From contig JALCBR010000022.1 of NCBI GenBank assembly GCA_028066245.1, forward strand, positions 1 through 52,789: a DNA stretch of 52,789 bases, read 5' to 3'. The notes under the pieces were generated by a model, which saw only the letters and a program-made list of their open reading frames with translations, did not search any database and was not told the origin of the DNA. How positions within the stretch are numbered: the first letter of the stretch is position 1; every line of letters begins with the position of its first letter. This document shows, one piece after another, positions 1 through 52,789 of this stretch. Both the position numbers and the translations under genes were made by a program. Origin of the DNA: Pirellulales bacterium. GTDB lineage: Bacteria; Planctomycetota; Planctomycetia; Pirellulales; S012-138.

Positions 1-270
1 CACGAAACACCCCCCAAATTTGACCAATGTCAATTTCGCCCGTACGCCTGAGAGCAGGGCGCGCGGGCTCCCATCTCGGGGTGACTTGACAGAGTCCGCC
101 TGGGCGAGCGGAAGAGCAATCGGACAGGTGTTCTTGTGGAGAACGCATTTGATGACACATGTTCTCGACCGGACTAAGATCAAAACCATGCGATTCCGCA
201 ATGTTGGTGTGGCCTTCACCGCGTTCGCATTTTTTCTTGCCCGTCATTCGCCCACAATCTTTGAGTCGCC
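1..270. other. Leader region upstream of the kinase gene, no gene seen
   Basis: No convincing coding sequence was found. The only long open frame reads as an Arg/Phe-rich sequence without any recognisable domain. A TTGACA hexamer lies at 86-91, but no matching -10 box follows at 16-19 bases, so I do not call a promoter. The start codon of the kinase gene is at 271. Confidence 0.4.
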
Positions 271-2013
271 ATGAACAAAGCATTGCAAGCCAGGGACGAA
301 CTCCTTGCGCGGATGCTTGATGAATTGACAGACAGGTTGCGGGCGGGAGAAGCGGTCGATGTCGATGCGGTGTGCGGTGACAACCCGGAGCTGACTGACG
401 AGCTGCGCCGACTGTTCGCCGCGGTCTTGATTGCCGACGATGTCGGTGCTTGCGTCTCTGAATCTGTTAGTGAGCTTTCCAGCCAGTCAGGCAGCGCCAG
501 GGCCATTGGAGCTGCACATGATGTTACGGAGGATTCTCACACCGCCGCTGCTGATTCTGGCACGTGGATTGGCCAACTGCCCCGCGCTTACGGCGACTAT
601 GAGTTGCTGGAAGAAATTGGCCGCGGTGGCATGGGTATCGTGTTCCGAGCACGACAGCAGAGCTTAGGGCGCGTCGTTGCGCTCAAGATGATCTTACGGG
701 CTGATGTGGCTTCAGATACGGATCTCGCTCGTTTTCGCAGTGAGGCCCAAGCTGCGGCGAGGCTTGAACATCCCAATGTTGTGCCGGTGTACGAAGTTGG
801 CGAGTGTGAGGGGCGACCGTTCTACACGATGAAGCATATCGAGGGCACGACGCTGGCACAGCGCTTGGTTGATGGGCCCTTGCCGCCGCGCGAAGCTGGT
901 GAGATCTTGTTATCTGTTGCACAAGCGATTCAGTTTGCGCACGCTAACGGAGTACTCCACCGCGACTTGAAGCCCTCAAACATCTTGCTGGACGAGTCCG
1001 GCCGCGCTTACGTCAGTGATTTCGGTCTGGCCAAGCAAGTTGATCGATCAGCCAGCTTGACGCGGTCTGGCGCGATCATGGGGACTCCCAGCTATATGGC
1101 TCCCGAGCAGGCTGCTGGTAACCGCGGCGATGTTGGACCTGCCGTCGATATCTATAGCTTGGGCGCCATCTTGTACTCCACGCTCACCGGGCATCCGCCG
1201 TTTCAAGCAGCCACGCCTGTCGACACCGTGTTGCTGCTGCTGGAACAAGACCCTCCGCCTCCGCGAGTGGTTAACCCCAAGGCGGATCGTAATCTGGAAA
1301 TGATTGCGCTGCGCTGTCTGCAAAAGCCGATCCATCTCCGCTATGAATCCGTGGATGCGTTGGCGAGTGACTTGCGATCCTATGTTCAAGGCCAACCCGT
1401 GACCGCACGTAGCGGAACATTCTCACAAGTCATTGCCCGGTTGTTCCAAGAGACACACCACGCAACGGTGCTGGAAAACTGGGGATTATTGTGGATGCTG
1501 CACAGCGCCGCCCTGCTGGCGATCTGCCTGCTGACCAACGCGCTCAAGCTGGCCAACGTGACATCCGTGGGGCCTTATCTCGGTCTGTGGACGATGGCGC
1601 TAGGGGTTTGGGCCGCCGTGTTCTGGTGGATGCGTCGGCGGGCTGGACCAGTGACTTTTGTCGAGCGGCAGATTGCCCACGTGTGGGCTTCCAGCATGAT
1701 CGCAACCGCCATGGTTTTCTTGATTGAGTGGCAACTGGGGCTCGAAGTTTTGTCGCTCTCACCAGTGCTAGGGATTGTCAGTGGCAGCGTCTTTTTCTCC
1801 AAGGCAGGTATTCTTTCTGGGCGGTTTTACTTGCAAGCCGCGGCGCTCTACGTGACTGTTCCCTTGATGGCGATGTTTCCCACTTATGGGATCTCACTGT
1901 TTGGCGTGGTCTCCGCCGCCGCGTTTTTTCTGCCAGGATTGAAGTACTACCGCCAACGCCGCCGGGACTTGATCGCAGAGAGGGCCACAGCGGAGGGGCG
2001 CACAACTGCTTGA
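271..2013 (+). CDS. Membrane-bound Ser/Thr protein kinase (PknB/Hanks type)
   Basis: This 580-residue protein is a Hanks-type Ser/Thr kinase. An N-terminal helical segment of about 105 residues precedes the catalytic domain (about 109-375). The ATP loop GRGGMG is at 117-122, the ATP-binding Lys at 139, HRDLKPSN starts at 230, DFG is at 250-252 and the APE motif is at 277-279, so all catalytic residues are present. After the kinase domain comes a polytopic region (about 405-560) with four to five hydrophobic helices, then a short basic tail. Many bacterial kinases instead have one membrane helix followed by an extracellular sensor, so this one may sense a signal in the membrane. The gene stands alone on the plus strand and faces the PTPMT1-like phosphatase gene. 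ATG start; substrate unknown. Confidence 0.93.
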   Translation: MNKALQARDELLARMLDELTDRLRAGEAVDVDAVCGDNPELTDELRRLFAAVLIADDVGACVSESVSELSSQSGSARAIGAAHDVTEDSHTAAADSGTWIGQLPRAYGDYELLEEIGRGGMGIVFRARQQSLGRVVALKMILRADVASDTDLARFRSEAQAAARLEHPNVVPVYEVGECEGRPFYTMKHIEGTTLAQRLVDGPLPPREAGEILLSVAQAIQFAHANGVLHRDLKPSNILLDESGRAYVSDFGLAKQVDRSASLTRSGAIMGTPSYMAPEQAAGNRGDVGPAVDIYSLGAILYSTLTGHPPFQAATPVDTVLLLLEQDPPPPRVVNPKADRNLEMIALRCLQKPIHLRYESVDALASDLRSYVQGQPVTARSGTFSQVIARLFQETHHATVLENWGLLWMLHSAALLAICLLTNALKLANVTSVGPYLGLWTMALGVWAAVFWWMRRRAGPVTFVERQIAHVWASSMIATAMVFLIEWQLGLEVLSLSPVLGIVSGSVFFSKAGILSGRFYLQAAALYVTVPLMAMFPTYGISLFGVVSAAAFFLPGLKYYRQRRRDLIAERATAEGRTTA

Positions 2014-2117
2014 AGGCAGTGGGATTCGCCACTGCCCACGGCTTGATGCCTAAGCGCGCCGTCCTGCTGGGCCACTTCATTTGAAAGCCATAGTTCGATC
2101 GAACACCCAGCTTCGCT

Positions 2118-2672
2118 CTATGAAGTGTCGGTCATTGTGGAACCGGAGTCCCCCGCGACACAACGGTTGGCAAACTCGATCACGACCGGGCGTTGCGTCA
2201 GATGCGGATTGATGTGCGGGCGAGCTTCCAGCAACTTTGCCTGGGCAGCTTGCGGTGTCATGCCGCGATGCTTGATCAGCCAGCAGATGGCAATTGTTGC
2301 GCTGCGCGCTCGTCCGGCTTTGCAGTGGATATAGACCGTTTCCTCCGCCTCGACGTGTTTTTGAACAAAGTTCACCGCGCGTTCGACATCACTCAATCGC
2401 GGATGCGTGAAATCGGTAGTAGGAATGTGCAGTTGCTCGATCTGCAACTGTTGGTATTCGGCGACCGGCCCGTTGTACTCCTCGCACGTGTTGACAACAG
2501 CACGAACCCCCGCGGCGTGCAACTCGGCGACATCCCTGGCGAACGGATAGGCCCCAACGATCACCAACGGATCGACGCGGTCCCACCACCGCCGCACCCG
2601 GAGAATTCTCGCCAACAGAAAATTCCAGGCGAGAGTGGGGTAGAAGACCAATCGCGCGTAGAGCTGCCTCAT
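2118..2672 (-). CDS. PTPMT1-like dual-specificity phosphatase (possible phosphatidylglycerophosphate phosphatase)
   Basis: The product (184 residues from the ATG at 2672) is a Cys-dependent dual-specificity phosphatase. The signature loop HCKAGRARS is at 116-124, with nucleophile Cys117 and phosphate-binding Arg123; Asp87 in TTDFTH is the probable general acid. The pattern FYPTL, VDP, GAYPF and EEY ahead of the loop is that of mitochondrial PTPMT1, which dephosphorylates phosphatidylglycerophosphate in cardiolipin synthesis. A role in phosphatidylglycerol/cardiolipin synthesis at the membrane is therefore likely but inferred; a protein phosphatase acting opposite the neighbouring kinase is the alternative. 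The reading frame extends in frame to a TTG at 2768. I prefer 2672 because the homologous region begins there. Confidence 0.85.
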   Translation of the reverse strand: MRQLYARLVFYPTLAWNFLLARILRVRRWWDRVDPLVIVGAYPFARDVAELHAAGVRAVVNTCEEYNGPVAEYQQLQIEQLHIPTTDFTHPRLSDVERAVNFVQKHVEAEETVYIHCKAGRARSATIAICWLIKHRGMTPQAAQAKLLEARPHINPHLTQRPVVIEFANRCVAGDSGSTMTDTS

Positions 2673-2893
2673 CAATTCAGCAAAGACAATGTCCTGAAGA
2701 TTGTGCCCCGATCCGGTCAGGCTCCGCCAGAATAACGCAAGCGAATGTGTCTGAAAACGCGTGCGCAAGCCGTTTCACACGTGGCATATGCGCGAACCCG
2801 ATCCGCAAGTCGCACCTTGGCATGCCTGCTCGCAGTCTCAGGCGTGTATCCAGCACCCGGCGGACGATCGATAGCACAAAATTGACGAAGAAC

Positions 2894-2922
2894 TTGACAT
2901 TTGTTCACTGTTTGCGCATTAT
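2894..2922 (+). promoter_or_regulatory. Candidate sigma-70 promoter of csrA
   Basis: A perfect -35 box TTGACA (2894-2899) is followed after 17 bases by CATTAT (2917-2922), a 4/6 match to the -10 consensus. An overlapping TATACA (2920-2925) would give a 20-base spacer. The predicted start of transcription lies about 40 bases before the csrA ATG at 2969. Confidence 0.5.
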
Positions 2923-2968
2923 ACAAACGTACACTTAAGCCCGTGAGTTTTGACCCGAGGAGATTCTC

Positions 2969-3265
2969 ATGCTTGTTCTCTCGCGAAAGGAATCCGAGAG
3001 CATTCTGGTGGGTGACGACATTCGCATCACGCTGATTACAGCGGCTGATGGAAGAGCGCGGATCGGAATTGAGGCTCCGCGGCACATCCACATCTTGCGA
3101 CAGGAGATTTCGGCTGATTCCTATCCTCGACGTGCATGTTCCAACACCGATGGCACTGCGTTACCTGCTGAAGCGCAGCCCTCCAAGGCATCAACCAAAA
3201 TGGCTCGGTTTGGAACAATTGGCGATGCTGACGTTCCTCTGTCGGCTCTTCTGCCAGCCAGCTAA
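2969..3265 (+). CDS. csrA: CsrA-family RNA-binding translational regulator with long C-terminal tail
   Basis: CsrA dimers bind GGA motifs in mRNA leaders and control translation and stability. Residues 1-50 match CsrA closely: MLVLSRK start, GDDI, RIGIEAP, and LRQEI where E. coli has HREEI, so the RNA-contacting Leu4 and Arg44 are kept. The protein is 98 residues against about 60-75 in the family. The extra 40-odd residues, rich in Ala, Ser and Pro, match nothing I know. A strong Shine-Dalgarno sequence GAGGAGA (2957-2963), unusual for this window, fixes the ATG, and a promoter-like pair lies just upstream. The gene is monocistronic. The tail could be a real extension or lineage-specific drift. 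Confidence 0.9.
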
Positions 3266-3614
3266 AAAACTATTGAGAAAGTGGCGCCCTGACGCTTTCC
3301 AACCCAAGTACGAGAGTGATTCGTGCGGTTGTAATCGCCGTGCATTCGTACCCATGCGTTGAAATCCGATCCGTGGATTCATACGAACGGCTGGGAACTC
3401 ACTCACTGCTAGCGTTCACGTCAACGCCGGGCGGCCAAATTTGTCGTATTTTCGGGTGACCGATATGATGAATTTGCCGATCTCAAATGACCGTTGTTGC
3501 TTGCGGTTGAATCTGCTGGTCCTCGAGATAGGTACGTTTGTGGGCTTTCCCGTTCGCACTGCGTTCTTGTGTCGCGATGCGAGGTAACTTTGGTTATCCG
3601 CCCGCCAGCAATCC
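3266..3614. other. Intergenic region between csrA and the DUF4159 gene
   Basis: About 350 bases with no supportable gene. The open frames here are Arg/Cys/Pro-rich shadows. I see no clear terminator for csrA and no good promoter for the next gene. Confidence 0.4.
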
Positions 3615-6044
3615 ATGCGCCGTTTTTCTCGCAGTAGGGCTCATCCTGTGTCGCGTCTTGTTTGCATTCTGCTGACTGCCTCCGTCGTGCTGGCATTGAC
3701 TATTCCCTGCCACGGCCAAGATCGGGCTGAAATCAAAGCGGAACACGTGGAAGATGCCATCAATCGGGCGATTGAGTATCTCTCTCGCCAGCAAAGGCAG
3801 GACGGCAGCTTTGGCCAGTTCGCCGGGCTCGGGTACAGCCGAACAAGCTTGGTCACGTTGGCGCTCTTGGAAGCTGGTGTGGAGCCGGAAGATCCGCGAA
3901 TTCAAAAGGCACTGCGCTATGTGAAGTCGCAGGAGTACGACAGGACGTATGAACTTTCGCTCCAGATCATGCTGCTCTGCGCGGCCGAACCGCAAACCAA
4001 CCTGGAGTTGATCCGCAAGCTCGCCGACCAATTGGCGTCGTTGCAAATCACCAATGGGACAGACAACGGACTTTGGAGCTATCCACAGGGTGTGGCGGAC
4101 TACTCAAATACGCAGTTCGCGCTATTGGCATTGTATGAAGCGGACCGGGCTGTGGCGACGTACGGTATCGAGTCGCCGCCAAGCTTGCGGGATGGCACAG
4201 TCTGGAGACGTGCGCTGATTGGCTTGCGGGCGGGCGCGAACCCCAACTCTGGAGGCTGGGCCTATCAGGTTTCCGGCGGCGCATCGTATGGAAGTATGAC
4301 TGCGGCGGGAATCTCTTCCATGATCATCTGCCTGGACCGGTTGGGCGAAAGCGGTGTGGATATTCAGCAGGGGCAAGTCAATTGCTGCGGAAATCCCATC
4401 AGCGATCCAGATCTCATCCGGGGGCTGCAATGGATGGGGCGCAATTTCTCCAGCACGACCAACCCCGGCGGTGGACAGGCTGAACGCAACACTTGGTACT
4501 TCTACTATATGTACGGTTTGGAGCGTGTTGGCAGATTGACCGCGCAGCGATTTGTTGGGCGGCATGATTGGTATCGCGCCGGGACGCGGTACATGATTTC
4601 ACCGGATGTGCAGCTTCCGACGGGAGAGTTTGTGGCCCCGGGCACAGACTATCGCGTCTCCAACTCAGCCATGGCGTTGATGTTCCTGGCAAAGGGGCGT
4701 CGACCGGTTTTGATGGCACAGCTCAAATACGGGACGCAACCTTCAGACTGGAACGACCGCCCATCCGCTTTCGGCCAGCTTGCCCGTCATGTGGAGTCCA
4801 AATGGAAGAAGACGCTGACCTGGCAGATCTATGAATCCAAAGGGGTTTCAGTCAATGACTTTCGTCAGGCGCCGGTCCTCTTCATCAGTGGACGAGCGCC
4901 TTTGGACTTCAACGACGAGACGATCCAGGAACTGGTCAAGTACGTCAATGAAGGCGGCACGTTGTTCATCGAGCGCGCCTGCGACAACAAAGAGTCCGGA
5001 TTTGAGGAGAGCTTGAAGAATGTGCTGGGACGGATGTTCCCAGGCCAATCTCAGCTGAATCCCGTCCCGCTTGATCACCCCGTTTGGGCACAGGATGATC
5101 CACCTGAACCAAAAATCTATATGGGTTTGGACCCCAAGCAAGGCAGCAATCGCAATCATTTGTTTAGCTTACGGTCCGGCTGCCGGGACGCGGTTTTCTA
5201 TTGCGACATCGACTTGAGTTGCTATTGGGGGCTGGCGCGCAAACGCCTGCGCGAGGATATCCCGGCGGATATTGAACAGCGGATTGAAGAAGCGCTCAAA
5301 GTGGGCCACAACGTGCTGTCGTACGCTACGGGCCGTCAACTCAAGTTCAAGTATGAAATCCCGGAAACGGTGAGCGATGATCGCCTGACTCAATTCGCGG
5401 ATCGGGTGGCAATCGACATCGCCAAGATGCGGCATGATGGCGATTGGGACGCAGCCCCTCACGCTTTGGTCTCCATCCAACGCGAGTTGCACGCGGAGAC
5501 TGGAATCCCCATCCCGCTGGACGAATCACAGGTCAGCTTGGAAGGCGAAGAACTGTTCAAACACCCGATCTTGTTCTTCCACGGTCGGAGCGGGTTTTCT
5601 TTCAATGACGAAGAACGGAAGAATCTGCGGACGTACGTCGAGCGAGGGGGCATGATTTTCGGCGATGCCGTGTGCGCAAGTGAAGCGTTTGCGGAATCTT
5701 TCCGTAAAGAGATGGAGACCATCTTTGGGAACGGCTCCTTTGGCAAAATTCCCAATGAGCATGCCATCTTCAGCGATCAGTACGGCGGATTTAGCCTGGA
5801 CCTTGTGACGCGCCTTGAACCGCCTCCGCCGGGAACACAAGGCCGTGTGCTGCCTTCGCGGCGGCAAGTGCCGCCGGACCTAGAAGGTGTATTCATGGAC
5901 AACCGATATGCGGTTGTGTTTTCTCGGTATGACTTGAGTTGTGCTTTGGAGAGTGCTCAAGCATTACCAGACTGCCGCAGCTACGATCGAGCCGACGCAG
6001 CCAAGATTGCTATCAACATCATTCTTTATGCGCTCTACGAGTAG
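3615..6044 (+). CDS. Secreted toroid (terpene cyclase/prenyltransferase-like) protein with two DUF4159 domains
   Basis: This 809-residue protein begins with a Sec-type signal peptide (basic start, hydrophobic core about 15-30, cut near CHGQ at 33-36). Residues about 45-330 form repeats of the alpha/alpha-toroid type seen in squalene cyclases and prenyltransferases (AIEYLSRQQRQDGSFG, ALRYVKSQE, SGGWAYQ), but I see no DXDD-like cyclase acid motif. Two DUF4159 units follow, about 395-580 and 617-809, recognised by repeated blocks: PVLFISGRAPLDFNDE with YVNEGGTLFIE in the first, PILFFHGRSGFSFNDE with YVERGGMIFGD in the second. DUF4159 is of unknown function. The protein probably works outside the cytoplasmic membrane, perhaps as a scaffold or binding protein. 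ATG start without a clear Shine-Dalgarno sequence. Not in an operon. Confidence 0.85.
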   Translation: MRRFSRSRAHPVSRLVCILLTASVVLALTIPCHGQDRAEIKAEHVEDAINRAIEYLSRQQRQDGSFGQFAGLGYSRTSLVTLALLEAGVEPEDPRIQKALRYVKSQEYDRTYELSLQIMLLCAAEPQTNLELIRKLADQLASLQITNGTDNGLWSYPQGVADYSNTQFALLALYEADRAVATYGIESPPSLRDGTVWRRALIGLRAGANPNSGGWAYQVSGGASYGSMTAAGISSMIICLDRLGESGVDIQQGQVNCCGNPISDPDLIRGLQWMGRNFSSTTNPGGGQAERNTWYFYYMYGLERVGRLTAQRFVGRHDWYRAGTRYMISPDVQLPTGEFVAPGTDYRVSNSAMALMFLAKGRRPVLMAQLKYGTQPSDWNDRPSAFGQLARHVESKWKKTLTWQIYESKGVSVNDFRQAPVLFISGRAPLDFNDETIQELVKYVNEGGTLFIERACDNKESGFEESLKNVLGRMFPGQSQLNPVPLDHPVWAQDDPPEPKIYMGLDPKQGSNRNHLFSLRSGCRDAVFYCDIDLSCYWGLARKRLREDIPADIEQRIEEALKVGHNVLSYATGRQLKFKYEIPETVSDDRLTQFADRVAIDIAKMRHDGDWDAAPHALVSIQRELHAETGIPIPLDESQVSLEGEELFKHPILFFHGRSGFSFNDEERKNLRTYVERGGMIFGDAVCASEAFAESFRKEMETIFGNGSFGKIPNEHAIFSDQYGGFSLDLVTRLEPPPPGTQGRVLPSRRQVPPDLEGVFMDNRYAVVFSRYDLSCALESAQALPDCRSYDRADAAKIAINIILYALYE

Positions 6045-6117
6045 GAATCTCGTGGGCAACAATCAAAACACTTCGCGAGATACAGCGGTCGAACGCACTA
6101 CGATATCTGCGCAATAA

Positions 6118-6141
6118 AAACCGCGCACAGCCGCGCGGTTT
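6118..6141. terminator. Bidirectional hairpin between convergent genes
   Basis: A perfect 9-bp stem AAACCGCGC / GCGCGGTTT (6118-6126 with 6133-6141) closes a 6-base loop. On the minus strand the hairpin is followed by TTTTTAT, and on the plus strand by only TTT, so it should end transcription of the small minus-strand gene at 6184 best and the 3615 gene less strongly. Confidence 0.75.
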
Positions 6142-6183
6142 CTCAGTACTTGAATGTAGATAGCAGACCGTGACATGATGCGG

Positions 6184-6369
6184 TCAAACGTCCTGCAACT
6201 CGTTTCGCCTAAGGATTACCTCAGCTCCGGGCGTCATGCGCCGAATTTTCTCGGCGATGTTGGCTTTATCGGACGGAGATGCCTTGGCCAGCTTCTTCTC
6301 CAAGTCTTTGATCTTGGACTTGCGGTGACGACGGCGTTTGATTTCTTTGGCTCTCTCACTCAACGGCAT
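6184..6369 (-). CDS. Small basic planctomycete protein (DUF6800-like)
   Basis: A 61-residue, very basic, probably all-helical protein. It starts MPLSERAKEIKRRRHRK, continues with a Lys/Ala coiled-coil-like stretch (KIKDLEKKLAKA) and ends in an RRMTPGAEVI block. From memory it resembles the small planctomycete family listed as DUF6800; I cannot verify that here. A good Shine-Dalgarno sequence GGGAG sits 8 bases before the ATG. The gene stands alone and ends at the hairpin at 6118-6141. The charge and size suggest nucleic-acid or ribosome binding, but this is a guess. Confidence 0.75.
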   Translation of the reverse strand: MPLSERAKEIKRRRHRKSKIKDLEKKLAKASPSDKANIAEKIRRMTPGAEVILRRNELQDV

Positions 6370-6510
6370 GAAACGGCTCCCTGGATCTTCAGTCTTGGCG
6401 AATCGACGGCGCGAATTGCCTATCGTAGAGGGCGCTGCCGTGCTTCGTCAATAACGGAAGCCGAACCTGGAATCCCCCCAACTAGGGCGGTAGGGCAAGA
6501 TGCCGGGATT

Positions 6511-7806
6511 TCAGTCTGCCTCCACGGTCGGCTGATTCAAAACTTCGATTTTGACCCGTTCGATGCGGCGACGCGTGGCTTCCAGAACGGTGATCTTAAC
6601 GTTTTCATGCATTAGCAGATCGCCAGCATCGGGGATACGGCCCAACTCACTGAAGACGAAGCCTCCGATGGTGTCGAAGTCTCCATCGTCAGGCAATTGC
6701 AAGCCCAGTCGGTCGTTCACTTCGTCAATATGCACGCGGGCCAATGCTTCCGACGTGGCGTCATCCACACGGCGGATCCCGTCGACCAGATCCTCGTCAT
6801 ACTCATCGACAATCTCGCCAACGATTTCCTCCAGGACATCTTCAATGCTGACGAGACCGGAAACACCGCCGTACTCATCGAGGGCCACGGCGAGGTGATT
6901 ACGGGTTCGTTGAAACTCTTCCAGCAGGTCATCCACACGCTTGATTTCCGGGACGAAATACGGTTTGCGAAGGATGTTTGCCAATGGCTGTTGGTCTTTG
7001 GGGGCTTTGATCAATTCTGGCAGCAGGTCTTTGGTATAGAGAACGCCGATAATGTCGTCGCGTGTTTGATCGAATACAGGAAATCGCGTGTGATTCGCAG
7101 TCGCGATGAATTCAGCCGCCTCGGAAATAGTCATCGTCACTGGGATGTAAACGATATCCGTTCGCGGTGTCATGATGTGCGCTACGTCGACATCAGAGAG
7201 TTCCATCACACCTTCGATCATTTCGCGAGCGTCGGCTTCAAGCAAACCTTCCCGTTGACCCTGAGAAACAATCGCCCGGATTTCTTCTTCGATGGAATCT
7301 TCGGTGACAGGTTCTCGTTGTCGGCCAGCCAAGCGATGAGCAAAGCCGTCAATGAAACGAGCCGCCATGACAAACGGAACAAGCACAGTGCTGACGAAAC
7401 GCAGCAAGCGCCAGGTGTGAAAAAGAAAATACTCCGCCCAAAGATGGGTAAACGCCCAGGGAATCCAAACGCTGACACCCAAGAGCAACAAGGCGGCCAA
7501 CCCCAATCCACCGGAGATTGCCAGCAGGCCGATGTTGGACAAACCTCCAGACCAATTGAGCCAGGCCCACCACATCGATGAGAAAACGAGGACGACCGAT
7601 GCCAGGACTTGCAAGGTTTCCAGTCCCAGTGCGACGCGGTCATGCCAGACCAATACTTCGCGAAACAGTGATGGTGCCTGGCGTTTGCGGCAGATCTCCC
7701 CCAGCTCGTGATGGGAGAATTCGCGCAGAGCTTTGACGCCGATTGCCGCGATCGCGGTCAGGATCAAGCTGGCGATCATCAACCAGAATGCCGCCTCTTG
7801 GGTCAC
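6511..7806 (-). CDS. CorC/HlyC-family membrane protein with CBS pair
   Basis: A 431-residue protein with a hydrophobic N-terminal half (helices near 5-25, 62-82, 92-115 and 135-155, where the CNNM/DUF21 domain of the family sits). A CBS-domain pair follows (about 200-330: IMTPRTDIVYIPV, TRFPVFDQ, IIGVLYTKDL, LDEYGGVSGLVSIEDVLEEIVGEI), then a CorC_HlyC domain (about 350-425: DDGDFDTIGGFV, LGRIPDAGD). The family is linked to Mg/Co efflux and magnesium homeostasis; some members were named haemolysins on thin grounds. It is the last gene of the phoH-pgpH-ybeY-corC run, 38 bases after ybeY. The start is a GTG with AGGAG about 11 bases upstream. Confidence 0.88.
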   Translation of the reverse strand: MTQEAAFWLMIASLILTAIAAIGVKALREFSHHELGEICRKRQAPSLFREVLVWHDRVALGLETLQVLASVVLVFSSMWWAWLNWSGGLSNIGLLAISGGLGLAALLLLGVSVWIPWAFTHLWAEYFLFHTWRLLRFVSTVLVPFVMAARFIDGFAHRLAGRQREPVTEDSIEEEIRAIVSQGQREGLLEADAREMIEGVMELSDVDVAHIMTPRTDIVYIPVTMTISEAAEFIATANHTRFPVFDQTRDDIIGVLYTKDLLPELIKAPKDQQPLANILRKPYFVPEIKRVDDLLEEFQRTRNHLAVALDEYGGVSGLVSIEDVLEEIVGEIVDEYDEDLVDGIRRVDDATSEALARVHIDEVNDRLGLQLPDDGDFDTIGGFVFSELGRIPDAGDLLMHENVKITVLEATRRRIERVKIEVLNQPTVEAD

Positions 7807-7844
7807 GCGTGTAATGGCTCCTGCAATGAAGTTGGGCGATGGAA

Positions 7845-8327
7845 CTAGGTCGAGTTCGACGTCTGGTCCTGTGCTTCCGGAAAAGGCACGTCCAACAGTT
7901 GGAGATAATGTTTCTCTGCCGCTCGCATTTTTGCTTGGCTTTCGGTGTCATGGTCGTCATGACCAACCAAGTGCAAAGCTCCGTGGATGACGTACAGTAG
8001 CAGTTCTGCTTCGGCAGGCCAGCCGATTTCCGTGGCGGTGGATAGGGCCATTTCCGCGCTGGCGACGATTTCGCCTGCCCACTGGCCAGGCTCCTGCTCA
8101 AACGGAAAGCTGATCACGTCCGTAGGGAAATCATGCTGAAGGAAACGTCGATTCAGCTCGTGGATTTCGCGATTGTCGACGATCGCAATGCTTAGTTCAC
8201 CGGAAGTGATTTCCGCATCCGACAAGATCCTGGCAACCGCCTGCGAGATCCGCGCTTGGTCCACGCGCATCAAATCCTGACGATCTGCGATTTCGATCGC
8301 CAGCCGGGATGAGCAAGGGTCAGACAC
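7845..8327 (-). CDS. ybeY: YbeY endoribonuclease (16S rRNA maturation, ribosome quality control)
   Basis: YbeY is a single-strand RNA endonuclease that helps mature the 16S rRNA 3' end. The zinc-binding signature HGALHLVGHD, with its three His residues, is present near the C-terminus. Upstream blocks NREIHELNRRF and TDVISFPF are typical. The open frame reaches 8393, overlapping the preceding gene, but a GTG at 8327 has GAGGAT placed about 7 bases upstream. That gives 160 residues, the normal family size, with no overlap. It lies 28 bases after the pgpH-like gene, in a gene order also known from Firmicutes. Confidence 0.9.
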   Translation of the reverse strand: MSDPCSSRLAIEIADRQDLMRVDQARISQAVARILSDAEITSGELSIAIVDNREIHELNRRFLQHDFPTDVISFPFEQEPGQWAGEIVASAEMALSTATEIGWPAEAELLLYVIHGALHLVGHDDHDTESQAKMRAAEKHYLQLLDVPFPEAQDQTSNST

Positions 8328-8355
8328 GGGGATCCTCAATGGATTTGGCGGCGTT

Positions 8356-10641
8356 TCAAGCGGTTTGCTGGTCCGGGTAGCGCACACGGCCATGATAATA
8401 GGCGATCAATGACTTGATGAGAGAGTCCTCAACAGTTCGCAACTCTGTGAGGTTGATGCCACTTTCGTCAAACTGGCCGTCCATCAATCGCTTGAGCGAG
8501 ATTTCGCGGACGAGGCTTTCAATCCGTGCGGCGCCCGGCTCAACAAGCGTGCGGCTGGCGCTTTCGACTGAATCGGCCAACATCATCACTGCCGCCTCTT
8601 TCGTTTGCGGCTTTGGACCAGGGTAACGGAAGTCCTTTTCGTCAACTTCGCAGGAGTCTGGGTCCTGCTTGTGTTGTTCGTTGGCGCGTTCAAAGAAGAA
8701 GCGGACAAGTGTTGTTCCGTGATGTTGTTCGATGAAGTCAATGATTGGTCGGGGGAGGTGGTGCGTGCGGGCCAGATCTGCCCCGTCCTTGATGTGCGCA
8801 ATGATGATCAGAGTGCTCATTGCCGGAACGAGCGCATCGTGCCGATTCTCGCTCTCACCTTGGTTTTCAATAAAGTAGCCGGGCTTAAAAATCTTGCCAA
8901 TGTCATGGAAATACGCGCCAACGCGAACCAGCAAGCTACGAACGCCAATGGCTTCAGCGGCCGCTTCCGCCAATGAAGCCACATTGATGGAATGATTGTA
9001 AGTGCCTGGGGCGCGGTGGACCAATTCCTGCAGCAACGGATGTGAGGCATTGCCCAACTCCAGCAGACTCAAATCTGTGAGCACGCCAAAGAGCCATTCT
9101 AAGATGGGGAGCAATCCCGTAATAAGGAAACCAGAGCCCACTGTCCACAGTGCCAAAAGCGTTGCGGAGGTCAGCAGGCTGAAGTCGAGCGTTCGTCCGG
9201 CGACCACGCCTAGGACAATCGCCAACACAAAGCCGATGCAGCTGCACAAGCTGCTAATGCCGATCAACCGTAACCGACTGCGAATCGGGTTGAGTGTAAG
9301 GATCGCACAGGCGGTAACTCCCATCAATTGGAAGTACTCCCACATCTGCATCCCTGCGGTCAATGTCAGCACAGTTGCCACCGCCAGGCTGAGCCACATC
9401 GACAGATGTCTGCCAAAGGCGATCGTCATGGAGACGCCAAAGATGTAAAGCGGCACAACCTCCGCTTGCCAGTTCTTGCCTCGCAGCCAATAGCCGACCA
9501 TGGTGGCCGCGAGCGCAAAGCCCAAGGCGAGAAAGAAATTTCGCCAACTAGCCAACTTCGTCCGGTGTCGGGCGAGAATATACCCCCAGCACAACCCCAC
9601 AATCGCCAGGATCAGCGACACCACTGAAACTCCGCGGACCAGACGATCCACGGTCAGGTAGTTTGACTCCAGGAACGCCTGGTGCTCATGGGTGAGCAGT
9701 GCCAACTCCAAGGCATCAATCGGCTTCTCCGCCTCGACGATGTGTTGCCCATCCACGTATTTGTCGAGCACTGGTTGCACGGCCGCCGCTGCGCGATCTT
9801 GCCAAGAAGCGGTGAGTTCTGCATCCAAGCTGAGCGTTGTTTGTGGTAGGCGGTCACGCAGAAAGAGCGCGATGCTGGCCGCTATCGGCGCCGTTTCAGT
9901 TCGCGATTCGAGTTCTCGCTCCAGCCAGTTCAACCGGTCTGTTAAGCGAACGTCCTGTACGGCAACGAGAATTGGCTCGCGATCCGTCACGCCATTTGGG
10001 ATGACGCCAACTTCGCTTTGGTTGGCTTGATCCAAAGGCAAGTTCTCGATCAAGCCAGTTCGGCTCAGCGCATCAAAGATTTGAGTGATGGCGCTGCGAA
10101 AGCGTTCCCAATTCTCCGTTCCGCTGATATGGCTTCGAAATTCATCGAACGCCGCGTTTTCGTTGTCGACTTCCGTCTCTTGTTGTCCATCACCTTGTGT
10201 GGTTTGAATCCGAAACTGAGCCCACAGTGATTCATTCTCGCGATTGAGTTCTTCCAGAGATTCTGTCGTACTGACAAGCGAAAGCTTGTTGAGCAACTCA
10301 TCTTGCAGTTGAGCCAATGACTGCACGTCGTTGCGATAGACCCGTGGGGCCGTCCGGCGAGCTTGGTTGCGAGCTTCGACGGTAGCCGGCTCGTTGGGAA
10401 CCTCAAACTCCACCCGTGAGATAATTGCCCGTCGAAAGATGTCTCCCTCGCGATACGCCATCGGAGGCACCCAGACTTGGGCAAAAACGCAGATCACAGC
10501 CACCACGGCCAGAATCGAAATCAATCGCACCAGCACATCCAGGCGGCGCAGTTCCGCGAGGGACCGGACCACACGATTGGGCGGCAGCCGTAGGGTGGCG
10601 ACACGTTCTGATCGCGTTCGTCTTTGTTGGGAGTGAGACAT
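8356..10641 (-). CDS. 7TM-HD family phosphohydrolase (PgpH/YqfF-like, likely cyclic dinucleotide phosphodiesterase)
   Basis: A 761-residue membrane protein with the full PgpH architecture: one helix near 36-56, a large extracytoplasmic 7TMR-HDED region (about 60-325), seven helices (about 330-510) and a cytoplasmic HD domain (about 535-690). The HD part carries RAPGTYNHSINVASLAEAA, the metal pair in AYFHDIGK (about 577-583), FIENQ and EQHHGTTLVRFF. In Firmicutes the homologue degrades c-di-AMP. Here that activity is inferred, since no c-di-AMP cyclase is visible in the window. It lies 36 bases after phoH and just before ybeY, and probably shares their transcript. ATG start with no evident Shine-Dalgarno sequence. 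Confidence 0.92.
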   Translation of the reverse strand: MSHSQQRRTRSERVATLRLPPNRVVRSLAELRRLDVLVRLISILAVVAVICVFAQVWVPPMAYREGDIFRRAIISRVEFEVPNEPATVEARNQARRTAPRVYRNDVQSLAQLQDELLNKLSLVSTTESLEELNRENESLWAQFRIQTTQGDGQQETEVDNENAAFDEFRSHISGTENWERFRSAITQIFDALSRTGLIENLPLDQANQSEVGVIPNGVTDREPILVAVQDVRLTDRLNWLERELESRTETAPIAASIALFLRDRLPQTTLSLDAELTASWQDRAAAAVQPVLDKYVDGQHIVEAEKPIDALELALLTHEHQAFLESNYLTVDRLVRGVSVVSLILAIVGLCWGYILARHRTKLASWRNFFLALGFALAATMVGYWLRGKNWQAEVVPLYIFGVSMTIAFGRHLSMWLSLAVATVLTLTAGMQMWEYFQLMGVTACAILTLNPIRSRLRLIGISSLCSCIGFVLAIVLGVVAGRTLDFSLLTSATLLALWTVGSGFLITGLLPILEWLFGVLTDLSLLELGNASHPLLQELVHRAPGTYNHSINVASLAEAAAEAIGVRSLLVRVGAYFHDIGKIFKPGYFIENQGESENRHDALVPAMSTLIIIAHIKDGADLARTHHLPRPIIDFIEQHHGTTLVRFFFERANEQHKQDPDSCEVDEKDFRYPGPKPQTKEAAVMMLADSVESASRTLVEPGAARIESLVREISLKRLMDGQFDESGINLTELRTVEDSLIKSLIAYYHGRVRYPDQQTA

Positions 10642-10677
10642 AGGACTGCCGGCACAGGAGTACCGTCGACCAGATTC

Positions 10678-11610
10678 TTATTTCTTCTCGTAGGCTTCCA
10701 CAATCTGCTGCACCAGCGGATTGCGGACGATATCGCGGTTCTTGAGGGTTACGTGAGCCAGGCGGCTGATATTCTTTAATCGATGCAAAGCATCGACCAG
10801 GCCGCTCCGCGCGTGATCTGGCAAATCGATTTGCGTTGTATCGCCGGATGCGACGATCTTGGAACCCATGCCCATCCTGGTCAAAAACATCTTCATTTGG
10901 GCAACGGTCGTGTTCTGCGCTTCATCCAGAATGATAAACGCTTCATTGAGTGTGCGGCCCCGCATGTATCCCAGCGGAATCACTTCGATCAAGTCCTGTT
11001 CGGTGTAACGCTGGATTTGATCGAAATCCATCATTTCCCGCAGCGCGTCCAGCAAGGGTCGAAGATACGGATTGATCTTTGCCTGCATGTCACCAGGCAG
11101 GAAACCCAGGCTCTCGCCAGCTTCGACTGCGGGTCGCACTAGCACCAGCTTGCGAATCTGGTTGTTGCGAAGCGCTTCAACAGCAGCGGCCACGGCCAGA
11201 TAGGTCTTTCCCGTACCGGCCGGTCCTTGGCAAAAGACAATGTCATTGTTGCGGATCGCGTCGATATAAGCTTGCTGGCCAGTCGTGCGAGCTTTGATCC
11301 GTCGCCCTGCCTGCATCACTTCGATCGGACTTGATTCCCATCGCGCGGCTTGGCCGGTCTTTTCTGAGATTGCCCTGGCGACGTCATCTGGTGTCACCGC
11401 ACCTTGACTGGCGATTTGATCGCTAAGTTGTTTGAGAATTTCGGTCGCCTGAGTAACGGCTTGCTCTTTGCCGCTGACGCGGATTTCTTGATCGCGCGTT
11501 GTAATCTGTACGCCCAATGACTCACGGATCACGCGAACATTCTGATCGCGGGGACCGAACAGTGGCAACACAGTCTTGGAATCGGTGACTGGAATTATTG
11601 ACTCAAACAT
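10678..11610 (-). CDS. phoH: PhoH-like P-loop ATPase
   Basis: A 310-residue PhoH-family ATPase, a helicase-like P-loop protein of the YbeZ type, which in E. coli partners YbeY in RNA handling. A KH-like N-terminal segment (about 20-75) precedes the ATPase. Walker A GPAGTGKT is at about 129-136 and Walker B reads FIILDEAQNT. LVRPAVEAGESLGFLPGD and VASGDTTQIDLP are family signatures. The frame also opens at a TTG at 11613, one codon earlier; I prefer the ATG at 11610. It is the first gene of the phoH-pgpH-ybeY-corC unit, and its neighbour ybeY supports a ribosome-maturation role. Confidence 0.93.
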   Translation of the reverse strand: MFESIIPVTDSKTVLPLFGPRDQNVRVIRESLGVQITTRDQEIRVSGKEQAVTQATEILKQLSDQIASQGAVTPDDVARAISEKTGQAARWESSPIEVMQAGRRIKARTTGQQAYIDAIRNNDIVFCQGPAGTGKTYLAVAAAVEALRNNQIRKLVLVRPAVEAGESLGFLPGDMQAKINPYLRPLLDALREMMDFDQIQRYTEQDLIEVIPLGYMRGRTLNEAFIILDEAQNTTVAQMKMFLTRMGMGSKIVASGDTTQIDLPDHARSGLVDALHRLKNISRLAHVTLKNRDIVRNPLVQQIVEAYEKK

Positions 11611-12122
11611 CAACCGAACATGTGTTGCCGTGGGCTTGAAAAACCCTTAATGAAAATCCATGCGGCGTATCGCACTGTTCCGCCGACCGCCGTGGACACA
11701 CTATCCCTCATGTGCTTATACCTTATGATTCGCTTTTGCTACCTGGATTGCAATCGCATTTCCGATAAGTGCTTTTATGCATGCACTTTACGGCGAACAA
11801 GTAATGCGAACCCAGGTGCTCTGTCGAATGTCGCCGTATCTTCCGGCGATTCCTGTAGCTCGGTCCCAAAGTCCGTCGAGAAATGCACTCTCTGAAATAC
11901 CAATCCGATTTTGCGGTCAACGTCTACAACGCACGTGCATCAATAACGTCATAAGTCATATTGCCGTAACCTGAACGCGCCGCACCAAGGCTGTCAGCTT
12001 AGGCTTGGAAAATCCTGTGCTCCCTCGACTTCCTTCCCCCATTTGGTGAGATTGTCTGCACGCTTCTCTGGTGTCTGTTTTCGACCGGGGAGAGATGCTC
12101 AACCTCAGCACGCGGAGCGATT
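11611..12122. other. Divergent intergenic region, phoH / UbiA-family gene
   Basis: About 510 bases separate two divergent genes. Part of it (11700-11800) is visibly AT-richer than the neighbours. A weak plus-strand pair, TGGACA at 11693 and TATACC at 11717 with an 18-base spacer, could be a promoter, but it lies 400 bases before the next gene. No gene, RNA motif or repeat could be supported. Confidence 0.35.
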
Positions 12123-13037
12123 GTGTCCCGCTTGAAGACGCTTGCCGAACTTGTCCGTCTCCCCAACGTTTTCTCGGCGATCGCCGATGTCCTGTTGGGA
12201 TTTTTTCTGGCTGCGGCGTTTGTCGAGAGCGCCCCCTGGGCAGCCTTGCCATTGGCGATCATCGCCTCGATCAGTTTGTACTGGTCCGGAATGGTGCTGA
12301 ATGATTTCTTCGATGCTGATGCTGACGCAGCCCAGCGCCCCACGCGTCCCATTCCGTCGGGACGGATCAGCCGCGGCAATGTGTGGCGACTTGGATTTGG
12401 ACTGTTGATTTTCGGTGTGGCCGTTGCCTGGCTGGCAACTCCGGTGGCGAATTCCGCGCGTCCAGGGTTGATTGCCATTTGTGTTGCGACATGCGTGCTT
12501 TGCTACGACGGCGGGTTGAAACGAACACCGATTGGTCCGTTGGCGATGGGAGCGTGCCGACTATTCAATGTTTTGCTGGGCGCGGCACTTGTCACCACAA
12601 GCGAGCATCCGTGGTTTCCTCTGGCGGTGTGGTGCGCGGCCAGCGGCGTCGCCACGTACGTTGTTGGCGTGACACTCTTTGCCCGTAAGGAAGCGGAAAC
12701 AAGCCCGAGACTTCAGCTTGTTTTCGCACTGCTGATCATGCTGACAGGTCTTGGATTGATCGCGGCCATTCCGGTCACAACAGGATTTCAAGACTTTCCC
12801 ATCCCGTATTGGTGGCTGGCTGTTGCGGGCTTTGGTGTGTTGATTGGATGGCGCGTTTGGCCGGCATTGCGTGACCCCAGTCCCGCTCGTGTCCAACCAA
12901 CCGTGGGAGGCTTGCTGAGATTACTAATCTTTCTCGATGCGCTAGCAATTTGCACCGCCAACACAGCCGTGGCGATTGTAATGCTGTCGCTCATCCCATT
13001 GGCCGCGCTGTGCGGTCGCTGGGCTTACAGTACATAG
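12123..13037 (+). CDS. UbiA-family prenyltransferase
   Basis: A 304-residue integral membrane protein with about eight or nine hydrophobic helices. UbiA enzymes transfer polyprenyl groups to aromatic or other acceptors inside the membrane. The first prenyl-diphosphate/Mg site is NDFFDADADA followed by RPIPSGRIS. The second conserved region is YDGGLKRTPIGPLAMGACR. This second block resembles the EboC-like subgroup rather than quinone-pathway UbiA or MenA, so the acceptor is unknown. The GTG start at 12123 has GGAG 5 bases upstream, which supports it. The gene is isolated and not next to quinone genes. Confidence 0.85.
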   Translation: MSRLKTLAELVRLPNVFSAIADVLLGFFLAAAFVESAPWAALPLAIIASISLYWSGMVLNDFFDADADAAQRPTRPIPSGRISRGNVWRLGFGLLIFGVAVAWLATPVANSARPGLIAICVATCVLCYDGGLKRTPIGPLAMGACRLFNVLLGAALVTTSEHPWFPLAVWCAASGVATYVVGVTLFARKEAETSPRLQLVFALLIMLTGLGLIAAIPVTTGFQDFPIPYWWLAVAGFGVLIGWRVWPALRDPSPARVQPTVGGLLRLLIFLDALAICTANTAVAIVMLSLIPLAALCGRWAYST

Positions 13038-13050
13038 CTCGCGTCAAGAA

Positions 13051-13806
13051 TCAGCGAGCCGCAGGCAGCAGCACTGGTTCTAATTCCGCATCAGGGTTTT
13101 GTGCTGCCCAAGATTGCCACGCAGCGGCAAGTTGCTCAACGCTTGAGAATCCATAGCACTCCTGTGCTGCCCGATCCCAGCTGGACTGTATCCCTCGTTG
13201 CGCGAACGCCACGAAGTCCGCGTGCGTTCCCCGGGATAACAAGTACCGCGTGAGCGATACGGAAACGGTATAGGCATGTTGATTCGTCGGTGAAATGTTC
13301 TCAGCGATCAACACATCGCGCAGCTTGGGCCACCGGCCTGTCTTGGCATATTCACGAATGAGCCTGCTGCGGATCTTCTTGGTACGCTCATCGTCGCAGA
13401 TGCTGGCAATCCCTTCGTTCGCCCAATGCGGAAAGGCGTCGCCGAACCGCGTTGCCAGCACAACATGAGTGATCTCGTGCGCGAGCGTAGATCCCAATGC
13501 CAATTCACTTTTGCTGGTGATCCAAACGAGATGATGCTCTCGGCTCCGTGAATTGATTGGCCAAGTAATCGCCTCATCCTTCTCATCTGACAAGCGGACT
13601 TGAATGATGGCAGGCCCCTCACCTAGGGGAAGTTCTTCTCCCAGCCAGGCGAGTGCTAACTCCCGACGATAGATTTCGGCTTGCTCTAGGACCTCAGCCG
13701 CGTATTCACGTGACGGTCCGTTGACAACGAAGTTCTCGCTACGGGCGATCCCCCAGTTCTCGGCCGGAGCAAGGAACGACAAGACCGCCAGTATCAGCGC
13801 TTCCAT
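13051..13806 (-). CDS. Secreted gluzincin-like putative metallopeptidase (DUF1570/peptidase MA-like)
   Basis: The 251-residue product (from 13806) begins with a short hydrophobic export signal (MEALILAVLSFLAPA). It carries a zinc-peptidase signature HEITH at 110-114 with a Glu in HWANEG at 131, the HExxH...E arrangement of gluzincins. Family resemblance is to the planctomycete DUF1570/peptidase MA-like group. A proteolytic role at the cell surface is inferred. AAGGA lies 7 bases before the ATG at 13806, which makes it a better start than the in-frame ATG at 13821. It converges with the UbiA-family gene, 14 bases apart. Confidence 0.78.
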   Translation of the reverse strand: MEALILAVLSFLAPAENWGIARSENFVVNGPSREYAAEVLEQAEIYRRELALAWLGEELPLGEGPAIIQVRLSDEKDEAITWPINSRSREHHLVWITSKSELALGSTLAHEITHVVLATRFGDAFPHWANEGIASICDDERTKKIRSRLIREYAKTGRWPKLRDVLIAENISPTNQHAYTVSVSLTRYLLSRGTHADFVAFAQRGIQSSWDRAAQECYGFSSVEQLAAAWQSWAAQNPDAELEPVLLPAAR

Positions 13807-13860
13807 GCGCGGTTCCTTCATTCATGGGTGGTTTGCGTGGTCGCCGGAGGGACGATTGCC

Positions 13861-15561
13861 TTAGCGGCGTTTGGGCAGCCGAAGTTCCACGCCTGCTTTG
13901 AACTCGTCAATCTGATCGCCCAACACATCCTTGTTGATTTCGTAGACTTCAGCCCACCTTGCGGCAGTCCCCAATTGTTCTCGGGCGATGCGAAACAGAT
14001 CGTCGCCTTCGCGTGTGACGTATGAGGAGAATGCTACACCCTTTGAGAAGCCACTCTCGCCAGTGGCACCAGCATGCATAACGCGAGAGTTATCTGCATC
14101 ATTCAACACCGCCTGTTGCACCTCCCCTTCCGCGTCGCTAGGCAGGGCAGCGTTCGTTACGGTTGTTGCCGGCGTGACTCCTAGTTTGGCATCCGGCGGG
14201 CACTTGCCAGGGTAGAGCTGTCGCAAAACGCCGGCCGCTGGCGCCCGCACAATGTCGCCGACTCTCAATCCATCAATGCGGGCGATGGTTTGACTGTTGT
14301 AAGCGTGCAGAGCTTCAAAATATCCGCCTTCTCCATAGGCTTTCTTGGCAATCGTCCAGAAGCTGTCTTCATGGCCGGCGACAAACTCGCGATCGGCCTC
14401 AGCCGTTTGTTTGTCGGACGATGGTCCAAGCGGGACGAGCCTCGCTCCCCCAAAGTTTGTTCGGGCAGGCGTTGCTTCTTGCGGCTGTGTCTCTTGTGGC
14501 TGATTTTTCCCAACGTCAGGGCGCGTTGAGTTAACCGGTTCCATGCGACGATTGCCACCAGCAGGCACGGTCCGAGCCACATGCCCGACCGGACGACTGG
14601 GGTAGAGTTCCCGTCCGCTTTGAGTCGTATTCAACCCAACGACGTCGTTGCGCTCAGCCAAAGCCGGACTCTTATCTATCCAACTTGAGCTCGGTGAGCG
14701 AAACGCCGGCGCTTCTGCAGAATCAATCGTCGTGGCTGCGGGAGAATTTTGGTCAAGCGGATTGGTGGACCGGTCAAGCCGTGGCAGTTCCGTTCCCGTT
14801 GTCGATCCCCGCGTGGCATAGCCTGGGATTGTCGAGCGACTCGATTCTGAGGTCGAGGGGAGGCTAGGAGTCCGTTCGCCAGAGAGGGTACTGCGCGTCC
14901 GGGCGAAAGGATCCGTCTCTTCGAGTGTTCCAGTGCTGGATGCACCGGTTGCGGCCCCGTCTGCTTGATCGGCTTGCGACCCATCTTCGCTGCGGTAGTC
15001 CGCGTATCGATCACCGCGCGCTTGCGGCCGGTAGCGATCCAGGAGCGACCCATCTCCGTTCTGTTCCGTAGGCCTATTCGACTGCTGGTTGGAACTGGTT
15101 GCCAACTGCGACCCGGCTGGGGAACCCCCATCATTTGATTGGTTTTCATTCGCGTAACGGCCATATCGATCTTCCGTTGATCCCATCGAATTGTCGGCAT
15201 AGCGTTCGCTGATTCCGTCTGACCCCTTCGGTGAGGAGTCCTGTCTGCTGCCTGTGCTGTGATTCAGCGAGCTTAACAACTGACTGCCACTGGTCAGGTC
15301 CCGCTTGTTGCTCTGTGCGTCGCTAGCCTGGTTGTCGCCATCGGCGGAGTTGGAATTTCCTTCGCCACCCTGTTTCGCGTTCGCTGCTTGTGTGCTGTCA
15401 GCTTTGGGCGGTCTGCGCCGTCCCTCTCCGTCATCGCCAGAGAAGTACCAACTGGCGATTGACCAAGACAATACACCCAAGATCACCGCTGATGCGGCCA
15501 GGCCGACTTTGCTGCGGAGAGAAAAGTGCGACAGTTTGGAAAGCATGCTCTTGATAGCCAT
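13861..15561 (-). CDS. Membrane-anchored protein with two C-terminal LysM-like domains
   Basis: A 566-residue protein with a basic N-terminus and one membrane helix (about 17-38). A long Ser/Gln/Asp/Thr-rich linker of low complexity (about 40-380) follows, then two LysM-like domains: about 388-440 (AGHEDSFWTIAKKAYG ... LRVGDIVRAP) and about 508-566 (REGDDLFRIAREQLG ... FKAGVELRLP). LysM modules bind N-acetylglucosamine glycans such as peptidoglycan, so a cell-wall-binding or scaffold role outside the membrane is likely. No catalytic domain was seen. It is separated by about 165 bases from the upstream methyltransferase gene on the same strand, with a strong hairpin between them. Confidence 0.83.
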   Translation of the reverse strand: MAIKSMLSKLSHFSLRSKVGLAASAVILGVLSWSIASWYFSGDDGEGRRRPPKADSTQAANAKQGGEGNSNSADGDNQASDAQSNKRDLTSGSQLLSSLNHSTGSRQDSSPKGSDGISERYADNSMGSTEDRYGRYANENQSNDGGSPAGSQLATSSNQQSNRPTEQNGDGSLLDRYRPQARGDRYADYRSEDGSQADQADGAATGASSTGTLEETDPFARTRSTLSGERTPSLPSTSESSRSTIPGYATRGSTTGTELPRLDRSTNPLDQNSPAATTIDSAEAPAFRSPSSSWIDKSPALAERNDVVGLNTTQSGRELYPSRPVGHVARTVPAGGNRRMEPVNSTRPDVGKNQPQETQPQEATPARTNFGGARLVPLGPSSDKQTAEADREFVAGHEDSFWTIAKKAYGEGGYFEALHAYNSQTIARIDGLRVGDIVRAPAAGVLRQLYPGKCPPDAKLGVTPATTVTNAALPSDAEGEVQQAVLNDADNSRVMHAGATGESGFSKGVAFSSYVTREGDDLFRIAREQLGTAARWAEVYEINKDVLGDQIDEFKAGVELRLPKRR

Positions 15562-15693
15562 CCCGCTCTCCTCTTCCTTTCGCCGTCCCAGTCATGACGG
15601 CGCTAACACCGCCGCAAGAGTTCCGCCGATCGAGCCTCCCCTTTGATATCAGGGCGAAATAATAGCGCTTGGCAGCGCATCGCCAAAGATCAG

Positions 15694-15725
15694 CTATGCC
15701 AGCAGTGGTGACAGTGCTGGCATAG
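15694..15725 (-). terminator. Long hairpin after the methyltransferase gene
   Basis: A perfect 11-bp inverted repeat CTATGCCAGCA / TGCTGGCATAG (15694-15704 with 15715-15725) with a 10-base loop starts 2 bases after the methyltransferase stop. No T-run follows on the minus strand, so it may be a Rho-assisted terminator, an mRNA-end stabiliser or a partial terminator before the LysM gene. Confidence 0.55.
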
Positions 15726-15727
15726 AA

Positions 15728-16894
15728 TCATGAGGCGCGCGTTTCGCGATGACGAGTACCGCAGGCAGCCAAGAATAACCCGGACTGGCGTGAGCGTTGG
15801 CCGTGACGGATGTCACGGCATATCACATCCTTGCAGAATGGGCTGAGCAAACGCTCAAAGTCCGCTGAGTAAAACCACGTTTCCCAAGGTTGTGATTGAG
15901 AGTCCGCTTGATATTCACGGTCTTTATCGATCACGAGAATCTGCCCGCCGGGACAGAGAGATCGGCACAACTCCACAACTGCTTGAACGGGCAGCAGAGC
16001 GTGTTCAAGCGCTTCAACGCAAAGCACGGCGTCAGCTTCGTTTGTCTCTACGGGAAGACACAACAAATGACCTTTCCGACATTCAAATTCGTCGGGCACA
16101 TGAGAGAGGGCTTTCGTGAATGCATCGACGCCGATCAAGTGCAAGTCAGGCCGAGCCATGCGAATCAACTTGAGGTACCTTCCCTTGCCACAGCCGACGT
16201 CAAGCAATCGCGCGTTTTTTGGCAACTCGCGGCACCATGCGAGAACCGCCACGGCGCGACCATCATTTGCAGAGATCTCAGCGGGAAACTCCCAGGCTGC
16301 ATCTCGGAAGGCCGTAGCTGCCTGATAGTGCGCCGCTTCAAGGAACATCAGGGTTGTTGACACATCGGCAATCGCGCCATCGGGCGTTTGAACGCTACGA
16401 AGATAACGGAGTGTTTCGTCTGCCCACTGATGCCGTTGTGGATCGTTTGTTTGATAGGCCTCTACCGCCATGCCTGCGAGTTGCCACGGCGTGTGATTCG
16501 CGGATTCGAGTGCATCTGCTCTCTTGTTCGATGTGATTGTGCGAGGTCCTTCACCCTTCGCCACAGGAGAGCCTTCTCTTGCTTTGGCGGGGTCTAAGAC
16601 CAAGCATTGAGCTATGGTTGTCAAATCTTTTTGCTCATATAGCCCAGCCACGCGCAGAGCTTGACCAGCTAACGTGCTCAATTTGTCTAAGCTCGGGTTT
16701 ATTGCAGAACATTGATTTGCTTGTATGCGATTGATCTCACGCACGCAATAATCATAGGCATCTTGAATGTGCCAGCGTGTCGGCATAGCCGGACCGTGGA
16801 TGATACGGCGCATTCTCCGTCTCAAAGCAATCGCCAACCGGCGCAGCCCTCTAGGAGATGTTGCAAATTCGTCGCCAGCTTGATGCTGTTCCAT
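15728..16894 (-). CDS. SAM-dependent class I methyltransferase with helical N-terminal extension
   Basis: A 388-residue protein. The C-terminal half (about 225-345) is a class I methyltransferase: motif I LLDVGCGKGRY at 230-240, GVDAF for the acidic ribose-binding position, then VLCVEALEHAL. This pattern is common in small-molecule, sugar or lipid methyltransferases. The N-terminal 210 residues are helical, and include LRYLRSVQTPDGAI (162-175), which recalls the QNxDG turns of alpha/alpha-toroid repeats. This suggests a substrate-presenting domain but is not proof. The substrate is unknown. ATG start. It lies upstream of the LysM gene on the same strand. Confidence 0.8.
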   Translation of the reverse strand: MEQHQAGDEFATSPRGLRRLAIALRRRMRRIIHGPAMPTRWHIQDAYDYCVREINRIQANQCSAINPSLDKLSTLAGQALRVAGLYEQKDLTTIAQCLVLDPAKAREGSPVAKGEGPRTITSNKRADALESANHTPWQLAGMAVEAYQTNDPQRHQWADETLRYLRSVQTPDGAIADVSTTLMFLEAAHYQAATAFRDAAWEFPAEISANDGRAVAVLAWCRELPKNARLLDVGCGKGRYLKLIRMARPDLHLIGVDAFTKALSHVPDEFECRKGHLLCLPVETNEADAVLCVEALEHALLPVQAVVELCRSLCPGGQILVIDKDREYQADSQSQPWETWFYSADFERLLSPFCKDVICRDIRHGQRSRQSGLFLAACGTRHRETRAS

Positions 16895-17125
16895 TGGGTT
16901 GTAAGAGTCGTTTGCCAGACCGACCTGTCCGTGAGAAAGTTGGCTGTCAATGACGTTGTGCGGTGACAGAGCGGATTATCGCGCAAATCTCGTTCAGCAG
17001 AAACAGCGGTTTAGCAGGCCATTCTCCGCGATCTCACCCTGCGGTATCCTGGCGTGTTAATGCAGGAGCACGGGGGCCGTGCGGTTGCCCATTTCGAAAT
17101 TCCACATCCCGCCAGGAAGCCTGTA

Positions 17126-17461
17126 ATGTCTGACTACATTCAGATCATGACGACGACAGATGACCGGTCGGTGGCTGATTCGATTGCGGAATCACTGGTG
17201 AAGCGGCGGTTAGCCGCCTGCGTTCAGGTGATCGGCCCGGTCCAAAGCACATTTCAGTGGGAGGGCAAGGTTCAAACGGCTTCCGAGTATCACTGCATTG
17301 CCAAGAGTCGAATCGATCTGTTCGCGCTGGCCGAGGTCGCCATTCGTGAGGCTCACAACTATGACGTGCCAGAGATTCTCTCGATTAAGATCAATGAAGG
17401 CTCCGTGGATTACCTCAAATGGATGGACGGCGTTCTCATGGACCCCTCGATCGAGTCATAG
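17126..17461 (+). CDS. cutA: CutA1-family divalent-ion tolerance protein
   Basis: CutA1 is a small trimeric PII-like protein linked to metal tolerance; its exact role is unsettled. The 111-residue sequence has the core features: ADSIAESLVKRRLAACVQVIG near the start, YHCIAKSR, and YDVPEILSI followed by YLKWM at the end. The open frame begins upstream at 17054, but the ATG at 17126 has AGGA 8 bases before it and gives the standard length, so I use it. It is followed after 77 bases by coaX. Confidence 0.9.
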   Translation: MSDYIQIMTTTDDRSVADSIAESLVKRRLAACVQVIGPVQSTFQWEGKVQTASEYHCIAKSRIDLFALAEVAIREAHNYDVPEILSIKINEGSVDYLKWMDGVLMDPSIES

Positions 17462-17538
17462 CCTCTGAGTCATCGTTTGTCGCAACCACTGGCTGGGAAG
17501 TGGCTTGTCCGGCGATGATCTGACGTGCCAGGTTTCCG

Positions 17539-18369
17539 ATGATTCAATCCGTAAGACACCTTATTGCTGCTGATATCGGCAACTCGCGGATGAAGTTTGC
17601 GAGGTTTGAACTGCGCTCCAGCCCAAATGACCTCAACGGACAACTCCCAGATCCTCTGGACGTACTCAGCCTAACCCCCAACTCACTCGGCGGAATGGCC
17701 GCATGGATGAAAGATCCGGTTTGGCGAAACGCAGAGATCGCGATCGGCAGTGTGCAGCGGACAAGGACGGCTGATGCGATCGCTCTCCTGCGACAGTGCG
17801 ATTTCGCGGGAGATATCCGGCTGTTAACTGCGAGCGACTTGCCGTTAGAAATCGACTTGCCATTTCCGGACAGAGTTGGCATTGATCGGCTGCTGGCGGC
17901 CGTTGCTTCAAACCAATTGCGAGAGTCTCACGTGCCGGCGGCAATTGTTGACCTGGGAACAGCGATCACCGTTGATCTCGTTTCCGCACAAGGCGTTTAC
18001 CTGGGCGGCGCCATCGCACCGGGAGTGGGACTTGCCGCTGGAGCCTTGCATCAGGCGACTGACTTGCTGCCGGAGTTCGATCTGGCCGCCCTTGATGAGA
18101 CCATTGATCCCATTGGTCGTGACACGGTTTCCGCGATGAAGTCAGGGTTGTTTCTGGGTGCAGTGGGAACCATTCGCGAGTTGGTGGCGCGGCAACTGGA
18201 AAGCCAAACAGTCAGTGACGTGCGAGGCTCAGGTGACGCCGCTGCTCGGATCTTTGTTTGTGGGGGATTTGGCGAGCGCGTAGCGCACTTGCTCTCTCCG
18301 CAGGCTGCCTACATACCACACTTGATACCGCAGGGGATTGCCGTGGCCATGCGAGGGCTGGCGCAATGA
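17539..18369 (+). CDS. coaX: Type III pantothenate kinase
   Basis: CoaX phosphorylates pantothenate in the first step of coenzyme A synthesis. The 276-residue protein has the ASKHA-fold signatures: ADIGNSRMKFA at the N-terminus (phosphate loop), DRVGIDRLLA, IVDLGTAITVDLVS and GGAIAPGVGLAAGALHQ. The start ATG has AGG 7 bases upstream. The stop overlaps the start of the following mnmE-like gene (ATGA), so the two are almost certainly co-translated. A later CoA-pathway gene, coaC, is also in this window at 30956. Confidence 0.93.
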   Translation: MIQSVRHLIAADIGNSRMKFARFELRSSPNDLNGQLPDPLDVLSLTPNSLGGMAAWMKDPVWRNAEIAIGSVQRTRTADAIALLRQCDFAGDIRLLTASDLPLEIDLPFPDRVGIDRLLAAVASNQLRESHVPAAIVDLGTAITVDLVSAQGVYLGGAIAPGVGLAAGALHQATDLLPEFDLAALDETIDPIGRDTVSAMKSGLFLGAVGTIRELVARQLESQTVSDVRGSGDAAARIFVCGGFGERVAHLLSPQAAYIPHLIPQGIAVAMRGLAQ

Positions 18370-19553
18370 GTGGCCGCACGGAATTCTGCCTGCTCACTCC
18401 ACCCGGCCGCGGCGCGGTCGCGGTCATTGGCGTGCACGGTCCACGCGCGGGAGAAATCGCCCGCTCGTTTTTTCGCCCAACCGTTGAACACACGAATGCG
18501 AAAGGGGAAATCCCTCTCCGAAGGATTCTCTATGGGCGTTGGAAAGACTCGCAAGGCGAGGAGCTGGTTATCTGCCGCGTAGGGGACGCGTGTGTTGAAA
18601 TCAACTGTCACGGCGGCGTTGCTGCGCCGGCAGTGATCTGCCGGGACCTGCGGTCTGCCGGTTGCGTAGAGGTGACGCATGCGGAATGGATTGCCCGCGA
18701 GTCCGGAAACGACCTGATTGCTACGGAAGTCTGGCAGGCACTCGCGCTCGCGCAGACGGAAAAGTCCGCGGCTATTCTACTTGCCCAGAGGTCAGGAGTG
18801 TTGGCTCGGGAGATTGCCAGCATCGTGGGTTTGGTAAGCGGTGGTCAAACTCGCAATGCTCAAACACGGCTGGATGTGCTTAGGCGACGCGCGCAACTCG
18901 GCCAGCACCTCACTGAACCTTGGAAAATTGTCTTGGTGGGAGAGCCTAATGTCGGCAAAAGCAGCCTGATCAATTGTCTGCTCGGTTTTGAAAGAGCGAT
19001 CGTGCACCCACAACCGGGGACGACCCGCGATGTCGTGACCTCGCAAGCGGCATTTCATGGTTGGCTTGTCGAGCTTTCCGATACCGCTGGACAACGTACA
19101 TCCGACGATGCGTTGGAGTCGACAGGCATGCAGCGCGGCCGCGCTGCCATGCAGAATGCAGACCTGATCATACATGTCCGTGATGCGAGGGAGTACCTGC
19201 CGGCAGGTATTCCGACTGACGACATCCTGCATGTGTCGCCCGGACAAGAAGTTCTCTTGATTGCCAACAAGTGCGATCTTGCATCAAATGCCGTTCTTCC
19301 CACAGACGTGCTGCCCACCAGCGCCAAGAGCGGCGTAGGCATTTCTCAACTGATGAGCGTTTGCATTGAGCGACTGATCCCTGATCCGCCTGGCGCACAC
19401 GATGCGGTTCCATTCACGCGGCGGCAGTTTGAGCTACTTGAGCAGGCGAAGCAGCAGCTTAAGGAGGATCGGGCAGATGCAGCCGTGCTAAGCTTGGCGC
19501 AAGTAGCGCATAAACGGCTTCCAGAATTGCCATCTGGCGCGGCAGGCTGGTAA
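18366..19553 (+). CDS. MnmE/TrmE-like GTPase, divergent and shortened
   Basis: MnmE with MnmG modifies the wobble uridine of certain tRNAs. This 395-residue protein (E. coli MnmE has 454) has a TrmE-type N-terminal domain (LLTPPGRGAVAVIGVHG, EINCHGG), a helical part, and a GTPase domain with GEPNVGKS (about 191-198), GTTRDV, DTAGQ (about 239) and NKCD (about 300). The family normally ends in Cys-x-Gly-Lys, whose Cys matters for tRNA modification. Here the protein stops at GAAGW, before that region, and the FTGEDV block of the N-domain is also missing. Either a diverged MnmE paralogue with a different task or one using other residues. The frame opens at 18258, but the ATG at 18366, overlapping the coaX stop, is clearly right. 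Confidence 0.87.
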   Translation: MSGRTEFCLLTPPGRGAVAVIGVHGPRAGEIARSFFRPTVEHTNAKGEIPLRRILYGRWKDSQGEELVICRVGDACVEINCHGGVAAPAVICRDLRSAGCVEVTHAEWIARESGNDLIATEVWQALALAQTEKSAAILLAQRSGVLAREIASIVGLVSGGQTRNAQTRLDVLRRRAQLGQHLTEPWKIVLVGEPNVGKSSLINCLLGFERAIVHPQPGTTRDVVTSQAAFHGWLVELSDTAGQRTSDDALESTGMQRGRAAMQNADLIIHVRDAREYLPAGIPTDDILHVSPGQEVLLIANKCDLASNAVLPTDVLPTSAKSGVGISQLMSVCIERLIPDPPGAHDAVPFTRRQFELLEQAKQQLKEDRADAAVLSLAQVAHKRLPELPSGAAGW

Positions 19554-19570
19554 TAGAGTGCCAGGTTTCT

Positions 19571-22500
19571 TCATCGCTTGCGTGTTACGCGCCGGCGAGA
19601 ATCCGCTTTGAGCGTGAAAGGCGGGGGCGGACCGGTGACGTCTCGGTGAGTTCCATCGCGATTGTGTCGCTGATCGAGATTCGAACCGTCAATGTGACCT
19701 GCATCCCGAATGGTACGATCGCCGGTGAGGCGATTGATCGCTTCTCTCAAAGATCGCTCCAAACGTAGGCGGTCGTCCTGATCAAAACGGAAGCTGTGTT
19801 CCATTCCCGGCCGGAGGAAATACAAAGAGACGCTTTCCGGTTCAACACCCAGAATGTTCCGCACAGCCTCTGCGTAGACGAACATTTGTAACTCATAGGA
19901 TGCTGCGGAACGCGGGACCGTCGCGGCAGTCACGTTGTTGGTCTTGTAATCCAGCACGTGCCACGCGCCATCCGTATCTTGGTAGAGTAAATCGATCACT
20001 CCTCGCAGACACGGCACGGCTGAGCCAGCTTGCCCAGCGATTGCGCCTGGAACATGCAACAGGAAGTCGATTTCTCGCTCAAGAGTTTGGGTGGCAGCCA
20101 GCCGCTTGGCGAGCGGAGACTGGAGCAGATTGCCAATCATTTCCGTCGCATCACGTCGCAATTCTTCTGTCAGTGTTTCTTGCTTTGCTGCTAGCGATGT
20201 CGTCAAGGTGTCAATGGCCGCCGGATCGGAGAAATCGATTCGCTCGAGCACTTCATGGACAAACGTGCCCAAACTCAGCGCCGCATCCCGATCTGTTGTT
20301 GCTTTGGAAGCACTGTGCTCATCCACAATGCCAGCGTGTTCGCGTGAATCTTCGCGCAAGGTGCCGCTGAGCCGTGAAAATGAAAACTCACGCCGCGCTG
20401 ACGTATCAGCCGGAACGGGTGCAATTGTATTTGCAGTTACTCCGCCAGCGTGTGGAATGCTCTGGCGAACGTCGGCGACAACTTTGTTGATGGAGACGCG
20501 GCGGGACCTGGATGAGGTTTCTGTGTCCTCTTCAGGAGCAAAAACATGAACTTGTGGAGCGCTCCAATCCTCCGGGAGCGAGCCACGGAATTGCCCACTG
20601 CGCAGGTCAAACCGTTCGGACAGCAAACGCGTCCAAGGACCATGCAACTTGTCAAAACCGCCCAGGCTGCTGGAAAGCACGAGGTGATCGGCGGCGCGAG
20701 TTGTCGCAACATAAAACAGCCGTGTTGTTTCGGCGCGTTCTTCCTGATCTTCCTCACCGCGAATCATAGCTAGCCCGGTGGCCGTTTTGTTTTCTTCATC
20801 TCGGTGTTGCCGCACCAGCGGTCCAAGTCTTGGATGGAACAGTGCCCTGGGCGAATACGTGACTTCGCGTCGGTCGATATCTGGAACGAAGACGATGGGA
20901 AATTCCAACCCCTTGGCTTGATGGATTGTCATCAACCGCACCACGCCGGCTGTCTCCGGATGGATAGCGGCCAAGGCCTCGCGCGGTTTACTGGCAACAA
21001 ACTCCGCCAAACGTGAGATAAACTCGTCCAGCGCGAAACCGTCCGATGATTGAAACGACCTGGCCTGGTTGACCAGCTTGCGAATGTTGGCCAGCTTACG
21101 GTCTCCCAGGAACTCCACCAACAGTGTGGCGTCATATCCCGTGCGGCGGAGAACTTCATCTAACAGTGTGGAAATCGTTACGCGGTCTTTCATCGCCCGC
21201 AATTCGGTCAACGTCCTTGCGGCGAAGAACACTTGGCGGCGCTGCTGTTCATCAAGCTCTGGCGGCGGAGCGACATCACCAAAGATGGCCGCGCGAAATC
21301 CTTCCGGCTGCCGGAAAAGCCAATAGAACGTTTCGTCCGCAAGTGAAAAAATCGGACTACGGAGCGCGCCGATCGCCGCGACTTCATCATCTGGATGTGC
21401 CAATGTCCTTAAGACATTCAGAACATCGTAGATCTCCTGCTGTGCGTAAAACGCGTGTCCGCCCACGAGGTAGTATTTGATGCCGGCGGCGCGCAAGGCT
21501 TCTTCATAGAACTGCACGTCCGAAAGCGCGCGAAACAGGAGTGCGATGTCTTCCTCGCGCGCACGGCGTGCCTCCACAACACCGCGCTTTTCGGCAGATC
21601 GATCCACGACAATCCGTTCTTCTCCGTCCAGCATCTCGCGAATGCGCTGGGCGATTAATCGTGCTTCTGCTCGCCGAGCTTCATTTGCAGAGACGTCATC
21701 CTCTTGTTGGACTGCCCAAATGAATTCGGTATTCGGTCCTGGCGTGTGTTGTTGTCGATGCGGCTCCAGCGGCTCGTACTCGGGCGTAAATGGTTCGTGA
21801 AAAGTCGCGTTGACAAAGTCCAGCACGCCCGGTTGGCTGCGAAAGCTCGTCGTCAACGAGAGCCGTCCTGCTGGGGGTAACTCATCCAGCAGATCACGAA
21901 ACACGCGCGGGTCTGCGCCACGGAAGCGATAAATGGATTGCTTGTAGTCCCCCACCACAAACACGCGACCGGCAAGGAAGTTGCCGTCGCAGAGTGTTTT
22001 GACCAACTCGATCTGCAACGGGTCCGTATCCTGCAATTCATCGACCAACAGCAGCTTGAGGCTCGCGGCCGTTCTCTTACGTAAAGACGCGTGTTTGGAG
22101 TCTCTCAGCAAATCGCGAGTCAGAATTAGCAGATCGTCAAAATCGAGCGACGCCAGTTCGCGCTTACGGCGCGTATATTCTTCGATGATCGGCGTCGTCA
22201 CGCGCAGCAATCGCAGACCGTTCTCGGCCGCGTTTCGGGCCGCCTGCCGATCAAACTCCGCTCGCTTGCGTAGATCACTGGCTTTATCCCTTAACCTCTT
22301 CAGCGTATCGCGGACGCTCGCGTAGACATCAGGTGTGGTCCAAGCTTTTGCGCCTCCGCCTCCTTGAACACGGGCGGCTTGAATCAATTCATCCAATGCC
22401 GTGGTCAAGTCGTCCGACTGAGCGAGCGTCGGCAAGACCGCCAGCACGGTGGTGCGAAACTCTTCCATCTTCCGATTGGTTGAACGATGGCGAGAGAGGA

Positions 22501-23170
22501 GTTCGATGACCTCCCGGCTCAACTCGCTTTCCGTCAATTCTTGTAACTGCCGAGGAAGATATTCCGCTTGAAAGTACGCTTGCCAGCGATCGAGCAGATC
22601 ATCCGCGGTCGCAGCTTGCCACGTGTCCAGATCAAGGTCCGCCCGCTTCTCCAAGAGAGCCCGGATCATGCCGGTCACGTCGCGCAACGCAAAAGAAATA
22701 ATCAATTGGATGGCGTCTTCATTGCGATCTGCCAGTTGCCGACGGAGTTCGTCGTCGATCACCGTCGAGAGCAACGATTCCGCCTGAGCCTGATCGAGCG
22801 TGGCGAAATTGGGATCCAGGCCCGATTCCACGGCGTTTGCGCGAAGGAAGGAACCGCAAAAGGCATGGATCGTGCTGATTCGGGCGGATTCCAATTCGCG
22901 CGAGTGTTGCAACCATCGCTGGCGATCATCCGTGGTTTTCGCGCTATGTAAGTAGTCGTGAATTCGCTCGCGAATGCGGTCGCGCATCTCTCGGGCGGCG
23001 CGCTCTGTGAACGTGATGGCGGCCAGTTCTTGCAGGCTGCCCCCCTCTTCTAAGTGTGCGAGCAAGCGTTGCGTCAATACGAACGTCTTTCCGCAGCCAG
23101 CCCCGGACGAGAGTCCGATGGAGACATCGCGCGTGGTGATGGCTTGGTGTTGTTCGGAGGTCAGTTTCAT
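19571..23170 (-). CDS. addA: AddA helicase-nuclease subunit (RecBCD-type double-strand break repair)
   Basis: AddAB unwinds and trims double-strand DNA ends for RecA loading. AddA (1199 residues) is the UvrD-type helicase with a RecB-like nuclease. Seen: LTSEQHQAI Q-motif, Walker A SSGAGCGKT (21-29), DEYxD-type box DELQDTDPLQ, VVGDYKQSIYRFRGADP, LMTIHQAKGLEFPIVFV, YVATTRAADHLVLSS, and the C-terminal nuclease block GVIDLLYQDT ... LDYKTN (about 1073). All catalytic motifs are present. The frame extends to 23242, but the ATG at 23170 overlaps the addB stop (ATGA), making translational coupling likely. It converges with the mnmE-like gene, 17 bases apart. Confidence 0.95.
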   Translation of the reverse strand: MKLTSEQHQAITTRDVSIGLSSGAGCGKTFVLTQRLLAHLEEGGSLQELAAITFTERAAREMRDRIRERIHDYLHSAKTTDDRQRWLQHSRELESARISTIHAFCGSFLRANAVESGLDPNFATLDQAQAESLLSTVIDDELRRQLADRNEDAIQLIISFALRDVTGMIRALLEKRADLDLDTWQAATADDLLDRWQAYFQAEYLPRQLQELTESELSREVIELLSRHRSTNRKMEEFRTTVLAVLPTLAQSDDLTTALDELIQAARVQGGGGAKAWTTPDVYASVRDTLKRLRDKASDLRKRAEFDRQAARNAAENGLRLLRVTTPIIEEYTRRKRELASLDFDDLLILTRDLLRDSKHASLRKRTAASLKLLLVDELQDTDPLQIELVKTLCDGNFLAGRVFVVGDYKQSIYRFRGADPRVFRDLLDELPPAGRLSLTTSFRSQPGVLDFVNATFHEPFTPEYEPLEPHRQQHTPGPNTEFIWAVQQEDDVSANEARRAEARLIAQRIREMLDGEERIVVDRSAEKRGVVEARRAREEDIALLFRALSDVQFYEEALRAAGIKYYLVGGHAFYAQQEIYDVLNVLRTLAHPDDEVAAIGALRSPIFSLADETFYWLFRQPEGFRAAIFGDVAPPPELDEQQRRQVFFAARTLTELRAMKDRVTISTLLDEVLRRTGYDATLLVEFLGDRKLANIRKLVNQARSFQSSDGFALDEFISRLAEFVASKPREALAAIHPETAGVVRLMTIHQAKGLEFPIVFVPDIDRREVTYSPRALFHPRLGPLVRQHRDEENKTATGLAMIRGEEDQEERAETTRLFYVATTRAADHLVLSSSLGGFDKLHGPWTRLLSERFDLRSGQFRGSLPEDWSAPQVHVFAPEEDTETSSRSRRVSINKVVADVRQSIPHAGGVTANTIAPVPADTSARREFSFSRLSGTLREDSREHAGIVDEHSASKATTDRDAALSLGTFVHEVLERIDFSDPAAIDTLTTSLAAKQETLTEELRRDATEMIGNLLQSPLAKRLAATQTLEREIDFLLHVPGAIAGQAGSAVPCLRGVIDLLYQDTDGAWHVLDYKTNNVTAATVPRSAASYELQMFVYAEAVRNILGVEPESVSLYFLRPGMEHSFRFDQDDRLRLERSLREAINRLTGDRTIRDAGHIDGSNLDQRHNRDGTHRDVTGPPPPFTLKADSRRRVTRKR

Positions 23171-26100
23171 TTGGCGGGAGGAGCCCACTCTTTTTGCAAG
23201 GAGCGAATGTGGCCGACGCGGCACACGGTGGCGAATTCGCAATACGATGTGCAGCCGTCATCAGCACTGGCGACGGGGAACTGCCCGCGTTGCATTGCTC
23301 GCACCATACCGAAGACCTGATCCAGCAGCAGTGGACGACGCTGCTCCCACTCGCTGCTGGGCATAAGTTGTCCGGTTTGTTTGTCGACTTCGCTGAATCG
23401 CCGCCAGTTGTTGGCGCCATCCACGGCCAGGAACCAAAACGCGCTCACCCAGGGGATGGCGTCCTGCCCCCGGAGCAGCAATTGCTGCGCAGCCAACGTG
23501 TAGAGTTCCAACTGCAATCGCCGCGAACGGAGGTCCTGGCGCTCACGGAAGCCAGGCGCTCGACGACCACTTTTGAAATCGATCACGCTGAAGATGTCCT
23601 GTTCACCATGCCGGCCGACATCAATGCGGTCGATGCGTCCGCGCAACCGCAACATTTCTCCGTTGTGGTCTAATGGAAACGGCTTAGTTGTGCTCAACGA
23701 GTCTCCGTCGGCGTCCGGCAAACCGAAGGCGACTTCAAAGTGAGCGGGACGTAGCGGCGCGGTAAGCCCTTTTCGCTGTGCGTCGTAGCTCTTGTGTTGT
23801 TCGCGATAATCTTCCAGCCAGGAAACCATCAGGCGGCGGTCAATCTCTCGCAAAGCTCCCCGGAGCCCATCGGCAGTTGGGTTCTCATCCAACACCTGCT
23901 GGATGTTCACTTCGGCCAGGCGATCATATTCCTCAGGTGAGATCTCCGCCGGAGAAGTTGGCCCACCGTGCTCTCGATTGATGCTCCGTTGCAAGCGGTA
24001 GAGCACATCGTGCACCAGGCGGCCGCGCGAGAGGTAATCAATTTCTAGCCGCAGATCAACAACCTCTTTCACTCGCAACACGCGATCCAGGAAAAAGTGA
24101 TAGGGGCAGCGTGCGTAAGACTCTAAATCTGTGGCAGACCAGGTTCGCTGGTCGCCGAATTCTCGTCCGCAGTTCTCCAGCGCTTGCGGCCCTTTCAGCA
24201 TTCCTTCCCAGGGGCCGAATGAGCGCTTTTGTCCGCGATTCGCGACGACTTCCAGTCCGGTCAGCAAGTTGTTCGCGCGACTTTTTTCCCCGTCGGCTGC
24301 CCAGGCAACAAGATGCTTGGGCTTGCGAGCCAGTGCAGAATCAACGGCAAGAAGCCGGAATTCATCTTCGCAGCACGGTGGGTCTTCCGGCACCGGACTC
24401 AAACTTTCCGGACGGGTCAGCTTGAGGTTGCCATCGCCGAATGCCCTTTGGATCTCCAAGACAAACGGACTGGGCAACAATGGTTCCGCCCACTCATCGA
24501 AGGCCGGAAAACTCAGCCAAAGGCCGCGCGTTGCCCGAGTGATAACTTCGTAGAACAGCAAGAGCTCTGCAGAGTAGTGTTGGTCTTTGTTGGCCAGCGG
24601 CAAGCCAGCTTCGCGCAGTTGGCGATTCTCAGCTTCATTCAACAGGGCGTCGCTGCGCTCGATTGCGGGGAACGCGCGTTCGGTCAAACCGGCGAAGAAG
24701 ACATAAGCGGCGTCCAGCGACCGAACGCTTTTTGCCGAAAGCACACGAACTCGCCCGATCTCGTCATGGCTCTCGCTCAAACGCGTCATTCGGCCAAAGT
24801 CCGTCAACAACCGTCGAAAGCCTGCCAAGTCCATCTGGCGCTGGTTGTCGTTTCTTTCTGTGTCTCGACCGTCGGCAGATGACAATCCGCGATCCAAACT
24901 GGTGAACGAGTCCACCAACATCTGCCAGGCTTGCGCATCCCACCGATTGAGCTGACTTTCGGCGTCGTTTGCAAAGGCCGTTTCCAGCCCGAGCTGCTCG
25001 ACAAGTCCCGCGATGGCCTGCATCCACTCAGCAGCGCTGGCGGACTTGGGTAGTTTGCTGGTTACAGCGTCAAGTGCTTGCAGGACTTCGACCGCTTTTC
25101 GGCAGCTTGCAACGTCGTTGGAGCCGAGCTCGTCCCAGCCTGTCCGTTCGGCGGGCGGTTGTTTTGTCGGTGTCTTTACCGTTGTTTCCAGGCCACTTGA
25201 GTCCGCCAATCCACCAGTCCGCCGGGCGTCCCGCCGTTCCAGCCAGCCCAAATAACCGGTGGCCGACTTGAGCAGTTCCCGTCGGCCAAAGGGAACCTGC
25301 AACGCACGGACCAACTTGAGTGCGGCAATCGGATCGTTGGCCTCCATTCCCGCCGGGCAGAAATAGTTGCTGGTTAGAATGGCCAGCAATCGGCGATGCG
25401 GCCAATCCTCGGCCACCAGCGCGAGCATGTGCAACAACGCGCGGAAGAAGCCAGACTCCGCGACGCGAGGACCAGATTCCATCGCATGGGGAATGCCATA
25501 GCGATCGAATGTCTCGCGGATCAAGACCGCATGTTCGTCGACAGACCTGAATGTGACGAGAATATCCTGTGGTTTGACAGGTGTCCCCACGAAATGTGAG
25601 TCGCCACGTGTCAGGAGTTGCTTGATCGTGCGGGCGACTTCCTCGATCTCGGCAACTTCTCCTGCGGCCTCCAACAACTGAATGCGTGCGGCGGGCGCCT
25701 GGAGTGATTGCTCGGGCGGCCCGAACAGGTTGGATTCGAGATGGTCCATTCCTCGCCAGTTTTTTGTCGTGCGACGTGAGATGACCTCAACACGCAGCGC
25801 CTCGCCAAAGTCTTGCGAAAGTTTCGCCAGCGTTGTTGAGGGCTTGGCGAACAAGTCACCGCGTGCGGAGTTTTCCTCGCCCGTCAGCGTGATAATCAAA
25901 CGGGGAGAACCGTCATCGATCCCCGGGGCGGTCTTTTTCACGGCGAGATCGCGCAGGATCTCATGCTGTGTGGACGTGAAGTCTGTGAAGCCATCAGCGA
26001 CGATCAGCTGCAACCGATCAAATGGCGCTCGTTTGTTATCGCGAATGAGCGTTCGCGCGGTCCAGAATTGTCCTTGCGCATCGTAGAGCCCGCAGGCGTT

Positions 26101-26637
26101 GAGTTCTTGCTGATATCGCTCATAGAGCTTGTGGATTTCCAGGTCTTTCTCGCGGATTTTGCGAGCGCGGCAGGCGGCGATGAGTTGCTCCGGCCAGATT
26201 TCCAGTCGCTTGATTTCACTGATGAAACTGGAGAGCATTTCCACAAAGCCGGATGTCTGCGAAATTTCGCCAAAGATCGGCAGCTCGCCGTGGGCATGCA
26301 GTTGATCGATAATCCGCCGCAGCAGGACACGTTTGGCGAAGAGCGAGATCGGCCGGATCTCTTCCGCCGCTTGGGTGACGATCGATGCAACGAATCGTTC
26401 GAACGTCATCACGTTTGGGCGAAAGAAACCGCCGCTTTCACCATCCAATAGTCTCAGCCGAACTGCTTGGGCGCTGCGGGATGTGGGAGAGAGCCATAGG
26501 CATGCACCCAGAGGCAATTCCCTCAAGGCACGGCGGTATTCGGCCAAGGCACGGTGCGTTTTGCCGCTGCGCGCCGGACCGAGGATCACCGCTTGTGCGG
26601 TCGCGCCCTGGCTTCCGTGAAAGAGAGTCACTGGCAT
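23167..26637 (-). CDS. addB: AddB helicase-nuclease subunit
   Basis: The 1156-residue partner of AddA. The N-terminus has a Walker A loop LGPARSGKTHRA (about 18-29). The C-terminal nuclease shows LRGRIDRIDVG and VIDFKSGRRAP (about 1022). The iron-sulphur cluster is formed by Cys in LESYARCPYHFF (about 843) and the later CTSYCEFATVC (about 1128-1138), the usual AddB arrangement. The frame starts at 26703, but the ATG at 26637 immediately precedes the conserved start and is preferred; no good Shine-Dalgarno sequence was seen. addB is first in the addB-addA operon, divergent from the rhodanese gene. Confidence 0.92.
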   Translation of the reverse strand: MPVTLFHGSQGATAQAVILGPARSGKTHRALAEYRRALRELPLGACLWLSPTSRSAQAVRLRLLDGESGGFFRPNVMTFERFVASIVTQAAEEIRPISLFAKRVLLRRIIDQLHAHGELPIFGEISQTSGFVEMLSSFISEIKRLEIWPEQLIAACRARKIREKDLEIHKLYERYQQELNACGLYDAQGQFWTARTLIRDNKRAPFDRLQLIVADGFTDFTSTQHEILRDLAVKKTAPGIDDGSPRLIITLTGEENSARGDLFAKPSTTLAKLSQDFGEALRVEVISRRTTKNWRGMDHLESNLFGPPEQSLQAPAARIQLLEAAGEVAEIEEVARTIKQLLTRGDSHFVGTPVKPQDILVTFRSVDEHAVLIRETFDRYGIPHAMESGPRVAESGFFRALLHMLALVAEDWPHRRLLAILTSNYFCPAGMEANDPIAALKLVRALQVPFGRRELLKSATGYLGWLERRDARRTGGLADSSGLETTVKTPTKQPPAERTGWDELGSNDVASCRKAVEVLQALDAVTSKLPKSASAAEWMQAIAGLVEQLGLETAFANDAESQLNRWDAQAWQMLVDSFTSLDRGLSSADGRDTERNDNQRQMDLAGFRRLLTDFGRMTRLSESHDEIGRVRVLSAKSVRSLDAAYVFFAGLTERAFPAIERSDALLNEAENRQLREAGLPLANKDQHYSAELLLFYEVITRATRGLWLSFPAFDEWAEPLLPSPFVLEIQRAFGDGNLKLTRPESLSPVPEDPPCCEDEFRLLAVDSALARKPKHLVAWAADGEKSRANNLLTGLEVVANRGQKRSFGPWEGMLKGPQALENCGREFGDQRTWSATDLESYARCPYHFFLDRVLRVKEVVDLRLEIDYLSRGRLVHDVLYRLQRSINREHGGPTSPAEISPEEYDRLAEVNIQQVLDENPTADGLRGALREIDRRLMVSWLEDYREQHKSYDAQRKGLTAPLRPAHFEVAFGLPDADGDSLSTTKPFPLDHNGEMLRLRGRIDRIDVGRHGEQDIFSVIDFKSGRRAPGFRERQDLRSRRLQLELYTLAAQQLLLRGQDAIPWVSAFWFLAVDGANNWRRFSEVDKQTGQLMPSSEWEQRRPLLLDQVFGMVRAMQRGQFPVASADDGCTSYCEFATVCRVGHIRSLQKEWAPPAK

Positions 26638-26788
26638 CGCCCAAATTCGAGATGACGGGCAGCCACTAATGCCCCCGCCGTGAGGATCCGTCCATTTTAC
26701 CACTCCATTTTCGTCAGAGCGGGCGTTGATACAATAGTTTTCGCGATTTGCTATCTACCGCAGCCGAAACGAACAGGCGATATCCAAA

Positions 26789-27133
26789 ATGAGTGATCGG
26801 CAGGAGGAGCTTCCGTTGGAGACAAGCTGTGGCGAAGTTTCGCAAAGACAGACCCGTAGCGAAGATTTCCTGTTGCTGGATTGCCGCGAGGCGGACGAAC
26901 GGGAACTCGTCCACATCGACGGTTCAGGCTTCATTCCGATGAGTGAACTTCAGCAGCGGGTTGATGAACTTGCCGAGCACAAGGATCGGCAGATCGTCAT
27001 CTATTGCCACCACGGAGGAAGGAGTCTCCAGGTGACTCGCTGGTTGCGGCAGCAAGGATACCACGCCCAAAGCATGGCCGGCGGAATTGACGCCTGGGCG
27101 GAAGAGATCGATACGAGCCTACAGAAGTATTAG
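26789..27133 (+). CDS. Single-domain rhodanese-like protein
   Basis: A 114-residue cytoplasmic rhodanese. The active-site loop CHHGGRS (73-79) contains the sulphur-carrying Cys73. LLLDCREADERELVHIDGS and MAGGIDAWAEEID are standard flanking blocks. Such proteins transfer sulphane sulphur in detoxification, cofactor synthesis or tRNA thiolation; the acceptor is not evident from the neighbours. A TACAAT at 26730-26735 is a possible -10 box with no good -35. The gene is monocistronic. Confidence 0.9.
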   Translation: MSDRQEELPLETSCGEVSQRQTRSEDFLLLDCREADERELVHIDGSGFIPMSELQQRVDELAEHKDRQIVIYCHHGGRSLQVTRWLRQQGYHAQSMAGGIDAWAEEIDTSLQKY

Positions 27134-27349
27134 CGCGCTCTTCCCGTTGATGCGAGCTTTCCGCTGGCTGTCGTTTTTGTGCTTGAGTGTTTCATCCAGC
27201 GGTTTCCGCGAACCCGCTTGCCGAAAGGACTGCCATTCCCTTCTGTTCTCTTCTTTTGTGACTAGTGCAGTAGAGAGAATCCGGTCGGCAGAACCCGAGT
27301 GTTTGGTCCCGATTTTGACGCCGGCAGCTGGGAATCGTCTCTCGGCATC

Positions 27350-27382
27350 TTGAAATTCGCCCGCAAATCGTTTTGATATACT
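27350..27382 (+). promoter_or_regulatory. Possible promoter of tRNA-Leu
   Basis: TATACT (27377-27382) is a 5/6 match to a -10 box and lies about 50 bases before the tRNA. TTGAAA (27350-27355) is a good -35, but the spacer is 21 bases, longer than usual. The rest of 27134-27433 shows no gene. Confidence 0.3.
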
Positions 27383-27433
27383 TCCTGGTGGCATCGAATG
27401 GCCCGGTGCTCGCTGAAAGAAACCGCTGACCAT

Positions 27434-27518
27434 GCCCAGGTGGCGGAATTGGCAGACGCGCTAGATTCAGGTTCTAGTGTCCGTTAAGGACGTGGAGGTT
27501 CAAATCCTCTCCTGGGCA
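27434..27518 (+). tRNA. tRNA-Leu (anticodon CAG)
   Basis: An 85-base class II tRNA. The acceptor arms are GCCCAGG (27434-27440) and CCTGGGC (27511-27517), with discriminator A at 27518. The anticodon stem CTAGA/TCTAG encloses the loop TTCAGGT with anticodon CAG at 27468-27470, reading CUG leucine codons. A variable arm follows, and the T arm contains GGTTCAAATCC. The CCA end is not encoded. A Rho-independent terminator follows 6 bases downstream. Confidence 0.97.
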
Positions 27519-27523
27519 CTCTC

Positions 27524-27553
27524 ACCCGCGGCCATCTTGGTCGCGGGTTTTTT
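27524..27553 (+). terminator. Rho-independent terminator of tRNA-Leu
   Basis: An 11-bp stem with one G-T pair: ACCCGCGGCCA (27524-27534) pairs with TGGTCGCGGGT (27538-27548) around a 3-base loop, directly followed by a T-run (27548-27553). This is the clearest intrinsic terminator in the window. Confidence 0.9.
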
Positions 27554-27676
27554 CTGTCCACCCGTGCTGCTCGCTCGGTCTCGCAGGCATTCCTCTCGCC
27601 GTGACCAGTTGACCTTCTGGTCGCCTTGAGCACTGCCGTGTTCGCGCACTTTCACTCCTCCTTCCCAAATTGCTCC

Positions 27677-28438
27677 ATGCGTACTCCTTTGGTTGCCGGC
27701 AATTGGAAGATGAATCTCCAACGCACCGCGGCTCAGGATCTGGCGGCGGGCTTGGCGGAGCAATCCGGGAGTTTCCACGGCGTGGAGATCGCCGTGTTTC
27801 CGCCGTTTGTCTATCTGGATGTCGTCCATACGGCACTGAGCGGCTCCTCAGTTCGATTGGGCGCTCAAAACGTCTACTGGGAGTCTCCGGGAGCGTTTAC
27901 CGGAGAAATTGCTCCAGAAATGCTCGTGGATGTCGGCTGTCGCTATGTGATTTTGGGACACAGTGAACGCCGCCACATCCTTGGCGAGACCGACGCGGAC
28001 GTCTTCGCCAAGGCGAAGGCTGCACTGACGGCAGGCTTGGCTCCCGTCATTTGTCTGGGAGAAACGCTCGAGCAGCGAGAATCTGGCCAAACACAGAGCG
28101 TGATTGAAACCCAGTTTGATGGGTCAATTGCCGAGCTTTCCGCCGACCAATTCCACCAGGTGACCGTCGCCTACGAGCCCGTCTGGGCGATTGGAACGGG
28201 CAAAAATGCGAGTCCGGATCAGGCTGAAGAGGTGCATGCCGACCTTCGCAAGCTGATCGCCAACCGCTACAATGCGGAGCTTGCCGAAAGCACACGCATC
28301 CTCTACGGGGGGAGTGTGAAGCCGGGCAATGCTGGGGATTTGCTAGGTCAGGCGAATGTTGACGGAGCCCTTGTTGGCGGCGCAAGCCTGAAGCTGGCAG
28401 ATTTTGTCGCGATCATTCAGGCTGCGGACAGTGACTGA
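27677..28438 (+). CDS. tpiA: Triosephosphate isomerase
   Basis: TpiA interconverts dihydroxyacetone phosphate and glyceraldehyde 3-phosphate in glycolysis and gluconeogenesis. The 253-residue protein has all catalytic residues: Lys11 in GNWKMN, His95 in ILGHSERR and Glu167 in AYEPVWAIGTGK, plus the phosphate-binding YGGSVKPGNA and VGGASL. The frame opens at 27626, but the ATG at 27677 gives the standard MRTPLVAGNWK start. It is followed after 107 bases by secG, a neighbour also seen in many other bacteria. Confidence 0.97.
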   Translation: MRTPLVAGNWKMNLQRTAAQDLAAGLAEQSGSFHGVEIAVFPPFVYLDVVHTALSGSSVRLGAQNVYWESPGAFTGEIAPEMLVDVGCRYVILGHSERRHILGETDADVFAKAKAALTAGLAPVICLGETLEQRESGQTQSVIETQFDGSIAELSADQFHQVTVAYEPVWAIGTGKNASPDQAEEVHADLRKLIANRYNAELAESTRILYGGSVKPGNAGDLLGQANVDGALVGGASLKLADFVAIIQAADSD

Positions 28439-28545
28439 TTGACTCGGTTCATTGAATCGCTGCTATTTGCCAGCGTTCTTGGGTGGGTTCGACCGACATT
28501 ACCTGGGGCCCTGCTGCATTAGCACGAGAGACAGACGAGACGAAA

Positions 28546-28896
28546 ATGACGATCTTTCTCATGATCTTGATGGGCCTGATGGCATTCATTCTCATCGTGC
28601 TGGTGCTGATTCAGCGCGGTCGTGGCGGAGGCTTGGCCGGAGCCTTGGGCGGAGCCGGCGGCCAAAGCGCCTTTGGCACCAAAGCCGGTGACATGTTCAC
28701 ACGGATCACGATTGTCACCGCGGCCATCTGGATTTTGCTTTGCATTGGGACAACAAAGTGGGTCAGTAGTGACAGTCCTCTAGCAGCTGGAGCGACTGAG
28801 ACGAACGAATCAACTGACGACGGAACGGGCGTTAGCGCCGGTGCCGGAGACGCTGGAGACACCGGCGATCAGAACTCGGGCGATGGCGGCCAGTAG
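28546..28896 (+). CDS. secG: SecG preprotein translocase subunit
   Basis: SecG assists the SecYEG channel in protein export across the cytoplasmic membrane. The 116-residue sequence has two membrane helices (about 2-23 and 53-70) joined by the typical Gly-rich loop, [13 protein letters not shown] then [10 protein letters not shown]. The C-terminal 40 residues are an acidic Gly/Ala/Asp/Thr-rich tail, longer than in E. coli SecG. The frame starts at 28483, but the ATG at 28546 begins exactly at the first helix and is preferred. Confidence 0.92.
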
Positions 28897-29049
28897 GAAG
28901 CGACATCAGTCCGCATTGCTGCGATGAGCCATCGACCAGCTTTCGTGAACCGTTGAGAGAACCGGTGGTTGATGTTCGGGTTGGTGGTCTCGTTTGGCAG
29001 GCCGTGATTTCGCGCACGATTCCATTTCTGCGAGACCAGGAGCCATCGC

Positions 29050-29928
29050 GTGTTGCTCAGTATGACTGGCTTTGGCGCCGCCCATCGCCATGAGAACGGC
29101 ATCGACACCGAAGTCGAAGCTCGCACGATCAACAATCGCTATTTCAAACTCAACCTGCGAATCTCCGAAGGGCTCAACGCCCTGGAACCACAAATTGAAG
29201 CTGTTGTTCGTGAAGAACTCAAACGGGGGACCGTCCAACTCAATATCCGTGTCTCCCGCCAGACATCGCAAGCTTTCCAGATTGACGCCGGGGCGTTAGA
29301 AGGCTATCGCAATCAGTTGGACCTGCTGGCGCAGGAATGGGGTCTCGAACAGGCGTTCCGTCTTGATGCTCTGTTGTCGCTCCCCGGTGTCGTGACCGAA
29401 TCTGCCGGGGTGGGGGATCCGAAGGAAATCTGGCCGCAGGTTGAAGCGACGTTGCGAGATGCGCTGGGCGAGGTTCAGGAAATGCGGAAACAGGAAGGCG
29501 AGGCAATGGCCCGCGATCTCGCCACGAACATTGCCGACATTCGCAAGCACCTTGCTGAGATTGAGTCGAGAGCTCCTCAAGTCGTCGAAGATTACAAGCA
29601 GAAAATCACCGAGCGCATCAACCGGCATCTTTCTGATGTGGACGCTAAACTCACGGAATCTGATTTAGCCCGTGAAATTGCCATATTCAGCGATCGGTCA
29701 GATATCGGGGAGGAAATCGTCCGTTTGCAAAGCCACTTGGACCAGTTTGGGACTGCGACGGACTTAGAGGAAGCTGCCGGGCGAAAGCTCGATTTCATTA
29801 CGCAAGAGATGTTTCGCGAGACCAACACGATTGGTTCGAAAGCCAATGATGCGGCTATCGCCATGAGCGTCGTCGAAATCAAAGGGGCCATCGAGCGAAT
29901 TCGCGAAATGGTGCAAAACATCGAGTAA
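29050..29928 (+). CDS. yicC: YicC-family endoribonuclease-like protein
   Basis: YicC family proteins are RNA-degrading or RNase-adaptor proteins; E. coli YicC affects small-RNA turnover. The 292-residue sequence shows the N-terminal SMTGFGAAH block, EARTINNRYFKLNLR, the DUF1732 C-terminus with LDFITQEMFRETNTIGSKA, and the ending IKGAIERIREMVQNIE. All are close to the consensus. Translation probably starts at the GTG at 29050, which matches the position in homologues; ATG at 29062 would cut the core. It begins the conserved yicC-gmk-rpoZ-coaC run. Confidence 0.93.
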   Translation: MLLSMTGFGAAHRHENGIDTEVEARTINNRYFKLNLRISEGLNALEPQIEAVVREELKRGTVQLNIRVSRQTSQAFQIDAGALEGYRNQLDLLAQEWGLEQAFRLDALLSLPGVVTESAGVGDPKEIWPQVEATLRDALGEVQEMRKQEGEAMARDLATNIADIRKHLAEIESRAPQVVEDYKQKITERINRHLSDVDAKLTESDLAREIAIFSDRSDIGEEIVRLQSHLDQFGTATDLEEAAGRKLDFITQEMFRETNTIGSKANDAAIAMSVVEIKGAIERIREMVQNIE

Positions 29929-29997
29929 GCTAACTTTGAGTGGTCGTTCTCGTTGAGTTCTTCGACCGTCCAGCCCGTCGCCACGCAGGTCCTGCCG

Positions 29998-30576
29998 ATG
30001 ACCCCGCCCGGCAAGCTGATCGTCGTTTCCGGTCCCTCGGGGTCTGGAAAATCAACGCTGCTTGACCGGCTGTTCGCGGCGCCGCCGGGAAATCTGCGGC
30101 GGTCAGTCTCGGCGACCACCCGATCCCCCAGGCAGGGAGAAGAAGATGGCCGTGATTATCACTTTCTCAGCCTGGAAGAATTTGAACGCAGGCGAGCCAC
30201 CGGTGAGTTCCTGGAAGACGTGGAAGTCTATCCGGGACGCTGGTATGGGACGCTGAAGTCCGAAGTTGAGCCTAGTCTTAGGGCTGGCGAATCGGTAATC
30301 TTGGAGATTGACGTTCGCGGCGCGGACCGGGCTCGCCAGGCCTACCCGGATTCCGTCAGCATCTTCGTCCAGACGCGGACGCTGGAAGAGTTGGAAGCCC
30401 GGTTGTGCAACCGCCAGACAGAGAGTGCCGCGGACATCGCCCGCAGGCTGGAAACGGCCCGGCAAGAAATCACCTACGCGGACCAATATAATTACCGCGT
30501 CATCAATGATGATCCAGACCAGGCGATGGCCGACCTGCGAAACATCATCGACCAAATTCTTGGGAACCCTCAATGA
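29998..30576 (+). CDS. gmk: Guanylate kinase
   Basis: Gmk phosphorylates GMP to GDP. The 192-residue product has the P-loop [10 protein letters not shown] (11-20), the GMP-binding [19 protein letters not shown], and [22 protein letters not shown]. The frame extends upstream to a TTG at 29953, but the ATG at 29998 has AGG 8 bases before it and directly precedes the P-loop region. The stop overlaps the rpoZ start (ATGA). Confidence 0.95.
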
Positions 30577-30839
30577 TTGAAGCTCTGAAAGAAGAAGGCA
30601 TCGTCCGAAAAGTGGGTGGTCGATTCAAACTTTCGACCTTGATTCAAAAGCGGCTCGTGGCCATCAACGCCGGTGCCCGCCCCCTGGTCGAGACAGAATC
30701 GGAAGACAAGATGGAGATTGTGGTTCAGGAGATCTTGCAGGATAAGATCTATCTTGACCAAGAATCCAACGTGCGAACCGTCGACGAGGAAACGCCCTTG
30801 ACTGGAGGTATGCCGGAGCCGGATCTGGACGTGATCTAG
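30573..30839 (+). CDS. rpoZ: RNA polymerase omega subunit
   Basis: The omega subunit helps assemble the RNA polymerase core. The 88-residue protein has the core [18 protein letters not shown], then ARPLVE, in the place of the family RFxLVxLAxKRAR block. A longer acidic C-terminal part ends in PEPDLDVI. Its ATG overlaps the gmk stop, and the gmk-rpoZ-coaC order is widely conserved, which strengthens the call for such a short sequence. Confidence 0.88.
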
Positions 30840-30955
30840 ACCGTTCTTTGCCGCATTCCGTTGTGAGAGTTGAGACGGATGCACGGCAACGTGCGATTTG
30901 AGCTTCGCACACAGGGCGCCCATTTGCATTGCCCGTTTTGGGACGAGTCAGCGCC

Positions 30956-31510
30956 GTGCCGAACCACGAAATCATTCTTGGTGTCACCGGGGGCATCGCT
31001 GCCTATAAATCGGCCGCGCTGTGCAGTTTGGCCGTTCAGTCTGGTTGCGACGTCACCGTGGTGATGACCGATGCAGCAACGCGGTTTGTTGGCCCTGCCA
31101 CGTTTGCAGCTTTGACCGGCCGCGCGGTTCGGCGGCATGTGTTTGACACGGATGGTCCCGGTGCGTCTCATCCACTTGGCGCGCACATTGAACTCGCCCG
31201 CGAAGCAAGCTTGTTGTGTGTTGCGCCCGCTTCCGCAAGTTTTCTGGCCAAGGCGGCTCACGGCCTCGCCGATGATTTGCTCTCAACGCTGTACCTCTCG
31301 TTCACCGGCAAGGTGCTGATAGCGCCGGCGATGAATACGGAAATGTGGAACAAGCCGGTTGTCCAACGCAATGTCGCCCAGTTGCAAGCGGACGGAGCGG
31401 ACATCATCGGACCTGATTCCGGCTGGTTAAGCTGTCGCGACACCGGCGCCGGTCGCATGAGTTCTCCGGAGGCCATCTGGGAACGCATTCAGGCAACGCT
31501 GGCATCATGA
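30956..31510 (+). CDS. coaC: Phosphopantothenoylcysteine decarboxylase (CoaC flavoprotein), stand-alone
   Basis: CoaC decarboxylates phosphopantothenoylcysteine on the CoA pathway, using FMN. The 184-residue protein has GVTGGIAAYKSA, the active-site His77 in GAHIELA, PAMNTEMW (124-131) and the substrate clamp with Cys160 in GWLSCRDTGAGRM; the usual ACG of the clamp reads SCR. It ends after the flavoprotein domain, so the CoaB synthetase domain that many bacteria fuse to it is absent and must be encoded elsewhere. I prefer GTG at 30956; the frame also opens at a TTG at 30929. It follows rpoZ by about 115 bases. Confidence 0.88.
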   Translation: MPNHEIILGVTGGIAAYKSAALCSLAVQSGCDVTVVMTDAATRFVGPATFAALTGRAVRRHVFDTDGPGASHPLGAHIELAREASLLCVAPASASFLAKAAHGLADDLLSTLYLSFTGKVLIAPAMNTEMWNKPVVQRNVAQLQADGADIIGPDSGWLSCRDTGAGRMSSPEAIWERIQATLAS

Positions 31511-31639
31511 AAGCCACTGTGGTGGTGCCATGGGAAGCCATCAATGACCTATCATCCCAAGATCATTGTTCGACAAGTGACAACCGAGCTTGTATGAACA
31601 GACGCCAACAAAGCCAAGGACCATCAATCGAGGCATGCC

Positions 31640-32098
31640 ATGAACGATCCCGAGAAGAAGATTGTGGTTGATGAAGACTGGAAATCGCAAGTTGAGGCCG
31701 AGCGCGATGCACAGCGCGAAGAAAAAGCCAAGCAGCCCGATGCCGATTCAAATGCAGGCCGTGAGTTGCCACCGCCCAGTTTTCAACTCCACATCAGCAA
31801 CTTGGCCACGCAGGCGTTGATGTTCTTGGGACAGTTTCCCAACCCTATTACAGAGAAGCAGGAAATCCGACTGAACGACGCCAAGCACGTCATCGACACA
31901 CTCGTCGTCCTCGACGAGAAGACTAAGGGCAACCTCGATGATCAGGAGGCCCAGATGATGGAAGGCGTCCTGCACGAGTTGCGGATGGCTTTTGTCAGCG
32001 TGCAACAGTATGTCGCCAACGGGGGCGCGGCGCAGGAGGCCGGGAAGGAACCCGCAGCCGATGAAAAGTCCGGCAGTAGTATCGAGATTCCTGAATAG
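31640..32098 (+). CDS. DUF1844 family protein
   Basis: A 152-residue soluble protein. After a charged N-terminus (about 1-45) comes the DUF1844 core: FQLHISNLATQALMFLGQ, then NDAKHVIDTLVVLDEKTKGN, DDQEAQMMEGVLHELRMAF. The family has no known function; it is short, helical and widespread. The ATG start is 127 bases after coaC. An acidic Ala/Gly/Ser-rich tail ends the protein. Function not assignable. Confidence 0.88.
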   Translation: MNDPEKKIVVDEDWKSQVEAERDAQREEKAKQPDADSNAGRELPPPSFQLHISNLATQALMFLGQFPNPITEKQEIRLNDAKHVIDTLVVLDEKTKGNLDDQEAQMMEGVLHELRMAFVSVQQYVANGGAAQEAGKEPAADEKSGSSIEIPE

Positions 32099-32294
32099 GG
32101 AGAGCTGGATTTCGCCCAGGTGAATGCGTCGCAATGACTTCGCAATACGCCGAGATGGTGCCGGTCGCCGCTAGGAATCCGTATTTTCGTGAATTGGGCA
32201 ACGGATGTTTGACGCGGCAATGCGCGTAATGGACATTAGTTGGCATCTGCCTTCGATGTCTTCTCGTTTGTTTCGTTCTCGCTGAGGTTGTCCC

Positions 32295-33605
32295 ATGGGG
32301 AAAATTCGCTCCCGCGCGCCGCTGACATTGAGCTTGATCATTGTGGGGATGTTTTCCGCAGCCAGCCACGCCGGCGACAATTGGCCGCACTGGCGCGGTC
32401 CGCAAAATAATGGCCTCAGTGGCGAAACTGGGTTGCCGGCGGAATTTGGCCCGGAACGCAACGTCGCCTGGAAAGTGACGCTCCCGGGTTGGGCGGGCTC
32501 GACGCCTGTCGCCTGGGATGACAGATTGTTTCTCACTTCCGCCGCCGCAGATAAGGACGAGTTGTTGTTGCTTTGTTTCAACACCAAGGGCGAACGGCTT
32601 TGGAGTGCCAGTCTTGGTCGCGGAAACAAAGTGACAGGCCCTTCGAAAGAGGAAGGCAACTCCGCTTCGCCCTCTCCCAGCACGGACGGGACCCATGTTT
32701 GGGCGATGGCCGGAAACGGAACCTTGGCTTGTTTCGATTTTGACGGCAATGAAGTCTGGCGACATGATCTCCAGGACAAGTACGGCAAGTTCAACATCGG
32801 CTGGGGGATGACCTCTTCGCCGGTCCTGGATGGTGACAAGCTCTATATTCAGTTGATGCATGGTCCCATGCGCGGCGACGGCAAGACCGCGGTCGTGGCG
32901 GCTTTGAATAAGCAGACCGGTGAGGAGCTGTGGCGGATTGACCGTGAAAGCGAAGCCACGTTTGAGAACAAGCACTCCTACACTTCACCAGTCGTGTATC
33001 GCGATGGCGAACACGAATGCCTGTTGACGCATGGAGCGGATTACCTCGTTGCCCATAGTTTGGAAGACGGTCGAGAGCTGTGGCGGTTGGGCGGGTTGAA
33101 CGCCGGTGCGCGATATCACCCCACGCTGCGGTTTGTCGCTTCTCCAACCGTTGCGGAAGGGTTGATTGTCGTCCCCACCGCCAAAGGTGGGCCAATGGTC
33201 ACCGTCAAACCGGGCGGGCAAGGAAACATCACAAACACGGACTTCGTCGTCTGGAAGAATGAACAAGGTACGCCTGACGTCTCTTGCCCTTTGGTCCATG
33301 ATGGATTGGTCTATCTGGCAGGCGAACAGGGGATTCTCACGTGCTTGGATGCCAAGACCGGCGAGGAATACTACAAGCAGCGGTTGCACGGCGCGCGGTA
33401 TCGGGCATCTCCCGTTTACGCCGATGGCAAGATCTACATCGTCGCGCGAGACGGCGTGATCACGGTTGTCAAGCCAGGCAAGTCCTTTGAAATGCTGGCA
33501 GAGAACGCCATGGGCGAAGAAATCTCGGCTTCGCCAGTGATATTCGGCGGCCGGATCTATCTACGATCCTTCGATTCACTGTTCTCGATTGAAGCGTCGA
33601 AATAG
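32295..33605 (+). CDS. Secreted PQQ-like beta-propeller protein (BamB-like repeats)
   Basis: A 436-residue exported protein. The signal peptide (about 1-26, ending ASHAG) is followed by WPHWRGPQNNG, the hallmark N-terminus of a large planctomycete family. PQQ-like propeller blades run to the end: GTLACFDFDGNEVWRHDL, VVAALNKQTGEELWRID, LVAHSLEDGRELWRLG, ILTCLDAKTGEEYYKQRL, with ASPVYADGKIYIV and ASPVIFGGRIYL strands. No quinone-ligating or catalytic residues can be assigned, so it is probably a binding or scaffold propeller in the periplasm. ATG start; monocistronic. Confidence 0.9.
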   Translation: MGKIRSRAPLTLSLIIVGMFSAASHAGDNWPHWRGPQNNGLSGETGLPAEFGPERNVAWKVTLPGWAGSTPVAWDDRLFLTSAAADKDELLLLCFNTKGERLWSASLGRGNKVTGPSKEEGNSASPSPSTDGTHVWAMAGNGTLACFDFDGNEVWRHDLQDKYGKFNIGWGMTSSPVLDGDKLYIQLMHGPMRGDGKTAVVAALNKQTGEELWRIDRESEATFENKHSYTSPVVYRDGEHECLLTHGADYLVAHSLEDGRELWRLGGLNAGARYHPTLRFVASPTVAEGLIVVPTAKGGPMVTVKPGGQGNITNTDFVVWKNEQGTPDVSCPLVHDGLVYLAGEQGILTCLDAKTGEEYYKQRLHGARYRASPVYADGKIYIVARDGVITVVKPGKSFEMLAENAMGEEISASPVIFGGRIYLRSFDSLFSIEASK

Positions 33606-33775
33606 CGCAACGGTCGGCGACTTCTTCGCGAGAAGATGCCACGCAAGCGCTTCTCGCTGCGCTGATCACCCGGCTGTGGGTCTGTTTGTTTTTCGCCGAC
33701 CAGCTACCTCGCCCGTGACCGATGGGAACTCATAGCGTGAGATTCCCAATGGCTGCACCTCCTTCAAGAGAGAAT
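33606..33775. other. Intergenic region, propeller gene to symporter promoter
   Basis: No gene or clear terminator seen. Together with the promoter and leader it makes a 307-base gap before the symporter start at 33913. Confidence 0.3.
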
Positions 33776-33804
33776 ATGGCATACCCCGATTGGTTCCGTA
33801 TAAT
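33776..33804 (+). promoter_or_regulatory. Candidate promoter of the symporter gene
   Basis: A perfect -10 box TATAAT (33799-33804) lies 17 bases after ATGGCA (33776-33781), a 4/6 -35 match. The expected transcript would carry a leader of about 100 bases before the ATG at 33913. Confidence 0.5.
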
Positions 33805-33912
33805 CGCCCTGCAAGTGAACGGGGCGACTGGCGGAAGCCAACGAGAGCAACTGAATACCACAAGTCATCGCGCAGTTCCGCTGCGCTCCACGCAAACCCA
33901 CGGTCAAATTCC

Positions 33913-35610
33913 ATGCGCAGCCCTTTCGGTCGAGTTTTTGGTCTGGCGATGCACTGGCAGATCTTGATTGCCATGGTTGTGGGCGCCGGACTGGGCGTGC
34001 TGCTGGGAAACTTGGCCGGCGAGTTTGAAACCGATGGCGAATTGGACTATGGCCACGGAAAGCTCCAGGTCTACGGAATGTCCGCTGGCGTGGAGGTGCG
34101 GGGCGGGAAAGTGTGGATCAGAGACGCTCGCGATGAGGTCATGGTTCAAGTTTCGGAAAATGACTCGCTGCCGACCGGGGATAATCCAGAACCAACACGG
34201 ACGGTTCGCCGTGTCTTCGTGGGACAGCTCGATCTGGGCGACGCAAATCCTCAGACTCCAGGTGAGTTGGACAAACTGGAACAGGAAGCCATGCAAGGCA
34301 TGGACTGGCCAGCCCTTCCTGCCCGAGTTGCCGCAGGAGACGTCACTCACGTCAACATGGAGTCCGTGGACACACTCAAATCAGCGGATCCCGCAGCTTA
34401 TGCGCTCTTTAAGCGAAAGGGACGGTCTTGGGCTCGATTTGTCGCTGATACCGCGCGAATGCTGGGGAACCTGTTTCTGCGGATGTTGAAGATGGTTTCC
34501 GTCCCGTTGGTGATTGTTTCGCTGCTGTCCGGCGTGATGGGCTTGGGGGCGCCGGAACGGTTCGGTCGGATGTTCGGTCGCACAGCCCTTTATTACCTGG
34601 CCACAAGCACATTGGCGATCATCGTGGGCCTGACGGTGGTCAACGTGCTGCGTCCCGGGAAGGGCGGCAACAACGCGCTGGCCAAGGTTGTGGCAAGCGC
34701 AGAGTCCGCCGACGGCGAAGAGAAAGGGAAATCCGTCAGCGCACTGTTGTTTGAACAGATCGAAAACATGATCCCGGTCAACCCGGTCACTGCTGCTGCC
34801 GAAGGCAATTTTCTATCGCTGATCAGTTTTACGTTGGCCTTTGGCATTGCGGCACTCTTGGCTGGCGGCAAGGTTGCGGAGACCACGCGCAGTTTTGCCG
34901 AAGCCGGATTTGGCGCGATGATGAAGCTGACTTTAGGGGTGATCCGCCTGGCGCCCATTGGTGTCTTTGGGTTGATGCTCTATGCCACGGCGTCGCAAGG
35001 GTTAGGGGTTTTTGCGAGCTTGGCTTGGTATATGGTGGCGGTCACTGCGGCGCTATTGATCCATGCCACGGTGATCTTGCCGTTGATTGTGAGATTTGTG
35101 GCCAAACGCAGCCCGTTGGAGTTTGGCAGGGCCATGAGTCCGGCGTTGCTGATGGCGTTTAGCTCATCATCATCCAACGGAACGCTTCCGGTGACTTTGG
35201 CAAGTGTGGAAGAACGCGCCGGCGTGAAGAACCGTGTCAGTTCGTTCGTGTTGCCCTTGGGCGCGACGATCAACATGGACGGAACGGCACTGTATGAAGT
35301 TATCGCAGTGATCTTTATCGCCAACGTCAGCGGCGTGGAATTATCCCTCGCTCAACAAGTGGTGATCGCTTATACCGCGTTGCTGGTGAGCATCGGTGCG
35401 GCGGGAATTCCGCAAGCCGGCCTGGTGATGATGATTATCATCTTGCAAGCAGTGGGCCTTCCCACTGAAGCTCAAGGCTTAATCATCGCCGTGGACCGAG
35501 TGTTGGACATGGGCCGCACCGTGGTCAATGTTTGGAGCGATTCCTGCGGGTGTGCCGTGATTAACCGCTTTGACCAGGATGAAGTGACTCCGGCCGCCTC
35601 ACCCGCCTGA
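33913..35610 (+). CDS. Dicarboxylate/amino acid:cation symporter (DAACS/SDF family) with large N-terminal insert
   Basis: A 565-residue sodium- or proton-coupled transporter of the GltP/DctA family. Core motifs are intact: hairpin HP1 SSSSSNGTLPVTLASVEE, NMDGTALYEV in TM7, HP2 AAGIPQAGLVMM and DRVLDMGRTVVNVWSD in TM8. The family usually has about 420-450 residues. The excess lies between the first helix (about 10-35) and the second (about 185-210): a hydrophilic segment of about 140 residues (DGELDYGHGKLQVYGMSAG onwards) with strand-like Val/Gly stretches, probably outside the membrane. The frame starts at 33790, but the ATG at 33913 fits the first helix. A likely promoter is at 33776-33804. 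Confidence 0.92.
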   Translation: MRSPFGRVFGLAMHWQILIAMVVGAGLGVLLGNLAGEFETDGELDYGHGKLQVYGMSAGVEVRGGKVWIRDARDEVMVQVSENDSLPTGDNPEPTRTVRRVFVGQLDLGDANPQTPGELDKLEQEAMQGMDWPALPARVAAGDVTHVNMESVDTLKSADPAAYALFKRKGRSWARFVADTARMLGNLFLRMLKMVSVPLVIVSLLSGVMGLGAPERFGRMFGRTALYYLATSTLAIIVGLTVVNVLRPGKGGNNALAKVVASAESADGEEKGKSVSALLFEQIENMIPVNPVTAAAEGNFLSLISFTLAFGIAALLAGGKVAETTRSFAEAGFGAMMKLTLGVIRLAPIGVFGLMLYATASQGLGVFASLAWYMVAVTAALLIHATVILPLIVRFVAKRSPLEFGRAMSPALLMAFSSSSSNGTLPVTLASVEERAGVKNRVSSFVLPLGATINMDGTALYEVIAVIFIANVSGVELSLAQQVVIAYTALLVSIGAAGIPQAGLVMMIIILQAVGLPTEAQGLIIAVDRVLDMGRTVVNVWSDSCGCAVINRFDQDEVTPAASPA

Positions 35611-35686
35611 CATTGTGCTCCAAGGGTGGAACTGGCGGGAGACTTTGCTCGCCATCCACATCTGAACGGACAATGACAGAGAATTG

Positions 35687-38026
35687 TCAGCGGCCGTTGC
35701 CGTTGCTCTTGGGCACTTCCGCTTCCAGCCGATCAAGTTCACGTCCCAGCTTGGAAAGATCCTCGAGCGCAAGTTGCTTGGCGCCAAATCGGACTTGATA
35801 AAACGCGTCAACGACGAAACGGGGAATGCCGGCCAACGGGCGCGTGGCGCCTTCGGTTGACAGATGACCTCCGATCGCCATGGCGAACTCGCGTTGCGTT
35901 TGAGCGGCATCCCTGAAGATGCGGCGTTCCGCCAGAATGTTTTCAAACCGGCGGTAGAATTCCACTTGGGCTTTGGCGGCCTTTCGTTTTTGGCCTGTTT
36001 CTGATGTATCGCCTCGCAACCAGCGGGAAACACCGATGGAGAGCCGTATCAGCCCGTAAATGAAAACGGGCAGTATCATCAACGAGATGATCATGCGAAT
36101 GTTGAGGAAGCCGGTCAGCGTTCCCTCACCGATGAAGAACTGTTTGATTTGGTCGATGGTTTCCCGCCAGCGGTGAGCGCTGAACAGCTCATTGTAAATC
36201 GCCTCTGATTGGCTATCGCTCGTCATCCCCAGCACGTAAGAGCTCCACACGTGTTGGATGTAGTCCGTGAATTCGTTCAGACTGCTCCAGAGTGTCATTT
36301 CAACGTCAGCGGCGGCCGGCGTGGGGTCCAAAATCAACCACTGAGTGCCATACGGAGCATTCGGGTTGTTAAGCTTCACCTCGACCCACACATGGGCGTG
36401 CAATTGGCGGACCTGATAAAATTCGCCGAGACTGTTCCAATCACCGCCCTTATAACCGTTGACCATGCGGGCGGGGATTCCCTGGCTGCGCAGCATCAGC
36501 GTCAAGGTGCTGGCAAAGTACTCGCAATGGCCAACGGGATTGTTGACCAAGAAATCCTCAATGGGATCCATCGTTGGATCTCGGGCGGGCGCTTGAAGCG
36601 TGTAGCCGAACTGCCCGCTGTCACGGAGGTAGCTTTCCAAGGCTTTGGCGCGCTTGATTGTATCCGTTTGATCCTCTTGGGGCATCGCCGCGATCACGGC
36701 ATCCGCAGCTTGCTTGACGCGCGTGAGCTCCGGTGGGAAGTTCCTCAACTCTCTTTCCCGAGGAACGTCTTGCTCAAGCACGTCAACGATGTCTAGCAGG
36801 CGGCCATCTTTGATGCCGGAGGTTACGGTTGTGTACTTGAGTTGCCGCGAGCGGTCCCCATCGCGAATCATGGCCCGACGGCCATTGTCCCATTTGACGT
36901 TGTTGGCGAATTCAAAGTTCGACGCGTAATAGACAGGGTAGACACCAAACAAGTAATTGTGGTTGTCAGGTTGGATTTCGATTGTCTGCATGACGTCATT
37001 GACGCTGCGGATGGGCTTCGTCGGCAGATTTCTGGTAAGCCCGTTGTCTTCGCCGCTGAGAGTCCAAACTCCTAACTTGTATGTGTAGGACGAATAAGAC
37101 ACACCGCGCAGCAAGGGTGCTTGACCGTCTCTAAGCTGAATCGGGGCGCCGCTACGGGGATCCGTGAAGCTCACCCGCATGACTTCTTCTGTGCTTTCTA
37201 GGCTTATCCCCAATTCGCCGAGCGTAACTTCTGTGCTGAAGCCAACGGAGTTCAATCCGCCAATGTCCGCAGCGACGAACCCGCCCTTGGCGTTGTGCCG
37301 TGGTAAGCCTGCGAACAGGATGGGGACAAACAAGATGGTGAGGAGACACAGCCGGACCCAATGCCATTGATAGCCGCCGTACTCCTTACGCTCGGACTTA
37401 CGAGAAAGCCGGGGCGCAAAGCTGGCAGGTTGTCCAGCCATAGTCCAGCGCAGTCCACGGGCGCGCGGGGTCAACAACTTTTCCGCTGAGAGACCCTCGC
37501 TTGGTGTCTTTGTGTTTGCTGTCCCCTGCGTCTTGATGTTTCGTCGGCGTGAAGCAACCGCGTCATAGCACTCACGACGATACGTCAGCAAGATGATCAT
37601 CCGTGTTGCCAAAAGCATGTATCCCAACAGCAGGATGGCGAGCCAATAATCATTGATCAACACGGAGGCGACGCACACTTGCAGCAGAGACAACAACAGC
37701 ATCATCCAATATGCATGGGGATTCCGTTCACGGAAGAACAGCACAAACTGCGCATAGACCAGCAGGTTGGCCATGGCAATCAGGCGAAGTTCTGTCCGCT
37801 CGATATCGAAACTCCAGATCGCCACGACCAGCGCAGCCATCGCGGCCAGGTTTCCCCAGAAGGTACCGAGGTGTTTTCCGTAAACCTCCTTAAGGATCAC
37901 TCCCGTCCCGCAGAAAATAGCGGCTGGGATTGCCAGCAACGGGCTTCGCTCTCCAATCGCCAAAATGACAATCGCGAAGACGCAGGTCGCAAACGCCGTT
38001 AGGTGCAATGATCGGCTGACCTTCAT
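35687..38026 (-). CDS. TgpA-like membrane transglutaminase (DUF3488-transglutaminase-DUF4129)
   Basis: A 779-residue protein. The N-terminal part has several membrane helices (DUF3488 region, about 5-160, and another near 225-245), then a periplasmic part with a transglutaminase-like domain. The catalytic triad is visible: Cys in VGHCEYFAS (about 501), His in QLHAHVWVE (about 542) and Asp in LILDPTP (about 563). One more helix (about 650-670) leads to a C-terminal cytoplasmic DUF4129-like segment. The substrate is unknown. The ATG has GGAGG 7 bases upstream, inside the DUF58 gene, and the two genes overlap (ATGA). It is the last gene of the MoxR-DUF58-TgpA operon. Confidence 0.9.
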   Translation of the reverse strand: MKVSRSLHLTAFATCVFAIVILAIGERSPLLAIPAAIFCGTGVILKEVYGKHLGTFWGNLAAMAALVVAIWSFDIERTELRLIAMANLLVYAQFVLFFRERNPHAYWMMLLLSLLQVCVASVLINDYWLAILLLGYMLLATRMIILLTYRRECYDAVASRRRNIKTQGTANTKTPSEGLSAEKLLTPRARGLRWTMAGQPASFAPRLSRKSERKEYGGYQWHWVRLCLLTILFVPILFAGLPRHNAKGGFVAADIGGLNSVGFSTEVTLGELGISLESTEEVMRVSFTDPRSGAPIQLRDGQAPLLRGVSYSSYTYKLGVWTLSGEDNGLTRNLPTKPIRSVNDVMQTIEIQPDNHNYLFGVYPVYYASNFEFANNVKWDNGRRAMIRDGDRSRQLKYTTVTSGIKDGRLLDIVDVLEQDVPRERELRNFPPELTRVKQAADAVIAAMPQEDQTDTIKRAKALESYLRDSGQFGYTLQAPARDPTMDPIEDFLVNNPVGHCEYFASTLTLMLRSQGIPARMVNGYKGGDWNSLGEFYQVRQLHAHVWVEVKLNNPNAPYGTQWLILDPTPAAADVEMTLWSSLNEFTDYIQHVWSSYVLGMTSDSQSEAIYNELFSAHRWRETIDQIKQFFIGEGTLTGFLNIRMIISLMILPVFIYGLIRLSIGVSRWLRGDTSETGQKRKAAKAQVEFYRRFENILAERRIFRDAAQTQREFAMAIGGHLSTEGATRPLAGIPRFVVDAFYQVRFGAKQLALEDLSKLGRELDRLEAEVPKSNGNGR

Positions 38027-39366
38027 CGCTGGACCTCCTCAACTTGCTTCGGCGTCATTTGCCGTGTTGCAAATGTGACAAATGCAGAATCGGGAACCAA
38101 CGCTGATGCGGAGATCTCGCCTGCGTGTTCTTCCATGTCCGGTAACTCAAATAGTTGAGCCAAGTCTGATCGGCTGCAATCCACATAGTTGACCCGGCCA
38201 CGCCAGTCATGCCGATTCGCAGCGTTAGCGATGTTTGAAAACCGGTCTGAGTCCTTCAAGTCATTGGCCCTCGTGCTGACGACCACAATTTCTCCTTGCA
38301 TTGTCCCTGCTTGACCTAATGCCTGTCTCATGAGCATTGGGAGATGATCCTCGCGGGAACAGCGGGCCAGCGCCAGGTCGGTCATTGCTTCGCGCAACAA
38401 TGCCTGCGAAGCAAAGCCGCGCAAGAGCTTTGGTTCGTGACGGTGCGTTGACACAACAAGATGGCCGAGCCCGCGTTTGGCCTGATTGCCGATGACGGTG
38501 GCGGCAAAACTGACTGCGATCTCAACGCGCTCCAGATCTCGCAGTGAAGGCTCCGCTGGAATCCACAAGTCCAGCACAACAGTCACGTCAAGGTTCCGCT
38601 GCTGCTCAAACTGCCTGACGATTGGCTCACCTCGCCGCGCCGTGGTCTTCCAGTGGATCCAGTTTTTACTGTCGCCCGAGCGATACTCGCGCAGTCCGTA
38701 AAACTCTGCTTCCATGCTCCCCTGGCGCTGGGAGATGCTGACGCCGCCGTGGTAGGAACGTTGCATTCTCTCTTGCCACTGGCGGGTCAACGCGCCGGGC
38801 CGAGGATGCGCGATCAACGTTTGCGGAGCTTTGACGCGGTAGCTTCGTTTGAACAGACCCAACGGAAACCGCGTGGAGATAATCAGCGGTCCCAGACGGT
38901 ATTCCCCCCGCTGCATAAGACGGCCCTCGTACGATTCGCGCACCGTCTCACCAGGGCGAATTCGAGCAAAGACAGTGGAGACCTCAATCGGTTTTGCAGC
39001 GAGCAAACGTTGGCTCTCGTCCGGATTGACCAATCGCAAGTGGTCTGTGGCGACGACCACCCAGCTTGTGCGTCTCTTGCGTTGATTTGTCGCTTCAACG
39101 TCAATCACAATCCGGTCACCGGCGGTGCACCACTCTGGCCCTCGCCTGCGAAACCGGAGGTCCCGCAGCGATGCTCGGACGAAATACAGATTCCACAACA
39201 TCGGAATCGTCAAACCGGAGAAGATCAACAGCAGCATGTTGATTTGCCGGACCAGCGCTGCGATCAGCAGGAACGCCATGATGACGAGTTGATAGGCGCC
39301 TTCTTTGCACAACCGCGTGCGTCTGCGCGTCGCCTGCTGTCGTCGGCGTTTGCGTTGATCGGCCAT
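38023..39366 (-). CDS. DUF58 domain protein (MoxR partner)
   Basis: A 447-residue protein with a basic N-terminus, two close membrane helices (about 25-60) and a DUF58 domain (about 215-300: LREYRSGDSKNWIHWKTTAR, then VRQFEQQRNLDVTVVLDLW) leading into a von Willebrand A-like fold. DUF58 proteins work with MoxR ATPases, probably in assembly or maturation of other complexes. GGAAGG is 6 bases before the ATG. It lies 47 bases after moxR and overlaps the transglutaminase gene. Confidence 0.9.
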   Translation of the reverse strand: MADQRKRRRQQATRRRTRLCKEGAYQLVIMAFLLIAALVRQINMLLLIFSGLTIPMLWNLYFVRASLRDLRFRRRGPEWCTAGDRIVIDVEATNQRKRRTSWVVVATDHLRLVNPDESQRLLAAKPIEVSTVFARIRPGETVRESYEGRLMQRGEYRLGPLIISTRFPLGLFKRSYRVKAPQTLIAHPRPGALTRQWQERMQRSYHGGVSISQRQGSMEAEFYGLREYRSGDSKNWIHWKTTARRGEPIVRQFEQQRNLDVTVVLDLWIPAEPSLRDLERVEIAVSFAATVIGNQAKRGLGHLVVSTHRHEPKLLRGFASQALLREAMTDLALARCSREDHLPMLMRQALGQAGTMQGEIVVVSTRANDLKDSDRFSNIANAANRHDWRGRVNYVDCSRSDLAQLFELPDMEEHAGEISASALVPDSAFVTFATRQMTPKQVEEVQR

Positions 39367-39413
39367 GAATTGCCTTCCGGACTCGCGGAGAAAGTTGGGC
39401 CGCGGCTGCGGGC

Positions 39414-40355
39414 CTATGCGGGAACGGGAATCTCGTCAACAATTCGCTGAATCACGGATTCGGCCGTGTCTCGCTGGCCGTCATGCAAGAAGGCTTTCGT
39501 GATCACTCGGTGTGCCAACGTGGGCGTTGACAAGTTCTTGACGTCATCGGGAACAACGTAGTCTCGCCCTTCCACGAGCGCCAGTGCTTGCGCCGCCCGG
39601 TACAGGCACAAAGTTCCTCTGGTGCTCAGGCCAATGTGCAACTCGTCAGAACTCCGCGTTGCATCGGCGATGTCCAGCAGATAATCGTAAATGGCATCAT
39701 CCACGCGAACGTCTCGCACGGCCTGTTGTAAAGCAAGAACGTCGTCACACGTCAGTGAAGGCTTCAAGTGTTCCACAGGTTCGCCTTCCCGATGAGAAAC
39801 GAGCACTTGCCGTTCATCCTCTCGGCGTGGATAGCCAATCTTGGTCCGCAACAAAAACCGGTCCAACTGACTTTCCGGGAGTGGATAAGTGCCTTCAAAC
39901 TCAAACGGGTTTTGCGTGGCGATCACGATGAACGGATCAGGCAGCGTGTGTGTGTGTCCGTCGACGGAGACCTGCCGGTCACTCATGGCCTCCAACAGCG
40001 CGCTTTGCGTGCGGGGGGTTGTACGGTTGATTTCATCGGCCAGCACAATATTCGCGAAGATCGGACCGTTGTTAAAAGTGAACTCCTGCGATTGGCTGTT
40101 GAAAATGCTTGTGCCAACGATATCGCTGGGAAGCAGGTCTGGTGTGAACTGGATCCGCGCGAACTTACCGTTGACCGAATGAGCAAGGGCTTTCCCAATC
40201 AGTGTCTTTCCGACACCAGGAACGTCCTCCAGTAAGATGTGTTCGCCTGCCAGCAAAGCAACGACGCACAATCGAACAACTTCAGGTTTGCCCAAAACCA
40301 CGTGCGTCATGTTGGACTCAAGTTCCGCGACGAGATTTTGAACATGAGTAGACAT
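39414..40355 (-). CDS. MoxR-family AAA ATPase
   Basis: A 313-residue AAA ATPase of the MoxR type, thought to act as a chaperone for partner proteins. Walker A DVPGVGKT (44-51), Walker B IVLADEINRTTPRTQ, sensor 1 region VIATQNPFEFEGTYPLPESQLDRF and a lid domain are all present. The frame opens at a TTG at 40382, but the ATG at 40355 with GGAG 9 bases upstream is preferred. First gene of the MoxR-DUF58-TgpA operon. A short open frame ends 24 bases before it (40379-40540). Confidence 0.93.
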   Translation of the reverse strand: MSTHVQNLVAELESNMTHVVLGKPEVVRLCVVALLAGEHILLEDVPGVGKTLIGKALAHSVNGKFARIQFTPDLLPSDIVGTSIFNSQSQEFTFNNGPIFANIVLADEINRTTPRTQSALLEAMSDRQVSVDGHTHTLPDPFIVIATQNPFEFEGTYPLPESQLDRFLLRTKIGYPRREDERQVLVSHREGEPVEHLKPSLTCDDVLALQQAVRDVRVDDAIYDYLLDIADATRSSDELHIGLSTRGTLCLYRAAQALALVEGRDYVVPDDVKNLSTPTLAHRVITKAFLHDGQRDTAESVIQRIVDEIPVPA

Positions 40356-40378
40356 TCGCAGAGACTCCGGGGTGATGC

Positions 40379-40540
40379 TCAAAGAGCCTTGAAGGCACGA
40401 ACGCTGTCAAGCGTGTCCGCAACGGGGCCTTCATGCCAGGCGGTGTGGTTAATCTCGATCAAAGATTGCAGAATTGAACGCTCGACGGTGGTGAATTCCA
40501 GATCTCGATATCGAGTTGCTAACGACTGATGATCACAGGA
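40379..40540 (-). pseudogene. Possible remnant of a gene upstream of moxR
   Basis: An open frame of 53 codons between stops, ending 24 bases before the moxR ATG. It contains the protein-like sequence TRYRDLEFTTVERSILQSL and ends VADTLDSVRAFKAL. It has no ATG or GTG codon to start it. The composition looks protein-like rather than like a shadow, and the place fits the 3' end of a decayed upstream operon gene. It matches no family I know; chance is quite possible. Confidence 0.25.
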
Positions 40541-41550
40541 TCAAAGATGACGTGAATGGCCGGAAATGGAACCTATTCCAAGGAAGTGACGGCAAACGTC
40601 ACAAGGACATTCTAAGCTCACTGCGACTGACGGAGGCCATCAATAATTCTCATCTGGTTTCTCTCGGTTTGCGGTGAGTTGCGCTACGTTGACGTTCTCA
40701 GGTTTGATGAATGCAGTGATCTGACACAGCTGTGATCCGATACAAACGAACAATGCGGCGCTGACCAAGCGTAGACATCGTACTCGCGCGCAAGACAGCC
40801 AGTCCAGTGACGTCAACGGAATTGCATGCGCTCGCCAACTATCTCTCTGCCATCGCACAATGCTGGCAGACCAATCTCGACCCTGACAATGAGCGCAGGG
40901 GACGACACAGACGTGAAGAAGATGATTTTGCAAGTCGATGTGTTCAAATATGCCTGCCCTGATGGCAAAACCCGTTAGGCTTCTCTCAGGCACTTCAGCC
41001 GCTGCTGATTGCGACCCGCACCAGGACGGGTTTCGGCATGTGAGGCTGGCAGCCGCGGAAACGCCAATGGCACTTTGATGATGGCGCTTCCAACGGATCG
41101 CTAGCCTTATTCGTCAAGATACGCCGCTCGTCGTCGAATTGTTCTACACGGAGCGGGCCAAAACCTTCTGGTCGGTTCCTTACTACCGATTTGATCGTGA
41201 ACTAACGCAGCCGTTGCGAGCTAGGGCCGCAGAGTGTTGGCTAATCAACAACTGCGTGAATCCCGTGCATGAGGCTCAAATCGTGCTGCGATTGCGGGCT
41301 GGGCGAAACTCACTCTCGCACGTGGCTTCGGTAGAACAGCGCCACAACGGCGTTTTCAACAGTCTGCTGGGACGGTGATCCTTGTCGGAGTTTCTGGGGT
41401 AATTCGCTTCCCTGGCGATACAATAATCCTGACACAGTCCGTTCGTATTCCTGATCCCCTCTGCCGACGATCGGAGGCGGCAGGCAATTTGTGCAGAGAC
41501 AGCCCACGGTCATCAATTCGCCAACCGCGGATTGACTTGGCGTGAATCCG
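40541..41550. other. About 1 kb without a convincing gene
   Basis: This divergent region between the moxR operon and the toroid gene holds only Cys/His/Arg-rich open frames (40640-40993 minus, 41139-41378 plus) with no domain. A perfect 6-bp inverted repeat GTGACG-5-CGTCAC lies at 40586-40602. TACAAT at 41419-41424 could be a -10 box about 120 bases before the next gene, but no -35 fits. Confidence 0.4.
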
Positions 41551-43500
41551 ATGAGCAATCCCAACCTCAAGCCACAACACGACGCAACTCAGGGTGCGGC
41601 GGAGAATCCTCCGCCGGGCCAGATATGGCTCAATGGCGATATCCTGGCATGTTCTTGTCCGGAATGCTCCTCTCCCATGTCGATTCGCCTGTGGCTGATG
41701 GTTGCGGACTGCTGGGTCTGCGGAGTGGGCATCGAATTGACCGAAGAGCAGGAATTGGAAGCACGGCGCCTGCTGGAAGCTCAGGAATCGGCAACATCAC
41801 CGGCCAAGCTTGCGGAACGGCCAACCGTTGCAAAAAAAGAACCGGCCAAGCCTGCGCTGAAGAAGGAGCCTGCGCCGGCGCGCAAGCCGCGTCGACGAGT
41901 GACCGAGAAGCGAACGGCGCCTGCCAAAAAGAAACCTAAGTCACTGGTCTTTCGCCGGCGCGATCCATCTGTTCGCCGTACGGGAATTCCCGCGGCGCTC
42001 AAGCCTGGCCGTGTGATGCGACGGCTCACGAAGGTTCGTACCGAAGGTGAAGTTCGGTTGTGGTTTCGCGACATGTTCCGCAACTTGCCCGCCTGGTTGA
42101 TCAGTGCGCTGGTAAATCTGTTGATTCTGTTGCTGCTGGCGATGCTGTTCATTCATCCGTTCGAAGACGGTCCGCGCGAGCTGATCTTGTCGACCGTGGT
42201 CTCTCCCCGAGACACTCCCGGCGAGTTGAATATTGGTGAAGAGCCTGCGCCCGTTGAGTTCGATACGACGGGCGCGGATCAACCAGCTGAGGCGATTGTG
42301 CCGGAGCCCCTTCCGCCGGTTGATGTGTTCAACAAGCCGCCGCTGGACCCTGGCGAGTTGCCTGGCGACATTCCCACGCCACAACCGCCGATCAACCCCG
42401 GTGCTGGCGGAGAGTCGGGCCGAGGCTCTCACCATCTGCAAGGGCGCAGTCCAACATCGCGCGCTCAAAAGGCGTTGAACGAAGGAGGAACCATCGCCAG
42501 TGAAGCGGCCGTCGCCAGAGGATTGATCTGGCTCGCCCGGCATCAAAATCCCAATGGAAGCTGGAGCTTGCACGGGTTCGCGGATGTCGGTGATTGCAAA
42601 GATCAATGTGATCACACCGGTGGGCGGAGCGATACCGCAGGCACGGCCTTGGCGTTGCTGCCGTTTTTAGGTGCAGGCCAAACGCACTATCACGGGCAGT
42701 ACCGTGAGGAAGTTCATCGCGGGCTGGAGTGGATCATTCGCAATCAGAAACGTGGCGGAGACCTTCGCGGTCCGGGAATCGGCAACATGTATGCGCATGC
42801 CCAATGCGCGATTGTTCTTTGTGAGGCCTATGCGTTGACCCGCGATGAATGGCTCCGCGAGCCGGCGCAGCGTGCGATCGATTTCATCGTCAAAGCTCAA
42901 CACAGTAGAGGCGGCTGGCGGTATACGCCAGGCTCTCCTGGAGACACCAGCGTTGTTGGCTGGCAATTGATGGCGTTGCGTAGCGCGGAGATGGCTTATT
43001 TAGACGTGCCTGAGGGTGTGTTCGAGAGGGCCAACAGTTTCTTGAATGATGTGCAATTCGATCAGTATGGGGGGGCGTATGGTTATACGCCGGGAAGCCG
43101 CGCAACTCCGGCCATGACCGCTGAAGCACTCTTGTGTCGCCAATACTATGGCTGGCCGCGCGACCACGCGGGACTCCGCATCGGTTGCAAGTGGCTGCTG
43201 GAATCGCACCTGCCGCGCAAACAGGCTTTCAATGTGTACTACGTCTATTATGCCACGCAGGTCATGCACCACATGCAAGGCGATTACTTCCGTGAATGGA
43301 ACAACACCGTTCGGGACATGCTCGTTGACATGCAAGAAACACGCGGCCATCAGGCGGGAAGCTGGACGCCTGTCGCAAACGCTCATTCCCGCGATCGGTC
43401 CGGCGGCAGGTTGTATTGGACGTCAATGGCCATTTGCAGCCTTGAGGTCTACTACCGGCACTTGCCGTTGTACGGAGGCGGCGCGGTGGGAGAGCAATGA
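41551..43500 (+). CDS. Zinc-ribbon, single-helix, alpha/alpha-toroid (terpene cyclase/prenyltransferase-like) protein
   Basis: The 649-residue product starts with a hydrophilic part containing a zinc-ribbon pattern, Cys36-x2-Cys39 and Cys54-x2-Cys57. A Lys/Arg/Pro-rich linker follows (about 85-170), one membrane helix (about 181-203) and a Pro-rich stretch (about 230-295). The C-terminal half (about 313-640) has toroid repeats: GLIWLARHQNPNGSWS, GLEWIIRNQKRGG, IDFIVKAQHSRGGWRY, FDQYGGAYGYTPGS. The zinc ribbon should face the cytoplasm and the toroid the periplasm. No cyclase DXDD motif was recognised, so enzymatic activity is doubtful. A GTG at 41542 is an alternative start. It shares the toroid with the protein at 3615. 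Confidence 0.8.
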   Translation: MSNPNLKPQHDATQGAAENPPPGQIWLNGDILACSCPECSSPMSIRLWLMVADCWVCGVGIELTEEQELEARRLLEAQESATSPAKLAERPTVAKKEPAKPALKKEPAPARKPRRRVTEKRTAPAKKKPKSLVFRRRDPSVRRTGIPAALKPGRVMRRLTKVRTEGEVRLWFRDMFRNLPAWLISALVNLLILLLLAMLFIHPFEDGPRELILSTVVSPRDTPGELNIGEEPAPVEFDTTGADQPAEAIVPEPLPPVDVFNKPPLDPGELPGDIPTPQPPINPGAGGESGRGSHHLQGRSPTSRAQKALNEGGTIASEAAVARGLIWLARHQNPNGSWSLHGFADVGDCKDQCDHTGGRSDTAGTALALLPFLGAGQTHYHGQYREEVHRGLEWIIRNQKRGGDLRGPGIGNMYAHAQCAIVLCEAYALTRDEWLREPAQRAIDFIVKAQHSRGGWRYTPGSPGDTSVVGWQLMALRSAEMAYLDVPEGVFERANSFLNDVQFDQYGGAYGYTPGSRATPAMTAEALLCRQYYGWPRDHAGLRIGCKWLLESHLPRKQAFNVYYVYYATQVMHHMQGDYFREWNNTVRDMLVDMQETRGHQAGSWTPVANAHSRDRSGGRLYWTSMAICSLEVYYRHLPLYGGGAVGEQ

Positions 43501-43833
43501 CATAGAATCGGAGCCCAAGAACAAAGTCTCTGCAGGTCGCCCCGGATACGTCCCAGCATCTATGGGTGAGATTGCTCCTGGTCAATCCGAAAACAGGGCG
43601 TTGCGCTCCCCAAGCGGAGATTATCAGCGGCACTTGCCTTCAGGCTGTTCCCTGCTACGGCTCCAGGAACGGTTGGCGCCCCTCCTGGCGCAACTGTCAA
43701 AAACACTGGTGGCGCGCCTGGTGGAACCACTGTTGGCGCCCCTGTGAGAACTTTCGCCAAAACCACCCGCAAGGAGGGGGTGAATATGAGTTGACGGCTG
43801 ATCGTCAGCCCATCAGAAACCGGCGTTCAACGA
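43501..43833. other. Intergenic stretch with GAP-rich start-less frame and orphan Shine-Dalgarno
   Basis: Between convergent genes. A plus-strand frame of about 74 codons ending at the TGA at 43792-43794 reads as a short Ala/Leu-rich part followed by Gly-Ala-Pro repeats (PGTVGAPPGATVKNTGGAPG, then GTTVGAP), yet has no usable start. Near its end a perfect AAGGAGG (43771-43777) stands 8 bases before ATG-AGT-TGA (43786-43794). A 6-bp hairpin GGCTGA-TCG-TCAGCC follows at 43796-43810, without a T-run. It may be a decayed gene. Confidence 0.35.
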
Positions 43834-44895
43834 CTAATAGGGCTGAGAGAGTTCGTTGATCATATTGATGTACGGGTAGAACGTTTGCATCACCAGGCGG
43901 AAGATCACGAGCAGGATCAGCATGCTGATCAAAACCCAAACCATCACGCCACCGAAGATGGCCAACCGTTTGAGCAGCGTCTCAGCCGTTTCTTGACAAC
44001 GCTGGCTGAAATTGGTCATCGCTTCGGGGATCTGCCCGCTTTCCTCGCCTGCCCGGAGAACATCCAGGAATTCTCCAGGAAAGACACGGGCATCCCGGAA
44101 AGAATCGTAGAGCGAAAGTCCACTGGCGGCATTGTCCGCGATCTCTGGGGCTGCCTCACTGTAGAGGGCGTTGTTGGTCGCGTTCAGCGAAAGCGGAATC
44201 GACCGGCGGACATCAAGACCGGTGTTAAACGTTAGCCCCATCGCCCAAGCGAGATTGCTCATCGCGACAGATTCAAGGAACGTACCCACCACGGGGATCT
44301 TGAGCAGCAGGCTTTGCAGTGGTCTTGTCCAGAGCAGGCCCCGCATGATGGCGCGGGCTACAAGGTAAAGGGCCGCCGCCATCGCGCAGACGATCGCCCA
44401 ATAGATGCAAAACCCAGACATTCCGGACAGCCCAAACCCAAGCAGATCGATCCCTGCACCGGTTTGGCTCGGCAAGAAACCTTGAATCAGAATGATCAGG
44501 CTAACAACGAAGAGAGCGATGACAAACTGGAGCAACGGCCAAAAGCAGCCGGCAATCATTGTCCGGCGCATGTGGATTCGCGTATCGAAGTTGTCCGCCA
44601 GTCTTCTCAGCGTTTCAGGCAGATGGCCCGTTTCATCGCCGACTTGGACAAGTTCGCGAAAGATGGGCGGGAAGTAGCTGCCGGTATTGAGGACAGCTTC
44701 GCCGAAGGTGGCTCCATTGTGCCGGAGATCATCGGAAATCAGTTGGGCTTGTTGACGGAGTTCTCGCGGCGCGTGCGAGTGGGCTTCCCGTTCGACAACG
44801 CTGTGGATATCAAGCCCGGCTGACAGTGACGTCGCCATCCGCCGGCTGAACGAAGCCATTTGCTTGTCGCCAGCTCTCGCGCTGAAGATCGCCAT
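43834..44895 (-). CDS. GspF/PilC-type membrane protein (type II secretion F domain), lone gene
   Basis: A 353-residue inner-membrane protein with two T2SSF repeats: about 10-125 (SFSRRMATSLSAGLDI, FRELVQVGDETGHLPETL) and about 210-340 (NLAWAMGLTFNTGLDVRR, EFLDVLRAGEESGQIPEAM). Three to four hydrophobic helices lie near 115-145, 155-185 and 315-340. GspF/PilC proteins form the platform of type II secretion and type IV pilus machines. No ATPase, pseudopilin or secretin gene is adjacent, so its partners are elsewhere or this is an accessory copy. GAGG lies 4 bases before the ATG. Confidence 0.88.
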   Translation of the reverse strand: MAIFSARAGDKQMASFSRRMATSLSAGLDIHSVVEREAHSHAPRELRQQAQLISDDLRHNGATFGEAVLNTGSYFPPIFRELVQVGDETGHLPETLRRLADNFDTRIHMRRTMIAGCFWPLLQFVIALFVVSLIILIQGFLPSQTGAGIDLLGFGLSGMSGFCIYWAIVCAMAAALYLVARAIMRGLLWTRPLQSLLLKIPVVGTFLESVAMSNLAWAMGLTFNTGLDVRRSIPLSLNATNNALYSEAAPEIADNAASGLSLYDSFRDARVFPGEFLDVLRAGEESGQIPEAMTNFSQRCQETAETLLKRLAIFGGVMVWVLISMLILLVIFRLVMQTFYPYINMINELSQPY

Positions 44896-45084
44896 GCCGC
44901 CTCACAAGAAGAGAGAAATCGGACCGGCCAGGGTCATCGCCGTGCCGCGCAACAAGTTAATTATAGACGTGCGCGGATGAGAGAAACAACGAATCGACTT
45001 GCCTGTTGATAGGGTCGCCGTGTTTCAATCAAGCTCATCTTGATGGATGCGTCTCGCATCAAGATTGCCGGTTCCGAAAAGCGC
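44896..45084. other. Intergenic region between GspF-type gene and catalase terminator
   Basis: No gene found. TTAATTATAGA near 44955 is AT-rich, and on the minus strand could belong to the promoter of the GspF-type gene, but no clear box pair could be fixed. Confidence 0.3.
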
Positions 45085-45111
45085 AAAAAAGTGCCCCGGC
45101 AATGGCGGGGC
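45085..45111 (-). terminator. Rho-independent terminator of the catalase gene
   Basis: On the minus strand a 6-bp GC-rich stem GCCCCG/CGGGGC (plus-strand arms 45093-45098 and 45106-45111) with a 7-base loop is followed by AC and a run of six T. It lies about 140 bases after the catalase stop. A second hairpin with a TTCG tetraloop (arms 45130-45137 and 45142-45149, one G-T pair on the minus strand) precedes it. Confidence 0.75.
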
Positions 45112-45250
45112 AGGGACCATAGCCGGGGCCGATGTCCCGAAGGACACCGTTGCTCATAATATATTCAGCGGGTTTCCCTTTGAGGAGGGCCGACGCCGAA
45201 ACTTTTGAATGAAATTCTCTGCTGAGGAAATATTGTGTCGATTCGCACGG

Positions 45251-46762
45251 TTATGCACTGGCGCCAGCCGCTCCGATCAACGAAATCACATCATCGATAT
45301 TGACGTTTAGCTTCTCCGCCAAACGCCGACCGTAATCTTCATCGGCGCGATAGCAATGCGAAATTTGCAGCAATTGCACTTCCGCGCGAGCTTGACCCAA
45401 GACACCGGCGATGCGAGTCGTCAACCGGTCGCGTTCGCCATCGTCAAACATGCGGTAGAGGTCGCCGGGTTGTGTATAGTCATCTTGATCCATCTCGTTG
45501 GTGTCGTACCGATCAACGATGACTTGTCCCAGGTCCCAAGCTGGGTCCACATAAGCTTCATTCGGCTGCGGAGTGCCTTGGCGTGTGTTGGGCCAGTAGT
45601 TGGGCTGGCTGCCGTAGTTTTCCGCTGACGCCATCTTGCCATCTCGGTTGTAGTTCATCACCGGGCAGCGCGGCTTGTTGACAGGCAATTCTCGATAGTT
45701 CACGCCCACGCGATACAAATGCGTGTCCGCATAACTCATCAATCGAGATTGAAGAACTTTATCCGGACTGGAGCTGATGCCTGGCACCAAAGCGCTAGGA
45801 TTGAAAGCTGATTGTTCGACCTCCGCATGATAGTTCTCCGGGTTGCGATTCAGCTCCAACGTGCCAACTTCAATCAGCGGATAATCGGCGTGCGGCCAGA
45901 TCTTGGTTAGGTCAAACGGATTCCAGCGGAAGCTCTCCGCTTGCTCCTGAGTCATCACCTGGATGGAAAAGGTCCACTGCGGGAAATCTCCCTTCTCAAT
46001 GGAGTAGAACAAATCGCGCTGATGGCTTTCTCGGTCTTGGCCGATTAGTTCAGCGGATTCATCATCCATCAAGTTTTTAATGCCTTGCTTGGATTTGAAG
46101 TGGAATTTGCACCAAACACGTTCGCCATCAGCATTAATCAGTGAATACGTATGGCTGCCAAATCCATGCATGTGCCGCAACGTGGCGGGAATCCCGCGAT
46201 CGCTGAACAAGATTGTCACTTGGTGTAGGCTTTCCGGAGACTGACTCCAGAAATCCCACTGCATGTCCATATCGCGCAAATTCGTTTTTGGGTCACGCTT
46301 CTGCGTGTGGATGAACATCTGGAACTTGTAGGGATCACGAATGAAGAACACCGGCGTGTTGTTGCCGGTCATGTCCCAATTTCCTTCCTCTGTGTAAAAC
46401 TTGAGCGCGAATCCGCGGACATCCCGTTCGGCATCGGCGGCGCCCCGTTCCCCGGCAACGGTGCTAAACCGCAAGAACGTCTCCGTTTGCTTGCCCACTT
46501 CGCTCAGGAACGCGGCTTTGGTGTACTTGGTCACGTCATGGGTCACCGTGAAGGTGCCATAAGCACCGGAGCCTTTGGCGTGGACGACGCGTTCGGGGAT
46601 TCGTTCACGGTTGAAGTGCTGCATCTGTTCCAACAGCGTCACATCTTGCATCAACAACGGGCCGCGCGGACCGGCGGTCAGCGATTGCTGGCGACCGATG
46701 GGGGCACCGTCAGCAGTCGTCAGTTGCGGATGATTGCCTTGGCTTCCGTTTGTATCGCTCAT
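45251..46762 (-). CDS. katA: Monofunctional haem catalase (clade 3 type)
   Basis: Catalase splits hydrogen peroxide into water and oxygen. The 503-residue protein has the distal haem-pocket His61 in RVVHAKGSGAYG, Asn in GNNTPVFF (134-135), RHMHGFGSHTYSLIN, and the haem-ligating Tyr in RLMSYADTHLYRVG (about 343). Its length is that of small-subunit catalases without a C-terminal flavodoxin-like domain. AGAGGA stands about 5 bases before the ATG. Monocistronic with its own terminator at 45085. No OxyR or PerR gene lies nearby. Confidence 0.96.
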   Translation of the reverse strand: MSDTNGSQGNHPQLTTADGAPIGRQQSLTAGPRGPLLMQDVTLLEQMQHFNRERIPERVVHAKGSGAYGTFTVTHDVTKYTKAAFLSEVGKQTETFLRFSTVAGERGAADAERDVRGFALKFYTEEGNWDMTGNNTPVFFIRDPYKFQMFIHTQKRDPKTNLRDMDMQWDFWSQSPESLHQVTILFSDRGIPATLRHMHGFGSHTYSLINADGERVWCKFHFKSKQGIKNLMDDESAELIGQDRESHQRDLFYSIEKGDFPQWTFSIQVMTQEQAESFRWNPFDLTKIWPHADYPLIEVGTLELNRNPENYHAEVEQSAFNPSALVPGISSSPDKVLQSRLMSYADTHLYRVGVNYRELPVNKPRCPVMNYNRDGKMASAENYGSQPNYWPNTRQGTPQPNEAYVDPAWDLGQVIVDRYDTNEMDQDDYTQPGDLYRMFDDGERDRLTTRIAGVLGQARAEVQLLQISHCYRADEDYGRRLAEKLNVNIDDVISLIGAAGASA

Positions 46763-47203
46763 GACGTCCTCTCAATTGTGCGTAATAATTTGCGGCAACA
46801 ATGCGCTTATCTTATCGCTTGTTCTGTGGATCACCACCCGCCCGCGCCGACACTTCATAAGTCATGCGGAGCGCAAAGAAAAAATGCGAACGACCCGTCG
46901 CTCGGTGGCAATCATATCGCGCTTCATTGATCGGCCAAGTGGCGAATCCACAATCCGCCACGCAGCGGTTTCTCTGGACCAAAAGTGGGCGGTTTGGGCG
47001 CGTTCGCGGACCCGCTCGCCCCGTCGTTCACGGCTTGTTAGCATACAAGTGTGCGATTGCTCGCGCATTCGCGCGTTCATTCGCCTCTCATGGACAATTT
47101 GGTTCCTGCGCCCCCCCGTGCCACGGTTTGGGAATCCATCCCTGGGATTCACGCAGCTGCTGAAGATCAGCAGGCTGTTACTTGTCTTGAACTGTGAACT
47201 GAA
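46763..47203. other. Divergent intergenic region, catalase / hisH
   Basis: About 440 bases between two divergent genes. The part next to the catalase gene (46763-46830) is AT-richer and probably holds its promoter, but I could not fix boxes or a peroxide-regulator site. Open frames here are Arg-rich shadows. hisH has only a weak Shine-Dalgarno sequence. Confidence 0.35.
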
Positions 47204-47815
47204 ATGCCCAACATCAGCGTCATCGATTACGGAATGGGGAACCTCCGCAGCGTGGAGAAGGGCTTTGCCCTTGTAGGGCAACAAGTGCAGATCACGCGTG
47301 ACCCAGAGGAAATCGCGTCGGCGGACAAGCTCGTGCTGCCTGGCGTTGGCGCGTTCCGGGATGCCATCGCTGAGGTGCGCCGCTTGGGCTTGGACGAACC
47401 CATCAAGGCACACATTGATGCGGACAAACCGTTTCTCGGCATCTGTCTGGGGCTCCAGTTGCTGTTTGACGTGAGCTACGAAGAAGGTGAATACGCAGGG
47501 CTGGGCGTTATTCCCGGCAAGTGTGTCAAATTTGAAGTGCCTGCCGAATACAAGGTTCCGCACATGGGGTGGAACCAGCTACGTTTTAACAACGGGACGC
47601 CAATTTTTGACGGACTGCGAGACCAGCCGCACGTCTATTTCGTCCATTCCTATTACGTCGTCCCGGACGATGCCGACGTTATCGCCGCGGAAGCGTGTTA
47701 CCCAGAACCTTTCACGGCGGCCATTCATCGCGGCAACCTCTTCGCCACGCAGTTCCATCCGGAGAAGAGCCAAAAGAACGGGCTACGCATCCTGGAGAAC
47801 TTCGTAGCGCTTTAG
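47204..47815 (+). CDS. hisH: Imidazole glycerol phosphate synthase subunit HisH (glutaminase)
   Basis: HisH releases ammonia from glutamine for HisF in histidine synthesis. The 203-residue class I amidotransferase has the nucleophile Cys81 in LGICLGLQLLF, and His185 and Glu187 in QFHPEKS. The N-terminal VIDYGMGNLRSV and the PHMGWNQL block are diagnostic for HisH. hisF and hisA, its usual neighbours, are not adjacent here, so the histidine genes seem dispersed. Confidence 0.96.
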   Translation: MPNISVIDYGMGNLRSVEKGFALVGQQVQITRDPEEIASADKLVLPGVGAFRDAIAEVRRLGLDEPIKAHIDADKPFLGICLGLQLLFDVSYEEGEYAGLGVIPGKCVKFEVPAEYKVPHMGWNQLRFNNGTPIFDGLRDQPHVYFVHSYYVVPDDADVIAAEACYPEPFTAAIHRGNLFATQFHPEKSQKNGLRILENFVAL

Positions 47816-48083
47816 TCACCGCATGATCGATCGCGTCGTCCTTTAGTCCAGATGTTCCATCAGCAGCGGAGGGCAACCGTGCATCATGAGCAGCGCCATG
47901 CCATGTTGTTGGATGGTGAGTGAGTACCAGGCAGCTTTTCTTGAACAACGACGACTAGCGGTTCCGCCTGCACAACACGTTCTGACTGGACGCGGCGCGC
48001 CCAAGTCCAAACTCAGGCGGCTCCAGGCGATCTCTGACCACGGATAGATTTTGCAGAATCCACTTGTTATCGGGAGTGAAAAT

Positions 48084-48527
48084 ATGGATAGCAATCCGTA
48101 TGAATCGCCCGCGGCATCCGGACTGCCGCCGCAGGCCCATGAGGATGTCCAGCAATTGTTCAAGTTGGCGAAAGCCCAACGGGTTGTCTGCTTTACGATC
48201 TTGTTTGGCTTGATCTCTTCCGGGGTTGCGATCTGGGCGAGAAACCATGACCTGCCGGTGATGCAAGTGTTGGGGCTTGCCGTATTAATCTTCGTTGGTA
48301 TCGCCCAGGCCGTTGCCATGTTCATGCTTGCGTTCCAAGCTTATCGCAGCATCATCCCGGGTCTCATCCTCATCGTCCTTGCAATCTTCCCGTTTTTTGG
48401 ATTGGTCGCACTCGCGTATGTCAATCAAAAGGCGACGGAACGATTGAAGGCGAACCGCGTTCGCGTCGGTTTCATGGGACCGCCCAAGTCCGAAATCGCG
48501 CGGCTGCAAGCCTCGCTGTTGGAATGA
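48084..48527 (+). CDS. Small membrane protein with planctomycete NPYESP N-terminus
   Basis: A 147-residue protein starting MDSNPYESPAAS, a short N-terminal motif that recurs in many otherwise unrelated planctomycete membrane proteins. Three hydrophobic helices follow (about 36-55, 63-90 and 95-115), then a basic C-terminal tail. No functional domain recognised. The frame opens at 48051, but the ATG at 48084 has GGAG 7 bases upstream and carries the motif, so it is the likely start. The 268 bases before it show no gene. Confidence 0.75.
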   Translation: MDSNPYESPAASGLPPQAHEDVQQLFKLAKAQRVVCFTILFGLISSGVAIWARNHDLPVMQVLGLAVLIFVGIAQAVAMFMLAFQAYRSIIPGLILIVLAIFPFFGLVALAYVNQKATERLKANRVRVGFMGPPKSEIARLQASLLE

Positions 48528-48777
48528 ACTTGCATCGAAAACAACAACGCTTATTTGAGATCGTTCGTCTTCGTGAAGAAAAGTCGTCGTTCTGCAAGAT
48601 CGGCTTGGGAGGAGAGAGCTCTGGCGGAGACGGGCGTGATTAGTGCCGGTGGAACTGTGTTGCGTCTAGTTGATTATGGCGGGAATGGAACGTATCCCGT
48701 CTAAGAAAGCATCAACAGGGAATTTTGCAAGTTTGTCAGAAAGCCACCCAATTCTTGAACGGGACTCGAAGTCCAAG

Positions 48778-51700
48778 TCACTGCCCGGCCCAAATCGCTC
48801 CAATCTTCATCTGCCATAGTCTCTGGTTGAATGCTGGCAGTTCTTTATCGAAAATTGAATCAGCCTGAGCTCGCAGTTCATCCCATTGAGCATCCAATTC
48901 CTCCCGTCGGTCTTTGGAAGCCTGAGTGACTCGTGGTATGTCGCTTTCGGTTTGGTTAAGCAAAAACAGGTACTCAGCGGTGAACTTGTTCGGATAGTTT
49001 TCGACATCATCGTACGCCTTCGCCTTTCGCTGCACCATTTCTTCGTCCCACAGCTTCAACTTCTCTGCCAAGGCTTCGCCTTCCTTTTTCAGATCGGCGA
49101 GCGTCTCATCATCCGGTAGTGTGGCGATGAGCTCCCGGAGTTGACCTTGAATCTTGTAGAGTCGATTGGTCTTGTCGTGCATTTCGGTCAACGTTTGTTC
49201 CATCTCCGCCATCACTCTGTGATACTCAATGTAGACCTCGTTCGTTATCGCGATTAGCGGATTGGCCAAGACTTCGACAGTCGTTTCCTTCGCTTGATCA
49301 CCTTGCCTCAGGACCAATTGGTATTGCCCTGGAATCACTTTGTGACCGCGATAGCTCCCCTCGATGTAGACTCCAGGAACGCCCGGCATCGTCGGATAAC
49401 GCATATCCCAGACGAATCGGTTGAGCCCTGTTTTTTTGGATAATATCGGCATTGCAGAAGGACCACCGGCATACTTCTGGAACGATTCATTTTTCTCGGA
49501 AGTAAAGCTGGTCACTCGTTGCCCATTCGCATCCCGAATCTCTAGTTCAATCTGTTCCGACTCCGAGAGTTCGGGCAACTGATAATAGATGACCACTCCA
49601 TTCGCCGGGTTTACGCCGTTGAGTTGCCCGGCCCCGTCAAAATCCAAGTCGGTTTCGTCGAGTTCACTTTGGTGGTTGGAAAGGATTGTCGGATCTGGTT
49701 GAAACAAATGCAGACCTTTGTCCTGAGCTTCCTGCTGCCGCAACAATCCTAAATCATCGAGAATCCAAATCGAACGCCCCGATGTTGCAGCGATTAGATC
49801 GTCATGTCGAACCAAGAGATCAAGGACCGGCGTCACCGGCAAATTAAGTTGGAACGGATGCCAAGAAGTTCCGCCGTTCCAAGATAGATAGAGTCCTGTC
49901 TCAGTCCCCGCAAAGAGCAGATCCTTGCGTTGAGTGTCTTCACGTACGACTCGTGTATAGGCTCCATTGGGAATGCCGTCTGAGATCTTGGTCCAAGACT
50001 TGCCATAGTCCGTCGTCTTAAAGAGGCCAGGACGCTTGTCGTCAAATTTGTATCGCGTCGTAGCAATATAGGCCGTCGCTTTGTCGTGTGGGGATACTTC
50101 AATCGCGTTGATCAAGCATTCCTCCAAGTCCTGTGGAGTCACGTCACTCCAATTCTCACCTCCGTCTTGAGTTAAATGGACGAGGCCATCATCACTGCCA
50201 GTCCATATCACTCCGGCCTCATGAGGTGATTCCACGACGTAGCTGATTGTGCCGTAGTTTTCTGCTCCGACGGCCTCAACCGTCAACGGACCACCACCCT
50301 TTCCCTGTTTGTGATCTTGATTACGAGTCAAGTCAGGAGAGACCTCTTCCCAGGTCTGACCCAAATCTTGAGTACGAAGAAGATACTGAGCTGCATGATA
50401 ATACGTGTCTGACTCGTGCTGCGACCAGATGATTGGCGCGTTCCAGTTGAACAGATACTTCATATCACGAGCGGCCCGGCCCAAGTATTGGATCGGGGAT
50501 GACATGATCTTGGTGCCAGCGACAGCCTGCGTATCAAGGATCTCAATCGTGCCCAGGTAACTCCCCCCCATGACATAGCGAGGGTTATCCGGATCAAAGG
50601 CCAGAAACGCGCTTTCGCCGCCTGCAGATGCTTGCCAGCTTCGCTCTGAGATGCCGCCGCTACCTAATTCCAAACTCGCAATTGCGATCGAAGTATTGTC
50701 CTGCTGCCCAGCGTAAATTCGATAGGGAAATTGGTTGTCGACATTGAGTCGATACAACTGAGCGGTGGGCATGTTACTCTGCCTTGACCAACTCTTCGCG
50801 TTGTTAAATGTGATCGCAGCTCCACCGTCGTTAGCGATGACCATGTTGCGTGAGTCGTGCGGATTGATCCAGAGGTCATGGAAATCACCGTGAGTCCCGG
50901 AAAGCGTCTCCCAACTCTTACCGCCGTCGATCGAGCGAAGAGCGGGAGCGCTAAGAACATACACCGTATGTTCATCATTGGGATCAACGAAGACTTCGGT
51001 ATAGTACCAGGCCCTCTGTATGAGTCGATGATCCGCGCTGACTCGCTCCCAGGACACACCGGCGTCCGAAGAGACGAACAATCCGCCTTTCTCTAGCTGG
51101 CTGTCACTCTCAATGAGCAAGTAAACCTTTTCCGAATTCGACCTCGAAACAGCGATGGCCATCTTCCCTTTTTCTTCGGGAAGGCCTTCTTCGAGCGACT
51201 CCCAAGTGTCACCTCCGTTCGTCGTCTTATAGACCCCGCTTCCATCACCACCGCTGATCATGATCCACGGCTTACGTTGATGTTCCCACATTGTCGCATA
51301 CAAGACTTGCGGGTTGCTTACATCCATCGAGATCTCAGAGCAGCCGGTTAACTCATTGACGTAGAGAACTTGCTCCCACGTCTGTCCTCCATCGTTGCTG
51401 CGGAAGATTCCACGTTGCAGCGACTTGCCATACAAGGCGCCTTGAGCGGCAACGTAGACGATGTCCGGATCCTTTGGATGAATAACGATGCGGGCGATAT
51501 GCTCCGTTTCCGCAAGCCCTAGATGCTGCCACGTCTTTCCGCCATCGGTTGACTTGTAGACCCCATCGCCGTGCGATGTCATGACGCCGCGTGGCGCGTG
51601 CTCACCCATCCCAACGTAGATCACGTTGGGATCACTTTCGGATACAGCGATGGCACCCACCGATCCGGTCTGAAAGAATCCGTCAGAGATATTTGCCCAA

Positions 51701-52002
51701 TGGTGCCCAGCATCTTCGGTCTTCCAGACACCTCCGCCAGTGGTCCCCATGAAATAGATTTGAGAATCGTTGATGAGTCCGCTGGCACAGACTGATCGAC
51801 CGCCTCGAAATGGCCCGATGCAACGCCATTTGACAGCCTGGTAGTACTTGTCAAGTTGCAACTCCGCCGGCTTACTTGAAGTCTGAGCCTCCACAGAGAT
51901 TGGCGTGAAGAGTATTCCCAACACAGTCGCCAAGTAAACGGACCATAATCGCGCGATTGAATGAAGGCTGCTCATCGGGAGATTCAAGTTTCGATATTTC
52001 AT
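48778..52002 (-). CDS. Large secreted BNR/sortilin (VPS10)-like propeller protein
   Basis: A 1074-residue exported protein. A signal peptide (about 1-40, ending VEAQ) is followed by [17 protein letters not shown] and repeated Asp-box blades: [72 protein letters not shown]. These build one or two beta-propellers (about 60-760). A beta-rich part (about 800-930) and a charged helical, probably coiled-coil end (about 940-1065) follow. Homologues are annotated as glycosyl hydrolase or sortilin-like, but no catalytic residues can be assigned, so ligand binding is as likely. I start at the ATG at 52002; the frame opens at 52077. The DNA is less GC-rich than the genes before it. Confidence 0.85.
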
Positions 52003-52292
52003 GGGGCGTCGAGTCAACTGTGTGCGTCTCGAGTCAGAAGTTAGCTTTGCAAAAGGACATCTTGTATCGTAATTCAATTCGAGTGTGACGCTAGAACCGG
52101 GAGGAAAGTGGCCAGGCCATCTGGACCCGGTCCACTTAGTGAGTGATCGAATTCAAGTGACTGATCTTGGTTCTCAGGTCGACAAAACTGCCGCATCACG
52201 TCGTGCTGAATCCCTACTTGGCTCCTCCAGATCAGCCTTAACCCGTCCCGAACCCAACCTTCATAACAGCTGATACAAAAAATCAAAGCTGG
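52003..52292. other. Intergenic region between cobB-like gene and propeller gene
   Basis: No gene seen. The stretch around 52260-52330 is clearly AT-richer than the rest of the window. No intrinsic terminator for the cobB-like gene was found. Confidence 0.3.
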
Positions 52293-52789
52293 TCAACATT
52301 TGTGTGTTGCAAAATGTTGGTGAATGTAACTGGCGAGTACGTTTTTGCGAGAAAGACCAGCCGATCGAATGGCGCCTCCGCGAGCATTTGAGACTCGGTA
52401 AGGGGCCGACCAGTCGAAGGGGAGCTTGCAGTCAACGACCTCCGAGTAGTGAAACTCGTGGCCGCGGAAAGTTGTATGAGGTGGGCCCAGAATCGTGCCA
52501 ATTTGAGTTTCTGTTTGCGTATACCCCAGTCGCTTTTTCTTTGTTAGCATCCGTGTTGATATTGGGATCACACCTACCATTTGCCACGATGTACCATCGA
52601 GATCGATAATGCTCTCAGACAAGTACATCATTCCGCCGCACTCTGCGTACACCGGATGTCCTGAGTTTGCGAACTGTTGGATGCTACGTTTCATTGAATG
52701 GTTTTCGGCCAACTGTTCCGCAAAACGCTCGGGGTAGCCGCCGCCGAGATAGATGGCGGTAGCACCAACAGGGAGTGACTGGTCGTGGG
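52293..52789 (-). CDS. cobB: Cobyrinate a,c-diamide synthase, C-terminal part (cut by window edge)
   Basis: The gene runs off the window, so the N-terminal ATPase domain is missing. The visible 164 residues are the CobB/CbiA-type glutamine amidotransferase domain: IYLGGGYPERFAEQLAEN, GHPVYAECGGMMYLS with the nucleophile Cys, GHEFHYSEV, and SYIHQHF with the catalytic His near the end. The enzyme amidates cobyrinate side chains a and c in vitamin B12 synthesis. The hydrogenobyrinate version (CobB) and CbiA cannot be told apart here. A shorter frame starting at a TTG at 52712 is internal and not the real start. Confidence 0.9.
   Translation of the reverse strand, partial: HDQSLPVGATAIYLGGGYPERFAEQLAENHSMKRSIQQFANSGHPVYAECGGMMYLSESIIDLDGTSWQMVGVIPISTRMLTKKKRLGYTQTETQIGTILGPPHTTFRGHEFHYSEVVDCKLPFDWSAPYRVSNARGGAIRSAGLSRKNVLASYIHQHFATHKC

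Follow-up and report, generated by a model that had tools for sequence, protein, structure and literature searches.

A shortened MnmE-like GTPase (paralogue B) encoded in the window, the whole 52,789-nucleotide stretch of Pirellulales DNA that was analysed, is very probably one subunit of a heterodimeric MnmE whose other subunit is a full-length MnmE (paralogue C) encoded elsewhere in the same genome. MnmE (TrmE, ThdF; GTPBP3 in humans) is a homodimeric K+-dependent tRNA-modification GTPase. B is like MnmE in its domain order, G-domain motifs, Glu282 and trans His84, but differs in lacking most of the cis folate residues, the MnmG-docking loop, the swivel helix and FCxGK. The planctomycete full-length C retains the cis folate residues, the docking loop and FCxGK of the MnmE family but, unlike ordinary MnmE, has no His84 and usually neither Arg275 nor Gly285. 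As judged by alignment, the defects of B and C in folate-pocket residues are complementary. The putative role of the pair in tRNA modification is drawn from their relationship to MnmE.

A sequence-only reading of this locus had described an MnmE-like protein with intact GTPase motifs that ends at GAAGW, lacks the C-terminal Cys-x-Gly-Lys and the FTGEDV block, and overlaps coaX by ATGA. All of these features were confirmed on the 395-aa ORF (Table 1). The G domain contains GEPNVGKS, PGTTRD, DTAGQR and NKCD, together with the equivalents of N226 and E282, while FCxGK (Cys451, Lys454) is absent and the FTGEDV position reads RVGDACV. Beyond what had been noted earlier, B was also found to lack the EAxxDF segment and the PGEF folate block, and to keep an E-x-x-CHGG motif (containing His82) directly after the lost FTGEDV block. 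Profile searches gave 32.8 bits for Pfam TrmE_N (PF10396; barely above the cut-off of 29.8), a sub-threshold match to MnmE_helical, and scores below the cut-offs of both curated MnmE equivalog models (NF003661, 150.1 versus 380; TIGR00450, 141.1 versus 252.6). Considered as a stand-alone MnmE, B possesses the N-terminal TrmE_N-type domain and a K-loop G domain with N226, TTRD, DTAG and Glu282, and is without the cis folate residues (R23, F73, I129 and I133), PGEF, FCxGK and the docking loop E171–G187.

Table 1. Paralogue B, its motifs and the adjacent coaX gene in the window; the cis/trans assignment and the role of E282 follow excerpts of PMC12397908 and PMC3695501, respectively
Feature	Position	Strand	Remark
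coaX, type III pantothenate kinase	17539..18369	+	5' of B, ATGA overlap
MnmE-like paralogue B	18366..19553	+	395 aa; TrmE_N-type domain, shortened helical domain, G domain; without FCxGK
Gly-Arg-Gly-Ala loop, B residues 14–17	18405..18416	+	Ala17 at the E. coli G18 position, a trans folate-pocket residue
His82 of CHGG	18609..18611	+	counterpart of H84 in E. coli MnmE, the folate-pocket His that acts in trans
G1/P-loop GEPNVGKS	18939..18962	+	motif
GTTRD, switch I/K-loop	19017..19031	+	motif
DTAG to Glu251	19080..19118	+	Glu251 equivalent to catalytic E282 of E. coli MnmE
G4 NKCD	19266..19277	+	motif

The start codon of B (ATG, 18366) overlaps the coaX stop (ATGA, 18366–18369), and the coaX ORF scored 103.1 bits against the type III pantothenate kinase model TIGR00671 (cut-off 58.2). 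A CutA1-family gene is located just 5' of coaX (window 17054–17461, +). On the 3' side of B, two large ORFs (window 19571–26703, −) contain UvrD-helicase and PD-(D/E)XK nuclease domains, as in an AddAB-type pair, and ADDB_N was detected in one of them. The search for a second mnmE and for mnmG proposed by the sequence-only reading was productive. The same genome (G000) encodes a full-length C of 481 aa ending in FCIGK on contig C36 (L001:1447-2892) and one MnmG on contig C59. This C also scores below both NCBIfam MnmE equivalog cut-offs (289 versus 380 for NF003661, and 228.8 versus 252.6). Insertions after DTAG are frequent in C proteins.

To the extent described in the available excerpts of PMC12397908, the C-terminal Lys in a Thermotoga maritima structure with 5-formyl-THF is ringed by F73, R23, I129 and I133 of its own chain (E. 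coli numbering), and G18 and H84 come from the adjacent chain; on this assignment the folate-pocket residues comprise two in trans (G18 and H84) and six in cis. With E. coli MnmE numbering, residues singled out in published work were scored in an alignment that combined 82 B proteins with 94 full-length planctomycete proteins and 74 ordinary MnmE from bacteria; two full-length proteins (L176 and L177) were set apart, which left 92 C. H84 was present in 74 of 74 ordinary MnmE, 82 of 82 B and none of the 92 C. Among all ORFs read, this His was kept in 119 of 119 B (from 110 genomes) and in 4 of 109 C, the latter representing two genomes, G082 and G107, each read twice (L176, L177, L274 and L275). 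Where both proteins of a genome were read, B had the His and C did not in all 62 cases. The G18 position was small (Ala or Gly) in all 82 aligned B and was Ala in 83, Gly in 33 and a gap in 3 of the 119 B ORFs; in C, only Ala reached 26 %. Cis residues followed the opposite distribution. R23 occurred in 97 % of ordinary MnmE, 91 % of C and 21 % of B, and C451 in 100, 100 and 0 %, respectively. K454 was invariant in ordinary MnmE and C (100 % each) and missing from most B, and the aromatic residue at 73 and positions 129 and 133 were kept in C and gone from most B.

Residues for MnmG docking were similarly distributed. MnmG docks on one MnmE subunit via the loop E171–G187, the loop 405–425 and the swivel helix, and a D175 mutation impairs modification, according to the excerpts of PMC12397908. 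E171, D175 and F176 were found in 100 % of C; in B, E171 was deleted in 100 % and D175 and F176 in 98 %, and the swivel helix with Cys451/Lys454 was absent. The G-domain residues were distributed the other way, with E282 in 100, 20 and 98 % of ordinary MnmE, C and B, R275 in 93, 11 and 87 %, and G285 in 100, 5 and 84 %. Glu or Asp nevertheless occupied position 282 in 45–50 % of C (Glu in 34 and Asp in 21 of 109 in the HMM alignment), and the B protein had neither in 3 of the 62 pairs. In the part of PMC3695501 that was available, E282A and G285A gave no tRNA modification and E282D was fully active. As C often carries Glu or Asp and E282D retains full activity, the sorting of Glu282 between B and C appears from the alignment to be a tendency and not a rule. 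A simple count of conserved columns gave no complementarity beyond chance (9 lost in C, 28 in B and 3 in both, of 68; P=0.45), so the case for complementarity rests on which residues were lost. A further difference concerns a conserved Gly that immediately precedes the G domain (G216 in E. coli) and is probably the N-hinge Gly of PMC2749940 as far as its excerpts describe it. This residue is Pro in 85 % of B and is kept as Gly in only about 30 % of C, and its loss suggests that G-domain swivelling may be changed.

These distributions could also arise if B were a regulatory or inhibitory paralogue that tunes MnmE by heterodimerisation, with C homodimers remaining active and offsetting the lost His by a His at position 82 or in some other way. 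A His two residues earlier, at position 82, was indeed found in 75 of 92 C, and C occurs without a detected B in 4 of the 57 genomes of the order. However, 16 of 92 C have no His anywhere between positions 79 and 88, and the trans His is present in every B read, even where most of the remaining protein has drifted, although a mere inhibitor would have no need for it. A purely regulatory B is therefore considered unlikely.

The occurrence of B was examined in a phylum sample of 294 genomes (apparently Planctomycetota, judging by the named hits L094, L095 and L112; the species set partly repeated relatives). Both C and MnmG were detected in 220 genomes, C only in 10, MnmG only in 16 and neither in 48, and a clear full-length B was found in at least 142, at least 3, at least 11 and 1 of these, respectively. 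Taken together, genomes with C, MnmG or both carried a full-length B in at least 156 of 246 cases, and genomes without either in 1 of 48 (Fisher P=5e-17), the B counts being lower bounds among the matches listed, as a diverged B is easily missed; the 48 genomes with neither were searched with a more sensitive profile. The sole exception, G227 (77 % complete), contains a C fragment, encoded on contig C392 by an open frame of 173 aa, and the Pfam search for C had overlooked at least two genomes (G103 and G122) that were recovered later. B occurs together with C and MnmG, with exceptions in draft genomes. Many of the 48 genomes in which no full-length MnmE and no MnmG passed the thresholds belong to whole families of this kind (f34, f40, f47, f78 and f87); the 48 may be devoid of the cmnm5U34 pathway or rely on a different one.

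The MnmE of G082 and G107, which accounts for the His-containing full-length ORFs, keeps both His84 and Glu282, and no separate full-length B match was found in either genome. From their sequences, these proteins look like unsplit MnmE. They fell outside the C clade in quick trees, but placement inside it was allowed by an AU test (P=0.576), and a horizontal re-acquisition of ordinary MnmE is not claimed.

The location of B next to coaX is widespread. A coaX gene was found directly upstream in 22 of 30 fetched B loci of the order. When the wider phylum sample was included, coaX preceded B in the same orientation at 70 of 119 loci, mostly within about 130 bases. This arrangement, and the resemblance of the G domain to Der and Era as well, would be compatible with a B that has taken on a new function, in ribosome assembly, CoA metabolism or on another RNA, and has ceased to cooperate with either MnmE or MnmG. 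The coaX neighbourhood is old synteny and no evidence for a function in CoA metabolism. A new function of this kind is very unlikely given that the only full-length B among the 48 genomes without C and MnmG is accompanied by a C fragment, and that B retains the trans folate-pocket residues while the matching residue has been lost from C. The sequence-only reading had proposed a lineage-specific derivative with altered chemistry or a different target. Its first part holds, in that B is a lineage-specific MnmE derivative that would be incapable of MnmE chemistry alone; altered chemistry or a different target is not supported. The retained residues, the reciprocal loss of His in C and the near-absence of full-length B without MnmE/MnmG point instead to one and the same enzyme divided between two subunits.

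Within the order, homologues of B (32–47 % identity) were detected in 53 of 57 genomes and C above the Pfam cut-off in 52 of 57. Four genomes had no B (G002, G029, G039 and G047), five had B and no C (G012, G014, G032, G046 and G052; all with MnmG), and none lacked both; all of these incomplete cases are drafts, with G002, G047 and G012 rated 97–99 % complete. B formed one clade both in a 77-row quick tree (support 99) and in a FastTree of 213 rows. Families that at first seemed to be without B (e.g. f23, f75, f76, f83, f60 and f43) were found by a profile of diverse B to have a diverged copy that keeps the His as HGG, HAG, HGN or HGS, and the His was also kept in diverged B of 301–465 aa. A scan of named genomes retained at least 80 loci, and among the matches listed for 15 named genomes outside the phylum, none had B beside an ordinary MnmE. 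Less reduced forms were also observed. In family f62 (L243-L246 and L262), B is longer (437–503 aa as read) and FTGED before CHGG is kept in four of five proteins. A 463-aa B-like frame in L330 (G325:C138) and L112 keeps FTGHDTVEINIHGG and part of the RxDLxQxEA block, has no terminal Cys and is possibly an early stage of degeneration.

The AlphaFold2 model of B had a mean pLDDT of 90.1 and a pTM of 0.84, and its best PDB matches were MnmE structures (9hiq, 9hip chain A, 3geh and 1xzq), the fold match spanning residues 1–388. The model fitted the peripheral chain 9hip_A (TMq 0.75) better than the MnmG-docked chain 9hip_B (0.43). For C, the predicted structure was poor, with a pTM of 0.46, and was left out of the argument. 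Despite its missing C-terminus, B can be dismissed as a sequencing or assembly artefact or a decaying mnmE pseudogene, since it recurs in 53 of 57 genomes of the order with strongly constrained motifs and a confident model; the 3' frameshift and the full-length relatives that the sequence-only reading had named as grounds against its proposal are ruled out by the same relatives, 30 of 30 fetched homologues from the order being without CxGK.

The E. coli MnmE homodimer becomes asymmetric on MnmG binding, with one docking and one peripheral subunit. In the split enzyme favoured here, this asymmetry would be fixed in two genes. B and C would pair via their N-terminal domains and form one folate site per heterodimer, to which C would contribute Lys454/Cys451 and the cis residues and B the trans His. 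C alone would dock on MnmG and pass its one-carbon unit on to the flavin. The G domain of B would pair with that of C, GTP would be hydrolysed mainly by B, and the expected product would be the usual cmnm5-type modification of wobble U34. It is likely that this arrangement extends across the phylum (apparently Planctomycetota) as an obligate two-gene heterodimer with a single two-chain folate site and hard-wired asymmetry, in which the C-type subunit serves methylene transfer and MnmG docking and the B-type subunit supplies the trans His and the GTPase drive, the His being in several lineages the most constant N-terminal feature left in a drifted B.

Heterodimeric enzymes derived from homodimers include QTRT1/QTRT2, ADAT2/ADAT3 and Trm6/Trm61, and paired G domains are found in SRP/FtsY. 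As is proposed for B and C, one paralogue in these heterodimers catalyses and the other is a supporting half. To our knowledge, neither MnmE nor a folate site built by two subunits is involved in any of these examples, and no proposal of a heterodimeric or split MnmE was found in the open-licence literature searched. Tuwongella immobilis has two MnmE paralogues, which are probably the B/C pair. According to excerpts of PMC8567305, two of three replicates contained both of them in the SDS-soluble fraction S3, and MnmG was exclusively in this fraction. Many cytoplasmic proteins were also in S3, so that the co-detection indicates expression more than complex formation. The excerpts of that paper note the paralogues only, and neither a residue analysis nor a heterodimer proposal was found in them.

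The E. coli enzyme is a homodimer whose two sites are hard to change separately, which keeps the division of labour of the two MnmE halves with MnmG an open question of mechanism. A natural heterodimer, if confirmed, would make it possible to mutate one side at a time, be it at either site, in either G domain or at the trans His. No mutant of this conserved His (H84) was found in the literature searched; the heterodimer would supply a strong evolutionary argument for its function, and the annotation of two genes per genome would be corrected across a phylum.
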